Shown: in pieces, positions 1 through 64,000 of the stretch | How positions within the stretch are numbered: position 1 is the stretch's first letter | Layout of the letters: each line of letters opens with the position of its first letter | Assembly: GCF_947077765.1 (NCBI RefSeq) | Contig: NZ_CAMTTF010000004.1 | Location: 186,001-250,000, forward strand | Reading direction: 5' to 3' | DNA: 64,000 nucleotides | Source: Salinibacter grassmerensis | Lineage (GTDB): Bacteria > Bacteroidota > Rhodothermia > Rhodothermales > Salinibacteraceae | Program-made: the position numbers and the translations under genes | The notes under the pieces: generated by a model | What the model was told of the DNA's origin: nothing | Databases searched by the model: none | Seen by the model: the letters and a program-made list of their open reading frames with translations, nothing else

Positions 1-658
1 AGCCGAAGATGGAGGCGTCCAGTTCGTCGGTCACGTGCACCTCCGCGTCCCCGGACCCGGCAATGCTTGCCTCCATCATCCGCGTTTCCAGGTCCGTGGC
101 CTGCAGATCGCCCGACCCGGCGATGTCGACGGTGAGGGCGTCCGTCTGCCCCCCGAGCATTGTCGTTCCCGAACCGGCCACCTGTACCTCCAGCTCGTCG
201 GCGTTCACGTCCAGGCGCGTGCGGCCCGACCCCGCGACGGTGAGTTCGAACGTCTCCCCCTCAATCTGATTCTCGCCGACAATCTCGCCCGCCCCCGCCA
301 GCGACACGGACTCGATCGTCGGCGCGGTCACGTAGATGTCCACCGTCCCGTCGTAGGACTCGTCGTCGCCGAAGAGGCCGCCGAACAGGCCGTCGTCCTC
401 ATCGGCCGGAAGTTCGAGCGTCCCGTCGTCGACCTCGATTTCGAACTGGTCGAGGACGGCCTGCGGGGCCTCGACCTCGACGGACCGTTCGGGGCCCTGC
501 CGCAGGTAAAGGGTCCCGGGCGCCCGAAACCCAACGGCGGTGAACGCCTCTACCGAGCGGGCCTCACGGGTGCTCTCTTGGGCAGAGGCGACGTGGAGGG
601 GCAGAGCAAGGAGGACAGCGAGCAGCGCGGTACGCAACACAGACGTTGGTTGGGGCAT
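1..658 (-). CDS. DUF2807 (GIN-type) exported beta-helix protein, 3' end outside window
   Basis: The reading frame opens at an ATG at 658 and runs leftwards off the window edge, so the C-terminus is missing; 219 codons are visible. The first 27 residues form a signal peptide (hydrophobic LLAVLLALPLHVASAQ). After it comes a repetitive, Gly/Ser-rich sequence in which units such as VAGSGRTRLDV, VAGSGTTML and IAGSGDLQA recur about every 20 residues. This is the pattern of the DUF2807 head domain of putative auto-transporter adhesins, which folds as a beta-helix and is common in Bacteroidota. It is probably periplasmic or surface exposed. An acidic stretch (DEDDGLFGGLFGDDES) fits a halophile. The molecular role is unknown. 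Confidence 0.8.
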   Translation of the reverse strand, partial: MPQPTSVLRTALLAVLLALPLHVASAQESTREARSVEAFTAVGFRAPGTLYLRQGPERSVEVEAPQAVLDQFEIEVDDGTLELPADEDDGLFGGLFGDDESYDGTVDIYVTAPTIESVSLAGAGEIVGENQIEGETFELTVAGSGRTRLDVNADELEVQVAGSGTTMLGGQTDALTVDIAGSGDLQATDLETRMMEASIAGSGDAEVHVTDELDASIFG

Positions 659-749
659 GGTGCGGCGGACGGATTGGTGACAGAATGCACGAACGCCTAC
701 AAGGCATCTTCATCACGGCCGGCCGCGCGCCAGTGTTACACCGTCCTCT

Positions 750-1247
750 CTACCGCGATTTCCGCACCTCAGCGGGGACGTCACAGGCTTGTCGCCGGGT
801 GTCCGTGAGCTGGAGGATCCGCCAGCCGTTGGGCCCCTGCACCAATTGCACCGTGTTGACACCACAGTACGACCGCTCGTCACCGAGGTAGAAGACGTAC
901 GGCACCCAGGCGCTCGCAAGTGGCCCGTTCACCCGAACCTCCACGTCCCAGGTGCGCTCGTCCCATACGCGCTCGTGGGGCTGGCCGACCGACTCGACGA
1001 ATGTGTCGACTGGGGTTTCGCTCACGCCGGCCGTGTCACTCGGACCTACCGCGGTGTACAGGCGAGCCTCGTCGTGGAAAACGGCCCGGACCGCGGTGCT
1101 GTCCCCGGCCCGCATCCCGTCGAAAAGGGCGTCGATGGTAGCGCGGATGGCCTGCTCCGTGGGGGCAGGGTCCTCTTCGGGCTGGGCCGACGCGACCGGG
1201 CCCAGAAGACTTGCCACGAAGAGGAGCGCCAGGCAGCGACGCATCAT
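750..1247 (-). CDS. Exported NTF2-like (SnoaL/lumazine-binding-like) protein
   Basis: A protein of 165 residues. I start it at the tandem ATGs ending at 1247 (MMRRCLALLFVASLL), because this gives a signal peptide cut after VASAQ, whereas the upstream extension is Arg-rich and unlike a protein. The mature part (ATIDALFDGMRAGDSTAVRAVFHDEARL, split across helix 1 and helix 2) is the typical opening of the NTF2/SnoaL fold, and the C-terminal strands (WRILQLTDTRRQ) also fit. Such domains bind small ligands or act as small isomerases, and no catalytic residues can be assigned. It starts 16 bp after the M1 aminopeptidase stop on the same strand, so the two are probably cotranscribed. Confidence 0.72.
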   Translation of the reverse strand: MMRRCLALLFVASLLGPVASAQPEEDPAPTEQAIRATIDALFDGMRAGDSTAVRAVFHDEARLYTAVGPSDTAGVSETPVDTFVESVGQPHERVWDERTWDVEVRVNGPLASAWVPYVFYLGDERSYCGVNTVQLVQGPNGWRILQLTDTRRQACDVPAEVRKSR

Positions 1248-1263
1248 GGGGCGGTGGAGGCTG

Positions 1264-2916
1264 CTATTCGGCGCGGCGCATCGACAGCTCCGCGAGGAGA
1301 TCCGTATCGGGATCGATCGTAACGGACGACGGCGCCCGTGGACAGTTGACGCGCGACTGTGCCTCCCGGCCCCGCATGAAAAGCGTCGTGGTGCGGGGAG
1401 AAGACGCTTCGAGGGCCACCTGCACCGGCACCTCAAACGGCCGCTCGGCCTGGGTTTGGCGCAGCGTCACCACACACTCGCCCGCGGCGGCGTCGTGGCG
1501 CCAGGTCCCCTCGATCACCGGGTGCCCCGGGCGGCGCGTCCACTGGTCGAAGAAGGCCTCCAGATTCTGCCCCGAGACATCCTCCATCACGGCCCGGAAG
1601 TCGCGGGTGCTCGCATTGCCGTCCCGGTAGCGCTCGTAGTAGGTCCGCAGGCCCGTCCAAAAGGTGTCGGTGCCCACCTCGCGACGGAGCATGTGCAGTA
1701 CCCAGCCCCCCTTCTGGTAGGGATTCGCGTTGAGGAGCTCGTTCGGATCGCTGTAGGTCGTGTCCACAAGGGGCGTGTCCGGATTTGCGTCGTGGAACTG
1801 CACGACCTGCCGCCGTGCAGCGGTCATGTATCGCGTCAGGGCCGCCTCCCCCCGGGCGTGCTCCAGGTACAGGCCCGTCAGGTACGTGGCGAAGCCCTCA
1901 CTGAGCCAGAGGTGCGGCCAGTCCGCCTCGGTGACGGTATTCCCGTACCACTGATGCGCAATCTCGTGGGCCAGCAACGAGGTGTCGTCCTCGCCGTCGG
2001 CGACCGCCGTCTCGCTATAGAAGATGGAGGCCGCGTTCTCCATGCCCCCGTACCGCGTGGTGGACTGCACGTTGGCGAGCTTCTCGTACGGGTACGGCCC
2101 CAGGTTCTCTTCAAAGAATCGGAGGATGGGCGGCGCCTGTCCCAGGTCCTTGAGGCCCGGCCCCCGATCCTCCGGGTAGACCCAGCTCTGCACCGGCACC
2201 CCGTCGACGGTGCCGGCCGTCTCGACCGCAAAGTCGGCCACGCCGATCACCATCACCTTCGGCGGTAGCGGCACGTCGGTCCGCCAGTGCGTGTGGCGCG
2301 TGGTGCCCGCCACGGAATCGGCCACGAGCGCACCGTTGCTCACGACCTCGTACCGAGCGGGCGCCGCCACCCGAAACTCGACGGTCGCCTTGTCGGACAG
2401 GTGGTCCACCACCGGCAGCCAGTGGCGCGCCCGGTTCGGCCAGTTGTCGCCGAAGAAGGTGCGGTCGCCGTGCTGGTTGGTGCCGATGATGAGGCCGTCG
2501 TCCGGCACGCCCGCATATTGAATGCGGAGCGTGCGCGTCTGGCCCGCCGCGAGGTCGGGCGGCCGGATGCGGAGGACATCGTCGGCGTGGCGGTAGGACA
2601 CGGCCTGTCCCGCCTCGGCCACCGACTGTACGCGCATTCCCGTGTCGCCGTCCGACGACCGGCCAATCAGGTCGAGCCGCACGGCTGTGAGCGTGTCGGT
2701 GTCGATGCGGACCTGCACCGTGGCCGTGCCCTCGATCCGGTCCGTGGTGTCGGACAGGGCGAGGGCAAAGTCGTAGTCCTGCACGTCGATGCCGGGCTGG
2801 GGCTGTGCGGCAGGGCCCGGGGCCGGCTGGGCGCAGGCCCCGCGGCCCCCTAGCAGAACGCCTCCTCCGACCATCGCCAAAAGGACCCAGCGCCACATGG
2901 ATAGCTCAACAGTCAT
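1264..2916 (-). CDS. Secreted M1 family metallo-aminopeptidase
   Basis: 550 residues with an N-terminal signal peptide (MWRWVLLAMVGGGVLLGG, cut near ACAQ). An alternative start at 2898 begins directly at MWRW and would give a tighter signal peptide. Zinc site: HEIAH near residue 317, followed exactly 18 residues later by the third ligand Glu in LSEGFATYL. The aminopeptidase exopeptidase motif GGMEN lies near residue 290. The N-terminal beta-saddle and the catalytic thermolysin-like domain are both present, but the long C-terminal ARM-repeat domain of PepN-type enzymes is absent, so this is the short M1 form. It likely trims peptides in the periplasm or outside the cell. First gene of a probable pair with the NTF2-like protein. 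Confidence 0.93.
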   Translation of the reverse strand: MTVELSMWRWVLLAMVGGGVLLGGRGACAQPAPGPAAQPQPGIDVQDYDFALALSDTTDRIEGTATVQVRIDTDTLTAVRLDLIGRSSDGDTGMRVQSVAEAGQAVSYRHADDVLRIRPPDLAAGQTRTLRIQYAGVPDDGLIIGTNQHGDRTFFGDNWPNRARHWLPVVDHLSDKATVEFRVAAPARYEVVSNGALVADSVAGTTRHTHWRTDVPLPPKVMVIGVADFAVETAGTVDGVPVQSWVYPEDRGPGLKDLGQAPPILRFFEENLGPYPYEKLANVQSTTRYGGMENAASIFYSETAVADGEDDTSLLAHEIAHQWYGNTVTEADWPHLWLSEGFATYLTGLYLEHARGEAALTRYMTAARRQVVQFHDANPDTPLVDTTYSDPNELLNANPYQKGGWVLHMLRREVGTDTFWTGLRTYYERYRDGNASTRDFRAVMEDVSGQNLEAFFDQWTRRPGHPVIEGTWRHDAAAGECVVTLRQTQAERPFEVPVQVALEASSPRTTTLFMRGREAQSRVNCPRAPSSVTIDPDTDLLAELSMRRAE

Positions 2917-2938
2917 GATTCAGGCCTCCACAGGGAGC

Positions 2939-3745
2939 TTAGTTTCCAGAGCGAACCTCGATCTCGCGGGTCGTGTCGTTGAATGGACCCGGCACAACAT
3001 TGCCGTCGCTTCCGATGAGCTGGAGGGTCACCTCGTAGGTGCCGGCCTCCAGTCCCGTCACGAACGCCGGGGCCCACTCGGTCAGCGTCGTCGACGCGAC
3101 CTCGCTGCCCTCCGCGTCCCGAATGGTGTAGCGGGCCTGATAGGCATCTTCGCCCAGCTCCACGTTGTGCAGGTAGAAGTCGAGCATGATCCGGTCGGCG
3201 CCGTCGCCGCTGTAGGTTCCCTTCGGGCGGCTGTAGATGATGGACGGCTCCCTTGGGCCCAACATGAACGCGCCGGACTCCTCCCCCACGTAGAAGTTGA
3301 CGAGATCATACGCCTCCTTCCCTTTTACGCCCTCGTGGTACGACCGGCTCGGGAAGGCGACGAGGGTGTGCGCCCCCGATTCCAGATCGCCGAGGTCAAA
3401 GGGCGTGCCGGCCTCGTAGTTGGCCATGTAGGGCTGGTTGTCCACGATGATGTGGAAGTGCTGCCCGTTTCCGGAGTTGGCGAGTGCGTCGGCCCGCTCC
3501 GTGTCGGTCTGGATGCCCGGCTCAAAATTCTCGGCCTCGATCGTGACGTCCACGCCCGCACTGTCGACGACCGCACTGTCGGCCGGGGCCGTCGCGCGAG
3601 CCATGGCCCCGTCAATGGAGGGCGAGCGGTCGCCCGCCTGAATTTGCACGCCGTTGCCCCCCTCGCCCCCACAGCCGGCCAGGAGCAGGAGCGCGCCGCA
3701 CACAAGGGCGAAGGCGGGAGCGAGGACAGGACGAGACTGGAGCAT
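2939..3745 (-). CDS. Lipoprotein of unknown function
   Basis: 268 residues from the ATG at 3745. This start gives MLQSRPVLAPAFALVCG followed by the lipobox LLLLAGC, so it is a lipid-anchored envelope protein; the longer frame upstream is Arg-rich and unlikely. The middle part contains QHFHIIVDNQPYMANYE and LESGAHTLVAFPSRSYHEG, a beta-sandwich-like pattern similar to short proteins in Bacteroidota that are sometimes annotated phosphopeptide-binding. The C-terminus (GLEAGTYEVTLQLIGSDGNVV) looks like an Ig-like strand pair. The stop lies 22 bp before the M1 aminopeptidase start, so it may lead the same transcript. I cannot assign a function. Confidence 0.72.
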   Translation of the reverse strand: MLQSRPVLAPAFALVCGALLLLAGCGGEGGNGVQIQAGDRSPSIDGAMARATAPADSAVVDSAGVDVTIEAENFEPGIQTDTERADALANSGNGQHFHIIVDNQPYMANYEAGTPFDLGDLESGAHTLVAFPSRSYHEGVKGKEAYDLVNFYVGEESGAFMLGPREPSIIYSRPKGTYSGDGADRIMLDFYLHNVELGEDAYQARYTIRDAEGSEVASTTLTEWAPAFVTGLEAGTYEVTLQLIGSDGNVVPGPFNDTTREIEVRSGN

Positions 3746-3906
3746 GGGGCGTTGGGACGTTGGTGAAGGCAGCACAGGAAAGAGACGGATCTGTGGCTTT
3801 TTAGAGTGCACGGTAAGAATAGGCAGCAGGGCCCCGCCTGTCAACGCGCCCCCCCCACAGCCCCGCCTCCTTCTTGGGCGCTTCGGTCGCCACCGCGCGT
3901 GCCTCC

Positions 3907-4806
3907 TCAGGCGTGCAGGCCCCACCACGTGACGAAGACGACCAGCCCGCCCACCAGGGCACTCGCCACGGCGTGAAGCCGGAGGCGATCGAGCAGGTGA
4001 TGCTGTGCGTCAAACTCGCCCTCGGCCGTCTCGCCCTCGGTCAGTCCGGCGGCCTCCGACACTTCGCCCCCCATTTCACACCGTGGGAGGAAGTCGAGCG
4101 CGACGTGCAGGAAGACGCCCGTCGCCACGCCGAAGACGAGGGCGTGCACGATGTCGCTGCCGGGCGGGGACACGAACCCGACCGGAACCGCCGCGGCGGC
4201 CACGGCGGCCGCCGGCACCAGGAGCACCGAGACGGACCGGCCGGCGCGGTACAGCCGGCGCGCTGCCGCGTAGCCCGCCGGCGCCTTGTGCGACACGATG
4301 GCGAGGCCGAGCGCAGGGCCCAGGGCCGGCATCGTTGCGTAGACGGCCCCAATGACAAGCCCGGCGGCCAGCGAATGGGCCGTCAGCTCCAACGTCGTGG
4401 CGTCGAACGGAAGGTGGAGATGGGCTAGCTGATGCTGGGCCGCGTGCAGCAGGAACCCCACGAACACCCCCGCCGCGATTCCGAACCCGCCGACGACCGG
4501 ATCATGCCCGATGGCACTCGGGATGAGGAAGGCCCCCGTGCTCGTAATCATGGCGCCGCTCGCCACCCCGTACCCCCACGCGAGCCGGCGTGCCTGCTGC
4601 TCACTCCCCGACCGGCCCATCGCCTCGGACCGTGCGCCCCACCAGGCGCCCCCCGCCATCGCGGCGAACGCCGTGGCCCCGATGGCGAACAGCTTCCAGA
4701 GCGACGCCGCCGTCGCGAGTCCCAGCGCAGCAACAAGGACCCCGGCCCCACCCCACCCGACCGGTGACATAGAGCGCGCAGGCGACGGCAGGGAGAAGGA
4801 GGACAT
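3907..4806 (-). CDS. ZIP family divalent metal transporter
   Basis: 299 residues from the ATG at 4806; the longer frame upstream runs back through the tRNA gene and is not coding. About eight hydrophobic segments are visible. ZIP signature features are ELTAHSLAAGLVIG in one central helix and SHKAPAGYAAARR in the next, matching the HxxxE-like and HKxPxG metal-site helices of the ZIP family, plus VALDFLPRCE near the end. A His-rich stretch (HAAQHQLAHLHLPFD) lies in the loop between helices, as is usual for ZIP proteins. Predicted role is zinc, iron or manganese movement across the inner membrane; substrate and direction cannot be read from sequence. Confidence 0.8.
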   Translation of the reverse strand: MSSFSLPSPARSMSPVGWGGAGVLVAALGLATAASLWKLFAIGATAFAAMAGGAWWGARSEAMGRSGSEQQARRLAWGYGVASGAMITSTGAFLIPSAIGHDPVVGGFGIAAGVFVGFLLHAAQHQLAHLHLPFDATTLELTAHSLAAGLVIGAVYATMPALGPALGLAIVSHKAPAGYAAARRLYRAGRSVSVLLVPAAAVAAAAVPVGFVSPPGSDIVHALVFGVATGVFLHVALDFLPRCEMGGEVSEAAGLTEGETAEGEFDAQHHLLDRLRLHAVASALVGGLVVFVTWWGLHA

Positions 4807-4946
4807 TGCGCACCGAAGCAGGGGAAAGACAGCGAAGGGGGAGGACGGCCGTAACGACGCGAACGCCCTTTTGGGCTGGCGGAGATGGGCACGGAGGCCC
4901 GGACTGGTTCCCGGGGTCTCTTGACCCCTTCCACAGAGCCCAAACG

Positions 4947-4982
4947 ACAAAACCCTCGATTCCGAAGGATCGGAACCGAGGG
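4947..4982 (-). terminator. Rho-independent terminator of tRNA-Asp
   Basis: On the minus strand, just after the tRNA 3' end, CCCTCG and TCCGA arms pair with TCGGA and CGAGGG across an AGGA-type loop, followed by TTTTG. The stem arms are 4953-4958 and 4977-4982, with an inner helix. Position, stem strength and T run fit a terminator for the tRNA transcript. Confidence 0.8.
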
Positions 4983-4987
4983 CTGGG

Positions 4988-5062
4988 CGGTCCGGACGGG
5001 ACTCGAACCCGCGACCTCTGCCGTGACAGGGCAGCATTCTGAACCAACTGAACTACCGGACC
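4988..5062 (-). tRNA. tRNA-Asp (anticodon GTC)
   Basis: 75 nt that fold as a full cloverleaf: acceptor arms GGTCCGG and CCGGACC, a D arm with AGTTGGTTCAGA, an anticodon stem CTGCC/GGCAG around loop CTGTCAC (anticodon GTC at the expected place), and a T arm with GGTTCGAGTCC. The discriminator base is G, as expected for aspartate tRNAs. The 3' CCA is not encoded; the next bases are CCC. It stands alone, not in a tRNA cluster, and has its own terminator. Confidence 0.95.
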
Positions 5063-5070
5063 GTCGATCT

Positions 5071-5099
5071 CAAAATTGCACATATGTCTAGAACTGAAA
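5071..5099 (-). promoter_or_regulatory. Possible Bacteroidota-type promoter for tRNA-Asp
   Basis: On the minus strand, CAATTTTG (5078-5071) resembles the TAnnTTTG -7 box and lies 8 nt before the tRNA 5' end. TTTC (5099-5096) sits 17 nt upstream in the place of the TTTG -33 box. Both deviate by one base, so this is a tentative call. Confidence 0.35.
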
Positions 5100-5331
5100 C
5101 CCGGTTGGGTTCCGGGCACGAGAAATGTTCACACAGGTTCAACCCATCCCTCAATCTTGTGCGGTCCAACACGCGAGGTCTGAGGCTCCTTGAATTTCTC
5201 TCGGGACTGTGCGTTGCCCCGGAAACAATCGAAATTTAAAAGGTAACAGGCCTTGGTCCACTCACGCAAGGGTGGGGCCACGTGTCGTTCTCAAACGCAT
5301 TGATCTTCTCAGACCGCCGACAGACCCGATA

Positions 5332-5577
5332 ATGCCGACCTACACGTACCGCCGCGAAGATGGAAGCACCTTTGAGGTCGATCAGCCCATCACCGAAGAC
5401 CCTCTCGACACGTGCCCGGAGACGGGGCAGGACGTGGAACGGATTATCACCGACAACCCCGGGGTCATCTTCAAGGGCGAGGGCTTCCACGTCAACGACT
5501 ACGACGACCACGGGCCCAAGGAGAAGGCCCCGGACTCCGGCGATACGGACGAAGACGCCGAAGCGGAAGCGTCGTAG
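5332..5577 (+). CDS. FmdB-type small protein lacking most zinc ligands
   Basis: 81 residues from the ATG at 5332 (MPTYTYRREDGSTFEV); the in-frame extension to 5209 reads through non-coding sequence. The layout (MPTYxYR, then PLDTCPETGQDVERII, then GVIFKGEGFHVNDY) matches the FmdB/CxxC zinc-ribbon family along its whole length, including the characteristic G-F-K-G-x-G-F-x-x-x-D-Y end, followed by an acidic tail. Family members normally carry two CxxC pairs. Here only one Cys is left, in DTCPETG, so zinc binding is unlikely. Role unknown. It is convergent with the ferredoxin gene, 58 bp apart. Confidence 0.75.
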   Translation: MPTYTYRREDGSTFEVDQPITEDPLDTCPETGQDVERIITDNPGVIFKGEGFHVNDYDDHGPKEKAPDSGDTDEDAEAEAS

Positions 5578-5635
5578 GCACCAGCGCAACCCAGTTTGAG
5601 GCCGTGTCCCCGTTGTCTCTCCAGAGCGCAGGGAC

Positions 5636-6010
5636 CTACCTCTCCTCCAGCGTCTCGATCGAAAACCATTCCGCGTCCGGCTCTACCGTGATGGCCGGCT
5701 CCGGGCCCGCATCGTCCCACCCCTGATCCTCCACCGTCATGAGGGGCGTCAGCGTCATGTCCCGGTCCACCACGATCTGACAGGCGAGGCGCATCTCTCC
5801 GAACTGGCCGATGTCGGTAAGCTTGTCGTACTCGGCCTCGGTCATGACCTGAGGCTCCCCCTCCGCGAATTCTACCCGGCACGTCGTGCACTGGGACTCC
5901 CCCCCACAGCGGTGCCCCACCGCCGCCCCACAGTCCTCGATGGCCCGAACGAGCCGGGTGCCTTCTTCAACTTCGCAGGTGCCAAGGCCTTCAACTGTGA
6001 GCTCGTGCAT
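5636..6010 (-). CDS. [2Fe-2S] ferredoxin (plant/adrenodoxin-like fold)
   Basis: 124 residues. The cluster motif is HRCGGESQCTTCRVEF, i.e. C-x5-C-x2-C, with the fourth ligand in MRLACQ, as in plant-type and adrenodoxin-like [2Fe-2S] ferredoxins. There is no signal peptide, so it is a cytosolic electron carrier. A C-terminal extension of about 45 residues (from DRDMTLTPLM to the end) is acidic (WDDAGPEPAITVEPDAEWF), which is common in halophile ferredoxins. It stands divergent from the IPP isomerase gene and has no obvious reductase partner next to it; an FNR-type reductase lies near 44 kb. Confidence 0.9.
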   Translation of the reverse strand: MHELTVEGLGTCEVEEGTRLVRAIEDCGAAVGHRCGGESQCTTCRVEFAEGEPQVMTEAEYDKLTDIGQFGEMRLACQIVVDRDMTLTPLMTVEDQGWDDAGPEPAITVEPDAEWFSIETLEER

Positions 6011-6066
6011 AGAAGTTCGTTGCTGTTGGGGAGTGTGTAAGCCGAAGTACGGTCAAGTGGGCTTCT

Positions 6067-6174
6067 GAAGAGACGAATCCGAAACGAGTACGTCAAGTGG
6101 AGGCAGCAGGGCCCCCTCCCAATGAGAATCCCCGCCCCTGCGCTGGTTCGAAAGGACCCTCAATTCGTCTCTTC
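6067..6174. repeat. 12-bp perfect inverted repeat between divergent genes
   Basis: GAAGAGACGAAT at 6067-6078 is matched by its exact complement ATTCGTCTCTTC at 6163-6174, with 84 bp between. The pair lies in the shared promoter gap (6011-6313) of the ferredoxin and IPP isomerase genes, which otherwise holds no gene I can support. Confidence 0.6.
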
Positions 6175-6313
6175 ACGCTGGGCGCCCGACGTCGCCCGGT
6201 TGGGAAACGTTCTGGGATAAACCCGTAACGTGTGGCGTCTTCGGGCAACGAGGACCGGCCCCACCATTCACATTGGCGTCGGACTCTCACCGCTTTCTCT
6301 CCACCTTTGGCCC

Positions 6314-6868
6314 ATGCCCCATCCCGTCGTACTGGTCAATGAGGACGACCGGCCGCTCGGCACCGCCGACAAGCTCGAGGCACACGCTGAGGGGTGGCTT
6401 CACCGCGCCTTTTCGGTGTTTGTTTTCGACCCCACCGGTCGACTCCTTCTCCAGCGACGAACCGGCGACAAGTACCATTCCGGCGGGCTCTGGTCGAACA
6501 CCTGCTGCAGCCATCCCCGGCCCGAGGAGGCCCCGGTCGACGCGGCCCATCGCCGGCTGCCCGAGGAACTCGGCTTTACGGCCCCTCTGACGCCCGCCTT
6601 CCAGGACCGCTACGAGCTCTCCGTCGGGGACAACCTCGTGGAGCACGAACACAACCACGTGTTCATCGGCACAGCCGACGCGCCTCACATTCGCCCCAGC
6701 GCCGATGAGGTGGACGACTGGGCGTGGATCTCCCCATCCGCCCTGCGCGACGACGTGGTGGCCCGCCCCCACCGGTACACGGCGTGGTTTCGGCACCTTC
6801 TGCCGTCCGCCCTCGCGGCTGCCCCGTCCACATCCGGCGATCCGTCGGCGTCCGCCCCCACTGCATAG
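6314..6868 (+). CDS. idi: Isopentenyl-diphosphate delta-isomerase, type I
   Basis: 184 residues from the ATG at 6314 (MPHPVVLVNEDDRPLG). It interconverts isopentenyl and dimethylallyl diphosphate, feeding carotenoid, quinone and lipid-carrier synthesis. The Nudix-like fold is evident: HRAFSVFVFD, LWSNTCCSHPRP with the catalytic Cys, RRLPEELGF as the Nudix-type helix, and EHEHNHVFIG with the conserved acidic metal ligands, followed by DEVDDWAWIS. The C-terminal 20 residues are Ala/Ser/Pro-rich and add nothing to the fold. It is monocistronic as far as can be seen; no other isoprenoid gene is nearby. Confidence 0.93.
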   Translation: MPHPVVLVNEDDRPLGTADKLEAHAEGWLHRAFSVFVFDPTGRLLLQRRTGDKYHSGGLWSNTCCSHPRPEEAPVDAAHRRLPEELGFTAPLTPAFQDRYELSVGDNLVEHEHNHVFIGTADAPHIRPSADEVDDWAWISPSALRDDVVARPHRYTAWFRHLLPSALAAAPSTSGDPSASAPTA

Positions 6869-6959
6869 CCCGTCCGGCGGGCGGACCATCCGGAACTCTT
6901 GGCGACGGAAGCCCTCCGATGTGTCCTCAGCATTCTTTTCTCTTCACCACCTTCCTCTC

Positions 6960-7250
6960 GTGCCCGACGGTCGCCCCCCGTACCGACAGTACGCAGGCCT
7001 AGCCTTTGTCATCCTGACCTACGTCGGGGGCATCATCGGTTGGTCGTGCGCCGTCCAACAGGCCGAGCCCGCCTCCCCTCCCGAGAACTCGGCTCAAGTC
7101 CAGGCTGTCCCCTTTGGGAGCGAGCGCTGGGCCACTCCCCCTCCGGCCGCCGTCGATTCGGGGCCGCCCTGCGAACGCTCCTCCTCGTCCGGGCACGCTC
7201 CAGACCGTCGTTCCCTCTCTCGTCTCTCGTACGCCCCCACCAACCTCTGA
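6960..7250 (+). CDS. Possible small single-span membrane protein
   Basis: This lies in the 391-bp gap between idi and the DUF547 gene. From a GTG at 6960 the frame reads VPDGRPPYRQYAGLAFVILT and then YVGGIIGWSCA, a plausible single transmembrane helix with a basic N-terminus, followed by a Pro/Ser/Arg-rich tail to a TGA at 7248. The first 35 residues look like a real membrane anchor, but the tail is low in complexity and could be read-through of GC-rich DNA. No family is recognised. If not coding, the gap holds nothing else I can name. Confidence 0.3.
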   Translation: MPDGRPPYRQYAGLAFVILTYVGGIIGWSCAVQQAEPASPPENSAQVQAVPFGSERWATPPPAAVDSGPPCERSSSSGHAPDRRSLSRLSYAPTNL

Positions 7251-7259
7251 CCACCACCG

Positions 7260-8093
7260 ATGGCTGGGCGGATATGGATGCTCGCACTGGTTCTGTGCAT
7301 CGGTAGCGGCGGCCCTCTCGCCGTGGCCTCCACGGGCGCTCCCTGCGCCGTGTCGGATTCGACCCGGCACGCCGCATTCGACCGCCTGCTGGAGCGGTTC
7401 GTGGATTCTCAGGGCGACGTGGACTACGCGGCCCTGCAGACGCAGGCCGACACTGTGCTCGCCCCCTACCTCCGAACGCTGGCCGGCGCCCGCCCCTCCA
7501 CACTGGACCGGGAGGGCCGCCTTGCCTTCTGGATCAACGCGTACAACGCCTACACGCTAAAGCTAATCGTCGACCACTTTCCGGTGGCGAGCATCCGGGA
7601 CATTGACGGGCCGCCCGGCGGCGGCACCCCATTTGAGCGCCCCGTCGGCCCCGTCGCCGATACCGTCCGAACCCTCGACGAGATCGAGCACGAGATCATT
7701 CGCGTGCGGTTCGACGAGCCGCGCATCCACTTCGCGCTCGTCTGTGCCGCCAAGAGCTGTCCGCGCCTCCGCCGGGAGGCCTACACGGGCCCGCAGCTCG
7801 ACGCACAGCTCGACGCACAGGCCCGCCGGTTTCTGAACCTGTCGTCCAAAAACCGCATTCCCGACGGCGACGGCACCATCGCGCTGTCTCGCATCCTGAA
7901 GTGGTACGGGGGGGACTTCGGGCCTACCCCAGCCGCCATCCAGCGGGCTCTCGCCCCCTTCTTCCAGGGGACGGTGCGCGACTCTTTGACGCAGGGCGCG
8001 TACACGATCCGCTACCGGCCGTACGACTGGACCCTGAACGACCCTTCCCTAGATCGGGGCGACGGGGATCCCGACATCGCCGCCGACTCCTGA
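7260..8093 (+). CDS. Exported DUF547 domain protein
   Basis: 277 residues with a signal peptide (MAGRIWMLALVLCIGSGGPLAVAS). DUF547 signatures are clear and in order: FWINAYNAYTLKLI, HFALVCAAKSCPRLR, ALSRILKWYGGDFG and a C-terminal YDWTLND. The domain is widespread in Bacteroidota, Proteobacteria and plants. Its Cys and His residues (HFALVCAAKSCP) are conserved and suggest an enzyme fold, but the reaction is not established. It is probably periplasmic. It lies 109 bp upstream of gatB on the same strand, with no functional link visible. Confidence 0.85.
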   Translation: MAGRIWMLALVLCIGSGGPLAVASTGAPCAVSDSTRHAAFDRLLERFVDSQGDVDYAALQTQADTVLAPYLRTLAGARPSTLDREGRLAFWINAYNAYTLKLIVDHFPVASIRDIDGPPGGGTPFERPVGPVADTVRTLDEIEHEIIRVRFDEPRIHFALVCAAKSCPRLRREAYTGPQLDAQLDAQARRFLNLSSKNRIPDGDGTIALSRILKWYGGDFGPTPAAIQRALAPFFQGTVRDSLTQGAYTIRYRPYDWTLNDPSLDRGDGDPDIAADS

Positions 8094-8202
8094 TCCCCCG
8101 GCCGGGACCGAACATTTTCCCGCCCCCCGGGTTTTTCGTTTCCACATGCCTGCCGGGAATTCTCCCCGCCCGCTCATTTCGTTCTGACCCTGTCCGATAC
8201 GT

Positions 8203-9729
8203 ATGGCCTACGAGAGGTACGAGCCGGTTATCGGCCTGGAGGTGCACGTCCAGCTCCAGACCAACGCCAAGATCTTCAGCCCCGACGCCACGGCATTTGG
8301 GGCCGCCCCCAACAGCCAGGTCGACCCCATCAGCCTCGGCCACCCGGGCACGCTGCCGGTGCTCAACGAAGCGGTGGTCAAGCATGCCCTGCGGCTCGGC
8401 GTGGCAACCCACTGCTCGATCGCGGACCGCTCGGCCTTCGCGCGCAAGCACTACTTCTATCCGGACCTGCCGAAGGGGTATCAGATCTCCCAGTACGACA
8501 CGCCGATCTGCTACGACGGCTACCTGGAGGTCTTCCCTGGTGAGGAGGAAGACGCGTCCCCGTCCGCCCCGGACTCCCGACGTATCGGGCTGACGCGCAT
8601 TCACATGGAGGAGGACGCGGGCAAGTCCGTGCACACCTCGTCCGGCCACACCACCCGACTCGACTACAACCGATGCGGGGTGCCGCTGCTGGAGATGGTG
8701 ACCGAGCCGGACCTCCGCTCTCCACGGGAGGCGCACCTCTTCCTGCGGCGACTGCGGCAGCTGGTGCGCTACCTGGGCATCAGCGACGGCAACATGGAGG
8801 AGGGCTCCCTGCGCTGCGATGCGAACGTGAGCGTGCGCCCTCGGGGCCGCGAGGCCTTCGGGACGCGCACCGAGCTAAAGAACATGAACTCGATGCGCCA
8901 CGTGGAGCAGGCGCTCGACTACGAGATTGCCCGCCAGATTGCCGCCGAGGAGCGGGGCGAGTCCATCACGCAGCAGACCCTGCTCTGGGACACAGACTCG
9001 GGCACGACGCGGCCCATGCGCTCGAAGGAGGAGGCCCACGACTACCGCTACCTGCCCGATCCGGACCTGGTGGAGGTACAGATCGAGGACGACATGATCG
9101 AAGAGGTCCGCGAGGGCCTTCCCGAGCTCCCGCGAGCCCGCCGTCGTCGGTTCGTCGAGGACGTGGGCCTGCCGGAGTACGACGCCGGGGTTCTGACTGA
9201 GGAGCGCGCCGTGGCCGACTACTTCGAGGATGCCCTGCGGCACCTCTACAAGCGCACCAAGGGGGGCGACACCGACGCACAGGCCAAGGCGGTCTCGAAC
9301 TTCGTCATGACGGACGTGATGCGCGTGCTCAACGAGCGGGATCTCTCCGTCGGCGAGTTGGACGTGGGCCCGGAGCGTCTGGCCCAGCTCGTGTTCCTGC
9401 GCCTGGAGGACAAGGTGAATTCCAATGGCGCCCAGGAGGTCTTCGAGGCCATGCTCGACACCCCCGATAAGAGCGCGGGCCGCATCGCCGACGAACGGGA
9501 CCTGATTCAGGTCACCGATCGCGGCGCGATTGCCCCCGTGGTGGAGGACGTCCTGGACGACAATCCAGACAAGGTGGCCACCTACCTCGGCGGCAAAGAC
9601 GGCCTCCTCGGGTTCTTTATCGGCCAGGTGATGCAGCGCTTCGACGGCTCCCCCGATCCGGAGCTGGTCCGGTCGCTGCTTCGGGAAAAGCTCGATGCGC
9701 GGCGGGACACGGCGAATGTCGACGAGTAG
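8203..9729 (+). CDS. gatB: Asp-tRNA(Asn)/Glu-tRNA(Gln) amidotransferase subunit B
   Basis: 508 residues, slightly longer than usual (about 480) because of an acidic insertion (EEEDASPSAPDSRR). GatB hallmarks are VIGLEVHVQLQT at the start, HYFYPDLPKGYQISQYD, the LLEMVTEPDLRSPREA block, and the GSLRCDANVSVRP segment of the zinc/phosphate site region; the C-terminal helical and YqeY-like tail region is present up to LVRSLLREKLD. With GatA and GatC it converts misacylated Glu-tRNA(Gln) or Asp-tRNA(Asn). Neither partner is in this window, which is normal outside Firmicutes operons. The next gene starts 8 bp downstream. Confidence 0.97.
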   Translation: MAYERYEPVIGLEVHVQLQTNAKIFSPDATAFGAAPNSQVDPISLGHPGTLPVLNEAVVKHALRLGVATHCSIADRSAFARKHYFYPDLPKGYQISQYDTPICYDGYLEVFPGEEEDASPSAPDSRRIGLTRIHMEEDAGKSVHTSSGHTTRLDYNRCGVPLLEMVTEPDLRSPREAHLFLRRLRQLVRYLGISDGNMEEGSLRCDANVSVRPRGREAFGTRTELKNMNSMRHVEQALDYEIARQIAAEERGESITQQTLLWDTDSGTTRPMRSKEEAHDYRYLPDPDLVEVQIEDDMIEEVREGLPELPRARRRRFVEDVGLPEYDAGVLTEERAVADYFEDALRHLYKRTKGGDTDAQAKAVSNFVMTDVMRVLNERDLSVGELDVGPERLAQLVFLRLEDKVNSNGAQEVFEAMLDTPDKSAGRIADERDLIQVTDRGAIAPVVEDVLDDNPDKVATYLGGKDGLLGFFIGQVMQRFDGSPDPELVRSLLREKLDARRDTANVDE

Positions 9730-9737
9730 CCGCTCCG

Positions 9738-11156
9738 ATGATTTCCTACGGGTTCCCCCTTTCCAGTGCTGTCCCGTCGGGGCGGTGCGTCCTGGGTGCA
9801 GTTCTCCTCTTCGTTCTGGGCAGTGCCTGCCAGCCCCCCTCCTCCTCGGTCCAGAGCCACCTGACGGGCCAGATCATCGTCGACTCGTCGGCCGGCGCCC
9901 TCGACGCGTACCGCGACATTCGGCTCCTCGTGGTTCGGCCGGACGGGCGCCGCCTGGACACACTGGGCCACGCCCGGCCCGGCCCCGACGGCCACGTCCA
10001 GATGCCGATTTCTGCGCCGGAGCGGAGCGTCTACGCCCTGTCTCTCTGGGGGCGGGGCGGTCGCGAGCAACTCGCAAGCACGGAGTACGTGGTGGCCCCC
10101 GGCGACACCGCCACGCTTCGCGTTCGCCTTCCGCTCCAGGGCGAGGGGCTTCGTCCCGCGTCGCCGGAGAATCGGGCCCTGCAGGCGTACCGCAACGCCA
10201 TGACGATGCACCAGCGCCTGCTCACACGCCGGCTCCGGAATGCCCCGCCCAGCGCCAACGTGCAGGTCCAGAACATCCGCCTCACCAGTAGCGTCCTGTG
10301 GGACCTCCGGGACCGCTACCCCGGCACCTTCGCCGCGGAGTTTGCCGCCGTCGAATCCCTCTCCCTGCTCGAGGGCTGGAACGACTCATTGGTGGCGGCC
10401 CGCGCCCAGCAGATCGGCACCGCCAGCCCGCGCTACGTCGACGCCGCCCACATCGCCCGGCGGGCCGAGGCCCGCCTCTACGGCCACCAGGCGGCGCTCA
10501 CACTTCTCGACACCCTGGAGGTCCGGGCCGCCAATGCGCGGCAGCAGGCTGGGGTCCAGGCCGCCCGCATCCAGGCGTTCCTGGACAGCGCACAGGTGGA
10601 GGCGGCCCTCTCGGCGTCCCAGCGGCTTCGGGCCCGATTTCCGCGCACGTCCTGGGCCGAATGGGCCCGACGCACAGAATACGAGGCGGCCCGGCTGCGG
10701 CCGGGCATGACGGCGCCGAACCTGACGCTCCGGACCCTTCGCGGCGATACCCTCTCCCTCCGCTCCCTTCGGGGCCGGCCCGTCGTTCTCGAGTACTACC
10801 GGCCCGGACTCGACTTGTACGCCCTCCAGCGCCCCCTCCGGAACGCCCTGTACAATGCCACCCGGGCCGACTCCGTCGCGTTCATCTCCATCTCCACCGA
10901 GCCCGACACGCTCGTCAACCGCGCCTTTTTGCGAAACCGACCGCTTCCGGGCCGTCGGGCCATCGCCGCCGACGGGACGAGTGACCCGCTCGTCACCCGG
11001 TACAACGCCGTCCGCGTTCCCCGGTGGGTTCTCATCGACGACACGGGGGCAATCGTGGACTGCTACCGGGCGGGCGATTTCCCAGCCCTCCGGCAAAGCC
11101 TCGCCCAGCTCCTCCGGCCGGAGCCCTCGGCGGACGCCCCGCTGTCCCTTCCCTGA
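9738..11156 (+). CDS. Lipoprotein with TlpA-like thioredoxin fold lacking the CxxC pair
   Basis: 472 residues. The start gives a signal sequence with a lipobox-like VLGSAC, so it is probably a lipoprotein. It has the architecture of Bacteroidota TlpA-family proteins: an N-terminal beta-rich DUF4369-like part, a helical middle (residues about 140-320), and a C-terminal redoxin domain beginning RPGMTAPNLTLRTLRGDTL. Where TlpA proteins have WCxxC, this one reads VVLEYYRPGLDLYALQ, with no Cys. The cis-Pro loop is kept (VRVPRWVLIDDTGAIV). It cannot do dithiol chemistry at that site. It starts 8 bp after gatB. Confidence 0.78.
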   Translation: MISYGFPLSSAVPSGRCVLGAVLLFVLGSACQPPSSSVQSHLTGQIIVDSSAGALDAYRDIRLLVVRPDGRRLDTLGHARPGPDGHVQMPISAPERSVYALSLWGRGGREQLASTEYVVAPGDTATLRVRLPLQGEGLRPASPENRALQAYRNAMTMHQRLLTRRLRNAPPSANVQVQNIRLTSSVLWDLRDRYPGTFAAEFAAVESLSLLEGWNDSLVAARAQQIGTASPRYVDAAHIARRAEARLYGHQAALTLLDTLEVRAANARQQAGVQAARIQAFLDSAQVEAALSASQRLRARFPRTSWAEWARRTEYEAARLRPGMTAPNLTLRTLRGDTLSLRSLRGRPVVLEYYRPGLDLYALQRPLRNALYNATRADSVAFISISTEPDTLVNRAFLRNRPLPGRRAIAADGTSDPLVTRYNAVRVPRWVLIDDTGAIVDCYRAGDFPALRQSLAQLLRPEPSADAPLSLP

Positions 11157-11275
11157 CCGTTTCCGACGATCCTTCATGAAGTCAAAACGTGACGGCCTTG
11201 AAACAGGCCCCGCTGTCCGCGTACTTGGCTCGTGCCGGTTCACCGTTGGTCTCCCGCGATTGCCCCGCCCGTGCC

Positions 11276-11848
11276 ATGCCGTCCGTTCTCTCCGGGACCC
11301 TTTCCTACATCAAGAACTTTCTGCGGGACCAGGATGTCGCGGCGATTGTGCCCTCCTCCTCGTTCCTGGTCCGGCGCGTCTGCAAGTGGATCGACTTCGA
11401 GGAGGACCAGGTCGTCGTCGAGTACGGCCCCGGGAACGGGGTCTTCAGCGAGTTCATCCTCGACCGCATGACGGCGGACTCGACCCTCCTCCTCGTCGAG
11501 AGCAATCCCGACTTCGTGGACATGCTCGAGGAGTGGACGGCCGACGACCCCCGGGCGCTCGTCGTGCAGGACCGGGCCGAGCACATCGTCGACATTCTCG
11601 ACGAGCACGACATGGGGGCGGTCGACTACGTCGTGTCCGGAATCCCCTTTTCCTTCTTCGACGAGGATGAGCGGGAGGAACTGCTCGCCCGAACCCGGGA
11701 CGTGCTCGCGGAAGACGGAAAGTTTCTCGTCTACCAGAACTACAACCACTTGGAAGCCCCGCTCCGCAAGCACTTCTCGGAGGTCACGAAGGAGTACGAG
11801 CTCCGCAACATCCCCCCGACGATGTTTGCCTACGAGGCGCGGAAGTAG
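11276..11848 (+). CDS. Class I SAM-dependent methyltransferase (phospholipid or rRNA type)
   Basis: 190 residues from the ATG at 11276 (MPSVLSGTLSYIKNFLRDQD); an earlier in-frame start at 11189 would add 29 residues with no conserved look. The SAM-binding loop is VVVEYGPGNGVFSEFIL, and the acidic strand 2 end is LLLVESNPDF. Motif IV reads YVVSGIPFSFF, which resembles the N/S-x-P-[FY] motif of KsgA-type dimethyladenosine transferases and of the PmtA-like phospholipid N-methyltransferases. At this length and with DYVVSGIPF it is closer to the phospholipid N-methyltransferase-like group. Substrate uncertain. It is followed by tpiA after 46 bp. Confidence 0.75.
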   Translation: MPSVLSGTLSYIKNFLRDQDVAAIVPSSSFLVRRVCKWIDFEEDQVVVEYGPGNGVFSEFILDRMTADSTLLLVESNPDFVDMLEEWTADDPRALVVQDRAEHIVDILDEHDMGAVDYVVSGIPFSFFDEDEREELLARTRDVLAEDGKFLVYQNYNHLEAPLRKHFSEVTKEYELRNIPPTMFAYEARK

Positions 11849-11894
11849 GACGGCCCCTGCCCGACTCGATTTCCCCCACAACCTCACCCCGTCT

Positions 11895-12677
11895 ATGCTG
11901 GTCGCTGGCAATTGGAAAATGAACACCGACGTCCCGGAAGGCCGGGCGCTCGCCGACGCCATCGCAGAGGACCTTTCGTCCGCGTCGTCCGATCTCGGCA
12001 ATGTGGACGTCCTGGTCTGCCCCTCACACGTTCACCTGCCGGCCGTCCTCGACGCACTGGCGGACACCCCCGTCACGGTGGGGGCCCAGGACATGCACGC
12101 CGAGGACGAAGGGGCCTACACCGGCGACGTGTCCGCCCCCATGCTTACCTCAATCGGGTGTGACGCCGTCATTCTCGGCCACTCCGAGCGGCGCAAGTAC
12201 TACGACGAGACCGACGCCGAGGTCAACGCAAAGGTGAAGCAGGCCCGCGCCCACGGCCTCGTGCCCATCGTGTGCGTCGGCGAGACGCTCGAGCAGCGGA
12301 AGGCGGGGGAGGCCGACACGGTCGTCCAGAACCAGGTGGACGGGGCGCTGTCGGGGGTGTCGATCGACGGCCCGGACGACCTCGTCGTGGCCTACGAACC
12401 GATCTGGGCGATCGGCACCGGCGAGTCGGCCGAGCCTGAGCAGGCGCAGGAGATGCACGCGGTGATCCGGGACGACCTGGCGGGGCGCTACGGCGGCGAC
12501 GTGGCGGACGAGGTGCCGCTCCTCTACGGCGGCAGCATGAAGCCACACAACGCCTACGGCCTCCTCTCCCAGCCCGACATCGACGGTGGCCTCATCGGCA
12601 GCGCCAGCCTCGCGGCCGAGAGCTTTCTCGGGATCGCCGAGAAGGCCGTGGAGGTGTTGGCGGCATCCGAGGACTGA
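11895..12677 (+). CDS. tpiA: Triosephosphate isomerase
   Basis: 260 residues from the ATG at 11895 (MLVAGNWKMNTDVPEG). It interconverts dihydroxyacetone phosphate and glyceraldehyde 3-phosphate. All catalytic parts are visible: NWKMN with the active-site Lys, GHSERRKYY with the catalytic His near residue 95, AYEPIWAIGTG with the catalytic Glu and flexible loop near residue 166, and LLYGGSMKPHNA with the phosphate grip near residue 210. The protein is rich in Asp and Glu. The next gene downstream is the fructose-bisphosphate aldolase, so two consecutive glycolytic steps are neighbours, although a 246-bp gap with a candidate promoter separates them. Confidence 0.98.
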   Translation: MLVAGNWKMNTDVPEGRALADAIAEDLSSASSDLGNVDVLVCPSHVHLPAVLDALADTPVTVGAQDMHAEDEGAYTGDVSAPMLTSIGCDAVILGHSERRKYYDETDAEVNAKVKQARAHGLVPIVCVGETLEQRKAGEADTVVQNQVDGALSGVSIDGPDDLVVAYEPIWAIGTGESAEPEQAQEMHAVIRDDLAGRYGGDVADEVPLLYGGSMKPHNAYGLLSQPDIDGGLIGSASLAAESFLGIAEKAVEVLAASED

Positions 12678-12747
12678 CGCTTCCCGCCCATCGGGGCTTC
12701 GCCGTGGCCTGACGTAGCGACTGGACGCCCGTCCCCCAGTGGATTGG

Positions 12748-12780
12748 TTTGCACGCCGCCTTTCTAAATTCCTATACTTT
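12748..12780 (+). promoter_or_regulatory. Candidate promoter for the aldolase gene
   Basis: In the AT-rich gap between tpiA and the aldolase gene, TTTG (12748-12751) and TATACTTT (12773-12780) are 21 nt apart. This fits the Bacteroidota arrangement TTTG / TAnnTTTG loosely, and TATACT also resembles a classical -10 box. It would give a leader of roughly 135 nt before the ATG at 12924. Confidence 0.35.
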
Positions 12781-12923
12781 CTATTGGGGGCGATGATCGC
12801 CCTGCGTCATCGACGTGGACGAAAACCTTTTCTCTTCTTATTATGTGATGTAATCCCTCGCCGTCCACGCCCGACCGAGGTCTTCCCCTTGTCGATTTGT
12901 CCCACAACCCTCCCAACCGACCC

Positions 12924-14006
12924 ATGGCCCAAGCAACCCGCACCCCCATTGCCAAGCACCTCGGCGACGAAGCCGAAGACCTCCTCGACCACGAGTGTGA
13001 GACCATTCCGAAAGACCAGGTCTACCTTCCCGGCCCGGATTTCGTCGACCGCGTCTGGAAGGGCTCCGACCGCAGTCCTCAGGTCCTCCGGTCGATGCAG
13101 CAGATCTTCAACCACGGTCGCCTTGGCGGGTCTGGCTACATCTCCATCCTGCCCGTCGACCAGGGCATCGAGCACTCCGCCGGCGCCTCCTTCGCGCCGA
13201 ACCCGATGTACTTCGACCCCGAAAACATCGTCAAGCTGGCGATCGAGGGCGGCTGCAACGCCGTGGCCACCACCTACGGCGTGCTCGGCTCCGTGGCGCG
13301 AGACTACGCCCACAAGATCCCCTTCATTCTCAAGATCAATCACAGCGAACTGCTCTCGTACCCGAACCGGTACGACCAGGTGCCGTACGCCCGCGTCGAA
13401 GACGCCTACGAGCAGGGCTGTGTCGGCGTCGGGGCCACGATCTACTGGGGCTCCGAAGAGTCGAACCGCCAGCTGCAGGAGATCTCGAAGATCTTCTCCC
13501 GGGCGCACGAGCTGGGCATGACCACCATCCTCTGGTGCTACGTGCGCAACAAGGAGTTCGTCCTGAACGGCTCCAACTACGAGGGCTCGGCCGACCTCAC
13601 GGGCCAGGCCAACCACCTCGGGGCCACCATCGAGGCGGACATCATTAAGCAGAAGCAGCCGACCCTTACGGGCGGGTACCAGGCCGTGCGGGACCACAAG
13701 GACGACGGCTACGCGAAGGACCCGTCGCTCGTCGACGAGAAGCTGCTGACGGACCACCCGATCGACATGACCCGCTACCAGGTCGCCAACAACTACATGG
13801 GACGCTGCGGCCTGATCAACTCCGGCGGGTCCAGTGGCGAGAACGACCTGCAGCAGGTCGTCCGGACGGCCGTCATCAACAAGCGCGCCGGCGGGATGGG
13901 CCTCATCACGGGGCGCAAGTCGTTCCAGAAGCCGATGGAGGACGGCATCGAGATCCTGAACGCCATCCAGGACGTGTACCTCGACGACGACATCACGATT
14001 GCCTGA
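12924..14006 (+). CDS. fbaB: Class I fructose-bisphosphate aldolase (FbaB/DhnA type)
   Basis: 360 residues from the ATG at 12924 ([20 protein letters not shown]). It has the family features of the bacterial/archaeal class I aldolases: [41 protein letters not shown], and [10 protein letters not shown] near residue 242 in the region that carries the Schiff-base Lys; [12 protein letters not shown] forms the phosphate site. It cleaves fructose 1,6-bisphosphate to triose phosphates without a metal. Length agrees with E. coli FbaB (350). A strong terminator follows at 14056. Confidence 0.95.
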
Positions 14007-14055
14007 GCGCGTCGTCGTGCTGGGCGCTCCCTGCCATTTCGTACCAGGGACTACA

Positions 14056-14091
14056 GCGTGCCTCCACTGCCCGGTGGGGGCACGCTTTTTT
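14056..14091 (+). terminator. Rho-independent terminator after the aldolase gene
   Basis: GCGTGCC and CCAC pair with GTGG and GGCACGC around a short loop, directly followed by six T. It lies 50 bp after the aldolase stop codon. Just behind it GCATCTCA occurs twice within 25 bp. Confidence 0.88.
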
Positions 14092-14114
14092 GCATCTCAG
14101 GGGCTTTCTGCATC

Positions 14115-15020
14115 TCAAGGGCGGGCTGTCTCGTCGCCCTCCCATCGCACGTGCCAGTCCGTCTCCGGCTTCGCCTCGCGACTTCCGCAGCTGTGCGGGA
14201 ACGGCGTCCCACGCTGCTCCTGCCACACGTGCGCCATCCGCGTCTCGTCCGCGGCCCGCACCCGAACCGTCCACTGCGCGTCCGTCTTCTCCGCCCCCAC
14301 GCCCTGCACGGCCGAAAGGGCGGTCGTCCCCAGGCGTCGCCGGAGGGACAGGCACGCCGCCTGCACCGGCCGCGGCTGATGGACCGCCCCGCGCACCCGG
14401 TCGAGATCATGAAGGTGCCCGCGCCGATGCGCTGCCACCAGATCGGCCATGTCGTCGGGGCGGAGCCAGCCGTAGTGCGTGCCGTGGGGCAGCACCAGGG
14501 CAGTGGGGGCAAAGCGGTGTCCGCCGAGGTGGGACGTCTGCCACGCGGCCTCGGGGGCGGTGTCGGCCATGGCCCGGGCGACGGGACGTCCCCACTTGGC
14601 ACAACAGGCATCCCGGCGGCCGTTCACACAGGTGAGCACGAGCGGCCCTGCATCGGTGGCGGGACCGGACGCCCGCAGCGCCTCGGGCACCTGCAAGGCC
14701 GGAATGTCCTCGTAGGCCCCGAGCGACCACTCGCGCACGACCGGCCGTGGCCCGGACCGCACGGCGATGCAGCGAATGCGGCCCGGGTCGTCCCACCGTT
14801 CAAGCCCCCGACGGATGAGCTGCACGCGAAGGTCGGGCATCGTGTCCGTCCACCCCGCAATGGCCCCGTGTACGCTCGGGCCCCAGTCCGCATCCTCGAC
14901 CGCATCTGTGCTCCACGGCGAGGGGTCTTCGATTAGGAGCCAGTGTGCGGCCTCGGTGGCCGTGCCCGTCGGTGATACGTCATGCGAGCGGGCCAGCCGG
15001 GAACAGAAGTCGGAAGCCAT
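14115..15020 (-). CDS. Sucrase/ferredoxin-like (Suc_Fer-like) protein
   Basis: 301 residues from the ATG at 15020 (MASDFCSRLARSHDVSPTGT). Two thioredoxin-like halves are seen. The second half has the diagnostic block CVNGRRDACCAKWGRP followed by TSHLGGHRFAPTALVLPHG, in which the Cys and His residues are thought to hold a [2Fe-2S] cluster in this family. The N-terminal SDFC and TATEAAHWLLIEDPSPW agree with the family pattern. It is named after a potato sucrose-activity clone, but an electron-transfer or redox role is more likely. Its stop lies 24 bp from the aldolase terminator, convergent to it. Confidence 0.85.
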   Translation of the reverse strand: MASDFCSRLARSHDVSPTGTATEAAHWLLIEDPSPWSTDAVEDADWGPSVHGAIAGWTDTMPDLRVQLIRRGLERWDDPGRIRCIAVRSGPRPVVREWSLGAYEDIPALQVPEALRASGPATDAGPLVLTCVNGRRDACCAKWGRPVARAMADTAPEAAWQTSHLGGHRFAPTALVLPHGTHYGWLRPDDMADLVAAHRRGHLHDLDRVRGAVHQPRPVQAACLSLRRRLGTTALSAVQGVGAEKTDAQWTVRVRAADETRMAHVWQEQRGTPFPHSCGSREAKPETDWHVRWEGDETARP

Positions 15021-15289
15021 GTGCACGTCTTTACTGAAGCAGGTGGGGGATCCTCGTGTCGTTCGTATGTGCGGGGACAGCGCCAGATTCTCCGTATCGC
15101 CTCCCAAACGAGACCGGGCCGTCCCTGTCGCCCGCCTGCGGCCAGCTGCACACCGGGGTCGGCGCGGCAGCTAAAAATGGGAACTTGACGGTTCTTTTAT
15201 GGCCGAGAAACCAGCAGGAGCATCGAATCTCGTGCCGGCCCCTCTCGTTCGCCTCACCACGTCGGTTTCCCTCCAAGTTCTTCGTGTCC

Positions 15290-17101
15290 ATGCCCGAGCC
15301 CGAATCGTCCGAGCCCGACGCGGCCTCGCCCGTAGACGATGCCCCCGAGGCCGTCCCCGATACGCCACCGCTCGACCCGTACACGGCCCACTACCCCTCG
15401 TGGGCCCGGGAACTGGCGCGGAAGTACTTCACGAAGACGGTGTCCACCTTCATCCTCCACGGCGATATTCGCGACGTGGTGCCGACGGAAGACCGCGACG
15501 GCGCCCGCATTTACCCGCCGCTCCGGCGCTTCCTGACCGACGACCTGTTTGCCGCCCGCGACGTGGTGGTCTTCTACGACCGCAGCGCCGGAATCCACTT
15601 CGCGGACGCGGCCTCCCGGCAAGACTTCAGCCGCGCCCTGGCCGGGGAGGAGAGCCTCGCCGGCACCGAATACGAGAACAACCTCCCGAAGGCCCCCAAC
15701 AAGGTCTTCGAGCTCCTCGAGAACTACTTCCGTCTCCGCCTCTCGAACGGCACTCGGGTGGCCTGCGTCGTCGACTACGCGGAGACGGTGGCCCCCATGG
15801 CCGAGGCGTCGATGTACTCGGCGCAGGACCGACAGTCGCTCGTGTACCTGCAGAAGTGGTCCCGCGACGCGCTCTTCCTGGAGAACGACTTCACGCTCAC
15901 CCTCCTCACCGAAAACCTAACGGATCTGAACCAACAGCTCGTCCAGAGCCCCCACACCGCCGAGATTTACGTCCCGATTCCCGAGGGGGACGACCGGCAG
16001 GCATACATCGACTGGGCACTGGACGAGCGGGGCGACCTGTTCCGGGCGCACTCGGACGTGTCCCCGGAGGCCCTCGCCCAGAACACGGCGGGCCTCAACT
16101 ACACCCAGCTGCGGACGATCCTGGCCGACGTGCTGGAAAACCAGAACCGACTGACCGCCGCGACGCTCTCCGACCTGAAGAAGGAGTTCATCGAGGCGGA
16201 GGCGTATGGGATGCTTGAGTTTATCGAGACGGACAACTCGCTGGACCTGATCGCGGGCCACACGGAGGCGAAGCGCCACCTGCGACAGGCCGCCCACGCG
16301 GTGCAGACGGGGCAGCACGACGTGCTCCCGATGGGATACCTCGTGAGCGGGCCCGTGGGCTGCGGCAAGACCTTCCTCATCAACTGCTTCGCCGGGGAAA
16401 TTGGGATTCCGATGGTGAAGCTCAAGAACTTCCGCTCGCAGTGGCAGGGCGTGACGGAGGGCAACCTGGAGAAGATTCTGAACCTGCTGGAGGCAATGAC
16501 GCCGGTGGCCGTCATGATCGACGAGGCCGACGCGGCCCTTGGGAACCGCGACATGCAGGGCGACAGCGGCGTGAGCCAGCGCGTCTTCTCACAGATCGTC
16601 TCGTTCATGAGCGACCCGGCGCACCGGGGGCGCGTGATCTTCTTCCTCGTCACGGCCCGCCCCGACCTGATGCCGGTGGACCTCAAGCGACAGGGGCGCG
16701 CCGAGGAGCACCTCTCTCTTTTCTACCCGCACAGCCGCGCGGACCGGGAGGAACTCCTGCAGGTGATGATGCGCCGAACGGGCGTGGACCTGCCGGTCGA
16801 AGAGGTCCCCCCTGAACTGCTAGAGGGCGAGCGGACCTACAGCGGGGCCGACATGGAGGCCGTCCTGACCCGCGCCGCCTTCCGTGCCGCCGGGTCGAAC
16901 GACGGGGCCGTGACGCCGGCCCTCCTGCAGGAAACGGTGAACGACTTCATTCCGCCCACCTACCCGACGGAGGTGGAGCTCCAGCAGCTCGCCGCCGTGC
17001 TGGAGTGCACGAGCCGCGACCTGCTCCCGGAGCGCTTCCGATCGATGAAGCGGGAGGAGGTCGTCGAGCGGCTCGAACAGCTAAAGCGAACGGTGGGCTA
17101 G
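15290..17101 (+). CDS. Two-module AAA ATPase with degenerate first module (Ycf46-like)
   Basis: 603 residues from the ATG at 15290 (MPEPESSEPDAASPVDD). The second module (residues about 315-540) is a complete AAA domain: GPVGCGKTF (Walker A, near 353), VAVMIDEADAAL (Walker B, near 407), a sensor-1-like FFLVTARPDLMP and an arginine-rich LKRQGRAEEH. The first module (about 35-250) looks like an AAA core without Walker A: VACVVDYAETVAP resembles a Walker B strand and LTLLTENLTDLN a sensor 1 strand. This two-part form recalls the Ycf46 group. Target unknown. The acidic Pro-rich N-terminus is probably unstructured. It has a gene-free 5' side and is followed by the amidohydrolase trio. Confidence 0.8.
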   Translation: MPEPESSEPDAASPVDDAPEAVPDTPPLDPYTAHYPSWARELARKYFTKTVSTFILHGDIRDVVPTEDRDGARIYPPLRRFLTDDLFAARDVVVFYDRSAGIHFADAASRQDFSRALAGEESLAGTEYENNLPKAPNKVFELLENYFRLRLSNGTRVACVVDYAETVAPMAEASMYSAQDRQSLVYLQKWSRDALFLENDFTLTLLTENLTDLNQQLVQSPHTAEIYVPIPEGDDRQAYIDWALDERGDLFRAHSDVSPEALAQNTAGLNYTQLRTILADVLENQNRLTAATLSDLKKEFIEAEAYGMLEFIETDNSLDLIAGHTEAKRHLRQAAHAVQTGQHDVLPMGYLVSGPVGCGKTFLINCFAGEIGIPMVKLKNFRSQWQGVTEGNLEKILNLLEAMTPVAVMIDEADAALGNRDMQGDSGVSQRVFSQIVSFMSDPAHRGRVIFFLVTARPDLMPVDLKRQGRAEEHLSLFYPHSRADREELLQVMMRRTGVDLPVEEVPPELLEGERTYSGADMEAVLTRAAFRAAGSNDGAVTPALLQETVNDFIPPTYPTEVELQQLAAVLECTSRDLLPERFRSMKREEVVERLEQLKRTVG

Positions 17102-17270
17102 GGCCGCCCGCGCCCCCTTCCCGGCCGCCCTGCTCCTCCCGCGCGACGAAATGCATCCGGAGACGATGGACGCACGGACAGGCGCAACGGCCCGGATGAC
17201 ACTGTCCATCGGCGCCCTTATGTTACGGATGATTTGGTTTCCCGCTCCTCATTGGACGCACGCCGCCCGC

Positions 17271-19010
17271 ATGACTGCTTCGACATTTCGCCGCTACGGA
17301 CTCGGCCTTCTCAGCCTCGTCCTGTTGGCCCTGCCGTCTCGCCTCTCTGCCCAGGACTACGAGGTGCCGACGGTGACCGACACGTACGCCCTTCAGAACG
17401 CCCGCGTCGTCCAGGCCCCGGGGCAGGTGCTCGAATCGGCCACCGTCGTCGTGCGGGATGGTGTGATCGACGCCGTGGGCCCGGACGCCGAGGTGCCGTA
17501 CGACGCCCGCACCATCGAGGCGGACTCGCTCGTGGTCTACGCCGGCTTCATCGACGGACTCTCGCACGCGGGGGTCGAAATGCCGGAGACCGAGGACGAG
17601 GACGTCGACGACCCCGGGAACCCGCCCCCCGACGCGGCGGGCATTCAGCCGGACCGGTCCGTCCGCCCGTTCCTGACCCCCGACGAGTCGGACTTGCAGT
17701 CGCTGCGGAAGGCCGGGTTTACTCTCGGCCACGTCGCTCCGGAGGGACAGATGCTTCCCGGCACCAGCGCGCACGTCTTCTACGGCGGGGAGACGGCCAA
17801 CGACATGGTCCTGGAGACTGCCCCCACCCTCTTCGCCCAAATCCAGACGTCCGCCGGCTACGTGTACCCGGCCACGGACATGGCCGTGATCGCACAGATG
17901 CGGCAGTTGTACCGCGAGGCGGAGCGCCGACAGCAGCTTGAGGCGGCCTACGAACAGGACCCTGCGGGCCGCCCGCAGCCGCCCCAGGACCCGCAGCACA
18001 GCGCGCTCTTTTCTGTGCTGGACGGCGAGCAGCCCCTCGCCTTCTACGCCGACGAGGCGCTCTCCCTCCACCGCATCCTTGCGCTGCACCAGGAGCTCGA
18101 CTTCCCGCTCGTGCTGGCCGGGCTCGGGGAGAGCCACGAAATGGTCTCTACGCTTCAGGGGGTCGACGCGCCGCTCTTTCTGACGCTCGATCTGCCCGAG
18201 GCGCCCACGCGGTCGACGGGTCAGGACACCACTGTGGTCGACACCACCAGCACCCCGTCCCGCTACTACAACCCGGACCTGAGGGTCCTGTCGCACGAGA
18301 CAGTCGGCGAGGAGGACGAGAACCTTGAGCTCCGGCACGCCGCCGAGCGCCAGACATACCTAGAAACGGCGGCTACCCTACACGAGGCCGGACTTGAGTT
18401 TGGGTTCACGACCCGCGAGGCCGATCCGGGAGACGTGCGCGACAACCTCCGCACAATGATCGAACAGGGCCTGCCCGAACAGACGGCGCTGGCCGCTCTC
18501 ACGACGCGTCCGGCCACCCAGCTTGGCCTCAATGACCGCCTCGGAACTGTGGAGGAGGGCAAGATCGCCAACCTGGTCGTCACCGACGGATCGTACTTCT
18601 CGAACGACACGGCGGTACAGCACGTCTTCGTGGACGGTCGGCTGTACGACTACAGCACCGACGGGTCCGACGAGGGGGAGGTGAGCGGCGACGTGTCCGC
18701 AGTGCTCGGCACGTGGTCGTATACGCTCGAAACCCCACAGGGAGACCTCTCCGGTGAGGTTGCGATCGAGGGCGACCAATCGGGCCTAGACGGCACCTTC
18801 ACCGGCCCGCAGGGCGACGAACAGCCGCTCCAGTCGGTGTCGTTCGACGGCACCACGCTCTCGTTTACGGTGGACTCGCCCCAGGGCGGCTCCGTGTCTG
18901 TCTCGGTGACGGTCGAGGGCGATACCTTTGACGGGTCCGCCTCCACGTCCGGGGGGTCGTTCCCCATCTCTGGGGAGCGCACGAGCACCCCCGGCACGGC
19001 GAGGAAGTAG
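17271..19010 (+). CDS. Exported amidohydrolase-family protein with incomplete metal site
   Basis: 579 residues from the ATG at 17271, which gives a signal peptide (LGLLSLVLLALPSRLSAQ). The amidohydrolase beta-barrel is recognisable (ALQNARVVQAPG, TVVVRDGVIDAVGPDAE, the C-terminal GLNDRLGTVEEGKIANLVV). The HxH metal motif is replaced: YAGFIDGLSHAG keeps only the second His, and the region that should hold the metal Asp reads FGFTTREAD. It therefore looks like a pseudoenzyme. An extra C-terminal beta domain of about 110 residues (SAVLGTWSYTLETPQGDLSG onward) is unusual for the family. First of three paralogous genes in a row; the next ATG is 111 bp away. Confidence 0.85.
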   Translation: MTASTFRRYGLGLLSLVLLALPSRLSAQDYEVPTVTDTYALQNARVVQAPGQVLESATVVVRDGVIDAVGPDAEVPYDARTIEADSLVVYAGFIDGLSHAGVEMPETEDEDVDDPGNPPPDAAGIQPDRSVRPFLTPDESDLQSLRKAGFTLGHVAPEGQMLPGTSAHVFYGGETANDMVLETAPTLFAQIQTSAGYVYPATDMAVIAQMRQLYREAERRQQLEAAYEQDPAGRPQPPQDPQHSALFSVLDGEQPLAFYADEALSLHRILALHQELDFPLVLAGLGESHEMVSTLQGVDAPLFLTLDLPEAPTRSTGQDTTVVDTTSTPSRYYNPDLRVLSHETVGEEDENLELRHAAERQTYLETAATLHEAGLEFGFTTREADPGDVRDNLRTMIEQGLPEQTALAALTTRPATQLGLNDRLGTVEEGKIANLVVTDGSYFSNDTAVQHVFVDGRLYDYSTDGSDEGEVSGDVSAVLGTWSYTLETPQGDLSGEVAIEGDQSGLDGTFTGPQGDEQPLQSVSFDGTTLSFTVDSPQGGSVSVSVTVEGDTFDGSASTSGGSFPISGERTSTPGTARK

Positions 19011-19121
19011 CGTTTGACCGTCCTCGTGCTCCACAAAGAGGGCGATTCTAAATCCCCGGCCGACCCCGCGCTCCGGCCTTTCCTTTCGACGATGTTTTGC
19101 GTTCTGGCTTTCCGCTCCCCT

Positions 19122-20549
19122 ATGCTCTCCCTCTTTCCCTCCCGCCTTTCCTTTGCTCTCGGCGTCCTCGCCGCCGTCCTGCTGGTCGCCACGCCCCTGC
19201 AGGCCCAAGACCGGCTGCGCGGCGACGCCCCGGACGACTGGCTCATTCAGGACGCCACCGTGCTGACCGTCACGAACGGCACCATCGAGAACGGCGACAT
19301 CCTCGTCCGGGACGGCGACATCGCCCAGGTTGGACAAGACCTCTCCGCCCCCAGCGGCGTCGAGACGTACGACGCCAGCGGCGAGTACGTGATGCCCGGC
19401 ATCGTGGAGGCCCACCAGCACATGGCCATCAGCGACGTCAACGAGGCCACCAACCCCGTCACCGCCGAGGTCGGCGTGGGCGACGTGCTCAACCCCTACG
19501 ACGTCGGCATTTACCGCGCGCTGGCGGGGGGCGTGACGACCGCCCACGTGATGCACGGCTCCGCCAACCCCATCGGGGGGCGCAACGAAACGATCAAGCT
19601 GCGCTACGGCGTCACGAATCCCGATCGCCTGGAGATGGAGGGTGCGCCCCGGACAATCAAGTTTGCCCTCGGGGAAAACCCGACCGGGCTGTACGGCCAG
19701 GGCCGCGACCAGGTGCCCCGCACCCGCATGGGCGTCGAGCAGGTCATCCGGACGGCCCTCACCGAGGCCGAGCGCTACATGGAGGCGAAGCAGGCCTACC
19801 AGAACGGAGAGCGCCCTCGTCCCCCGGCCCATAGCGAGCGGATGGAGGTGCTCGCGGGCGTCCTGCAGGGCGACGTTCTGGTGCAGACCCACGGCTACCG
19901 GGCCGACGAGATGCTCATGCTCATGGATGTCTTCGAGGACTTCGGCATCCAGGACCTCGTCTTCCACCACGCGAACGAGGGCTTCAAGATTGCCCCGGAG
20001 CTGGCCGCCTTTGGGGACAATGGCGCCGGCGCGACGGTCTTCTCCGACTGGTGGTCGTACAAGTTCGAGGTCTACTACTCCACCGCCTACAACGCCACCG
20101 TCCTCGCCCAGAACGGCGTCAACGCGTCCATCAACTCCGACATTCCGGGGGAGCAGCGCGACCTGTACCTCCAGGCCGCCAAGACGCAGCGGTACGGCGA
20201 CCTCTCGGACACCCAGGCCCTCAGGCTCGTGACCCTCAACCCCGCCCGCCAGCTCGGCATCGCCGACCGCGTGGGGTCCATTGAAGAAGGGAAGGCCGCC
20301 GACCTCGCCATCTTCAGCGAGCACCCGCTGTCCGTCTACACCAAACCGCAGCGGACCTACGTCGACGGGGTCGTGCGCTTCGACCACGACCAAGACCCCG
20401 ACGACATGCGGCTCCGCGTGGACCCGGAAGGCACCGTCGACCTGGCCCGGGACGGCTGGAGCCGCCACGCCGCCCACAGTTGCTTGAAGGGCGTGACCCA
20501 GTTGCGCGCCACCCGCAACGGCGTATCCCTCGAAAACACGGGCCGGTAA
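19122..20549 (+). CDS. Exported amidohydrolase, metal site intact
   Basis: 475 residues from the ATG at 19122, with signal peptide SFALGVLAAVLLVATPLQAQ. Metal ligands are all in place: EAHQHMA (HxH near residue 97), LVQTHGY and LVFHHANEG (later His ligands), and ASINSDIPG (Asp). The C-terminal LGIADRVGSIEEGKAADLAI is typical of imidazolonepropionase-like amidohydrolases. It probably hydrolyses a cyclic amide or a peptide-like bond in the periplasm; the substrate is unknown. It is the middle gene of the trio and the only one with a full metal site, so its neighbours may be partners in one complex. Confidence 0.9.
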   Translation: MLSLFPSRLSFALGVLAAVLLVATPLQAQDRLRGDAPDDWLIQDATVLTVTNGTIENGDILVRDGDIAQVGQDLSAPSGVETYDASGEYVMPGIVEAHQHMAISDVNEATNPVTAEVGVGDVLNPYDVGIYRALAGGVTTAHVMHGSANPIGGRNETIKLRYGVTNPDRLEMEGAPRTIKFALGENPTGLYGQGRDQVPRTRMGVEQVIRTALTEAERYMEAKQAYQNGERPRPPAHSERMEVLAGVLQGDVLVQTHGYRADEMLMLMDVFEDFGIQDLVFHHANEGFKIAPELAAFGDNGAGATVFSDWWSYKFEVYYSTAYNATVLAQNGVNASINSDIPGEQRDLYLQAAKTQRYGDLSDTQALRLVTLNPARQLGIADRVGSIEEGKAADLAIFSEHPLSVYTKPQRTYVDGVVRFDHDQDPDDMRLRVDPEGTVDLARDGWSRHAAHSCLKGVTQLRATRNGVSLENTGR

Positions 20550-20597
20550 GTCCCGCCCACTGCTTCTCTGATCGCCTGCTGACCAACACGTTTGCTC

Positions 20598-21941
20598 ATG
20601 CTATCTCCCTCCCGCCCGCGAATTCAGAGTGCATCCGCGGTGCTGACCCTGTTCGTTGCCCTCCTCCTGGCCCTGCCCGCCCACGCCCAGAAGCAGCCCG
20701 GCTTCCAGGGGCCGTTTGCCCTCACGAACGCTCAAGTGATCGTCGCCCCCGGCGACACCCTTGACAGCGGCACGGTCGTCATCCGCGACGACTCGATCGC
20801 CGCCGTGGGGCCAAACGTATCGGTGCCTTCTGACGCACAAACGTTCGATCTCTCGGGCCAGATGGTGTATCCCGGGTTCATCGACAGCGGCACGCACCTT
20901 GGCCTCGCAGAGATCGGCTCGCTTCCGGAGACGCAGGACTTCAACGAGGTCGGCGACCTCACGGCCCACATGAACGCCCTCACGGCCGTAAACCCTAGCA
21001 CCGTGCACGTGCCCACGACGCGCGCTCACGGCATCACCTCCGTCATCACGGAGCCGGAGAACGGCATTTTACCCGGGACGTCGGCCCTTATTGGCCTCCA
21101 CGGCTACACCCCCGAGCAGATGCACCTGGGAGGGGTGACCCTCACGAAGCTGAACTTCCCGTCCGTGGGGCGTCAGGGCCCCTCGGACGACCGGTCGCCG
21201 GATGCAATCCAGAAGGAAGCTGAGAAGGCCCTCAACCAACTCAATGACTTGTGGGCCCAGGCCGAGCGGTACGCCCGGATCGACTCGGCGGTGGCGGAGC
21301 AGCCCGAGGCGCGGCGCCAGCCGGAGTTCGTGCCCGCCATGGAGGGACTGCTGCCCGTCATTCAAGGCACACAGCCCCTCATGATCTCCGCCAACGCGGC
21401 GGCCGACATCTCAAAGGCCCTTGACTGGGCGGAGGAGCGCGGCGTGCTCGACCAGGTTATTCTGAGCGGGGCGCTGGAGGGGTGGCGCGTCGCCGACGAG
21501 ATCGCGGCCGCCGACGTCCCGGTGTTGGTTGGCTCCATCATGCAACCCCCGAGTCGGGAGAGCGACCGCTACGACAAGGCGTACCGCACTCCTGCCCTCC
21601 TCCACGACGCCGGTGCAACCGTGGCGCTCCGCTCCGGCAAGACCGAGAACGTGCGAAACCTCGTCTTCCACGCCGGCTTCGCCGCCTCCCATGGGCTCGG
21701 CAAGACGGAGGCCCTCCGCGCCATCACGACCACCCCGGCGCGCATCTTTGGCGTCGCGGACCAGGTGGGAACCATCGAGGCCGGCAAGCGGGCCAATCTC
21801 TTCGTCGCCGACGGCGATCCACTTCAGCCCGCCACCGACGTGCAGCATCTCTTCATCGACGGGTACAAGCTGCCGCTCGAAAACCGGGCCACGAAGCTGT
21901 ACGACGAGTTCCTGAACCGGAATCCAGGGCTGAAGAAGTAG
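20598..21941 (+). CDS. Exported amidohydrolase-family protein with incomplete metal site
   Basis: 447 residues from the ATG at 20598 (MLSPSRPRIQSASAVLTLFV), signal peptide cut near AHAQ; a TTG two codons earlier is also in frame. The fold is amidohydrolase-like (LTNAQVIVAPGDTLDSGTVV, and IFGVADQVGTIEAGKRANLFV at the end). HxH reads YPGFIDSGTHLGL, so the first His is Gly, and the expected metal Asp position reads VALRSGKTENV. It is closer to the first gene of the trio than to the second in these losses. It starts 48 bp after the middle gene, so cotranslation in one operon is likely. Confidence 0.85.
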   Translation: MLSPSRPRIQSASAVLTLFVALLLALPAHAQKQPGFQGPFALTNAQVIVAPGDTLDSGTVVIRDDSIAAVGPNVSVPSDAQTFDLSGQMVYPGFIDSGTHLGLAEIGSLPETQDFNEVGDLTAHMNALTAVNPSTVHVPTTRAHGITSVITEPENGILPGTSALIGLHGYTPEQMHLGGVTLTKLNFPSVGRQGPSDDRSPDAIQKEAEKALNQLNDLWAQAERYARIDSAVAEQPEARRQPEFVPAMEGLLPVIQGTQPLMISANAAADISKALDWAEERGVLDQVILSGALEGWRVADEIAAADVPVLVGSIMQPPSRESDRYDKAYRTPALLHDAGATVALRSGKTENVRNLVFHAGFAASHGLGKTEALRAITTTPARIFGVADQVGTIEAGKRANLFVADGDPLQPATDVQHLFIDGYKLPLENRATKLYDEFLNRNPGLKK

Positions 21942-21981
21942 TGTTCACCCTGGGGCGTCCCATCCGAGCAGATTCTGTGCT

Positions 21982-22188
21982 ATCGGGTCCCGGTAGACCT
22001 GGACGGGTGCTCTCTCAAAGGCATCGTCCAGGCCCGATCTGGAGCCCATCCAGCTACATGGATTGGGAACTCCAGGCGGGCCGAGCACTCCTGAGGTGGG
22101 GATGATGCAGTCAATCGAGGTTGGGACAACTAAGGGGATCGGAGGACTCTCAGGCAGGCATGCGCTCCGAGGACTCTCTCGGATGCGC
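21982..22188. other. Structured non-coding gap with three hairpins between convergent genes
   Basis: The 270-bp gap between the last amidohydrolase and nadA holds no gene. Hairpin 1 (21982-22038) pairs ATCGGG with CCCGAT and CCTGGACG with CGTCCAGG, with one bulge. Hairpin 2 (22039-22075) abuts it and pairs CTGGAG with CTCCAG plus CCCA with TGGG. Hairpin 3 (22162-22188) pairs GCGC/TCCGAG with CTCGGA/GCGC around a short loop. No T run follows any of them, so they are not standard terminators. Confidence 0.45.
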
Positions 22189-22211
22189 GAGCAGAGCCAC
22201 TCGCCAGTGAG

Positions 22212-23309
22212 CTACCCAATCTTGAGCATGCGCTCGACGGCCTCCAGCGCCCGCACGCGCACTTCCTCCTCGATCTCGATCTGGTACTGGTTGCTCGCCA
22301 GGTTTCGGTAGGTGTCCTCCAGAGTGATCTGGTTCATGTGCGGGCATCGCTGCCAGCACATCCGGAGCAGGTTCTTGTCGGGGTTCTCGCCCATGATGTT
22401 GTCGCCCATCGAGCACTCGGTGAGCAGGAGGTAGCTCTCCGCGTCGGTCTCCTCCACGTAATCGATCATGGACGAGGTGCTGCCGGAGTGGTCGGCCTCC
22501 TCCACGACTTCCGGGCTACACTCAGGGTGGGCCAGCACCACGGTGTCGGGGTGCTCCTCGCGAGCCTGCTGCACGTCCTCCACCTGAAACATCTCGTGGA
22601 CCACGCAGCGCCCCTCCCACCCAATCAGATCGGCGTCGGCGGCCTCGGCCGGGGCTCCGTCCCCACTCGTGGGCGCGCCATCGCCTCCCACGTCCTTTCG
22701 CTCGCGCTTCTGGGGGAAAAGCACATCCTTACCGGTCTCCTGGGCCACATTTTGGGCCAAGAACTCGTCCGGGATGAAGATGACGGTGTCCGAGTCGAGC
22801 GACTCCACGACCTGCGCCGCGTTGCTGGAGGTACAGCAAACGTCGCTTTCGGCCTTCACGTCGGCGTAGGTGTTGACGTACGTCACGACCGGAAGCCCGG
22901 GGTAGCGCTCGCGCAGGCGCCGCACGTCCTCCGCCGTGATGCTCTCGGCCAGCGAACAGCCCGCCTCCTCCGCGGGCAGGAGCACCGTCTTGTCGGGGTT
23001 CACGATCTTGGCCGTCTCGGCCATGAAGCGCACACCGCAGAACACGATCGTGTCCGCCTCCGCCTCGGCGGCGCGCCGGCTCAGCTCCAGCGACGAGCCG
23101 GTGTAGTCCGGAATCGTGTGGAAGAGGGCTGGCTCCATGTAGTTGTGGCCAAGGATGACCGCGTTTTGCTCCTGTTTGAGCTCGTTGATCTCGGCGGCCA
23201 TCTCAGCTTTGTGGCGGAGCTCCTGGTCGCTCGGCATGTCCTCGAGGCGTTCTTCAAGGACGTCGTAGAGCGCGTCGGGGTCAGTCAGGGTAGCAGCGTC
23301 GTTTACCAT
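22212..23309 (-). CDS. nadA: Quinolinate synthase A
   Basis: 365 residues. It condenses iminoaspartate with dihydroxyacetone phosphate to quinolinate using a [4Fe-4S] cluster. Family blocks are ILGHNYMEPA, IVFCGVRFMAETAKI, LPAEEAGCSLAES, and the cluster cysteines in SDVCCTSSN (near 159), GRCVVHEMF (near 235) and LRMCWQRCPHM (near 318). An acidic, Gly/Pro-rich insert (DGAPTSGDGAPAEAADAD, about residues 212-229) interrupts the usual sequence before GRCVVHE and contains DGAP twice. Third gene of the nadB-nadC-nadA operon, 54 bp behind nadC. Confidence 0.97.
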   Translation of the reverse strand: MVNDAATLTDPDALYDVLEERLEDMPSDQELRHKAEMAAEINELKQEQNAVILGHNYMEPALFHTIPDYTGSSLELSRRAAEAEADTIVFCGVRFMAETAKIVNPDKTVLLPAEEAGCSLAESITAEDVRRLRERYPGLPVVTYVNTYADVKAESDVCCTSSNAAQVVESLDSDTVIFIPDEFLAQNVAQETGKDVLFPQKRERKDVGGDGAPTSGDGAPAEAADADLIGWEGRCVVHEMFQVEDVQQAREEHPDTVVLAHPECSPEVVEEADHSGSTSSMIDYVEETDAESYLLLTECSMGDNIMGENPDKNLLRMCWQRCPHMNQITLEDTYRNLASNQYQIEIEEEVRVRALEAVERMLKIG

Positions 23310-23363
23310 GGGAGTAGGCTACGTGCGTCGGTGAGGGATCGGAGTGAGGCACCGGAAACTGTC

Positions 23364-24323
23364 TCAACGGGCCCGCATGCTGACGTCAAAGGCCTCCGCG
23401 GAGTGCGTGAGGGCTCCTACAGAGATGGCGTCAACGCCTGTCTCGGCGACGGTGGAAACCGTGTCGAGCGTCACCCCGCCGGAGGCCTCCAGCGGTACGC
23501 GCCCGTCGGCCCGCTCCACCGCCTGGCGAAGCGTCTCGGGGGACATGTTGTCGAGCAGGAGGTAATCGGGCGCGAGGGCGAGGGCTTCGTCCAGTTCGTC
23601 GAGGGTCTTTACCTCCACCTCGATTGAGTACGTGTCGCCGTGCGTATCACGGACGCGGCGCACCGCCTCGGTGATCCCGCCGGCCCCGTCGATGTGGTTG
23701 TCCTTGATGAGGACCATGTCGTAGAGGCCCATTCGGTGGTTGTGGCCGCCCCCCTGCTGCACCGCGTACTTGTCGGGGCGACGATGGCCCGGCAGCGTCT
23801 TGCGGGTATCGAGGATGTCCGCCGCCGTATGCGAGACCGCGTCGACAAACTGGCGCGTCAGGGTAGCGATGCCGGACAGGCGGCCGACGAAGTTGATGGC
23901 CGGGCGCTCGGCGGCGAGGAGCGCCCGCCCAGGCCCGCCCACGGTCGCGAGGGTCTGTCCGGCCTCCACCCGTTCCCCCTCCTCCACGGACGGCGTGAAC
24001 CGCAGGGCCGGGTCTACGAGGCGAAACAGGGCGTCGGCCAGCGGCAGCCCCGCGACCACGCCCTCCTCTTTCGCTACGAGGTATCCGTCTAGGACCGCGT
24101 CGGGCCCCAGCGTCGCCGTGCTCGTGGCGTCCCGGCTCGACGGCGCCTCCTCGCCAAACCACCACTCCCCGTCGGCATCTACGTCCTCCGCGATGCTCAG
24201 CCGCAGGAGCGACAGCACAGAGGGGTGACGAAGAGCGTCCGGCAGGGCGTGCCGGGCCCGCTCTCGGGGCGACGAGACGGACGTTGGGTCGGTGGTCACT
24301 GTATGGGGGGGTCGAACGTTCAC
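23364..24323 (-). CDS. nadC: Nicotinate-nucleotide pyrophosphorylase (carboxylating)
   Basis: 319 residues. It converts quinolinate and PRPP to nicotinate mononucleotide. Signatures are ERPAINFVGRLSGIATLT, DTRKTLPGHRRPDKYAV with the quinolinate-binding Arg and Lys, GGGHNHRMGLYD, LIKDNHI, and the C-terminal LEASGGVTLDTV and DAISVGALTHS. There is an N-terminal extension of roughly 25 residues before the first conserved helix, and a nine-residue acidic insert (DADGEWWFGEEA). It lies between nadB (19 bp upstream) and nadA (54 bp downstream), completing de novo NaMN synthesis from aspartate. Confidence 0.96.
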   Translation of the reverse strand: MNVRPPHTVTTDPTSVSSPRERARHALPDALRHPSVLSLLRLSIAEDVDADGEWWFGEEAPSSRDATSTATLGPDAVLDGYLVAKEEGVVAGLPLADALFRLVDPALRFTPSVEEGERVEAGQTLATVGGPGRALLAAERPAINFVGRLSGIATLTRQFVDAVSHTAADILDTRKTLPGHRRPDKYAVQQGGGHNHRMGLYDMVLIKDNHIDGAGGITEAVRRVRDTHGDTYSIEVEVKTLDELDEALALAPDYLLLDNMSPETLRQAVERADGRVPLEASGGVTLDTVSTVAETGVDAISVGALTHSAEAFDVSMRAR

Positions 24324-24342
24324 ATTGCGCGCGAGGATGCGG

Positions 24343-25839
24343 TCAAGATGCCGACGGGGCGTCGGGGCGTTCCATGTAGTGGCACCCCACGGAGGTCTCG
24401 TTGGCCGCGGCCGCCTCGGCGATCAGGCGGGCCACCGTGCAGGCCGATCGGAGTTCGTGGACGCCGCGCCGGGCACTGGGGTCCGTCCAGGTGGCAACGT
24501 CTGCCTCCAGGGCATGCACATCGTCAAGGGCCCGTTGGAGGCCGTCGGGGGTGCGGCGAAGGCCCACGTGCTCGTCCATTGCCCGCTGAAGGCGCTCGAA
24601 GGACGCACCGAGGGCCTCGTCGGACGGCGGCGATCCAGCTGTCGTGGAGAGGGTCACCTCCTGGTCGGTCGGCGCAGCCCCTGCGGCGTTGGTTCCCGCC
24701 CGCAGCCCCCACACCAGCCCCTCCAGGAGCGACGTCGAAGCCAGCCGGTTCGCCCCGTGGACGCCCGTCCGGGCGCACTCTCCTACGGCGTACAGCCGGT
24801 CGAGCGAGGCCCGCCCACGGGTATCTACGTCGACCCCTCCGCAGAGGAAGTGTTCGGCGGGCACCACCGGGATGCCAGCAGACGGGTCCACCCCGTGATC
24901 CGCACACATCGCCGCGAGGTCCGGGAAGGTGCCGGCGAAGTCGAACGACGACACGTCGAGCGTGACGCGCCCGGTTCGCTCGTGCGCCTGCTCCACGGCG
25001 CGAGCCACCACGTCTCGGGGGGCCAACTCGGCGTCCTCGTGGACGTCCGGCATGAAGCGGTCGCCCTCGGCGTTTCGGAGGACCGCTCCTTCCCCGCGCA
25101 CCGCCTCACTCACCAAAAACGGATCGCCGTCTGCCACGCAGACGGTCGGGTGAAACTGCACGAACTCCATGTCGGCCGTCGCGGCCCCGGCCCGATGGGC
25201 CATCGCGATTCCGTCTCCGGTCGCCCCTCCGGGATTCGTGGAGCGGCTGTAGAGAGCCCCGATGCCCCCGGTGGCGAGGATGGTGGCCCCGGCGTAGTGA
25301 TGTTGCACTGCGTCTCCTGACTTGAGGAGGGCCCCGTGGATGCTTCCGTCTCGCTCTAAGAGGTCGATAGCCGCAGTGTCGCCCTGAATCTCCACACGAT
25401 CGTGATCGGCGAGGTAGTTCAGAAACGGCTCGTGGATGTGCCGGCCCGTCGACGCATCCACGTGCAGGATGCGGTCCTCGGAGTGGGCGGCCTCTCGCCC
25501 GTAGTGAAACGACGCGCCGTCGCCTCCGGTGTCGAACCCGACCCCGAGCGTGTCGATGAGCACGTCCCGGACGGCGGCGTCGGCATTCTGGACGAGCACG
25601 TCGAGGGCCTCGGGGTCGCTCGTGCCACTGGAGGCCACGTGGATGTCCTCTTTGAACTGGCGAGGCGCTTTGCGGGCCACCGCGATTCCGCCCTGCGCCC
25701 ACCACGTGGAGGCGCCTTTCGGCTGCGTGGCCTTCGTGGCCAGGGTGACCGAGGCGCCCTCACGGGCTGCCCCCAGCGCGGCGGAGAGGCCCGCGATGCC
25801 GGAGCCTAATACGAGGATGTCAGTCGTGGAGTGAGTCAT
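24343..25839 (-). CDS. nadB: L-aspartate oxidase
   Basis: 498 residues from the ATG at 25839 (MTHSTTDILVLGSGIAGLSA); the longer frame adds an unlikely Arg-rich leader. It oxidises aspartate to iminoaspartate with FAD. Visible are the dinucleotide-binding LGSGIAGLSAALGAA near residue 10, the SxWAQGGIA block typical of NadB, HVDASTGRHIHEPF, the FAD/substrate region MEFVQFHPT, LCGGVDVDTRGRASLDRLYA and GANRLASTSLLEGLVWG near the C-terminal flavin contact. It is the first gene of the nad operon; the 303-bp gap upstream (25840-26142) should hold the promoter, but I see no clear boxes there. Confidence 0.97.
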   Translation of the reverse strand: MTHSTTDILVLGSGIAGLSAALGAAREGASVTLATKATQPKGASTWWAQGGIAVARKAPRQFKEDIHVASSGTSDPEALDVLVQNADAAVRDVLIDTLGVGFDTGGDGASFHYGREAAHSEDRILHVDASTGRHIHEPFLNYLADHDRVEIQGDTAAIDLLERDGSIHGALLKSGDAVQHHYAGATILATGGIGALYSRSTNPGGATGDGIAMAHRAGAATADMEFVQFHPTVCVADGDPFLVSEAVRGEGAVLRNAEGDRFMPDVHEDAELAPRDVVARAVEQAHERTGRVTLDVSSFDFAGTFPDLAAMCADHGVDPSAGIPVVPAEHFLCGGVDVDTRGRASLDRLYAVGECARTGVHGANRLASTSLLEGLVWGLRAGTNAAGAAPTDQEVTLSTTAGSPPSDEALGASFERLQRAMDEHVGLRRTPDGLQRALDDVHALEADVATWTDPSARRGVHELRSACTVARLIAEAAAANETSVGCHYMERPDAPSAS

Positions 25840-26142
25840 CAGGGAGACAGAGCACCTGTTTACTGCGCGAGGACGCGTCGTTGCCCTCCATTGCACCGGA
25901 TGGACAACGGGCAGCTAGACCCTCTTCTAGCGTGCCATATGGAGGCATTTTTAGGCCCCAAAAGAGCGTCTGATCCGCACACGCAGGAACAGGACCCCGA
26001 TGTTACCCACTCCCTACACGATCCGCGGCGTTATGTTGATGCAGTGCTCGCCCCTTCCCCCACCGCAGTCACCCGGTGCATCTGTCTCAGTTCGGACCGA
26101 TGCTTCTGCTTTGCGGCGTGTCTGAGGACAGCAGGGCTCGGT
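25840..26142. other. Gap without a recognisable gene, upstream of nadB
   Basis: 303 bp between nadB (start side) and the beta-propeller gene (stop side), both on the minus strand. It contains a small perfect hairpin (GCTAGA, loop, TCTAGC, about 25913-25930) and an AT-richer spot near 25945. The nad operon promoter must lie here, but no convincing promoter or operator can be named. Confidence 0.5.
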
Positions 26143-27114
26143 TTACGAGTGGTCTTCGGGCGAGAGCGGAGCGATAAACACATCCCGCTGCTCGTTGGTG
26201 ATGCGCAGTGTACGGGGACCGTCCCAGGTGACCGCCTCGGCCTGCTGGGATTTCTGGGCGGGCAGGGCCATGCGCCGCGGCTCGACCGAGAGCCAGTGCG
26301 TGCCGTCCTCGGGCCGTGGGAAGAGCCAGACCGACGCGGAGCCCAGGACCGCCAGGCGGTCGCCGCTAGGGCTGAGGGCGGCGGCCGTGGGCGGCGGGAT
26401 GGCGTCGTGCCGGTCCACGAGCGTCAGCGTGTTGACCTGGTGAGCCTGCTTCGTGTCCAGCCGGTACAGCTTGGTCCCCCGCTCGAGACGGTTGATCTGC
26501 TGCCCCGTCCGGTGCTTGGTGAGCACATAGAGGGTTCCGTCGTCCACGAACAAGCTCTCCGCGTCGAACTCCCACTCTTGTGCGGGAAAGGCCTTCTGGT
26601 CCGGATACCGGATCGGCAGGTGCGTGAGCGGCCGGGTCCGGCGGTCGTGGTAGAACGGCTCGCGGAGCACGTAGATGCCGAGGTCGCGCCGGGCGTTGCC
26701 GTTGTTGCCGATGTCACCGAGGTATAGCGTGCTGTCCTCCACCGCGATGTCCTCGTAGTCGATGTGGGCGGCCGCTCCGATCTGCACCCCCGGCCATGCG
26801 GGCTTGTCGCTGTCGTCGGCCTCGGCCCCCGCCGCGTAGTCGCCGGCCTGCCAGGGGGCCATGTGCACGGCCCCCGTGCTGTCAATGGCAAAAAGGCGGG
26901 GGGCGTCGCCACTGTCGTTGTGGACCCACCACACGTTCTCTTGCCATCGGCTCCGGACGATGCCGCTCATTTCGTCGATGGGCGGATGTTCAACGTGACC
27001 CGCACGCTCAAGACGGAGTGAGTCCGGGTGTTGTCCTGAGGCCCTGAACGGCACGAGAAGACAGAGTAGGAGGACAACGCACGCAGATGCCATCCGGACC
27101 GAAGAGAAAACCAT
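26143..27114 (-). CDS. Exported beta-propeller protein (phytase/SdiA-regulated-like)
   Basis: 323 residues from the ATG at 27114; a second possible start at 27093 (MASACVVLLLCLLV) also keeps the signal peptide. The mature part has repeated propeller-blade signatures: EMSGIVRSRWQENVWWVHND, DAPRLFAIDSTG, IDYEDIAVEDSTLYLGDIGN, DAESLFVDDGTLYVLTKHR and AAALSPSGDRLAVLG. The order of NDSGD, DYEDIA, GDIGNN and DAESL resembles the esterase-like or phytase-like propellers found in exported proteins. Active-site ligands cannot be confirmed. It lies downstream of the spondin lipoprotein on the same strand, with a hairpin between them. Confidence 0.7.
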   Translation of the reverse strand: MVFSSVRMASACVVLLLCLLVPFRASGQHPDSLRLERAGHVEHPPIDEMSGIVRSRWQENVWWVHNDSGDAPRLFAIDSTGAVHMAPWQAGDYAAGAEADDSDKPAWPGVQIGAAAHIDYEDIAVEDSTLYLGDIGNNGNARRDLGIYVLREPFYHDRRTRPLTHLPIRYPDQKAFPAQEWEFDAESLFVDDGTLYVLTKHRTGQQINRLERGTKLYRLDTKQAHQVNTLTLVDRHDAIPPPTAAALSPSGDRLAVLGSASVWLFPRPEDGTHWLSVEPRRMALPAQKSQQAEAVTWDGPRTLRITNEQRDVFIAPLSPEDHS

Positions 27115-27187
27115 ACCCGTCAGAATTTCGGAGTGTGCCAAGAGGCCGTGGAAGATCTACTGGGTGTGAGGACTCACCTCCAAACAC

Positions 27188-27218
27188 CACTGCCCGACGG
27201 AATGACCGCCGGGCAGTG
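27188..27218 (-). terminator. Hairpin after the spondin lipoprotein gene
   Basis: A perfect 9-bp stem (CACTGCCCG / CGGGCAGTG) plus an inner CGG/CCG around AATGA, 30 bp past the lipoprotein stop on the minus strand. It is followed by GTGTTTGG, a weak T run, so termination may be partial. The other strand has AAAA after the stem. Confidence 0.55.
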
Positions 27219-27246
27219 AAAACCGATCTGGGATCTTCGAGAAGTG

Positions 27247-28878
27247 CTACGGGGAAACTGGAGTCACCGTTACCTCAATGACGTCGAACAGCGGTGTATC
27301 CTCGATATCGGAAGCAACACGTTCCACCGTTCCACTCTCAGAAGGACCCGTGTTTGCTCCGGACTGTCGCGGTGCCTGGTTGACACCCACGCCAGGCTCC
27401 TGATCCGACTCAGTGTGGGCGTCGTAGAGGCTGAGTGCATCTGTCACATTGCGGTTGATCGGATCCCCGTTCTCTTTGAACAGCGGCAGGCCCGCCGGGT
27501 CGAACGCATAGAAGTAGTCGTTCGACTGAATGTGCATCGTGGCGATAGAGAGACGGTCTCCCGGATAGTCATCCCCAGGGGTATCCGCGTCCACAATAAA
27601 GGTCACCTCCTTAGTGGGAAGAAGTGGTCCCCCTCCGAAGGATGCTCCGTCCGTCACTGCACTCGCTCCTCCCAGCGTCTCAACGAGCGTGCCCGGATTC
27701 CCGTCTTCAGCAAGACTCTCGATACCACCGTAAGCAGCCCTGGTTAGCCTGAACGGCTGGATGTCGTCCGAGTGGGTCGCGACAGCACCCGGCGAGAGCG
27801 GTACTGTGATCCCCGTCGCGCCGTCAAGCTCGGTGGCGTGGGCACTGGGATCTCCGTTCTGGGCGAGGTCCGCCAGCCCAGTGCTGGCCGTGCTGTCTTC
27901 AAGTCCAATGAAGCCAGGATACCGCACGTCTTCTTCCGGGCTCACATCGCTGGGATCCGCCGCGGGTGTCTGATCGAAGTGGGCCGCGTACGTGCCCGGT
28001 GAAAGCTCAATGTTTTGACTTGGGTCGGCGACATTCTCAACCGTAACGGTGAATTCGTACCCACCGGACCCACCAGCACTAACTGGATCTTCTTTGCTCT
28101 CAATCGAGACACTGATCACGTCCGATGTGGCTGGGTACTGAACGCCTTCCTCCTCGAGCATTCCGTCACCATTGTCATCGGTGATCTCGACGATTTGATC
28201 GTCCGGGGCTTCCGTTCCAGCATCCCACAACCGGACGCTATCAGTGACACTTACCGGCCCATCCTGTCCAAGCGGTGCCCCACTCTCTCTAAAGAGCGGG
28301 ATGCCTTCCGGGCGAAAGGCGTAAAAGGCATCATCCGCATCATCCGACGGAATGTGCCTCGACGCGAAGGAAAGAGCCATTCCGGTCCCTGGAAGCTCCT
28401 CCGCACCAACGGAAAAGCGGAATGTCTCCGTGTCACCACTCCCAATCGGGCTCATTCCCCCAAACGTCCCACTCTTCGTGATGGGGAGTGTGCTGTCTCC
28501 CGGAGCAGCTATCTGTCCGACATTTTCTATAGTCACCTCAAATCGCTGGGTCCCGATGCTCACCTCTCGGGTCGTCGAGTTCGTCGTCCCGTCGGTTCCC
28601 TCTGTGGTGAGTTCAACCGTGTATGTGCCCGGCTCATCGTACGTGTACTCGACGCCCTGCCCCTCGGCGGTTGCGCCGTCGCCAAGCTCCCACGTGCGGC
28701 TGTCGATCTCTCCACCTGGGTAACGACTGCGGTCTCGAAGGTTGACCGTCGAGTTGTTGGTTTCCACCTCGAAGCTTGCAACCAGGTCGCCGTCTTCGTT
28801 GCTACTGTCGCACCCCACCGCGAAGATGCTGAGGCTAAGGACAAGCAACGTTGAGAGGATGCTGTATCGAGTACGCAT
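27247..28878 (-). CDS. Lipoprotein with PKD domain and two spondin-like modules
   Basis: 543 residues from the ATG at 28878 (MRTRYSILSTLLVLSLSIFA) with lipobox FAVGC. A PKD domain follows (DLVASFEVETNNSTV to EYTYDEPGTYTVELTT, residues about 30-110). Then come two copies of a spondin-N-like module: the first has FEVTIENV, LSFASRHIPSDD and AFYAFRPEGIPLFRESGAP; the second has YEFTVTVENV, LSIATMHIQSND and YFYAFDPAGLPLFKENGDP. It is probably on the outer membrane, perhaps facing outwards. Downstream of the TonB receptor on the same strand, 129 bp apart. Base composition is nearer 53-55% GC by eye, lower than most of the window. Confidence 0.85.
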   Translation of the reverse strand: MRTRYSILSTLLVLSLSIFAVGCDSSNEDGDLVASFEVETNNSTVNLRDRSRYPGGEIDSRTWELGDGATAEGQGVEYTYDEPGTYTVELTTEGTDGTTNSTTREVSIGTQRFEVTIENVGQIAAPGDSTLPITKSGTFGGMSPIGSGDTETFRFSVGAEELPGTGMALSFASRHIPSDDADDAFYAFRPEGIPLFRESGAPLGQDGPVSVTDSVRLWDAGTEAPDDQIVEITDDNGDGMLEEEGVQYPATSDVISVSIESKEDPVSAGGSGGYEFTVTVENVADPSQNIELSPGTYAAHFDQTPAADPSDVSPEEDVRYPGFIGLEDSTASTGLADLAQNGDPSAHATELDGATGITVPLSPGAVATHSDDIQPFRLTRAAYGGIESLAEDGNPGTLVETLGGASAVTDGASFGGGPLLPTKEVTFIVDADTPGDDYPGDRLSIATMHIQSNDYFYAFDPAGLPLFKENGDPINRNVTDALSLYDAHTESDQEPGVGVNQAPRQSGANTGPSESGTVERVASDIEDTPLFDVIEVTVTPVSP

Positions 28879-28948
28879 AGGAATGGAATCGTTGTGTGGG
28901 ATTACGAACAAATCTCCGGATCATACTGAAGTGATAGGCCTCCTCCAT

Positions 28949-28980
28949 CCCGACCCGGACTCTTTCGAGCCCGGGCCGGG
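28949..28980 (-). terminator. Strong hairpin with GAAA loop between TonB receptor and lipoprotein genes
   Basis: On the minus strand, CCCGGCCCGGGCTC pairs with GAGTCCGGGTCGGG (14 bp with two G-T pairs) around a GAAA tetraloop, 28 bp after the receptor stop. No T run follows, so this may attenuate, process or stabilise the mRNA rather than end it. Confidence 0.6.
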
Positions 28981-29007
28981 AGAACGAGGGCTGAAGTTGG
29001 TCCAGAG

Positions 29008-32000
29008 TTAGAAGTTGTAGCGGACACCAAACTTCATCTGCCACTGCGAGCTGTAGGTCGAACCAGTCCGGATCTCGTCGAAGACATCCTCCTGGTCGAG
29101 CGTGCGGATCCGATCAGCTACACCGTCGCCGTTGGTGTCTACCGCACTATCAATCACACCCTGAGCCGTGTAGACGGGCGTCAGGTCCGTGCCTGCCGGG
29201 TTGCCGTCGCCCTCTCCCGGCGGGTTCTCGAAGCGATTGAAGGAGGTCAGATTCACCTGGCCGACCCCGGCGTAGCGCTCTCCCCAGTCCGTGCCGAACA
29301 CATCGCCCAGCAGGCTGGAGAAGTTGAACACGTTCGCCGTGAGCTCCACGCTCTGCTGCCGTCCCAGGAGCTCCTGGAAGATTTCGAGGCGGAGGTTGAG
29401 GTCGACGACTCCCTCCCATGGCGCCCGGTCCGCGTTCCGCGAGGTGTACTCACCGCGCTTCCGGCTCAGGTAGTCGTTCTCGCGGATGAACTGGTCGAGT
29501 GCCGCGGCCTGCTGCTCGGCCGTGATGGTCGGGCCAGTGTCCTGATCGATCTCCGAAAACTGGAGGCGGCTGGCCGTCTGCGGCACGTAGAACAGGGAAT
29601 TCTCGTCGCCCCGCTCTTGAACCATGTTCTCGCTGCCGCCGATGACGTACGAGAACGGCCGCCCGGACTGCCCGTCGTAGATCAGCGTCGTCGTGAGGGC
29701 AACCTGGTCTCCGAGCTGCTGGCGGTAGGAGAACCGTCCCAGCACACGGTGGCCGGGCGAGAAGTCCGACTGGGCCAGGTCGAGATTATTGGCCCCATTG
29801 ACATGCTCCACACCGTCCCAGAGGGAGTTAATCTGGGAGGACAGCCCGTCGTTTACGGAGTAGGATTCACCGTAGGTGTACGACACGTCGGTCCGCAGGC
29901 CGCTGTTCTCCGTCACAATGCCCTCGAACGTCTTCCGGAGCCGAGTTGTGATGTTGTAGGAGTACCCGCGGCTCGTATTGCCCACGCGGTGAATGTTCGA
30001 GTAGCGTGTGTCAATGCGCTGATCACCAGCCTCAGTGTACTCGCTGTTCCCCGGGCCGTACTGCTCCGGCACCCAGACGGGCCGATTGTCGGGCCCGTTC
30101 AGCGAGGCGTTGGCCGGGCGCAGGTTTACGTTCGTGACCAGGACGTTCTTGAGGGTGTTGGAGTACTGCGCCTCGAACGTCCCCACGATGCCCCCTGGCA
30201 GTTCCTGATCCACCCCGATCGAGGTGCGCCAGAAGCGCGGGTTGAAGTAGTTCTCCTCGAACATCTCCAGACGCCCGCTCGGAATGAGGTCCGTCTCAGA
30301 CCGGTCAGAGACATCAGCCACGGTCAACCCATCTTCGGCGGGATTCGGGTCGAACGGCACGTTGTCCACGATGAAGTCGATGCTTCCAGTGTTGGTGCCG
30401 TTGTTGAGGTACATTCCTCCAGGCCAGACGAACGGCTGTCGGCTGGTGAAGACCCCCGTACCGCCTCGAATCTGAGTCCGCTCGTCCCCGAACACGTCGT
30501 AGTTGAAGCCGAAGCGCGGCGCCCAGTGGAGCACCGGGTCTGGCGTGTCGCCCGGCCGGGCTCCGTTCATCGAGTAGTAGTCCTCGATGGCGGGAATGGT
30601 CGTGTTGCGCGGGTTCAGCTGCGGGGACGCATCGTCCGGGACGGCCGAGTTACCCCGGTTGGCGTACGCCGGGTCGTCCAGGTACACCGGGATGTCGACC
30701 CGCAGGCCTCCCGTAATTGTCAGGCGCTCGCTCGCCGTCCACTCGTCCTGGACGTAGAGGCTGGTGTTGAGCGCGCGGAAGGCGCCCTCGGCACTCGTGC
30801 CATCACCAACGACCTCTTCGAACTGGCCGGAGCCAGGGGTATTGTCTTGGAGCGAGAAGGCACGAGCGTAGAGACTTGCCGCCGGCTCATTTGGGTACTG
30901 GCTACAGTCGAAGAACTCGCTTCCCGGGACGCCCTCGGAGCCGGTCGCCGCACAGACGGTCTGTGCAAATTCATCCATCGAGGTTCCGTTGTCTCCGGCC
31001 AGAAAGTCTGAGAACTGGTACCAGCCGTAGTTGAAGGGGACGAACCGGTTGGCCAGGTCGTAGAGCTCGTTGTGCGTTCCCACTGTAACGGTGTGGTCCC
31101 CCAGGAAAAAGTTGAAGTCATTCGTGAGGGTGAAGACCTCCTGCTTGAGGAAATTGACTGTCGAGAATGGTTCGCCGCCGAGGGAGATGTCCGCACCACC
31201 ATCGAAGATATCGATGGTCGGGAAGGGCTGGCTGAGGTTCGTATTCCGGTCGTCTTCTACGTTTTTGTAGCTGAGAATCAGCTTGTTGGCGTAGTTATTC
31301 CCGAACGTGCTGTTCAGCTCCAGCGCGCCAATCTGCGTCGTGTTCGGGAAGACCTCGTTCCGGCTGGCGAACGAGAGTGCGCTGTTGCCGCCTCCGAAGG
31401 CGTCCACGTTTTCGGAGCTCGAGTAGCTGTACCGGGCGCTCAGGCGATTATTCTGGTTGATGTTCCAGTCAATCTTCCCCAGAAACTTGTCGCTGTCGAG
31501 CGTGGTGGCTTGTCCACGGAACCCGCCGGGGTTGTACTGATCCCCAACCGTATTCTGCAGAAAGCTGACGAGGTTGTCCACGTCCTCCTGCGTCTGGATG
31601 GCCGTTCCCTGAAAGTCGCCGTCCGGTCCTAGGGTGCTTTGGAACGGCTGCGGCGAGGACTCCCGGTTGATGTCAAAGTTGACGAAGAAGAAGAGTTCGT
31701 CCTCGACGATGGGTCCGCCGAAGCGTCCCACATAGCGCTCGTTCGTGAAGTCCGGGAATGCCCCGTCGGGAAGATCTTCCGTGACGTTCTGGTCCCGGTA
31801 CTCAAAAGCCACCGATCCCTTGTACTGATTCGTCCCGCTCCGGGTGATGGCGTTGATGGCCCCGCCGCCGAAGTAGCTCTGCGTGACGTCGTACGGAGAT
31901 ACCTCGATGTTGAAGCTCTTGATCGCATCGGTGCTGATTGGCGAGGCCCCCGTCTGTCCGCCGTCGGTGCCCTGCGCCGAAAGGCCGAACACGTCGTTGC

Positions 32001-32598
32001 TCACCGCACCATCGATGAAGACGGAATTGTACCGGTTGTTCTGACCGGCAATCGAGATCGAAGAGCCGTCGTCATCACTGTTTCCAACGATCGCCTGAGG
32101 CGTGAACCGCGCGAAGTCTGCGATCTCACGGTCCAGGGTCGGTGCGGTCTCGACCTCTTCCTGAGAAATGTTGGTGGAGAGGCCCTTGCGGCTCTCGTCG
32201 AACACGGCGCCCTGCTCCCCCACAACCGTCACTTCGTCCATCTGCTCGGTCTGCGGCTGTAGCTGGAAGCGAAACTCCCGCGTCTCCCCAAGGTCAAGCT
32301 GAACCTCAGTCTCACGCTTGGACTGGTATCCCACAAACGAAGCCGTGATTGTGTAGGGACCGCCCACACGCACGTTCGCGACGGTGAACTGACCGTCTTC
32401 GCCGGTAGACGTACCGTAGCGCGACCCGCTCGGCTCATGCACGGCCACGACGTTGGCGCCCGGAAGGGGGGCCCCATTCTCGTCGAGGATCGTGCCACTG
32501 ACGGTTGCCGAGGTAACGCCTTGGCCGTGGGCGGCCGGCGGCCAGCCAAGGAGCCCCACGAGCAAAAATAAGGGAAGGATTGTAGCCCAACGTTTCAT
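29008..32598 (-). CDS. Oar-like TonB-dependent outer membrane receptor
   Basis: 1196 residues from the ATG at 32598 (MKRWATILPLFLLVGLLGWP), signal peptide cut near AHGQ. Residues about 25-115 form a carboxypeptidase-regulatory-like beta-sandwich (ATVSGTILDENGAPLPGANV). A TonB-box-like QMDEVTVVG and a plug domain follow (SISIAGQNNRYNSVFIDGA, IKSFNIEVSPYDVTQSYFGG, AINAITRSGTNQ). The rest is a large beta-barrel rich in aromatic strands, ending MKFGVRYNF with terminal Phe as outer membrane proteins need. This is the Oar/OmpA-related receptor group. In Myxococcus an Oar protein takes part in protein secretion. The next gene downstream is the spondin lipoprotein, not a SusD homologue. Confidence 0.9.
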   Translation of the reverse strand: MKRWATILPLFLLVGLLGWPPAAHGQGVTSATVSGTILDENGAPLPGANVVAVHEPSGSRYGTSTGEDGQFTVANVRVGGPYTITASFVGYQSKRETEVQLDLGETREFRFQLQPQTEQMDEVTVVGEQGAVFDESRKGLSTNISQEEVETAPTLDREIADFARFTPQAIVGNSDDDGSSISIAGQNNRYNSVFIDGAVSNDVFGLSAQGTDGGQTGASPISTDAIKSFNIEVSPYDVTQSYFGGGAINAITRSGTNQYKGSVAFEYRDQNVTEDLPDGAFPDFTNERYVGRFGGPIVEDELFFFVNFDINRESSPQPFQSTLGPDGDFQGTAIQTQEDVDNLVSFLQNTVGDQYNPGGFRGQATTLDSDKFLGKIDWNINQNNRLSARYSYSSSENVDAFGGGNSALSFASRNEVFPNTTQIGALELNSTFGNNYANKLILSYKNVEDDRNTNLSQPFPTIDIFDGGADISLGGEPFSTVNFLKQEVFTLTNDFNFFLGDHTVTVGTHNELYDLANRFVPFNYGWYQFSDFLAGDNGTSMDEFAQTVCAATGSEGVPGSEFFDCSQYPNEPAASLYARAFSLQDNTPGSGQFEEVVGDGTSAEGAFRALNTSLYVQDEWTASERLTITGGLRVDIPVYLDDPAYANRGNSAVPDDASPQLNPRNTTIPAIEDYYSMNGARPGDTPDPVLHWAPRFGFNYDVFGDERTQIRGGTGVFTSRQPFVWPGGMYLNNGTNTGSIDFIVDNVPFDPNPAEDGLTVADVSDRSETDLIPSGRLEMFEENYFNPRFWRTSIGVDQELPGGIVGTFEAQYSNTLKNVLVTNVNLRPANASLNGPDNRPVWVPEQYGPGNSEYTEAGDQRIDTRYSNIHRVGNTSRGYSYNITTRLRKTFEGIVTENSGLRTDVSYTYGESYSVNDGLSSQINSLWDGVEHVNGANNLDLAQSDFSPGHRVLGRFSYRQQLGDQVALTTTLIYDGQSGRPFSYVIGGSENMVQERGDENSLFYVPQTASRLQFSEIDQDTGPTITAEQQAAALDQFIRENDYLSRKRGEYTSRNADRAPWEGVVDLNLRLEIFQELLGRQQSVELTANVFNFSSLLGDVFGTDWGERYAGVGQVNLTSFNRFENPPGEGDGNPAGTDLTPVYTAQGVIDSAVDTNGDGVADRIRTLDQEDVFDEIRTGSTYSSQWQMKFGVRYNF

Positions 32599-33100
32599 GA
32601 TGGACGAATGGGTTGTTAGACCAAAAGCGAGTAAGGTGAAGTACCGATCCCGGATTTCACGGCGTTGATTCTTTTTATCGCCTGACGCACTCAGCAAACC
32701 GGGGTGAAGGCGATAACCATCCGTACGATACGAACCATTTCCTGCTTTTGCCACCTCTCTTTTTTAAGATACTATGCCTCGCACGTCTTTAATGTCGGGA
32801 TAATGGTTTCATAACAGTCGACCGTTCTCAAGTACAAGTTTTTCAAGCTCTGCACCGGCTCCGAAGAGGCGTGAGACGACCTTTCCGACATTCCTCAGGG
32901 CGTCCTGGGATCGACCGGTCGCATCCACAACACCCACCGGTCCCGCGGTGCGAGGTACTGACGGAAATCTCATGGCTCGCGGTGCACCGCCGCAGTGCAC
33001 TGGAGCGCCCCGGCACCAGCAGCGTCGCCAGCAGTGCGCATACGAAATAAGCATCTCAATTCGACGGGTTGAGCCGCACCCCTCGCGGGCGTATCCTCCG
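32599..33100. other. 502-bp gap without a gene, upstream of the TonB receptor
   Basis: No reading frame here looks like a protein. The part nearest the receptor (32600-32830) is AT-rich and should hold its promoter; I could not fix boxes with confidence. Further on, CTGACGGA near 32957 has an exact inverted partner TCCGTCAG near 33098, and GTGCAC repeats symmetrically near 32982-32999. Confidence 0.5.
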
Positions 33101-33865
33101 TCAGAGTGGACGGACCTGCACACTGTCGATCTCAATCTCCGATACCAATTCCAGGGCGTCGCTTTCCAAAAGCGCCGGATACCGCGCCATCTGGTCCGCG
33201 GTCAGCGTGTCGGCCGTATAGTTGTGGTAGTCCGCAACGCGGACGCCGGTGCGTCGCCGAACGTTGTGGGCCTCCCGAAACCGGGTGCCGGCCTCCTCAC
33301 CGGGCCCCTGCCCGAACGCGTAGGCCAGGTAGTCCATGGCGTGGGTGTCCGTGCGAAACCAATACACGAACACATCCTGCCAGTCGGACCCGCCCCCCTC
33401 TTGCTGAAAGGTCACATCCACACGGTGGTACGGCACACCGTCGATCGTATCGCGGCCACTGTAGGTCGGCTGCACGGCCGGGTCTCCAAGGGGCTCGGGC
33501 AACAGGGCAAAGTACGCCACCGAGTTGACGGTCGTCTCAACCGCCCCTCGCTCGGACGGGGAGAGTGAGACCGTGTCCCCCTCGACCACCCGGTAGTGCC
33601 CATTGTTCGTCAACCCCTCCACGACGGACCGCCCCAGCGAGTCGGTATAGGCACGCCGGTAGTGAAAGCTCCCCCCGTCCTGTCGGACGCGGTACGCGTC
33701 GCCTCGGAAGTTGAACGTCACCAGGGCCTGGTCGAGCACCGAAGCGCCGTGCGCGGCCCGGGCGCTGTCGATCACGGCCTCGGCGGACGGCGGGGACTCC
33801 GGGGCACTGCAGGCCCCGAGAAGAATCACGAGGACCGCGGCGGAGAGGAACGAGAACATGCGCAT
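33101..33865 (-). CDS. DUF6503-type lipoprotein
   Basis: 254 residues from the ATG at 33865 (MRMFSFLSAAVLVILLGAC), where the lipobox LLGAC directly follows the hydrophobic stretch; the longer frame would bury it. The mature part has the DUF6503 pattern known from Bacteroidota: ALVTFNFRGDAYRV, SVAYFALLPEPLGDPAV, DTIDGVPYHRVDVTFQ and VYWFRTDTHAMDYLAYAF, an LolA/LolB-like beta layout that could bind a hydrophobic ligand. Function is not known. It is the last minus-strand gene of this exported-protein block and divergent from the SPOR lipoprotein gene. Confidence 0.8.
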   Translation of the reverse strand: MRMFSFLSAAVLVILLGACSAPESPPSAEAVIDSARAAHGASVLDQALVTFNFRGDAYRVRQDGGSFHYRRAYTDSLGRSVVEGLTNNGHYRVVEGDTVSLSPSERGAVETTVNSVAYFALLPEPLGDPAVQPTYSGRDTIDGVPYHRVDVTFQQEGGGSDWQDVFVYWFRTDTHAMDYLAYAFGQGPGEEAGTRFREAHNVRRRTGVRVADYHNYTADTLTADQMARYPALLESDALELVSEIEIDSVQVRPL

Positions 33866-34078
33866 GCGAGGTGAATGGGTCCATGCAGTCAGAGAACAAC
33901 GAGAGACATGTCTAATCGTCCACGGGAAGTGGAGTTGCACTGGAACGTTGAGGACGCACGGCCTTCTCCTTCCCCTCTCGCCCCGAACCGTACGCCGAGG
34001 CGGTGCGTAGGGGAAATCTTGTAGAGCGAAAATGGGGCGCGGCCCCGACGCCTCTCCTTTTAAACCACTTTCTTCTGC

Positions 34079-34516
34079 ATGGCCCCACCGAATTCTGTTC
34101 GATTCCAGGCCCTAGGCATTCTGGTCGGGGTGTGGGTGGGCGGCCTGCTTCTCGGGGCCTGCTCGGGCCCGCCCCCGGCATCCACCGGCCGGTCTTCCGA
34201 GGAGGAGCCGAGCCCCCGCGTCTACCACGTGCAGCTTCGCCTCACGGAGGACAGGACCCGGGCGGCCCAGACCCTTGGGCGGGCCGAGAAGTGGTGGCGC
34301 GAGCAACCGCCGGCAGACCGCCCCCCGCTTGCGCAGGGGCCCCGCTCCTCCGAAACGCCCGTCACGATTGCGTGGAAGGCGCCCTTCTACCGCGTGCGAC
34401 TCGGACCCTTCGCCACAGAGACACGGGCCGAAGCCGTCCTCGACGCCGCCCGCCCAACGTTCCCGGATGCCTTCATCGCCCCGGACCGCGCAGACGCCCC
34501 CGACGAGAGGCGCTGA
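34079..34516 (+). CDS. Lipoprotein with C-terminal SPOR domain
   Basis: 145 residues. The N-terminus MAPPNSVRFQALGILVGVWV followed by GGLLLGAC gives a lipobox. The C-terminal part (FYRVRLGPFATETRAEAVLD and onwards) is a SPOR domain, which binds peptidoglycan stripped of stem peptides, mostly at division sites. The usual beta-alpha-beta pattern is complete, and a first strand (YHVQLRLTEDRTRAAQ) may be an additional half repeat. So it is likely periplasmic and linked to septal cell wall. It ends 42 bp before the nitrilase-fold gene. Confidence 0.82.
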   Translation: MAPPNSVRFQALGILVGVWVGGLLLGACSGPPPASTGRSSEEEPSPRVYHVQLRLTEDRTRAAQTLGRAEKWWREQPPADRPPLAQGPRSSETPVTIAWKAPFYRVRLGPFATETRAEAVLDAARPTFPDAFIAPDRADAPDERR

Positions 34517-34558
34517 CCTCCGGCCCTCGTGCTCTCCGACTTGCTATCACACACAGCC

Positions 34559-35404
34559 ATGAACATTGCCCTCGTCCAGCATGCCGCATCGCCCCCATCC
34601 GCTCCTGCGGTCGAGCGTGGAGCACACGCGGTGCGGGAGGCCGCCGACGCCGGGGCCGACCTCGTCGTCTTCCCCGAGCTCTCGTTCACGCCCTTCTACC
34701 CCCGGGTGCCCGTGACGGAGCGGAGCCAGAGCGCCCTCGACCTGGCCGAGCCGGTGCCGGGCCCCACGACCGAGGCCCTCGCCGAGGCCGCCGCCGACTG
34801 CGGGGTGGTCGTGGTCTTCAATCTGATGGAGCGGGACGGGGGCCGCACGTTCGACACCTCGCCCGTCCTCGACGCCGACGGCACACTGCTGGGGCGGACG
34901 CGCATGATGCACATCACCGAGTACGAGCACTTCCACGAGCAGGGCTACTACGCCCCGGGCGACACCGGCGCGCCGGTCTACGACACGGCCGCCGGGCGGA
35001 TCGGCGTGGCGATCTGCTACGATCGCCACTATCCCGAGTACCTGCGAGCCCTGGCCCTGCAGGAGGCCGATCTCGTGGTGGTGCCGCAGGCCGGAACCGT
35101 CGGCGAGTGGCCCGACGGGATGTACGAAGCCGAGCTCCGGGTGGCTGCGCTCCAACACGGATTCTTTGCGGCCCTCGCCAACCGAACCGGGACGGAGGGC
35201 CAGATGCAGTTTGCGGGACGATCCTTCGTGACGGACCCGTCCGGGGCCGTCCTTGCCCAGGCGCCCGGGACGGAAGAGACGACCCTGCACGCGTCCGTCG
35301 CCCTCGGCCGGACGGCCGACGCTCCTGCCCGCCGGTTGTTTCTGCGCCACCGCCGCCCGGACCAATACGAACGAGGCGCCGTCGCGTCAAACCAGGACGA
35401 CTGA
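34559..35404 (+). CDS. Carbon-nitrogen hydrolase (nitrilase superfamily) with altered catalytic Lys
   Basis: 281 residues from the ATG at 34559 (MNIALVQHAASPPSAPAVER). The fold and layout match N-carbamoylputrescine amidase/beta-ureidopropionase-type enzymes: VVFPELSFTPFYPR with the catalytic Glu near 41, the long EQGYYAPGDTGAPVY block, and GVAICYDRHYPEYLR with the nucleophile Cys near 153. Where the family has YRKxHI with the catalytic Lys, this protein has TRMMHI, so Lys seems to be Met. Several residues around it (EYEHFHEQ) are His-rich. Either a neighbouring residue takes over or the activity differs. It probably hydrolyses an amide or carbamoyl compound; substrate unknown. Confidence 0.85.
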   Translation: MNIALVQHAASPPSAPAVERGAHAVREAADAGADLVVFPELSFTPFYPRVPVTERSQSALDLAEPVPGPTTEALAEAAADCGVVVVFNLMERDGGRTFDTSPVLDADGTLLGRTRMMHITEYEHFHEQGYYAPGDTGAPVYDTAAGRIGVAICYDRHYPEYLRALALQEADLVVVPQAGTVGEWPDGMYEAELRVAALQHGFFAALANRTGTEGQMQFAGRSFVTDPSGAVLAQAPGTEETTLHASVALGRTADAPARRLFLRHRRPDQYERGAVASNQDD

Positions 35405-35435
35405 ATATGTCACCCCCGTCCGCGCCGCCCTCCTG

Positions 35436-35915
35436 CTAGGTGAAGTACACGCCCAGGTACCGGTTCCACAACATCAGGACGAGCATCACGACCCAGAGCA
35501 GGTGGCCCACGCCGGTCCCGATGGCCACTTTCTTCCGCGCCGCGTCGGCTGCGTCGGCGCCGAGCGACGCGCCCCCATCCCCCGTCACGAACGCCCGAAG
35601 CGTATTCCAGCCCGGCCGGATGACGAAGAGCTGATCGGCCGCGAACAGCACGATGAGGGTGACGGACGTGTGGTAGAGCGGCCCGTAGGCGACGAAGTGC
35701 CCCCCCGCCACGAACGCGCCGAGCGAGAAGACAAGGGTCAGCACTGCGAAGATGTTCATCTGCCACACGGTAGACGCCCCGTCGTTCGCGAGCGCGACTC
35801 CGGCCTCCCTGCCCTGGTCGAGCACCGTGCGGGCCCGCCCTGCGAGACGGAGGCCCAGCCCGAACCACGCGGCAGCCGTGATGATGTGGAGCGTGACGAG
35901 AATGGAGAAGATCAT
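35436..35915 (-). CDS. Four-helix integral membrane protein
   Basis: 159 residues with four hydrophobic segments: IFSILVTLHIITAAAWFGLG, AVLTLVFSLGAFVAGG, YHTSVTLIVLFAADQLFVI and GHLLWVVMLVLMLWNRYLG. A His in the first helix and another in the last (GVGHLL) recall small CopD-like or DUF2269-like heme/metal membrane proteins, but I cannot place it. It is convergent with the nitrilase gene (31 bp between stops) and divergent from the DUF2905 gene. Confidence 0.7.
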   Translation of the reverse strand: MIFSILVTLHIITAAAWFGLGLRLAGRARTVLDQGREAGVALANDGASTVWQMNIFAVLTLVFSLGAFVAGGHFVAYGPLYHTSVTLIVLFAADQLFVIRPGWNTLRAFVTGDGGASLGADAADAARKKVAIGTGVGHLLWVVMLVLMLWNRYLGVYFT

Positions 35916-36083
35916 GGAATCGAAGGGGGGTCAGCCTGAATCGTGCTCGGTGCCTTCTCACGCACGGCCTGAGGGAGAGTTTTGTCGGCACACCTTCTTC
36001 GTCGCCGGGGACCGGACCGAACGAGAAGGCCCTATTTCGCCTACGATAAAGTGCTGCGAGCCCGACACAAAATCCTCTCTCGC

Positions 36084-36311
36084 ATGGATGCTCCCACCCT
36101 CGGCCGCGGACTGATGTACCTGGGCGGCGGGCTCGTCCTCCTGGGCGGACTCGTCGTGCTTCTCGGCCGGGCGCTCGACCTGGGCAACCTTCCCGGCGAC
36201 CTGGTCTTCCAGGGCGATACCGTTCGGGTCTACGTGCCGATCGCCACCATGATCGTGCTCAGTGTCGTACTCACGCTTCTCGTAAATCTGGTTCTTCGGC
36301 TCTTCCGGTAG
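36084..36311 (+). CDS. DUF2905 family small membrane protein
   Basis: 75 residues from the ATG at 36084 (MDAPTLGRGLMYLGGGLVLL). Two transmembrane helices flank a short loop with NLPGDLVFQGDTVRVYVPI, the diagnostic LPGD and YxPI pattern of DUF2905. The C-terminus is a second helix ending VLRLFR. Family function is unknown; members are widespread in Gram-negative bacteria and often stand alone. Confidence 0.85.
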   Translation: MDAPTLGRGLMYLGGGLVLLGGLVVLLGRALDLGNLPGDLVFQGDTVRVYVPIATMIVLSVVLTLLVNLVLRLFR

Positions 36312-36474
36312 GCCTCGGCACCTCAAAACGCCCGCGGCGCCGGACCGTCTCGCCGGGACGACAGCCCCACCGGATCTTCTCGGCACGTCGGTAATTGCAG
36401 ATTTATCCGCAGGAACCTGTGCTTTACGCCCAGCACGTCTCTCCCGTCTTTTTCTCCCCGGCTCGTCGTGCGTC

Positions 36475-38421
36475 GTGCAGTTCTGGCCCACTGAACACCC
36501 GCCATTCTCGTTCTGGACCGCAGCCCTCCTCGGCCTGGCGGTTCTCGGGGTGCGCCCAGGCCTTCAGGCCGCCCAAGGACAGTCCTCCATCACCGGAACG
36601 AAAGTCGTGTGCACGGACGGAACGGCGGGCCCGTACCCATGCGCCGACGCCGACCTGCTTTCGCTCTTGTCCATCGAGGCCCTCGGCGGCACCGCCGACA
36701 CAGAGCTCAACGACGTGTGGGGCTGGACCGACCCCCAGACCGGGACCGAGTACGCCCTGGTGGGCCGCACCGACGGCACCGCGTTCGTCGACGTCAGCAC
36801 CCCCACGGAGCCGGTCTACGTGGGCGAGCTTCCCTCCCACACGACGGAGAGCACCTGGCGCGACGTGAAGGTGTACGACCACCACGCCTTTGTTGTCAGC
36901 GAGGCCCCCGGACACGGCATGCAGGTATTTGACCTGACGCGTCTCCGTGACGTGGGCGCGGACGAGCGTCCCAGGACATTTGACGAGACCGCTCACTACG
37001 ACGGAGGCGATTCGGTCCGCCTCGAAACTGCGCACAACGTCGCTGTCAACCCCGAGACGGGGTTTGCCTACATCGTTGGCGGGGATGCGTCTGGGTCGGG
37101 GTCGACCTGCGGCGGGGGCCTCCACATGGTCAACGTGCAGTCCCCCGCCGCCCCCACCTTCGCCGGGTGCTTTCCCGATGTCGCCGCAGACGCCGGCGGA
37201 TCCGGGCGGCCGGCCCGCTTTTCCGAGGCGGCCTCGGTGACGCCTCCCGCCCTCGACGCACGTCGACCCAGGACCTCGCGCGCGAAAGACTCCGGGTACA
37301 CCCACGATGCACAGTGCGTCACGTATCGAGGGCCGGATACCGAGCATCGGGGCGACGAGATCTGTATCAACGCCAACGAAACCGTCCTCAACATCGCCGA
37401 CGTGACCGACAAGGACGCCCCCGTGACGATTGCGGAGACGGGTTATCCAGACGTCGGGTACGTCCACCAGGCGTGGCTCACGGACGACCACCGCTACCTC
37501 TACGTCGACGACGAGCTGGATGAGCGGAATGGCCTCGTCGACCGCACGCGCACCCTGGTCTTCGACGTGACGGACCTGGAGACCCCGACGCACGAGGCGA
37601 CCTTTGTCGGGTCGACCGGGGCCATCGACCACAACCAGTACCTTCGGGGCTCGTACGCCTACCAGGCCAATTACGCGAGCGGCCTTCGGGTCCTGGACGT
37701 GGCCGCCCCCAAAAACCCGGAGGAGGTGGCGTACTTCGACACCTACCCAGACAGCAATGCGCCAAAGTTTCGGGGCGCGTGGAGCACCTATCCGTTCTTC
37801 GACCGCAACATGGTGCTCGTCAGCAGCATCGGGCAGGGACTGTTCGTGGTACAGCCACAGCCCGCGCCCTTCCTGTCGTTCACGGGCACACGTCAGGGCC
37901 GTAGCGTACAGCTTCGGTGGACCACCTCTGCGGCCGCCCAGACCGCTCGGACGGACGTCGAACACAAAACGCCCGAGGCAGACACCTGGGAGCGACGAAG
38001 AACCATTGAGGGACGCACCGGTGCCGGCCCTCATGAGCACGATGTGTCTCTCGACGACCTGTCCCCCGGGACCCACCAGTTTCGACTACGACACATCCCG
38101 GCGGACGGACCCGCCCGCACAAGCCGGACAAAATCCGTGAAGATTCTCCCGTCCGCCGCGGCCATGGTGAGCGGCCCCGCCCCAAACCCGACCCGTGGCC
38201 AGTCCGTTGTTCAACTCACCCTCCGCGAGACGCAGGATCTCCGTGTGGCCCTACACGACGAGATCGGGCGTCGTGTCCGGCTGCTCCAGGACGGGCGTGT
38301 CGAAGCGGGGGTGATTCACCGATTCCGTGTCCGTGCCTCCCGGCACGCCGCTGGCACGTACTTCCTCCGTATTCAGGGAGAGTCGGTACAGGTCTCGCGC
38401 AAAGTGGTCGTCATGCGGTAG
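36475..38421 (+). CDS. Choice-of-anchor-B repeat protein with C-terminal sorting domain
   Basis: 648 residues starting at a GTG (36475); the next residues give a signal peptide (WTAALLGLAVLGVRPGLQAAQ). Residues about 40-470 form a LVIVD/choice-of-anchor-B type beta-propeller (NDVWGWTDPQTGTEYALVGR, TESTWRDVKVYDHHAFVVSE, YTHDAQCVTY, YVHQAWLTDDHRYLYVDDEL, DHNQYLRGSYAYQANYASG). A fibronectin-III-like stretch follows (VQLRWTTSAAAQ). The last 75 residues (APNPTRGQSVVQLTL to SVQVSRKVVVMR) are a type A sorting domain as used by the type IX secretion system. So it should be secreted or cell-surface bound. Ligand or enzyme activity is unknown. Confidence 0.87.
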   Translation: MQFWPTEHPPFSFWTAALLGLAVLGVRPGLQAAQGQSSITGTKVVCTDGTAGPYPCADADLLSLLSIEALGGTADTELNDVWGWTDPQTGTEYALVGRTDGTAFVDVSTPTEPVYVGELPSHTTESTWRDVKVYDHHAFVVSEAPGHGMQVFDLTRLRDVGADERPRTFDETAHYDGGDSVRLETAHNVAVNPETGFAYIVGGDASGSGSTCGGGLHMVNVQSPAAPTFAGCFPDVAADAGGSGRPARFSEAASVTPPALDARRPRTSRAKDSGYTHDAQCVTYRGPDTEHRGDEICINANETVLNIADVTDKDAPVTIAETGYPDVGYVHQAWLTDDHRYLYVDDELDERNGLVDRTRTLVFDVTDLETPTHEATFVGSTGAIDHNQYLRGSYAYQANYASGLRVLDVAAPKNPEEVAYFDTYPDSNAPKFRGAWSTYPFFDRNMVLVSSIGQGLFVVQPQPAPFLSFTGTRQGRSVQLRWTTSAAAQTARTDVEHKTPEADTWERRRTIEGRTGAGPHEHDVSLDDLSPGTHQFRLRHIPADGPARTSRTKSVKILPSAAAMVSGPAPNPTRGQSVVQLTLRETQDLRVALHDEIGRRVRLLQDGRVEAGVIHRFRVRASRHAAGTYFLRIQGESVQVSRKVVVMR

Positions 38422-38576
38422 CACTGCCGGTGCGTCGGGCGGCCACACGACGAACCGAGTTCTTCTTGTATCCGCCCTGACGGTTCCCTCTTTTCTTTTA
38501 CGCCCCCCACGCCCCGACCGGACCGTTGCGCTGCCCGGCTTGCGGTGGCTCTTCCCTCGCATTTGCCCTCGCTCTT

Positions 38577-39860
38577 ATGTCTACGTCGCTCGACAACTCC
38601 ATCCTGACCGTCATCCTCGGTGGCGGCAAGGGCACCCGCCTGTACCCCTTGACCAAGCTCCGCGCCAAGCCGGCCGTGCCCCTCGCCGGGCGGTACCGAC
38701 TGATCGACGTGCCCGTCTCCACGAGCATCAACTCGGGGATCACTCGCATTTTCGTCCTCACCCAGTACAACTCGGCCAGCCTCAACCGCCACCTGGCCCG
38801 GGCCTATCAGTTTGACCGCTTCAGCAATGGGTTCGTGTCCATCCTGGCGGCCGAACAGACGCCGTCGTCCAAAGACTGGTTTCAGGGCACGGCCGACGCG
38901 GTGCGCCGCAGCCTGCCACACATCGAGGGCCACCGGCACCGCCACGTGCTCATCCTGTCGGGGGACCAGCTGTACTCGATGGACTACCGCAAGATGCTGG
39001 CCCACCACCGGGAGACGGATGCGGACGTGACCCTCGGCACGATTCCGGTGACGGCCGACGACGCCACGTCCTTCGGCATCCTGAAGACCGATGACGAGCA
39101 CATCATCACCGAATTCCACGAAAAGCCCGACCGCGACGAACTCGACGGCCTGCATAGCCCCGTCAATCCCGCCCTCGAAGACGAGGGCCGCGTGTACCAC
39201 GCCTCGATGGGCATGTACATCTTCGACCGCGAGCCCCTGCACGAACTGCTCGACGCCAACCCGGACGACCACGATTTCGGCAACCAGATCATCCCGAAGG
39301 CCATCGACAAAATGCGGGTGGCGAGCTATCCATTCTCCGACTACTGGAGCGACATCGGCACCATCCGGTCCTTCTACGAGGCCAATCTGATGCTGGCGGA
39401 GCCGGAGCCCCCCTTCAGCCTCTACGACGCCAATCGCCCCCTGTACACCCGCGCCCGAATGCTGCCCCCGGCCAAGATCCAAAACTCCACCGTCCAGGAC
39501 TCGCTAATCACGGAGGGCAGCCTCGTCGAAAACAGTCAGATCTCCAAGTCCGTCGTCGGCATTCGCTCGTACGTCGGCCCCGACACCACCCTCAAGAACA
39601 CGGTCATGATGGGGGCCGACCACTTTCGGTGGCACGACATGGAGGAGCGCGGCTTCGTGGAAGGCCCGGCCAATCCCGGGATCGGGGAGAACTCGTACGT
39701 CGAGGGGGCCATCATCGACAAGAACGTTTCCATCGGCAAACGGTGCATCATCAAGAACCGGGACAACGTCCAGGAGGCCGAAGAGGAGAAGTACCACATC
39801 CGCGACGGGATCGTCGTCATCCCCAAAAACACGCGCATCCCGGACGACACGATCATTTAA
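38577..39860 (+). CDS. glgC: Glucose-1-phosphate adenylyltransferase
   Basis: 427 residues from the ATG at 38577 ([20 protein letters not shown]); an earlier in-frame start at 38526 would add a cysteine-containing leader and seems unlikely. It makes ADP-glucose from ATP and glucose 1-phosphate, the committed step of bacterial glycogen synthesis. Visible are [13 protein letters not shown] with [18 protein letters not shown] (nucleotide and activator sites), FRGTADAV-like [23 protein letters not shown] and [11 protein letters not shown], then a left-handed beta-helix C-terminal domain (hexapeptide repeats, [15 protein letters not shown] at the end). The glgA gene follows on the same strand. Confidence 0.96.
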
Positions 39861-40016
39861 GCACGCATTCGAGCCTGGGCGTGGGGGCCTTGGGAGTGTG
39901 ACTGTGGATGCCCGTTCCGTTCCGCGCTCCCTCGCTCTTGCGCACCGGCACTCTCCCCATTCGTCGTGGACGGAGCTTTCTCCTCCACTCTCTTTGCAGA
40001 TTGACGCCCCAGCGCC

Positions 40017-41234
40017 ATGAAGATTGTCATTCTCACCAACGAGTACCCGCCCAACGTCTACGGCGGGGCCGGCGTGCACGTCGAGTACCTCACCCGCGAG
40101 CTGGCGAAGTTGGAGGACGGCCGACACGAGATCGACGTGCTCTGCTTCGGCGAGCAGGACGAAACGAACGACAACCTGCGGGTCCGAGGGGTCGAACCGG
40201 ACATTGCGGTCCCCCACCAGGACGAGCGCCACGCCAAGTTCATGGACGCGATGGCGCGCGACCTCATGATGGCCGGCTCGGTGGCCGACGCCGACATCGT
40301 CCACGGCCACACCTGGTACTCGCACCTGGCCGGCTGTCTGACAAAGCAGCTGACCGGCGGCCAGCTGGTGCTCACCACCCACTCCCTGGAGCCGCACCGC
40401 CCTTGGAAGCGCGAGCAGCTCGGCACGGCGTACGACGGCTCCTCGTGGGTCGAGCAGACCGCCTACGAGACCGCAGACGGGGTTGTGGCCGTCTCCGGCG
40501 CGATGGAGGACGACGTACAGGCCCTCTACGACGTGGGGGATGCGGAGACGGAGGTCATCCACAACGGCATCGACATCGAGCAGTACCGCCCGCGCCCCGA
40601 CCGGTCTGTTCTGGAAGACTACGGCGTGGCCCCCGACCGGCCGTTTGTCCTCTTCGTGGGCCGCATCACCCGACAGAAGGGGATCCTGCACCTCGTGGAG
40701 GCCATCCGCCACTTCGACCCCAACATTCAGGTCGTCCTCTGTGCGGGCGCCCCCGATACCGAGGAGATTGGGGCGGAGATGGAGGAACGCGTGGAGGCCG
40801 TCCGTGCCGAAACCGAGAACCGCATCGTGTGGCTCGCCGAGATGCTGCCCCGGGAGGACGTGATCACGATGTACACCCACGCCTCGGTCTTCGTCTGCCC
40901 GAGCGTGTACGAGCCCTTCGGCATCATCAACCTGGAGGCGATGGCCTGCGAGACGCCGGTCGTGGCCTCGCGTGTGGGCGGCATCCCCGAGATCGTGGTG
41001 CCCGAGGAGACGGGCCTCCTGGTGGACGTGGACCCGACCGGGGGCGACGATGTGGAGCCCGCCGCCCCCGAGGCCTTCGCCCGCGGGCTGGCCGACGGCG
41101 TCAACGCCCTCATGAACGATCCCGACCGGCGCGACCAGATGGGCACCGCCGCGCGGCAGCGTGTGGAGGAGCAGTTCAGCTGGCGGGCCATCGCCGAGCA
41201 GACACTGTCGTTCTACAAGTCGCTCCTGACTTAG
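40017..41234 (+). CDS. glgA: Glycogen synthase, GT4-type (actinobacterial-like)
   Basis: 405 residues. It transfers glucose from ADP-glucose (or UDP-glucose) to a growing alpha-1,4-glucan. The N-terminus MKIVILTNEYPPNVYGGAGV carries the GGAGVHVEYL sugar-nucleotide loop, LTTHSLEPHRPWK follows, and the C-terminal domain has LFVGRITRQKGILHLVEA and the EX7E-type stretch VYEPFGIINLEAMACETPVV. It is much shorter than the E. coli GT5 GlgA (477) and looks like the GT4 form first known from Corynebacterium. It is 156 bp downstream of glgC, so glycogen synthesis genes are paired here. Confidence 0.93.
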   Translation: MKIVILTNEYPPNVYGGAGVHVEYLTRELAKLEDGRHEIDVLCFGEQDETNDNLRVRGVEPDIAVPHQDERHAKFMDAMARDLMMAGSVADADIVHGHTWYSHLAGCLTKQLTGGQLVLTTHSLEPHRPWKREQLGTAYDGSSWVEQTAYETADGVVAVSGAMEDDVQALYDVGDAETEVIHNGIDIEQYRPRPDRSVLEDYGVAPDRPFVLFVGRITRQKGILHLVEAIRHFDPNIQVVLCAGAPDTEEIGAEMEERVEAVRAETENRIVWLAEMLPREDVITMYTHASVFVCPSVYEPFGIINLEAMACETPVVASRVGGIPEIVVPEETGLLVDVDPTGGDDVEPAAPEAFARGLADGVNALMNDPDRRDQMGTAARQRVEEQFSWRAIAEQTLSFYKSLLT

Positions 41235-41258
41235 CCCGACGTCGGTACGGGGCGGTCC

Positions 41259-41525
41259 CTACGCCGGGGCCGGGGGCACGGGGTCGTCGGGCGCCGCGGA
41301 GGCATCTTCGTTCGGTGACGGCTCTTGTCCGGTCGCTGCCCGCGCCTCCGCCCACGTGTCGTTGCTCGCGAGGAGCCGCTTCGCATCGGCGAGGGACACG
41401 TCGAGCCCATCCAAGATCACCCGCAGGGCCTCCAGGCGGGAGCGTCCCTCTCGGCGCAGCCGCCGGAAGGTCGTCTCGATTTCTTCGTCGCCCGGCGGGG
41501 CCGGACGGTCCGGATCAGCAGCCAT
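41259..41525 (-). CDS. Small acidic protein with L7/L12-C-terminal-like helices
   Basis: 88 residues. The middle (IETTFRRLRREGRSRLEALR and VSLADAKRLLASND) resembles the helix-turn-helix of the ribosomal L7/L12 C-terminal domain, where xLxEAKxLV is the pattern; the acidic, Pro/Ala-rich tail (PSPNEDASAAPDDPVPPAPA) is disordered. No partner is known. It starts 15 bp after the P1 peptidase stop on the same strand, so the two are probably cotranscribed. Confidence 0.65.
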   Translation of the reverse strand: MAADPDRPAPPGDEEIETTFRRLRREGRSRLEALRVILDGLDVSLADAKRLLASNDTWAEARAATGQEPSPNEDASAAPDDPVPPAPA

Positions 41526-41540
41526 CAGCGGGGGCGGGTC

Positions 41541-42689
41541 CTATTCATTCGCGTCGACGCGGCCGGCCTCGCGGAGGATCGTGCGAAGGCGGTCCAGTGG
41601 CAGGGCCTCCTGCGTGTGGCCGTCGCGGCCGGTAACCGTCGTGGCGGCCGTGAGGGCGTTGTACACCGCCTCCTCGACGGCCTCCACGGTGGCCAGAAAG
41701 AGCGGGCTCATCTGGTCGTTCGGCAGGAGCGAGTCAGGACGTGGCGTTGCGTCACCGGAGCGGCGATTTTGGGTCGAGAAGGCCACGACGAAGTCGCCGG
41801 AGCCGTTGCTCGAGTAGCTACCAGTGCGGGCGAGTCCGAGCATGGCCCGCTTGGCCATCCGTTCCAGGTTGCGGGGGCTGATTGGGGCATCGGTTGCCAG
41901 CACGATCATGCAGGAGCCCGCGTCGTCCGTGCCCTGGCCCTCCATCACGGACCGAAAGTCGTAACGGCCCAGCCGCTCCCCCACCGGCACGCCGTCGATT
42001 CGAAGCACGCCGCCATAGTTGGCCTGGACGAGGGCCCCCACGGTGTGTGTCCCGTACTCGTTGGGGAGCACGCGCGAACTCGTGCCGATGCCGCCCTTCC
42101 ACCCGAGGGCGCTGGTGCCCGTGCCCGCCCCCACGCTGCCCTCCGCCACGTTTCCACCCGAGGCGTCCTCGATGGCGGCCCTCACGTCGTCCCGCGTCAC
42201 GTGCCGCCCCCAGATGTCGTTCAGGTAGCCGTCGTTCGTTTCGCCGACCACGGCGTTGACCGATCCCACGTCTCCGTGGCCGGGCCGGCCGAGGGTCCAG
42301 GCCACGGTGGCGTCCACGGCCGTGCCCACGTCGAGTGTGTTCGTGAGTACGATGGGCGTTTCGATTGTGCCCAATTCTTGCACTTGGAGGAAGCCCGCGG
42401 CCTTGCCGAAACCGTTTCCCACGTGCACCGCCGCCGGCACCTTTTCGCGGAAGAGATCGCCCCCGTGCGGGCGAATCGCCGTTACGCCGGTGCGCACCGA
42501 GTCTCCCTCAATCAGCGTGCGGTGTCCCACCTGCACCCCCGCCACGTCCGTGACGGCATTGTGCGGGCCGGGCGCGAAGAGACCCGGGGCAACCCCGAGG
42601 TCTCGAAGACGCACGGACTCAGGCTGGGCCATGCTGGTCATGGGGACGATGCAGAACAGGAACGAAGCGACGAGACAACGAGGCGACAT
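41541..42689 (-). CDS. P1 (S58, DmpA-type) aminopeptidase, exported
   Basis: 382 residues from the ATG at 42689 (MSPRCLVASFLFCIVPMTSM), signal peptide cut near SMAQ. This family makes itself active by cutting just before a conserved Ser/Thr-like nucleophile. Here the block EGSVGAGTGTSALGWKGGIG near residue 190 contains the Gly-Ser self-cleavage pair. Other family blocks are NAVTDVAGVQVGH, TGVTAIRPHGG, and LVQANYGGVLRIDGVPVG. It would remove N-terminal D- or beta-amino acids, or act on small peptides, in the periplasm. It leads an operon with the small acidic protein. Confidence 0.92.
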   Translation of the reverse strand: MSPRCLVASFLFCIVPMTSMAQPESVRLRDLGVAPGLFAPGPHNAVTDVAGVQVGHRTLIEGDSVRTGVTAIRPHGGDLFREKVPAAVHVGNGFGKAAGFLQVQELGTIETPIVLTNTLDVGTAVDATVAWTLGRPGHGDVGSVNAVVGETNDGYLNDIWGRHVTRDDVRAAIEDASGGNVAEGSVGAGTGTSALGWKGGIGTSSRVLPNEYGTHTVGALVQANYGGVLRIDGVPVGERLGRYDFRSVMEGQGTDDAGSCMIVLATDAPISPRNLERMAKRAMLGLARTGSYSSNGSGDFVVAFSTQNRRSGDATPRPDSLLPNDQMSPLFLATVEAVEEAVYNALTAATTVTGRDGHTQEALPLDRLRTILREAGRVDANE

Positions 42690-42850
42690 ACCGGTCCATC
42701 CGGGGGGCAGAACGGGACACGCGGCCATGTGTCGTCGAAATCTTATCCCCGTGTTAGAGTTCTGTGATAACTCCGTGCCGGGGCCAAAGTAGACTTAAGG
42801 GACGACGGAGACAAGGACTCGCGCCTTTTCCACCTGTCCAGTCTGTTCTC

Positions 42851-43429
42851 ATGAAACGGCCCCAGCCCTGCACCGCCAACGATCCGACGATTGAGGACCT
42901 CAAGGCCGGCAACGAGCATGCATTCCGGTGCCTGTTCGAACAGGAGCGCGAGCGGCTTCGCCGCTTCGTGGTCAAGCTGATCGAGGACGCCGACGAGGCG
43001 GAAAACATCGTTCAGGAAACCTTTGCCGAGGCCTACCGCCAGATCGAGGACTTTCGGGGCGAGGCGTCGGTGTCAACCTGGCTGTTTTCCATTGCGAAGC
43101 ACCTGGCCTACGGCCATCTCCGCACGAGCGACCGGCACAACTACCTCGAGCACGAGACCATCGAGTTTCTGCAGGTCGACCAGGATGGAACGACCGGCGG
43201 CGGAACGCGGGAGGACGTGGAGCGCTCTGAGCGCAAGCAGATCGTGCACGACGCCTTGCAGGAGCTGCCGGACCACTACCGGCGCGTGGTGCAGCTGCGC
43301 GATCTGGAGGAGCAGTCCACCGCGGAGACGGCCGAGCAGCTCGGCTTGACGGAGGTCAATGTGCGCGTTCGGCTTCACCGGGCCCGAAAGTCCCTCCGCG
43401 AACACCTCTGTGAACGGATGGAATGCTAA
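42851..43429 (+). CDS. ECF-family RNA polymerase sigma factor
   Basis: 192 residues from the ATG at 42851 (MKRPQPCTANDPTIEDLKAG). Region 2 is clear (AFRCLFEQERERLRRFVVKL, DADEAENIVQETFAEAYRQI), as is region 4 (LQELPDHYRRVVQLRDLEEQ, STAETAEQLGLTEVNVRVRL, HRARKSLREHL). It would direct RNA polymerase to a stress or envelope regulon. No anti-sigma gene follows: the next gene is convergent, 62 bp away. Whether the Cys near each end (PQPC, LCERMEC) act as a sensor cannot be told. Confidence 0.93.
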   Translation: MKRPQPCTANDPTIEDLKAGNEHAFRCLFEQERERLRRFVVKLIEDADEAENIVQETFAEAYRQIEDFRGEASVSTWLFSIAKHLAYGHLRTSDRHNYLEHETIEFLQVDQDGTTGGGTREDVERSERKQIVHDALQELPDHYRRVVQLRDLEEQSTAETAEQLGLTEVNVRVRLHRARKSLREHLCERMEC

Positions 43430-43491
43430 GTCTGGGACGCAGGAGGGGCCGTGGGGAGTCCTCTTGAGGGCTGCCTTCTTTACACTCAGGG

Positions 43492-44205
43492 CTACTCCGC
43501 TACGGCCCCCTCTTCCCACCCCTCCGTGAACACGTGACCCGCCGGCACCTCTAGGTCGGAGAGACGCGCTTTGGTCTCCACGACCATGTCCGGCACGCCA
43601 CAGACGTAGAAGTGGGGCGTACTCGTGTCGTCGATGACCGCCGAAAGGTGGTCCTGCACGTACCCGGTGCGGCCGTGCCAGTCTTCGCCGGACAACACGT
43701 ACTCGACCGAAAAGGCCTCATGACTCGCCGAGAGAAGGTCGAGCGTCTCCCGGTACATGACGCTCTCTTGCGTGCGCTCGCCGAAGAGCAGGGTAGTACG
43801 CCCCTCTCCCACGTGAAGGTGCTGGGTCGCCATCGCGAACAGCGGCGTGAGCCCCGTTCCCGTGGCGACAAACACCGCGTCTCGATCGGGATCCTCCAAC
43901 TGGAGGTTCCCGGACGGCGGCGTAACCGGAATCGAATCCCCCACCGTCCGGTCGTGCATCCAGGTTGAGCATGCTCCCTCGGGGTACCGCTTTATCGCCA
44001 GGGACAAGGTATCAGTTCCGGGCTGGCTCACCGGCGAGTAGGGCCGGTAGCGCGCGTTCCCGTCTGCGTCCTCGAACTCCACGCTGACGTGCTGACCGGG
44101 CACGAAGTCAAAGAGGTGCCCCTCCGCCCGGATCAGGAACTGCTTCACGTTTGGCGTGAGAGCGTGGACGGATTCGAGCGTCGTGTCGATCGTATCGAGC
44201 GGCAT
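43492..44205 (-). CDS. FNR-type flavoprotein oxidoreductase
   Basis: 237 residues. FAD-binding domain: RYRPYSPVSQPG (the RxYS motif), then GACSTWMHDRTVGDSI with the phosphate loop. NAD(P)-binding domain: VFVATGTGLTPLFAM, LLFGERTQESVMYRETL and FYVCGVPDMVVETKARL. It lacks any N- or C-terminal ferredoxin domain, so it would serve a separate acceptor, for instance the [2Fe-2S] ferredoxin encoded near 5.8 kb. It could be a ferredoxin-NADP reductase or a reductase part of an oxygenase. Confidence 0.88.
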   Translation of the reverse strand: MPLDTIDTTLESVHALTPNVKQFLIRAEGHLFDFVPGQHVSVEFEDADGNARYRPYSPVSQPGTDTLSLAIKRYPEGACSTWMHDRTVGDSIPVTPPSGNLQLEDPDRDAVFVATGTGLTPLFAMATQHLHVGEGRTTLLFGERTQESVMYRETLDLLSASHEAFSVEYVLSGEDWHGRTGYVQDHLSAVIDDTSTPHFYVCGVPDMVVETKARLSDLEVPAGHVFTEGWEEGAVAE

Positions 44206-44337
44206 TCGGTGGGGCGTTGTGCGGGCTGAAAAGCTAACGTGGGAGTCAGGGGCGGAAGGAAGGAACCTGAATCATCGGTTCTTCGGTGTCCGGCTCGGGG
44301 CCCTCCCGGCCAAGACCTATCAGATTCGTCCACCGCC

Positions 44338-44805
44338 CTACGCGTCCTCCCCTGAGCGCTCGTGGGCCTCGGCAAACGCGTTGGCCTCGTCGGCGTCCCG
44401 GAAGAGGGTGACCCGCGGATATCGCGGCTTGCCAATCCATGCGTGATGGGCGGAAACGTCATTCTCCACGAGCACGCGGTCGGCCTCTGCATCCTCGAAC
44501 ACCGCGACGTGCTCGTTCATGTCCGCGTCGGCAAGGGCGTCGCGGAGCGCCTCCACGGAGCGGTACTGCCCTACTTCTTCTCCCTCGTCGGGCCCTGCCA
44601 CCTCGGCCCGCGCGGAGTGGGCCTGGATCGAAAGCCACTCCCCCGACGGGGCCCGGACCACCACGAACAGGCCCTGGGCAGGCTGTGCCTCGGTTGCGTT
44701 CGGGTCCGGTCCTGTGGGGGAGCGGACGGTCTGCCCTGTTTCCGGCTCTGGGTCGTTGCCACGGTGGGTACCAACGTCGCTCAGGTCATCGTGAAGGTCG
44801 GCCAT
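44338..44805 (-). CDS. Acidic cytosolic protein, unknown
   Basis: 155 residues, no signal peptide. The first 45 residues are Asp/Glu/Pro-rich and probably disordered. The rest reads like two small alpha-beta units (GLFVVVRAPSGEWLSIQAH, and NEHVAVFEDAEADRVLVEN to YPRVTLFRDADEANAFAEAH). The Ala-rich VEALRDALADADMN is a clear helix. No family recognised. It lies between the FNR gene and the LamG gene, 132 bp from the former on the same strand. Confidence 0.6.
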   Translation of the reverse strand: MADLHDDLSDVGTHRGNDPEPETGQTVRSPTGPDPNATEAQPAQGLFVVVRAPSGEWLSIQAHSARAEVAGPDEGEEVGQYRSVEALRDALADADMNEHVAVFEDAEADRVLVENDVSAHHAWIGKPRYPRVTLFRDADEANAFAEAHERSGEDA

Positions 44806-44900
44806 GGGCGCAGTGGAGGAGGCTTCATTTGTGGTTCACGAAAAGAAACACTATGGTTATACCGTTCCTGTCCCAAAACAAGGCCCTAAGAACCGTTAAG

Positions 44901-44919
44901 GGTCCCACTCGGTGGGACC
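44901..44919 (+). promoter_or_regulatory. Perfect hairpin in the leader of the LamG gene
   Basis: GGTCCCAC pairs with GTGGGACC over a TCG loop, 35 bp before the ATG at 44954. A second, weaker pairing (CCCTAA with TTAAGGG) sits just upstream and overlaps it by two bases, so the two could compete. No T run. Confidence 0.4.
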
Positions 44920-44953
44920 ATCGAGAGTCGGGACAATTCCCGAAACACAGTGA

Positions 44954-46717
44954 ATGGTTATGGCCCGCGTCGTCTGTCTTTTTTGGCTCGTCGGGGCGAT
45001 CGGGGTGGGGCCGCCGTCTGTGAGCGCGCAGGCGGAGCGCATGCCTGCACCCGGGGCGGCGGAAAGAACGGTGGTCAACCTATTCGAGACCCTCGACCCG
45101 AGTTCCCCGGTCGACGGTGCTCGCCTGGAGCTTCCGGACGGCTGGACAGTTCAGGAGGTCTACCTCCTCCGGTACGGAACGTCGTCCGTCCCGGTTCGCC
45201 TCCAGTCCGGCCGCGAGCAGGGCGTCGTGTTTCTGACACCAAGTTCGTCCATTCAGGGGCCGCACGAGTTGGTCGTGCGGGTGGACGTTGGCGACCGTAC
45301 GGGCACGCACCGGTGGCACCTCACCCCATTTACCCTCCCGGTCACCTCACCGGCCCAGCCCCGAGACTCGCTGGACCGACGGATGCGCCTCTCCGACCGT
45401 CTCACCCGGACTGTCGAGATTGCCTCCTCATCCCGTCCGAGCGGGTCAAACCTCGCCCTCGCCCTGACCGACGCAACGGCATCCCCCAGTCTTCAGGTGC
45501 CGGCCGACCGCGCCCCGAGCCGGAGCCGCCCGTTCACCGTCGAGTTCTGGGTGCGGACCCACGGCCTCGACCAGGTGATCCTGTCCTCGTGGACGGGCGA
45601 CGAAGAAACGCCCTACCCCCTTGAATTCGTGACCGACCAGGGCGGACGCCTCCGGTTCTACTGCGGGCGCGCCGGGCGCCACCAGGCCCTCCGGAGCACA
45701 GCCCCCGTGGCCGATGGGCAGTGGCACCATGCCGCCGTCGTCCACGACGCGACTGAGTCCCGGCTCCACCTCCTGCTCGATGGAACGGTGGTCGACTCGG
45801 TTCAGACCAAGGTCTTGCCCACGCATTCAGGGGCTCTTTCCCTGGCCCTCGGGGGACGCCGGCGGGCCGGCCCCGAGCGTGGCGCCCCCTCCTCCGCCCA
45901 GCGCTTCGTCGGGCGGCTCGACGAGCTCCGGATCTGGCCGAGCGCCCGCGAAGCGTCCACGATTCGCCAGACGCGGACCCGTCCCTTTCCTCCTCCCGCC
46001 GCCGAAGACACGGATCCATTTCGCCTCAGCTTCAACGACGATGCGCCGCGATCAGACCTCGATGCAGCAGGGGATGCCCGGCGGGTGCCTACCCACCTGT
46101 CGTTCCAGCCCCCCCTCCGACGACTGCGGGCCCGCACCGACGGGGAGTCCGTTACGCTTCGGTGGGATGCGCAGGGGGTCGCCGACAAGACGGCGGACGC
46201 CGGAGAGTTCATCATCGAGCGCTCTCTCGATGGCACATCTTTTACGCCGGTCGACCGCCTCCCCCCATCCGAGGCCGATGCCTCTCCCCCCGGCGCGGCA
46301 CAGACCAGCGGGGCGCAGGAGTTCACGTATACGGACGATGGGGTCCCGGGACAGGTCGTCTTTTACCGGGTCCGATACGCTTCGTCCACCTCGGATGTTG
46401 AACGCAACACGAGCACGATCAAGATCGGACTGGGGGGCAAGCCCACCCCCGAACGTGCAGTCAACCTCGTCGGCAACTTCCCCAACCCCTTCAAAAAGTC
46501 CACCACGATTGCGTACCAGGTCGAAGCGTCTCAGCCCATCACCCTCACGATCTGGAATCTGTCCGGGAAGCGCATCACCACCCTCACAAGTGGGGTGCAC
46601 GAGCCCGGCTACTACGAGCAGACGCTGACCGCGGACGGGCTGCCCAGCGGAACGTACTTTGCCCGCCTCGAAACACCCGAGGGCATCCAGTCGGCCCGGA
46701 TGGTGCTCCTGAAGTAG
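44954..46717 (+). CDS. LamG-domain protein with C-terminal type IX sorting domain
   Basis: 587 residues from the ATG at 44954 (a second ATG two codons on); signal peptide MARVVCLFWLVGAIGVGPPS. After a beta-rich opening, residues about 175-325 form a LamG/concanavalin-like domain (FTVEFWVRTHGLDQVILSSW, DGQWHHAAVVHDATESRLHL, FVGRLDELRIWPSAREAST). A fibronectin-III-like stretch follows (VTLRWDAQGV to VFYRVRYASS). The last 80 residues (NLVGNFPNPFKKSTTIAYQV to SARMVLLK) are a type A C-terminal sorting domain of the type IX secretion kind. Probably a secreted or surface glycan- or protein-binding protein. Confidence 0.88.
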   Translation: MVMARVVCLFWLVGAIGVGPPSVSAQAERMPAPGAAERTVVNLFETLDPSSPVDGARLELPDGWTVQEVYLLRYGTSSVPVRLQSGREQGVVFLTPSSSIQGPHELVVRVDVGDRTGTHRWHLTPFTLPVTSPAQPRDSLDRRMRLSDRLTRTVEIASSSRPSGSNLALALTDATASPSLQVPADRAPSRSRPFTVEFWVRTHGLDQVILSSWTGDEETPYPLEFVTDQGGRLRFYCGRAGRHQALRSTAPVADGQWHHAAVVHDATESRLHLLLDGTVVDSVQTKVLPTHSGALSLALGGRRRAGPERGAPSSAQRFVGRLDELRIWPSAREASTIRQTRTRPFPPPAAEDTDPFRLSFNDDAPRSDLDAAGDARRVPTHLSFQPPLRRLRARTDGESVTLRWDAQGVADKTADAGEFIIERSLDGTSFTPVDRLPPSEADASPPGAAQTSGAQEFTYTDDGVPGQVVFYRVRYASSTSDVERNTSTIKIGLGGKPTPERAVNLVGNFPNPFKKSTTIAYQVEASQPITLTIWNLSGKRITTLTSGVHEPGYYEQTLTADGLPSGTYFARLETPEGIQSARMVLLK

Positions 46718-46832
46718 CGGGGCACGCTGGCGCCTCTCCTTCCCGCTCTGGGAAACAGGTCGGGTGGCGTCCCCCGTTCCACCGCGCAGATTCGTTCCGT
46801 CATCCTGATCACACGAGACGATACCGACTCTC

Positions 46833-47513
46833 ATGGACCTCACGTACTTCGGGCACTCCACCTTCCAAATCGAAACGGCGGACGTCACGCTTCTCTTCGA
46901 TCCGTTTTTCGCAGAAAACCCGCACACCGAGACCGACCCGGGCACGCTCGACCCCGATGTGCTCCTGATTACGCACGCCCACTTCGACCACTTCTCCGAC
47001 GTCGAGGCAGTACTGGAGGCCAGCGATCCGCTCGTCATCAGCAACTTCGAAATTACGCAGTATGTCCAGGAGGAGTACGGCCACGACGCGATTCAGCCGC
47101 TGAATGAGGGCGGCAGTGTGGAATTCGACTGGGGCCATGTCGAGTCGACCCATGCGCGGCACAGTTCGTCCTTTCCCGACGGCTCCTACGGCGGGGTGCC
47201 CAATGGATTCATCCTGGAGCTGGGCGACGATGTGATCTACAACACCGGCGACACGGCCCCCTTCGCGGAGATGAAATGGGTGGGCGACCTGTGGGACGTG
47301 GACGTGATGCTGGCCCCGGTCGGCAATGTCTTCACGATGGGCATCTACGGCGCGCTCCACGCTACGGAAATGGTGGAGCCGGAGCTGGTCGTTCCCCTGC
47401 ACTACGACACCTTCCCGCCCCTCGAAACCGACCTCGACGCATTTGAGGATGCCTTCGGCGAGGCCGGGTACGACACGCGCGTCTTCGGGGCCGGCGAGAC
47501 GGCTGCGCTGTAG
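46833..47513 (+). CDS. UPF0173 metal-dependent hydrolase
   Basis: 226 residues with no signal peptide. It belongs to the metallo-beta-lactamase superfamily: MDLTYFGHSTFQIETADVTL at the start, LITHAHFDHFSDVE as the HxHxDH metal motif near residue 50, IYNTGDTAPF as the Asp ligand, and LHATEMVEPELVVPLHYDTF carrying the last His. It has the short UPF0173 form (YtkL-like), whose substrate is not firmly known. It lies 115 bp after the LamG gene and 120 bp before the phosphoesterase, all in the same direction. Confidence 0.9.
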   Translation: MDLTYFGHSTFQIETADVTLLFDPFFAENPHTETDPGTLDPDVLLITHAHFDHFSDVEAVLEASDPLVISNFEITQYVQEEYGHDAIQPLNEGGSVEFDWGHVESTHARHSSSFPDGSYGGVPNGFILELGDDVIYNTGDTAPFAEMKWVGDLWDVDVMLAPVGNVFTMGIYGALHATEMVEPELVVPLHYDTFPPLETDLDAFEDAFGEAGYDTRVFGAGETAAL

Positions 47514-47633
47514 CGACCGCTCCACCCGTTCTCCGGCCTTCGGCTGAACGGTGGACTGCGGACCGCCCCGCCATTGCGGTCCGCGGTCGGCCGTCCGGTC
47601 GACGCTCCGTCTCATTCAGTTCTGTACGACCGC

Positions 47634-48158
47634 GTGACCACCCTCGGCATTGTCTCGGACACCCATGGACACTTCAATCCCAATCTGGCGGGCGACCTGG
47701 CGGGCGTGGACCGAATTCTGCACGCCGGGGACGTAGGCGACCCCGCCATTCTGGACGGGCTGGAGGCGGTGGCCCCGGTCACGGCCGTCTGGGGCAACAT
47801 CGACGACGCCTCCATTCGCCGCCGACTCGCCGAGCACGAACGGTTCACGGTGGCGGGGCTCGACGTGTGGATGACCCACATTGCCGGCCGGCCCGGGCGC
47901 TGGCAGGACGGAATGGGGACGAAACTGGAAGCCACCCCGCCCGACGTGCTGGTATGCGGGCACAGCCACATCCTCCGGGTGGAGCGAGTGGCGGCCCTCG
48001 ACGACATGCTCTACGTCAATCCCGGCGCCGCGGGGAAACAGGGCTTCCATCAGAAGAAGACGTGCCTCCGGCTCACCGTGGAGGAGGGCCGGGCCACGGA
48101 GGCGGCCGTGGTGCACCTTGATCCCGACTCGTCGCCGGCCCAGGCCCCCGACACATGA
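47634..48158 (+). CDS. YfcE/MJ0936-type metallophosphoesterase
   Basis: 174 residues from the GTG at 47634 (VTTLGIVSDTHGHFNPNLAG), chosen because the conserved strand begins there; the frame could start earlier at a TTG. The metal-site blocks are GIVSDTHGH, HAGDVGD, VWGNIDD (the usual GNCD), THIAGRPG and CGHSHI, as in the small phosphodiesterases of this family. It probably cleaves phosphodiester bonds; the natural substrate is unknown. The stop overlaps the start of the next gene by 4 bp (ATGA), so the two are translationally coupled. Confidence 0.9.
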   Translation: MTTLGIVSDTHGHFNPNLAGDLAGVDRILHAGDVGDPAILDGLEAVAPVTAVWGNIDDASIRRRLAEHERFTVAGLDVWMTHIAGRPGRWQDGMGTKLEATPPDVLVCGHSHILRVERVAALDDMLYVNPGAAGKQGFHQKKTCLRLTVEEGRATEAAVVHLDPDSSPAQAPDT

Positions 48159-48799
48159 CGACGCGCGACCCGCGCCATCGAGGCCGTCGCTACGACGGGG
48201 CCGTCGGGCGCCGCGAGTTGACCCGGTGGGTCATCCGGGGCATTCGTCTGCTCGCCCTGCCCACGGCGGCGCTAAGCCTGCTGTTGGTCATCGACATCGT
48301 CCTGCCCGGGGCAGCAGAGACTGGCATTTCGTATCGACGGGCCCTCACCACTAATTGGCTTGCCCCGGACGGAATGAACATTTCGGTGGGCTGGCCCAAT
48401 CGCCCCGGCTGCGTGGACGAGCGCCCCGACACGGGCCGCCGCCTTCTGTTCACCACCCGCCCCGGCTGCGCAGGATCTGTGGCGGTGAGCCTCAACTTTG
48501 GGCGCCGGGTGGCGGGCAGCGACACCCTGCGGGTCGTTCGGACTCCGGTCTTTGGCCGGGTCCGCGCAGTCCAGCGGCCGTCCGATGGCCGGCAGGACCA
48601 GCGCCCGCTTTGGGGCCTAGGGGCGTACGTGGTGGTCGGTCTCGTGCCCCTCCTGAGCTTCGGGCGCAGGTTTGGGATGCTTGGCGGCCCCGACGAGACC
48701 CCGCGCTACCATGTTGCCTACCTCCTCCCGGCCCTCGCCGCCGAGGCGCTCTACGCATGGCTTCTCGCGCAGGCGGTCGCCGGCTACGCTGTGCCGTGA
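48155..48799 (+). CDS. Membrane protein, unknown, coupled to phosphoesterase
   Basis: 214 residues. Three hydrophobic segments are seen: LLALPTAALSLLLVIDIVLP near the N-terminus, LWGLGAYVVVGLVPLLSF, and VAYLLPALAAEALYAWLLAQ at the end. Between them lies a loop of about 100 residues with Cys pairs (RPGCVDERPD, RPGCAGSVAVS) that could be outside the cytosol. The N-terminus is very basic. No family recognised. Its start overlaps the phosphoesterase stop, so the two are made together; it is convergent with the GlmU-like gene, 5 bp apart. Confidence 0.7.
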   Translation: MTTRDPRHRGRRYDGAVGRRELTRWVIRGIRLLALPTAALSLLLVIDIVLPGAAETGISYRRALTTNWLAPDGMNISVGWPNRPGCVDERPDTGRRLLFTTRPGCAGSVAVSLNFGRRVAGSDTLRVVRTPVFGRVRAVQRPSDGRQDQRPLWGLGAYVVVGLVPLLSFGRRFGMLGGPDETPRYHVAYLLPALAAEALYAWLLAQAVAGYAVP

Positions 48800-48804
48800 C
48801 GCCC

Positions 48805-50091
48805 TCAGCCGTGATGCTCGGCACGCTCGGCCTGCGTCCGCTCGAAGAGTTCGGTCAGGAGCGAGCGGTCGGCCGCCGTGAAGGTCGTGTCGCGGCGCCC
48901 CATCACATGCTCGGCGACCTCGCAGGCCTTGTCGAGCCGGTACGTCGTGAGGCCGGAGGCGCCGCCCCACGAGAACGGCGGCACGTAGCGCGGCGGGAAA
49001 TCGCCCCCGAACAGGTTGCAGTTCGTGCCGACGACCGTTCCGGTGTTGAACATGGTGTTGATGCCGCACTTGGAATGGTCGCCCATAAAGAGCCCCGCGA
49101 ACTGGCGGCCGGTGTCGACGAAGCGCTCCGCGTCCGGCGCGTAGGCGGACACCGCCCCGTAGTCGTTCTTGAGGTTCGAGGTGTTGGTATCGGCCCCCAG
49201 GTTGCACCAGCCCCCCAAGACCGAATGGCCCAGGAAGCCCGGATGGCTCTTGTTTGAGAAACCCTGCAGGAGCGCATCGTGCACCTCTCCCCCAATCTTG
49301 CACCAGGTTCCGGTGGCGGTACCCTCCAGGTCCGCCCCCGTTTTGACGCGTGTCTTTGGTCCGATGTAGCACGGCCCGCGCAGCACCGCCCGCTCGTGAA
49401 TGGTCGCGCCCGGGCCGAGGACGATGGGTCCATCCTCCGCGTTGAGGAGGGCCCCGGGCTTGACCGTAGTGCCTTCTCCCAGATGAATCCGTTCGTTCTC
49501 AACGGCGACAGCACTCTCGTATACCGTGGCGTGGGGGCGCTCCACGAGCGGTCCCGATGGCGAGTCGGCGAGTGCTCTCGCATCGCGCGCAAGGGCGGGC
49601 CGCAGGGCGTCGAGCAGGTCCCAGGGCCGCCGCAGGAGCGTAGCGTCGTCGAGGGTCGTGAGCGGCAGTCCGTCGAATGCATCCGCCGTCAGGGCGGGGC
49701 GGGCGAGCACATCGTCGGGCAGGCGGGCCGCCGCGTCGGGCACCCACGCCGCCACCAGCCTGTCCTCCTGCACAAACGCACGGGGCGCATCCTGAGCCAG
49801 CGCCGCGCCCAGTTGGCTGAGCGCCGCGCCCTCTTCCGCCACGTACCGCCCGTTGACGAAGAGCACATCGCCCCCGTCCGGCAGCGTGTTGACGACGGCC
49901 TCGGGGTGGGCGTGGCGCGTCCGCTCGGCGATCAGTGGGCGGGCATGGAGCACCAGCCCAGCGGGATTGAATGCGTGCTCAGCGGTTTCCAGCACGGTGC
50001 GCCCTGCCAGTCGCAGGTCGTACGCGGCCCGCGTTTCCACAAACGGACGGAGGCCGGAGACAGGACCGTCTTCAAAGAGACAAAGGTGCAT
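48805..50091 (-). CDS. GlmU-like sugar-nucleotide transferase (Bacteroidota type)
   Basis: 428 residues from the ATG at 50091 (MHLCLFEDGPVSGLRPFVET). It matches the alternative GlmU family of Bacteroidota: an N-terminal nucleotidyltransferase-like part beginning LFEDGPVSGLRPFVETRAAY, then a left-handed beta-helix acyltransferase-like part (IHLGEGTTVKPGALLNAEDG, IVLGPGATIHERAVL, GPCYIGPKTRVKTGADLEG, FLGHSVLGGWCNLGADTNTS, FMGDHSKCGINTMFNTGTVV). It probably acts in UDP-GlcNAc formation for cell wall or polysaccharide. An alternative is another NDP-sugar. Confidence 0.86.
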   Translation of the reverse strand: MHLCLFEDGPVSGLRPFVETRAAYDLRLAGRTVLETAEHAFNPAGLVLHARPLIAERTRHAHPEAVVNTLPDGGDVLFVNGRYVAEEGAALSQLGAALAQDAPRAFVQEDRLVAAWVPDAAARLPDDVLARPALTADAFDGLPLTTLDDATLLRRPWDLLDALRPALARDARALADSPSGPLVERPHATVYESAVAVENERIHLGEGTTVKPGALLNAEDGPIVLGPGATIHERAVLRGPCYIGPKTRVKTGADLEGTATGTWCKIGGEVHDALLQGFSNKSHPGFLGHSVLGGWCNLGADTNTSNLKNDYGAVSAYAPDAERFVDTGRQFAGLFMGDHSKCGINTMFNTGTVVGTNCNLFGGDFPPRYVPPFSWGGASGLTTYRLDKACEVAEHVMGRRDTTFTAADRSLLTELFERTQAERAEHHG

Positions 50092-50307
50092 TGCAGTGAG
50101 GACCTGTGGGGAGCGTATGACGTGGGAAAGAGGCCGTATGCGCCGCACGTAACCTAGAAAACAAATGCGGCGATGTCATGACGGACCGCTCGTGTCCCAT
50201 TGACGCAATCCCTAAACTCCGTCGTCGATCACTCGTTAGGAGCTCTTCCCTCGAAATTGGGGATCTGTTCCATCCTGTTACGCCCACTGATCAACGCCGC
50301 CTTCCCC

Positions 50308-50982
50308 ATGCACTTTTTCGTCGATACGGCCGACCTGGACGAGATCCGCGAAGCGAGCGACATGGGTGTCCTCGATGGCGTGACCACAAACCCCTCGCTC
50401 GTCAAGGAACAGGGCAACGTCGACTTCCACGAGCACGTCTTCACCATCTGTGAGATTGTGGACGGGGACGTGTCCGCCGAGGTGACGGCAACCGACTTCG
50501 ACGGCATGATGGAGGAGGCCCATCAGCTGCATCAGCTCCACGAGAACATCGTCGTAAAAATTCCCCTGACGAAAAACGGCATCAAAGCCCTGCGGGCCCT
50601 CGACGAGGAGAACATCGAGACGAACTGCACCCTCTGTTTCTCGCCCACCCAGGCCACCCTCGCCGCGAAAGCCGGGGCCGACTACATTAGCCCCTTCATC
50701 GGGCGCATCGACGACATCTCGTCCGACGGCATCGGCCTGATCGAGGAGATTGTTCAGATTTACGACAACTACGACTTCGACACCAAGGTGCTGGCGGCCT
50801 CCATCCGCCATCCGACTCACGTGAAGCGCGCCGCCCTGGCCGGAGCCGACGTGGCGACGATGCCATTCGAAACGCTTCTCAATCTGCTGGAACACCCCCT
50901 CACCGACCGAGGGCTGGAGCGCTTTCTGGCGGACTGGGAGGAATACAAGGACGCCCGGAAAGCCGAGGCTGGCCTGGCCTAA
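50308..50982 (+). CDS. Transaldolase/fructose-6-phosphate aldolase family enzyme
   Basis: 224 residues from the ATG at 50308 ([20 protein letters not shown]). It is the short TalC/FSA form: [33 protein letters not shown] with the Schiff-base Lys in [38 protein letters not shown], and [20 protein letters not shown]. It moves three-carbon units between sugar phosphates in the pentose phosphate pathway, or splits fructose 6-phosphate; the two activities cannot be separated here. Start chosen because the conserved strand MHFFVDTA begins at it. Confidence 0.93.
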
Positions 50983-51131
50983 CGGCGCAGGCCTGCGGCG
51001 GCCCCTTCGCCACCACGGTCTTCCCCCCCGCCCTCCTTCAGGGAATCCGCTTTCGCTGCCACGCCCGCGCTCCTGTCTTCACGAACGGCCTCCCCCTTCC
51101 CCGCTCACGACCTTCCACCCGTACGCCCTAC

Positions 51132-52526
51132 ATGAAATTTCTCGCTCTCGGAGACACGGACGGCATCGGTGCAAGCTGCCACTTCCTCGACCTCAACGGC
51201 AGCGGCATCGCCCTGGACGCAGGCACCGACCCGCAACGCGACGGCCCCGACTCGCTCCCTCGGTTCGACTGGGTGCAGGACCGGGCCGACAGCTACGTCG
51301 ACCACACGCTCGTCACGCACGCCCACCACGACCATATGGGCAGCCTGCCGGTCCTCGTGCGCCGGTTTCCCCACGCCATGGCGCACATGACCGACGCGAC
51401 CAAAAAGCTGCTCGACATTCTGCTGCCGGCCTCGGCCCGCCTCCAAGAAAAGCGACGCGACCGCGGCGAGACCACGCACGAGCCGCTTTTCACCGAGGAC
51501 GAGCTGGACGCCCTGCAGCACCTCTACCTCACACACGATCTCGGGCAGGGGTTCGACCTGACGGGCCCGAAGGGAAAATCGTCCGTCACGGGGCGCTTCT
51601 TCTCGGCCGGACACATCCTCGGCTCAGCAGGGGTCGAGTTTCAGTTTGAGGAGTGGGGCCGCGATCGGCGGCTCTTCTATACCAGCGACACGAACATGCA
51701 GGCCCAGACCATCATTCCTGGGGGCGAGTACCCGGACACCACGGACGTGCTGATCCTGGAGTCCACCCAGGGGGCCGAGCCCGAGGCCGCGGCCACCAAC
51801 CGCCCCGAAGAGCGCGATCGGTTCCGGGAGACCCTCTCTCAGGTGCTCGCCCGTGGCGGCACGGCGCTGATTCCCGTGTTCGTGATGGGACGGGCACAGG
51901 AGATCTTGGTGCTGCTCGGCCAGCTCAAGCGACAGGGCGCCATCCCCGCCGACGTACCCATCTATACGGCCGGCTCCATGCGGGCCATTGCGGGGGTGTA
52001 CGACGACACACGCAAGACCACCCCCCGCGTTGACCCCAGTGACGAGGTGTATGACGTCGACCAGGAACGGGTGCCCTACGAGTCGGAGGCGAAGCGCGAG
52101 ATTCTGGAGGGCCCCGGCATCATGGTCGTCAGCAGCGGCATGATGATCGAGCCGACCCTGTCGAACGTCCTGGCCCGGCGCATTGTCGAAAATGAGGACG
52201 ACGCCGTGCTGCTGGTGGGACACCCGGCAGAGGGGACACCCGCGCGTCGCTTGCAGGACGCCGCCGCCGAAGGGGATGGAGCCCCGGTGATGCTGGCGGA
52301 TGGACACGGCCCACAGCCCGTGTACTGCACGGTCGAGCGCTTTCGCTTCTCCGGCCACAGCGACCGGCGCGACCTTCTTTCCCTCGTCGACCGGATGGAC
52401 CCGGAGACGGTACTCCTCATCCACGGCGACCCCGAGGCCAAGAATTGGATGGCCGAGCACATCAAGAACGGCCACCCGGAGACGGAGGTGCACCGCCCTG
52501 ACTGGGGCAGCGTGATTGAGGTTTAG
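51132..52526 (+). CDS. MBL-fold beta-CASP RNase (CPSF73/Ysh1-like)
   Basis: 464 residues. The metallo-beta-lactamase motifs are VTHAHHDHMGSLPVL near residue 65, SAGHILGSAG, and LFYTSDTN. The beta-CASP part has VFVMGRAQEILVLLGQL, MVVSSGMMIEPTLSN, and FSGHSDRRDLLSLV near the end, the third and last motif of this family. It lacks KH domains. It belongs to the COG1236-type RNA-processing exonucleases found in archaea and some bacteria, and likely matures or degrades RNA. The 366-bp gap downstream has a hairpin near 52552. Confidence 0.9.
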   Translation: MKFLALGDTDGIGASCHFLDLNGSGIALDAGTDPQRDGPDSLPRFDWVQDRADSYVDHTLVTHAHHDHMGSLPVLVRRFPHAMAHMTDATKKLLDILLPASARLQEKRRDRGETTHEPLFTEDELDALQHLYLTHDLGQGFDLTGPKGKSSVTGRFFSAGHILGSAGVEFQFEEWGRDRRLFYTSDTNMQAQTIIPGGEYPDTTDVLILESTQGAEPEAAATNRPEERDRFRETLSQVLARGGTALIPVFVMGRAQEILVLLGQLKRQGAIPADVPIYTAGSMRAIAGVYDDTRKTTPRVDPSDEVYDVDQERVPYESEAKREILEGPGIMVVSSGMMIEPTLSNVLARRIVENEDDAVLLVGHPAEGTPARRLQDAAAEGDGAPVMLADGHGPQPVYCTVERFRFSGHSDRRDLLSLVDRMDPETVLLIHGDPEAKNWMAEHIKNGHPETEVHRPDWGSVIEV

Positions 52527-52893
52527 CCGCCCGGGGAGGGCCCCGTTGCCCCCCGTGTCCGGCACCCTGAGCCGGAGGGACACGGGCGGCGCGCCGCCGT
52601 CAGGAATGCGCTTCCCGCACGGGCACGACTCCCCTCCCCCCTGCACGGACTGGGACACACTGTACAATCACATGATCTTGAAATAACAGGTTGGAGAGCG
52701 AATCAGCCGATCGCGCCGCGTGTCAAAAAGGTGCGTCTCCGCGGTGAATGCGCAAGGAGACAAACGACGACGCCCAGAGATGGGTGATCGGGGAAGGGCC
52801 GAGACAGAAAGACCGACAGGTGAGACCCTGCTCAGGCCCTCTCCCGCCTTCAGAGACGAAAGCCCGCCCTCCCAAACCAGGTCGCACTCCCGC
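52527..52893 (+). other. 367-bp gap with a hairpin near its start
   Basis: CCCGTGTCC pairs with GGACACGGG (52552-52586), plus an inner GGC/GCC, about 25 bp after the beta-CASP stop; there is no T run, so termination is doubtful. A TACAAT sequence near 52662 could be a -10 box for the oxidase gene. No gene is seen here. Confidence 0.45.
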
Positions 52894-55851
52894 ATGCCTG
52901 ACTCTTCTGCCTTGCCCGCCCAGACGGCCACGCTCGCGGAGACCCTCCGCCCGCGCATCTCAGGCACGATCCACACCGACGAGATGACGCGAGCACTGTA
53001 CGCGACGGACGCGAGCATGTACGCAATGTCGCCTGTCGCCGTCCTCGTTCCCGAGACGAGAGCGGACGTCCAGACGGCCCTGACGGTTGCTCACGAGCAG
53101 GGCGTGCCTGTTCTGCCTCGCGGGGGCGGATCCTCGCTCGCTGGACAGGGCGTCAACGAGGCCCTGGTGGTGGACTTCACGAACCACCTCAACCGCATCC
53201 TCGAGATTGACCCGGAGGCCCGGACGGCCCGGGTGGAGCCCGGCGTGACGCTCGACGCGCTCAATCGCGCCGCCGCCGAGCACGGCCTCATGGTGGGCCC
53301 GGACCCCGCAAGCGCCAACCGTGCCACCCTGGGCGGCATGCTTGCCAACAACTCGACCGGCACCCACTCCATCGCGTACGGCAACTTTATCCACCACGTC
53401 CGCGAGGCCGAGGTCCTGCTGGCCGACGGCACCGCCACGACCGTCGGCCCCACCGACCCTGCCACTTGGCAGGAGAAGATGCGGGACGGTGGGCTGGAGG
53501 GCGCCATCTACCGCGGCCTGAAGGCGCTTCTCGCCGACGGCGGACGCGAAACGATCCGAACGGACACCCCCAGCCACTGGCGCCGCAACAACGGCTACCG
53601 CCTGGAGGCGCTGCTAGACGAGGCGCCCAACCTTGCCAAGCTGCTCTGCGGCAGCGAAGGCACCCTGGCCATCACCACCGAGCTGACCTGTGACCTCGTG
53701 GAGAAGCCCGCCACCACCGGCCTCGGCGTGGTCCACTTCGAATCGCGCGACGACGCGCTGCGGGCCGTGACGACCGTCCTCGACACCGACCCGTCGGCCG
53801 TGGAGCTGTTCGACGGCGTCGCCATTGAGCGCACCCAGCAGACGCCCGGCTACGCCGAGCGCCTCACCTTTCTGGAAGGGACGCCCGGCTCCGTCCTCAT
53901 CACCGAGTACTCCGGCGACACGGACGCCGAGATCGACGCGGCCCTCGACGCCCTCGAACAGACGATGGCGGAAAGGAGCCGCGGCTACGCCACCGTGCGC
54001 GTGACCGAGCCGGACGCGATCAAGAACGTCTGGTCCATCCGCAAGGAAGGACTGGGCCTCCTCATGGGCGTGGAGGGGGACTACAAGCCATGGGCCTTCA
54101 TCGAGGACGCCTCCGTGCCCGTCGAAAACCTGGCCGACTACATCGACGAGCTCTCTACGTTCGTCGACGCCACCGACACGCGCGCCGCCTACTACGCCCA
54201 CGCCTCCGCCGGCTGTCTCCACATACGCCCCTTCGTCAACACCAAGGACGAGACGGAGGTGGAGAAGATGACAGACATCGCGAAGGAGTCGCTCGATCTC
54301 GTCATGAAGTACGGGGGCGTCGTCTCCTCGGAGCACGGCGATGGCATCGCCCGGGGTTGGGCCAACCCCCACATCCTCGGCGAGGACCTGTACGATCTCT
54401 GCCGGGAGACCAAGGCGCTCTTCGATCCGGACGGCATTCTCAATCCCGGCAAGGTCGTCGACGCGCCGCCGATGGACGAGAATCTGCGGATGGGCCCGAA
54501 GTACGAGACCGACCCGTTCCGCACGGAGCTCGACTTCTCCGAGGACGGCGGCTTTACCGGGGCCATCGAGAAGTGCAACGGCAATGGCGCGTGTCGCAAG
54601 CTGCGGGCCGGCACCATGTGCCCCAGCTTCATGGCCACCCGGGAAGAGCCGGATTCCACCCGGGGGCGGGCCAACGCGCTCCGGAGCGCCCTGGCCGGCG
54701 ACCTCTCGCAGGACGCCATGACGGGCGACGACATGCACGAGGTGATGGACCTCTGCATCCAGTGCAAGGCCTGCAAGACGGAGTGCCCGTCGAACGTCGA
54801 CATGGCCAAGATCAAAACCGAGTGGCTCCACCACTACTGGGACGACAACGGGATGCCGCTCCGCACCCGTTTGTTCGCCCGCCAGCCCGACGCGGCCCAG
54901 TGGATCAGCGGCACCCCCCTGGCGTCGCTCGTCAACTGGGCGAGCGACCAGTCTGTCCTCCGCCGGGCGGGCGAGGCCCTCTTGGGCGTCAGTGCGGAGC
55001 GGCCCTTGCCGCCGTTCGCCCGCCAAACGTTCCGCCAGTGGTTCCAGAACCAACAAGGCCACGTTGGCGGGGACGGAGCGAGGAGGCCGCGCGTCGTTCT
55101 CTTTCCGGACGCGTTCAACGCCTACCACACGCCGGCCCCGCTTCAGGCAGCCACCCGCGTTATGCAGGCCACCGGGCACCGTGTCGAACTTCCCCCGCCG
55201 GCCGTTGGGAGCGGGCGCACACTTCTATCGAAGGGCCTCGTTCCGCAGGCAAAGCGCCGGGCCCGCCAGACCGTCGACGCGCTGCACTCGTACGCTGAAG
55301 CGGATGTGCCCGTCGTAGGGCTGGAGCCCAGCTCCATTCTCACTCTGCGGGACGAGTTCTTGGACCTTCTTCCCAACGATTCACGCGCCGAGGCCGTCGC
55401 GGACACCGCCTACACCTTTGAGGAGTACCTGGCCGAGCGGGCCGAGGACGGCATGTTCGACACAGAATCGTGGCAGGGTAGCGGCGACGTGCTGCTACAT
55501 GGGCACTGCCATCAGAAGGCCCTGATCGGCACGGCAGCGACAGAACAAGCCCTATCTCTGGCCGGGTACGACGTGACGGCCGTCGACGCCGGGTGCTGCG
55601 GCATGGCGGGGGCCTTCGGCTACGAGGCCGAGCACGTAGACGTCTCGAAGCAGATGGCTGAACTTCGCCTCGCCCCTGCCGTGCGTCAGACCAATGCGGA
55701 CACGCGAGTGGCTGCCCCCGGCTTCTCGTGCCGTTCTCAAATCAAGGACGTCACGCCCCGCACGGCCCAGCATCCCGCCGAGTTGCTCTGGGACGCCCTC
55801 GAGCACACCCGTTCTTCAGAAGCAGCCCTTCCGTCCCAGCCCGCCCGCTAG
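52894..55851 (+). CDS. GlcD-GlcF fusion, YdiJ-type FAD/Fe-S 2-hydroxyacid dehydrogenase
   Basis: 985 residues from the ATG at 52894 (MPDSSALPAQTATLAETLRP). The N-terminal half is a PCMH-type FAD domain (VPVLPRGGGSSLAGQGVNEA, LGGMLANNSTGTHSIAYGNF) with the VAO-type C-terminal cap. The middle holds two Fe-S motifs: KCNGNGACRK with MCPSFMATREEP (near 560), and CIQCKACKTECPS (near 620). The C-terminal part has CCG-type blocks (HGHCHQKAL, AGCCGMAGAFG). It oxidises a D-2-hydroxyacid, probably D-2-hydroxyglutarate or lactate, passing electrons to the respiratory chain. It is a single polypeptide where many bacteria use two or three. Confidence 0.93.
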   Translation: MPDSSALPAQTATLAETLRPRISGTIHTDEMTRALYATDASMYAMSPVAVLVPETRADVQTALTVAHEQGVPVLPRGGGSSLAGQGVNEALVVDFTNHLNRILEIDPEARTARVEPGVTLDALNRAAAEHGLMVGPDPASANRATLGGMLANNSTGTHSIAYGNFIHHVREAEVLLADGTATTVGPTDPATWQEKMRDGGLEGAIYRGLKALLADGGRETIRTDTPSHWRRNNGYRLEALLDEAPNLAKLLCGSEGTLAITTELTCDLVEKPATTGLGVVHFESRDDALRAVTTVLDTDPSAVELFDGVAIERTQQTPGYAERLTFLEGTPGSVLITEYSGDTDAEIDAALDALEQTMAERSRGYATVRVTEPDAIKNVWSIRKEGLGLLMGVEGDYKPWAFIEDASVPVENLADYIDELSTFVDATDTRAAYYAHASAGCLHIRPFVNTKDETEVEKMTDIAKESLDLVMKYGGVVSSEHGDGIARGWANPHILGEDLYDLCRETKALFDPDGILNPGKVVDAPPMDENLRMGPKYETDPFRTELDFSEDGGFTGAIEKCNGNGACRKLRAGTMCPSFMATREEPDSTRGRANALRSALAGDLSQDAMTGDDMHEVMDLCIQCKACKTECPSNVDMAKIKTEWLHHYWDDNGMPLRTRLFARQPDAAQWISGTPLASLVNWASDQSVLRRAGEALLGVSAERPLPPFARQTFRQWFQNQQGHVGGDGARRPRVVLFPDAFNAYHTPAPLQAATRVMQATGHRVELPPPAVGSGRTLLSKGLVPQAKRRARQTVDALHSYAEADVPVVGLEPSSILTLRDEFLDLLPNDSRAEAVADTAYTFEEYLAERAEDGMFDTESWQGSGDVLLHGHCHQKALIGTAATEQALSLAGYDVTAVDAGCCGMAGAFGYEAEHVDVSKQMAELRLAPAVRQTNADTRVAAPGFSCRSQIKDVTPRTAQHPAELLWDALEHTRSSEAALPSQPAR

Positions 55852-55885
55852 TGCGTTGCCGCGGGCGGGCAGCCGGTCGACGGCA

Positions 55886-57568
55886 CTAGTTCTGCCGGAT
55901 CCCCGGCGCGGCCGTCTTCGAGTGGTAGGCCGCCAGGTCCTGAGAGGACGGCCACAGCGACATGGCTTCTTGGAAGATCGGGTCGGCCCGGTTCAGGATG
56001 GGCCGTGCCACCCCACGTCCGTATATCAGACGCGCCAGGTAGCCCTTCACCCGGGTGGCGACAAACTCCCGCTCTTCTTGGGCCGTCTGTGCTGCGTAAA
56101 CGCGCTCCGCAGTGTCGACCGAGTCCGGATTCTCCGTGATCTCGACGCCATTTTCCTCCGCGAACGACCAGAAGGAGTCGACCATCTCCTCGGACGGCTC
56201 GAAGGAGGACTGGAATTCTTCGGGGCGGTCCTGCCACGTCCCCCGAAGGTCAGTCTCGTTCTGCGTGAACCACTTGCGCGCAAAGGCATAGTCGAGCCCA
56301 CTCTGCACGAGGTGGGTCAGCGCCGTGGTGTCCGGCTGTACCACGTAGTCCGGGAGAATGCCACCGCCGCCAAACACCGTCCGGCCGTGGTCAGTCTGAT
56401 ACGCTAGCGAGTCCGGAATGCTCTCGCGGTACTCGTTGAGATGATAGGTCGCTTGGTTGATCGTGGAGAACTTTTCCTGATAGTAGTTCTCCCGATTGCC
56501 CCGCTCGTAAGGCGACTGGATGAGACGGCCCACCGGCGTGTAGTACCGGCCCACCGTCATCTGCAGCACGCTCTTGTCGCCGAGGTCAAACTGCTTCTGG
56601 ATCAGCCCCTTGCCGAACGTGCGCCGGCCCACGATAAAGGCCCGGTCGTGGTCCTGCAGGGCCCCACTCAGGATCTCACTTGCCGACGCCGACCCGCGGT
56701 TCACGAGAACGATAACGGGCTGATCCGCGATCATGCCCCCGGGCCGGGCCGAAATGGTCCGGTTCATCTGCTCACTCCGGCCCTTCGTCTCCACGATTGT
56801 CATCTCCTCCCCCAGCATCTCGTTCGCAATCTGCCAGGAGGAGCGCATGACACCGCCCGGGTTGCCCCGAAGGTCGAGGACGAGCCGCTCCATGCCCTGG
56901 TTGAGCAACGTCGACGCTGCCTTTCGGAATTCGTCGTGGGTTTTCATGGTGAACCGGGTGATGTTGATGTACCCGGTCTGGTCATCGACCATGTACGGCG
57001 ACCGCACGGACTGCGTCTCGATCTCTTCCCGCGTGAGGGTGAAGTCGAGACGATCGTCCATCGTGGGCCGGTACACGGTAATCCGTACCTCCGTCCCAAT
57101 CTCCCCCTTGAGACTATTCTGAATTTCGTTGGAGGAGAGCCCAACGGCAGACGAGTCTTCGATGCCGACGATGCGGTCGCCGGCCATCACACCCATTTCC
57201 TCGCTGGGCCCCCCCGCTACCGGCGAGATGACGCGCGCCGTGTCATTCGGCACCTCGAAGACGATCCCGATGCCCCCAAACGAGCCCTGATATTGGTCCT
57301 TCACGTCTTCGGCCCGGTCGGCGGGAATGTATGTGGAGTGTGGGTCCAGGCTACCGATCATTCCCTCAATGCCTTCCTCCGCCACGTCGCCCGCATCCAG
57401 CGGGTCCACGTACTCCTTGTTCATGACGACGAGGGCCTGCCGCATCTTATCGAGTTGCGTGCCCAGATCTTCGTCGGTCAGATAGGTGTCAATCTGCACG
57501 CCGAGCACCGCCCCGAAGGCAATGAGGAGAACGGCCGGAAGAATGTGGTACTTGCTGAGACGCTTCAT
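55886..57568 (-). CDS. S41 (CtpA-type) carboxyl-terminal processing protease
   Basis: 560 residues, with one N-terminal membrane anchor (ILPAVLLIAFGAVLGVQ). It has a PDZ domain (residues about 90-175; GSFGGIGIVFEVPNDTARVI) and a catalytic core with NRGSASASEILSGALQDHDR (Ser near 296) and GRRTFGKGLIQ (Lys near 321), the Ser-Lys dyad of this family. The usual C-terminal part is long (about 180 residues past the core) and ends GIRQN. It cleaves proteins from their C-termini in the periplasm, often in envelope quality control. The 293-bp region upstream (57569-57861) is shared with a divergent gene; no promoter boxes are clear. Confidence 0.94.
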   Translation of the reverse strand: MKRLSKYHILPAVLLIAFGAVLGVQIDTYLTDEDLGTQLDKMRQALVVMNKEYVDPLDAGDVAEEGIEGMIGSLDPHSTYIPADRAEDVKDQYQGSFGGIGIVFEVPNDTARVISPVAGGPSEEMGVMAGDRIVGIEDSSAVGLSSNEIQNSLKGEIGTEVRITVYRPTMDDRLDFTLTREEIETQSVRSPYMVDDQTGYINITRFTMKTHDEFRKAASTLLNQGMERLVLDLRGNPGGVMRSSWQIANEMLGEEMTIVETKGRSEQMNRTISARPGGMIADQPVIVLVNRGSASASEILSGALQDHDRAFIVGRRTFGKGLIQKQFDLGDKSVLQMTVGRYYTPVGRLIQSPYERGNRENYYQEKFSTINQATYHLNEYRESIPDSLAYQTDHGRTVFGGGGILPDYVVQPDTTALTHLVQSGLDYAFARKWFTQNETDLRGTWQDRPEEFQSSFEPSEEMVDSFWSFAEENGVEITENPDSVDTAERVYAAQTAQEEREFVATRVKGYLARLIYGRGVARPILNRADPIFQEAMSLWPSSQDLAAYHSKTAAPGIRQN

Positions 57569-57861
57569 AGAATCGTCGGAGAGATCCGTGTCAAACGACA
57601 GCGCGCGAACAGGTTGAGTAGTCTAGAGGATCCCAGTCGATCTCATCCCCCGTGAGCGACTTCTGGGGAGATCCCCGGCGGTGGCACTAACTTCTTTCTC
57701 ATATTTGAGCCGGACGGCTTTGTTGCAGACTGCGTCCTTGTGTTACCAAGCGGAGAACGTTTTGCAGGAATCCGCTTATCATTGAGGCGTCAGTTTATGC
57801 GGAAAACGTATCCAACCCTTCCTCAAGGCTAAAAACGGGGTCTTATTCCCCAAAACACAGG

Positions 57862-58392
57862 ATGTCGGACACAAAGGCGGAGCAGTACTACTATATTTTC
57901 GACAGTCGTACTCATCGTCCGCTCGTGCTGGATCGGGCGACGGGGGAACATTACGCCTCCGGATCCGACCCGCGGAGGCCACTTATTGATCACGTCGCGG
58001 CTCAGCGGGAAGCAGGGGTGTTACGCCAGTTCGCACGTTGGTGTGCACAGCAGGTTGATCCCAATGGGGTGTCGGCTCACACCGCCGCCGGACGGCTCTG
58101 GGCTGCCGCCCAGCGAGACGCCCCGGAGGCCTGGCAGCGCGTGCGGCATGAGACCGCCGATGCGGCCATGCTGGCCATGTCACTCGGCTTGCCACAGCGT
58201 GAGCCCCGGGCCGCTCGGCTTCTCACCCTCCAGGCCTGCACGCACCCGGAGGCACAGCAGGCGGCCCGCGATGCCGCCCACATGAGCGAGCGATGGGCCG
58301 AGTTCAGCGCCCCGTCCGCCTCAACAGAAGAGGCACAGGCAATGCGGGCACGTCATGTCAATTGGCTTCTCGACCAGGTGTCCACTCCGTAG
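57862..58392 (+). CDS. Orphan protein, unknown, mostly helical
   Basis: 176 residues (MSDTKAEQYYYIFDSRTHRP). After a beta-hairpin-like start (YYYIFDSRTHRPLVLDRATG), the rest is helix-rich and Ala/Arg/His-rich (AQREAGVLRQFARWCAQQVD, PEAWQRVRHETADAAMLAMS, PEAQQAARDAAHMSERWAEF). No signal peptide, no membrane segment, no family recognised. The upstream region is AT-richer than the neighbourhood. It is convergent with pcm, 122 bp between stops. A weak terminator-like stem (CCGGCC/GGCCGG, 58420-58437) and a T7 run follow. Confidence 0.6.
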   Translation: MSDTKAEQYYYIFDSRTHRPLVLDRATGEHYASGSDPRRPLIDHVAAQREAGVLRQFARWCAQQVDPNGVSAHTAAGRLWAAAQRDAPEAWQRVRHETADAAMLAMSLGLPQREPRAARLLTLQACTHPEAQQAARDAAHMSERWAEFSAPSASTEEAQAMRARHVNWLLDQVSTP

Positions 58393-58514
58393 ATTAGGGA
58401 ACCGTGTCGGTTTCTCCATCCGGCCCGTCCAGGCCGGTCGTATGCGTTTTTTTACCATTGGGATGAGGATGCGACCCTCCGCACGCGCTCGATACTCAGC
58501 ATCAAGGCCCCGTC

Positions 58515-59207
58515 TCACCCGCTCTTCTCGTCCTCGTCGACCAGCGGCACGAAGCGGAACGAGTGAAATTCCTCTCGCTGGTAGTCATGCGGGCCCGAGC
58601 CGGTTCGGGTGATGCGCGTCATGGTCTGTCCTCCGCGCCCCCCGATCGGGATTACGAGACGCCCCCCCGAGCCGTCGTCCTCGCCGGACGGCTCGCGGAG
58701 CTGGTGTAGGAGCGGGGCGGGAATCTCGGACGCCCCCGCGGTCACCACGATTCCATCGTACGGCCCGAAGGCGGGCCACCCCTTCGTTCCGTCCCCGTGC
58801 TGCGTCCGTGCGTCGTAGCCGAGCTCGTCGAGCACGGAGCGGGCCCGCCGAAGAAGGTCTTCGTGGCGCTCGATTGAGAAGACCCGCGCACCCATCTCGC
58901 ATAGCACGGCGGCCTGAAACCCACTGCCCGTGCCCACCTCCAGGATGCGGTCGTCCGGCTGCACGCCCAGCAACGCGGTCTGGTACGCCACCGTGAAGGG
59001 CTGGGAGATGGTCTGATTGAGCCCAATCGGGAGGGCTTCGTCGGCATAGGCCCGGTCCCGGAGGGCCGCGTCCACAAAGGCATGACGGGCCACTGCCCCG
59101 ACTGCCGACAGGACTCGTTCGTCGTGAATGCCCCGTTCGCGCAGGGTCTCGACGAGCCGCTCACGCTGGTGGCGGTATTTCCGGTCGTCCGATGGAGTGG
59201 CGGCCAT
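58515..59207 (-). CDS. pcm: Protein-L-isoaspartate O-methyltransferase
   Basis: 230 residues from the ATG at 59207 (MAATPSDDRKYRHQRERLVE); the longer frame would overlap cdaA. It methylates damaged L-isoaspartyl residues using SAM. Visible: AVARHAFVDAALRDRAYADE, ALPIGLNQTISQPFTVAYQT (the peptide-binding PIG-x-Q-TIS-x-P block), LEVGTGSGFQAAVLCEMGAR (SAM loop near 90), and HGDGTKGWPAFGPYDGIVVT. The C-terminus has a short Asp-rich insertion (EPSGEDDGSGGR). Third gene of the folP-cdaA-pcm unit, 41 bp after cdaA. Confidence 0.95.
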   Translation of the reverse strand: MAATPSDDRKYRHQRERLVETLRERGIHDERVLSAVGAVARHAFVDAALRDRAYADEALPIGLNQTISQPFTVAYQTALLGVQPDDRILEVGTGSGFQAAVLCEMGARVFSIERHEDLLRRARSVLDELGYDARTQHGDGTKGWPAFGPYDGIVVTAGASEIPAPLLHQLREPSGEDDGSGGRLVIPIGGRGGQTMTRITRTGSGPHDYQREEFHSFRFVPLVDEDEKSG

Positions 59208-59248
59208 GGCGGCAACAGGGAAACCTTCGTGGGGAGACAGCGCCTCTC

Positions 59249-60049
59249 TCAGGCCGAGGCGGGGACCGTCGCGCTCGCCTGCGAGGTGGACTGCCCTGTG
59301 AGGGCGCTCGTGAGGTACGTCCGCAGTTCCTCGGGGGTGATGTTGGAAATGAGAGCCCCATCGCGCGAGACGCTGATGTCCCCGGTCTCCTCCGATACGA
59401 CCACTACGAACGCGTCGGTCTGCTCGGTGAGGCCCACGGCGGCACGGTGGCGAAGGCCGAGTTGGGGGCTCAGCTTCATGCTCGTCGAGACGGGGAGGAT
59501 GCACCGGGCGGCCTCCACGCGACGGTTGTTGACGATGACGGCCCCGTCGTGCAGGGGATTCTGGCCGTAAAAGATCGTAAGCAGCAGGTCGCGCGACACC
59601 TCTGCCTCCAGCAGCTTGCCCGTCTCCACGTAGCTCCGAAGGCCGGTACTGCGCTGGAAGGCGATGAGGGCCCCGATCTGCTGTTGGCTCATTTCCTCCA
59701 CCGCCCCCACCGTTTCATCAATGATCTGAGTCTGATCGGTCGTGCTAACAAAGCGCCGCACGATCGGATTCTTGCCCAGCAGCAGGAGCAGCCGGCGGAT
59801 TTCGGGCTGGAAAATGATGATGACCGCCAGCACAAAGACCTGATTGAAGTAGCTGAAGACGGTCGTCAGCACCGTCATGTCGGCCAGTTCAACCACGAAC
59901 TGGATCAGGAAGAGCGCCCCGAGGCCGAGGGCAATCTGCACGGCGATCGTCCCGCGCATGAGCCGGTAGAGCTGGTACAGGATGTAGGCGACGACGACGA
60001 TCTCGAAGGCGTCGCCAATCCCGAAGCCGATAATCTCGAAGACCTTCAC
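59249..60049 (-). CDS. cdaA: Diadenylate cyclase CdaA
   Basis: 266 residues. It makes cyclic di-AMP from two ATP. Three N-terminal transmembrane helices (FEIVVVAYILYQLYRLM, TIAVQIALGLGALFLIQFVV, VFVLAVIIIFQPEIRRLLLL) precede the DisA-N catalytic domain with LHDGAVIVNNRRVEAA (DGA near 167) and LGLRHRAAVGLTEQTDA (RHR near 199). In many CdaA proteins the residue before RHR is Thr (GTRHR); here it is Leu. C-di-AMP controls potassium and turgor in other bacteria, a fitting job in a halophile. Between folP (60 bp upstream) and pcm. Confidence 0.94.
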   Translation of the reverse strand: MKVFEIIGFGIGDAFEIVVVAYILYQLYRLMRGTIAVQIALGLGALFLIQFVVELADMTVLTTVFSYFNQVFVLAVIIIFQPEIRRLLLLLGKNPIVRRFVSTTDQTQIIDETVGAVEEMSQQQIGALIAFQRSTGLRSYVETGKLLEAEVSRDLLLTIFYGQNPLHDGAVIVNNRRVEAARCILPVSTSMKLSPQLGLRHRAAVGLTEQTDAFVVVVSEETGDISVSRDGALISNITPEELRTYLTSALTGQSTSQASATVPASA

Positions 60050-60109
60050 GAATCGGTTCGGCCGGATGCGAAGAGAGACACGGAAGCGAGGGTGCCAGCG
60101 GCACGAGCG

Positions 60110-61036
60110 CTAGCGTTGGCGAAGGGTGGCCCCAAGAACCGTGAGCATCTCGACAGTGGGAGCGATGTCGTGGGTGCGCACAATGGTGGCCCCTCGCGCC
60201 ACGGCCGCCGCCGTGGCCCCGAGCGACCCGAAGAGGCGCTCGTCCACGGGAGCGGGGTCGTCGGGCGTGCCCAGGGTGGCCCCAATCGTGCTCTTGCGGG
60301 AGACGCCCACGAGCACGGGGCAGTTGAGGGTGAGAAGCTCGTCGATCTCGTTGAGCAGGCGGAAATTCTCGGTGTCGGACTTGCCGAAGCCGAAGCCCGG
60401 GTCGATGATGATCTGCTCCACACCGGCCTGCTTCGCCGTCTCCACCGTCCGGGCCAGTTCGTCGCGCACCTGAGCCGTCACGTCGTCGTACTCCCGGGGC
60501 CGCGTGAGGTCGCCGGGCTCGCCCTCCGAATGCATCAGCATGAGGGGCGCTTTCCAGTCGGCGGCCGCCTCGGCCATTTCAGGATCGTGCCCCAGGCCGG
60601 TGACGTCGTTCACGATGTCCGCCCCGGCGGCGAGGGACGCCCGGGCCACGTCGGGCTTGTAGGTGTCGACCGACACCACCGCCTCGGGGAACCGATCTGT
60701 AAGGGCGTCGATGACGGGCACCACTCGGTCGCGCTCGTCTTCTTTCGAGACGGGATCCGCCCCGGGCCGGGTCGACTCGCCCCCCACGTCGATAATTGAG
60801 GCCCCCTCACTCAACATCTCGGCGGCCCGCGACATGGCCTTCTCGACGGTCACGTACTGGCCGCCGTCGGAAAAGGAGTCGGGGGTGACGTTCAGCACCC
60901 CCATCACATGCGCCCCCATAGCCTCCGGGCTGCCGGGCCGACAGTCGAGCGTGTAGTCGTCCCCGCGGAGCACGAACCGGTCGGCGGGAAAGTCGTCGGG
61001 ATTCAGCGATGGGGTTGAGCGCGACAGGCGAGGCAT
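60110..61036 (-). CDS. folP: Dihydropteroate synthase
   Basis: 308 residues. It joins p-aminobenzoate to the pterin in folate synthesis. Signatures: GVLNVTPDSFSDGGQYV near residue 45, IIDVGGESTRPGADPVS, VVSVDTYKPDVARASL, DIVNDVTGLG, IIDPGFGFGKSDTENFRLL and VLVGVSRKSTIG, with the RTHDIAPTVEML end near the C-terminus. The first 45 residues (MPRLSRSTPSLNPDDFPADR onwards) are not conserved and may be a domain-linker. First gene of the folP-cdaA-pcm unit; upstream a 180-bp gap shared with the divergent GH3 gene. Confidence 0.97.
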   Translation of the reverse strand: MPRLSRSTPSLNPDDFPADRFVLRGDDYTLDCRPGSPEAMGAHVMGVLNVTPDSFSDGGQYVTVEKAMSRAAEMLSEGASIIDVGGESTRPGADPVSKEDERDRVVPVIDALTDRFPEAVVSVDTYKPDVARASLAAGADIVNDVTGLGHDPEMAEAAADWKAPLMLMHSEGEPGDLTRPREYDDVTAQVRDELARTVETAKQAGVEQIIIDPGFGFGKSDTENFRLLNEIDELLTLNCPVLVGVSRKSTIGATLGTPDDPAPVDERLFGSLGATAAAVARGATIVRTHDIAPTVEMLTVLGATLRQR

Positions 61037-61216
61037 AGGGGAGCGGGACAGCGCGTTTTAAGAAGTGGAGATTCGCGAACATTCGTTGAGACAAGGTATA
61101 CACAGAGCGCTGTCGGAACGAGATCCATCGCCCGTTTTTGTGGAAACTTTCCGACCGCTCGGTGTGCCCTGTGGGGGGGTTTGTAAAGCGGCTTTCACGA
61201 CCTTTCTTTTTCGTCG

Positions 61217-62758
61217 ATGGACGACATCGTACGCTCGGCCCTGCAGTGGATGGGTCCCCTCCGGCGGGTAAAGGAATTCAAGTCCCGCCCCGTCGCCACG
61301 CAGCGCTCTCTGCTTCGCCGCCTGCTTCGTCGCGCCGCCGACACCGAATGGGGACGTCGGTTCGGGTTTTCTGAGATCGCCGAGGCGTCCGACGTTGTAC
61401 AGGCCTATCAGAACCGCGTGCCGCTGCACACCTACGCGGACATCGCGGAGGATGCGGAGCGAATTCGGAACGGCGCCGCCGATGTGATGTGGCCCGGCAC
61501 CATCACCAACTTCGCCGTCTCCAGCGGCACCGTCTCCGACGGCAAGGTGATTCCCATCAGCGACGAGACGATCGATCACAACCGGTCGTTCAGTGTAGGC
61601 ACCGGCGTGAACTACCTCAAGGAGAGCCTCGACCCGAGCTTCTTCGGCGGCAGCCACCTGACCCTGCCGGGGCGCGTCGAGGAGGATCCCAACTACCCGG
61701 GCACGAAGGCGGGCGAGATCAGCGGCATCCTCGCAGAAAACGCCCCTGGGTTCTTCCGGGCGCTCTTCCAGGCCGTCCCCAACGAGGTGACCTTCCTTCC
61801 CAGTTGGGAGGAGAAGCTTCAGGCCGTTGCCGAGCGGACGGTCGACAAGGACATCCGCCTTCTCGTGATGGTGCCCACCTGGGCGCTTAACCTGTTCGAT
61901 CTGCTGATCGATCTGCACAACGAGCGACATGGCGACACGGCCACGACCGTGGGCGAGGTGTGGCCCAACCTGCAGGTGTTCGTCTCGGGCGGGGTCGCCC
62001 TTCGGTCGTACCGCGACCTGATCGAGGAGAAGATCGGACACGACATCGACTTCGTCGAGACCTACGGCGCATCCGAGGGCTTTTTCTCCTTCCAGGACGA
62101 GCTCGACGACCCGTCGATGCTGCTACACCTCGACAACGGGGTCTTCTACGAGTTCGTGCCGCTCAGTGAGCGTGGTGACGAGGCCCCAGCCCGCCATACG
62201 ATTGCCGATGTAGAGCCCGGCGTGCGCTACTCCCTGCACGTAACCTCCTGCAGCGGGCTCTGGGCCTACGAGGTGGGCGACGTCGTCCGGTTCACGCAGA
62301 CCTTCCCACACAAGATCACCGTGGCGGGCCGCACGAGCGACATGATCGACGAGTACGGCGAGGCCATCTACGGGGATGAGGTCCGCGCCGCCCTGAAGTC
62401 GGCCTGCGAGGCCACCGGGGCGCACGTGTCCGACTATCACGTAGCCCCGCGCCCCTCGGCCAACGGCACGCAGCCGGGGCACGAGTGGCTCATTGAGTTT
62501 GAACACCCTCCGGGCACCCTGGCGGCCTTCGAACGCGCCCTCGACGAGCACTTGCAGGAGGTGAACCGGCACTACTACATCCGCCGGGAGGGCGACGCCC
62601 TCGACGGCCCGGACGTGTCGTCCCTTCCGAAAGGAACGTTTTACCGCTGGCTCCAAGCGACCAACGACGACATCAGCGGCCAGACGAAGGTCCCACGCAT
62701 GAGCGACACCCGCGAGGTCGCCGATGGCGTGCTCGCGGCCGCTGAGCAGGGTCGTTGA
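61217..62758 (+). CDS. GH3-family acyl-adenylating enzyme
   Basis: 513 residues. The fold is that of plant GH3 acyl-acid amido synthetases, known in plants for coupling auxin or jasmonate to amino acids, but also common in Bacteroidota. Motif 1 reads NFAVSSGTVSDGKVIPIS (ATP-binding SSGT), the second ATP block is FVETYGASEGFFSFQDEL (YGASEG), and GLWAYEVGDVVRFTQ matches the YRxGDV motif. The C-terminal hinge and cap follow (KITVAGRTSDMIDEYGEAI). It probably activates a carboxylic acid with ATP; substrate and acceptor are unknown. Upstream of the primary sigma gene. Confidence 0.9.
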   Translation: MDDIVRSALQWMGPLRRVKEFKSRPVATQRSLLRRLLRRAADTEWGRRFGFSEIAEASDVVQAYQNRVPLHTYADIAEDAERIRNGAADVMWPGTITNFAVSSGTVSDGKVIPISDETIDHNRSFSVGTGVNYLKESLDPSFFGGSHLTLPGRVEEDPNYPGTKAGEISGILAENAPGFFRALFQAVPNEVTFLPSWEEKLQAVAERTVDKDIRLLVMVPTWALNLFDLLIDLHNERHGDTATTVGEVWPNLQVFVSGGVALRSYRDLIEEKIGHDIDFVETYGASEGFFSFQDELDDPSMLLHLDNGVFYEFVPLSERGDEAPARHTIADVEPGVRYSLHVTSCSGLWAYEVGDVVRFTQTFPHKITVAGRTSDMIDEYGEAIYGDEVRAALKSACEATGAHVSDYHVAPRPSANGTQPGHEWLIEFEHPPGTLAAFERALDEHLQEVNRHYYIRREGDALDGPDVSSLPKGTFYRWLQATNDDISGQTKVPRMSDTREVADGVLAAAEQGR

Positions 62759-63006
62759 GGGCGCCTCTACACGGATCTCCCACCATTTTTCCCGCCGCTG
62801 CCCCTGGAACAACCGGTCACGTCGCTCGTGATGGCTTTTCGGAGCGCAAATTGCATCCTCCGTGGACTCGGTACCGGTTGAGCTTCGGCGCTCTCTAATC
62901 CCGGTTGGAAGCGCACGCCTCCCCGACTGCCCCCCGATCGTTCCCGGGGACGTGCCGTTCTCACCATCACTTCTACCGTTCATCACCCACAACCCGACAG
63001 GACCAT

Positions 63007-63846
63007 ATGCAAGTTTCTCGCGAACAACGGATGCTGGACCAGTATCTCCAGGAGATCGGGAAAATCGACCTTCTCGAGCCGGAGGAGGAGGTCGAGCTGG
63101 CACGACGCATTGAGGATGATGACGAAGAGGCTCTTCACAAGCTCTGTCGCGCCAACCTGCGATTCGTCGTCTCGGTCGCGAAGAAGTATCAGGGACAGGG
63201 CCTGTCGCTGGCCGACCTCATCAACGAGGGCAACTACGGCCTCATCAAGGCCGCTAAACGGTTCGACGAGACCCGTGGCTTCAAGTTTATCTCCTACGCC
63301 GTCTGGTGGATTCGGCAGGCCATCCTGCAGGCCCTTGCGGAGCAGAGCCGCGTAGTGCGTCTGCCTCTCAACCGCATCGGCACCATCTCGAAGATCCGGA
63401 AGGCCAGTGCCCGCCTGCAGCAGGATCTCGACCGCAAGCCCAATATCGAAGAGCTGGCCGAGGAGCTTGAGATCGATGTCCAGAAGGTGCGCGAGGCAAT
63501 GAAGCACACCAGTCGCCACCTGTCGATGGACGCGCCGTTCAACGAGGAGGACGACAACAGCCTCCTCGACGTACTGCCGGACGAGGACAATGACTCTCCG
63601 GACGAGGAGATGCTCTCCGAATCGGTCAAGATCGACATCGAGCGCGCCCTCAGCGCCCTGCACGACCGGGAGGCCGAGATCACGCGCCTCTACTTCGGCA
63701 TCGGGCGCGAGCACCCGCTTACCCTTGAGGAGATCGGCAAGCGCTTCGACCTCACGCGGGAGCGCGTCCGCCAGATTAAGGAGAAGGCCCTTCGGAAGCT
63801 CCGCCAGCGTCACAACCGTCAAGACCTTCAGCCTCACACTGATTAG
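63007..63846 (+). CDS. rpoD: Primary (RpoD-type) RNA polymerase sigma factor
   Basis: 279 residues from the ATG at 63007 ([20 protein letters not shown]); the longer frame is unlikely. It has the short form usual for Bacteroidota, without the large region 1.1 or the non-conserved insert of proteobacterial RpoD. Regions: 1.2 ([20 protein letters not shown]), 2 ([60 protein letters not shown]), 3 ([20 protein letters not shown]), and 4 ([20 protein letters not shown]). The 248-bp region upstream should hold its promoter. A strong terminator follows. Confidence 0.96.
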
Positions 63847-63892
63847 TACCGATACGGCCCCTCCTCCCGATTCATCCCTGCGATGAACGATC

Positions 63893-63932
63893 CGGGCGCG
63901 TCCCGACTTCTGTCGGGGTGCGCCCGTTTTCG
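63893..63932 (+). terminator. Strong Rho-independent terminator after rpoD
   Basis: A 15-bp stem (arms 63893-63907 and 63912-63926, with two G-T pairs) around a TTCT loop, followed at once by TTTTCGTT. It sits 46 bp past the rpoD stop. After it, an ATG at 63973 may open the next gene (MSLLPFRP), which runs off the window. Confidence 0.92.
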
Positions 63933-64000
63933 TTGGGGGCTGCCGGACCCGATCGAGCCACCCGTGTCATCCATGTCGCTTCTGCCGTTTCGCCCTTCCT

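Follow-up and report, generated by a model that had tools for sequence, protein, structure and literature searches.

The window, a stretch of 64,000 nucleotides (positions 186001-250000 of contig C4 in the 3.78-Mb genome of Salinibacter grassmerensis, G000), has on its forward strand the three genes, P0001, P0002 and P0003, that are studied here. Their layout, in window coordinates, is as follows.

17271..19010, + strand: open reading frame of 579 aa, pseudo1 (P0001), an exported non-catalytic amidohydrolase homologue with a C-terminal all-beta domain
19011..19121, + strand: gap of 111 bp between pseudo1 and cat
19122..20549, + strand: open reading frame of 475 aa, cat (P0002), an exported catalytic amidohydrolase
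20550..20597, + strand: gap of 48 bp between cat and pseudo2
20598..21941, + strand: open reading frame of 447 aa, pseudo2 (P0003), an exported non-catalytic amidohydrolase homologue

The original prediction was of three successive exported amidohydrolase paralogues, and this is what is present: the ORFs are on the same strand, their N-termini are all of Sec type (ending SAQ, QAQ and HAQ in gene order), and pairwise BLAST and MAFFT alignment give 24-32% identity, with pseudo2 being 32% identical to pseudo1 and 27% to cat. An alternative ATG start for cat is possible at 19092. Located 5′ of the trio (window 15056-17101) is an AAA+ ATPase-like ORF with relatives in 11 Salinibacter-group loci and not in the rest.

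Membership of the amidohydrolase superfamily is clear for all three. Cat scores 59.1 bits against Pfam Amidohydro_1 (PF01979, cut-off 25), and the outer two proteins are likewise above the Pfam cut-off and match 3OOQ, the structure of TM0814 from Thermotoga maritima. The match of cat to 3OOQ is full-length (E 2.4e-62, 214 bits over 381 residues), as is that of pseudo2 (E 2.3e-29), with the ligands substituted. For pseudo1 an AlphaFold2 model (pLDDT 86.3, pTM 0.73) has 3OOQ as its top Foldseek match (E 5.5e-26, TM 0.82 on the target). The fold is that of 3OOQ in both outer proteins. The earlier designation ‘imidazolonepropionase-like’ is apt at the level of superfamily and not at that of family, since the imidazolonepropionase model (HutI, TIGR01224, cut-off 298) is not reached by cat (53.3 bits) or pseudo2 (47.7 bits) and the closest solved relative is 3OOQ. 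Xaa-Pro dipeptidase (NF051886) was also rejected as the exact family, pseudo2 scoring 57.1 and cat 47.3 bits against a cut-off of 500, as was the pseudo-dihydroorotase (PyrC′) of aspartate transcarbamoylase: dihydroorotase models are far under their cut-offs and no recurrent neighbour beyond the trio, such as the transcarbamoylase that would be expected, is found across the wider set of loci. The additional C-terminal beta domain foreseen for the first protein is modelled by AlphaFold2 as eight strands at about residues 480-572, with block pLDDT mostly 83-94; no Pfam family is above cut-off for it (window 18700-19007, about residues 478-579 of P0001). A weak relative of this domain (39% over 53 residues, E 4e-4) occurs within another protein of this genome that resembles purple acid phosphatases (L216:1346-3127).

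What sets the middle protein apart is its metal site. In P0002 numbering the ligand columns are H99-H101-K181-H258-H284-D341, and cat has kept the full set of 3OOQ metal-site residues (HxH, Lys, His, His and Asp); the earlier reading that it retains HxH, both later His residues and the Asp is borne out by the alignment. At the same six columns pseudo1 has L-H-A-Y-G-R and pseudo2 G-H-K-S-G-G, so that the second His of HxH is all that is left in the outer proteins, apart from Lys181 in pseudo2. The motifs that had been singled out by eye (EAHQH and NSD in the middle protein, FIDGLSH and FTTRE in the first, FIDSGTH and RSGKT in the third) do fall at matching alignment columns. The accompanying claim, that the outer two lack the first HxH His and the metal Asp, was correct as far as it went, but with nearly every ligand replaced in both proteins, the later His residues included, it understated the loss. 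Cat is most likely, judging by these residues, a metal-dependent amidohydrolase, and is the predicted catalytic member of the trio.

The same division is found in relatives, where conservation of the losses had been proposed as a check. In the related loci read, all 149 cat copies have the five His/Asp ligands (H99, H101, H258, H284 and D341), with Lys181 also invariant, and more than two of the five are present in none of 121 pseudo1, 125 pseudo2 and 24 pair-type pseudo copies (0/270 in total), which does not fit with metal-dependent catalysis by the outer two. A substitute His/Asp metal site in the latter, which would have counted against the original prediction, was sought, and no conserved His set was found: pseudo1 has no His column conserved at 80% or more in either of its subfamilies (81 and 40 sequences), and neither an HxH nor any His pair is conserved in pseudo2. 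Most pair-type dead copies (L180-L199) retain the first His of HxH and Lys160, the rest being lost; a pair-type dead copy of the window's genome lacks those two as well.

How widespread is the arrangement? A scan of 84,980 species genomes seeded with pseudo2 yielded at least 80 loci, from Salinibacter and its relatives, Balneola, Roseivirga, Algoriphagus, Chryseolinea, Saprospiraceae and others, and in essentially all with enough flanking sequence the order is pseudo1-cat-pseudo2 on one strand. In these loci the full ligand set is present in every middle gene and absent from all outer ones; intact long ORFs are present in about 80. Intergenic gaps in many relatives are short, or the ORFs abut or overlap, and the median match-to-match distance to the downstream pseudo is 111.5 bp. 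Recurring as it does in about 80 genome contigs, the trio pattern is not due to chance. As pseudo2 was the seed of that scan, a second survey started from the catalytic profile: among the matches listed for 198 genomes of the phylum, a same-strand pseudo lies directly downstream of all 96 unfused cat genes, from 67 genomes. Failure of gene order to be kept in relatives, named beforehand as a ground for refutation, is not what either survey encountered. Cat matches occur in 117 and pseudo matches in 118 of the 198 genomes and, among the matches listed, every genome with the former also has the latter; the one extra pseudo-positive genome (G109) has a weak match only (E 8.5e-13).

The window's genome itself has two further live/dead sets, both pairs in which a catalytic gene is followed directly by a gene without the ligands. 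One (C4:181393-184151) is just beyond the window's left edge and the other is at about C3:555900-558470 (L016 and L017, respectively). An N-terminal hydrophobic, export-like stretch is present in nearly all copies, and in fusions it precedes the pseudo1 half. Across the wider set of loci no conserved accessory gene beyond the trio names a pathway. A gene for an exported protein judged by eye to be M28-type-peptidase-like is 3′ of the trio in 21 loci (L094:7466-9577 and equivalents), among them those of Algoriphagus, Roseivirga and Spirosoma. A metagenome-assembled Sulfuricurvum contig (L110) has an Algoriphagus-like trio and neighbours, and is probably misbinned.

In many members of the phylum the catalytic match is within a frame of about 1000 codons. 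All 40 such ORFs examined are pseudo1::cat fusions, with an N-terminal half lacking the ligand set and a C-terminal half possessing it. The next gene is pseudo2 in 33 of the 40 and pseudo2 is not adjacent in the other 7; in the unlinked cases fetched, pseudo2-like genes are present elsewhere in the genome, and two of these (L200 and L203) group with pseudo2. One natural fusion of 988 residues (L142), modelled by AlphaFold2 with 35 natural sequences, has a pLDDT of 86.5 and a whole-chain pTM of 0.84; how the two barrels are placed relative to each other is therefore predicted with confidence, though as evidence of an interface this is indirect. Its top Foldseek match is again 3OOQ. Genetic coupling of the dead copies to an active homologue is constant, whether by adjacency (96/96) or by fusion (the 40 examined). 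On a Hymenobacter volaticus plasmid (L218:3260-6523) the annotation has two ORFs in place of the one fused gene, and a pseudo2 ORF that seems truncated; this plasmid may thus carry a broken copy.

Outside the phylum the sample was of plasmid-collection records. Two live/dead pairs, both exported, are in the sphingomonads Novosphingobium and Qipengyuania, that on a Qipengyuania citrea plasmid (L220:2111-6600) being directly 3′ of a peptide MFS transporter gene. Clostridia, Bacilli and Actinomycetes contribute four catalytic genes that stand alone, with no signal peptide and no adjacent pseudo, and no pseudo copy was found anywhere in the three of these Gram-positive records that were searched (those other than Nonomuraea). 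In this small sample, with five singles including 3OOQ, exported members have a dead partner and cytosolic ones are without.

In a tree of 55 sequences, pseudo and catalytic, the two kinds are separated at a single branch (100/98, and in 100% of bootstrap trees). Rooting with dihydroorotase places all pseudo copies in one clade (99), a placement to be treated with care as the outgroup is long. The subfamilies of the dead copies mirror those of the live: catalytic type I (catI) is sister to the sphingomonad-like type (catP; 100/99), just as pseudo1, pseudo2 and the sphingomonad-like pseudo (psP) come together apart from the pair-type pseudo (ps3; 98/97), which is the counterpart of catII. Within type I the division into trio and fused subclades is repeated in each of pseudo1, cat and pseudo2. 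From this branching we infer that a single duplication came with loss of the metal site, that live and dead copies were inherited as a unit, that the dead one was duplicated again in type I, and that pseudo1 was then fused to cat.

By NG86, dN/dS against S. altiplanensis is 0.125 for pseudo1, 0.089 for cat and 0.098 for pseudo2, and for pseudo1 it is 0.13-0.24 across the Salinibacter/Salinivenus group, to which the comparisons were confined because more distant ones are saturated. All three genes are thus at about 0.1, and selection acts on the dead copies as it does on the live one. Conserved loss of catalytic residues together with retention under selection is one feature by which an enzyme-pseudoenzyme heteromer would be recognized, and the dead copies show it.

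We consider it probable that the products of the trio form a single exported, hetero-oligomeric, metal-dependent amidohydrolase in which the middle protein is catalytic and the outer two are obligate non-catalytic subunits derived from one ancient duplication. The original prediction had offered two possibilities for the outer proteins, structural or regulatory partners in a mixed oligomer, or enzymes of changed chemistry; fusion, co-diversification and purifying selection all favour the former, and the want of a conserved His set in the outer two disfavours the latter. Enzymes of the amidohydrolase superfamily are mostly homo-oligomers. The path envisaged is that a homo-oligomer became a hetero-oligomer: copies descended from the same enzyme would have lost the metal site in one ancient duplication and become the obligate first and third subunits, leaving the middle protein as the sole catalytic one. 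Most likely the dead subunits sit against the catalytic barrel in the places that partner subunits had in the former homo-oligomer, and in these structural or gating positions may stabilize it and shape or gate entry to the active site. Many Bacteroidota have pseudo1 and cat joined in one polypeptide of about 1000 residues, pseudo2 still being separate. Direct binding, stoichiometry and a scaffolding or gating role are what we infer from this. A more specific version, with a phylum-wide, exported 1:1:1 complex of cat, pseudo1 and pseudo2 (two-subunit in other lineages), of one ancient duplication, whose dead subunits complete or gate the live site, we would put at even chances. If it is true, pseudoenzymes would be needed for export and for assembly outside the cytoplasm.

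Might the outer proteins instead be free in the periplasm, as non-catalytic substrate binders or sensors that serve the same pathway without forming a complex? Conserved linkage alone is compatible with separate action in one pathway, and the seven fused loci where pseudo2 is not adjacent, but elsewhere in the genome where sought, are in keeping with this. However, covalent joining of pseudo1 to the catalytic domain in the 40 fused loci, with the confident two-barrel model of one of them, and the derivation of all dead copies from a single duplication of the enzyme itself, whose subfamilies they mirror, make it unlikely. That the outer proteins are enzymes with a changed, metal-independent chemistry based on new residues seems to us quite improbable. 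Pseudo2 does lend it something: type I copies have strongly conserved polar barrel residues of their own (E287, R290, R314, Y319, D320, R347 and N348 in P0002 numbering), and trio pseudo2 orthologues have a conserved G..E..R where cat has H284, E287 and K290. Nevertheless, within one subunit the trio and fused subfamilies have few polar columns in common, pseudo1 has no conserved His, and polar residues may just as well be conserved for an interface. Decaying pseudogenes or annotation artefacts, which loss of catalytic residues might bring to mind, are refuted by the low dN/dS of all three genes, the intact ORFs and phylum-wide conservation, and are scarcely credible.

Returning to the hetero-oligomeric amidohydrolase, its substrate may be a small peptide, a dipeptide or a cyclic amide in the periplasm, though this is a guess made with low confidence. 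Weak hints suggest peptides: the sphingomonad peptide transporter, the M28-peptidase-like gene, and the presence of dipeptidases among the Foldseek structural neighbours of pseudo1 and of the fused protein.

Inactive enzyme copies have usually been studied in animals. Here one large bacterial phylum has a very old live/dead set in about 60% of the genomes sampled. The set comes in three arrangements, as a pair, a trio or a fusion, with one, two or fused dead subunits, and its spread and variety make the question of why an enzyme keeps dead relatives directly testable. There is also a practical side. Many proteins annotated merely as ‘amidohydrolase’ acquire a likely function class, that of non-catalytic subunit, and caution is called for in assigning metal-dependent activity to them.

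An enzyme with an inactive homologous subunit is, as a kind, already known. In mitochondrial processing peptidase and other live/dead pairs each enzyme has one active and one inactive paralogous subunit, though that peptidase differs from the trio in fold, location and chemistry. The CRMP/dihydropyrimidinase-related proteins are amidohydrolase-fold pseudoenzymes, but they are animal and cytosolic, are found neither in an operon nor in a fusion with an active homologue, and provide only weak, short PDB matches to the trio proteins. 3OOQ has the same fold and metal-site residues as cat; however, it groups with the single, non-exported, partnerless Gram-positive proteins, whereas the window's enzyme is exported with two non-catalytic homologues. 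A search of the open-access literature, weak evidence of absence though it is, found no description of the trio's family nor a paper on TM0814/3OOQ, and apparently new are the family itself, its ratio of two dead copies to one live, its being exported and its occurrence throughout the phylum. Closest in spirit are the inactive dihydroorotase (PyrC′) kept for assembly of bacterial aspartate transcarbamoylase and the pseudo-DHOase domain of fungal CAD-like proteins (PMC4581275), each a member of the amidohydrolase superfamily with a dead metal site retained for the assembly of an enzyme complex. PyrC′, though, scaffolds an unrelated transcarbamoylase, while the dead copies of the trio would partner their own active homologue, outside the cytoplasm and with one or two per catalytic subunit.
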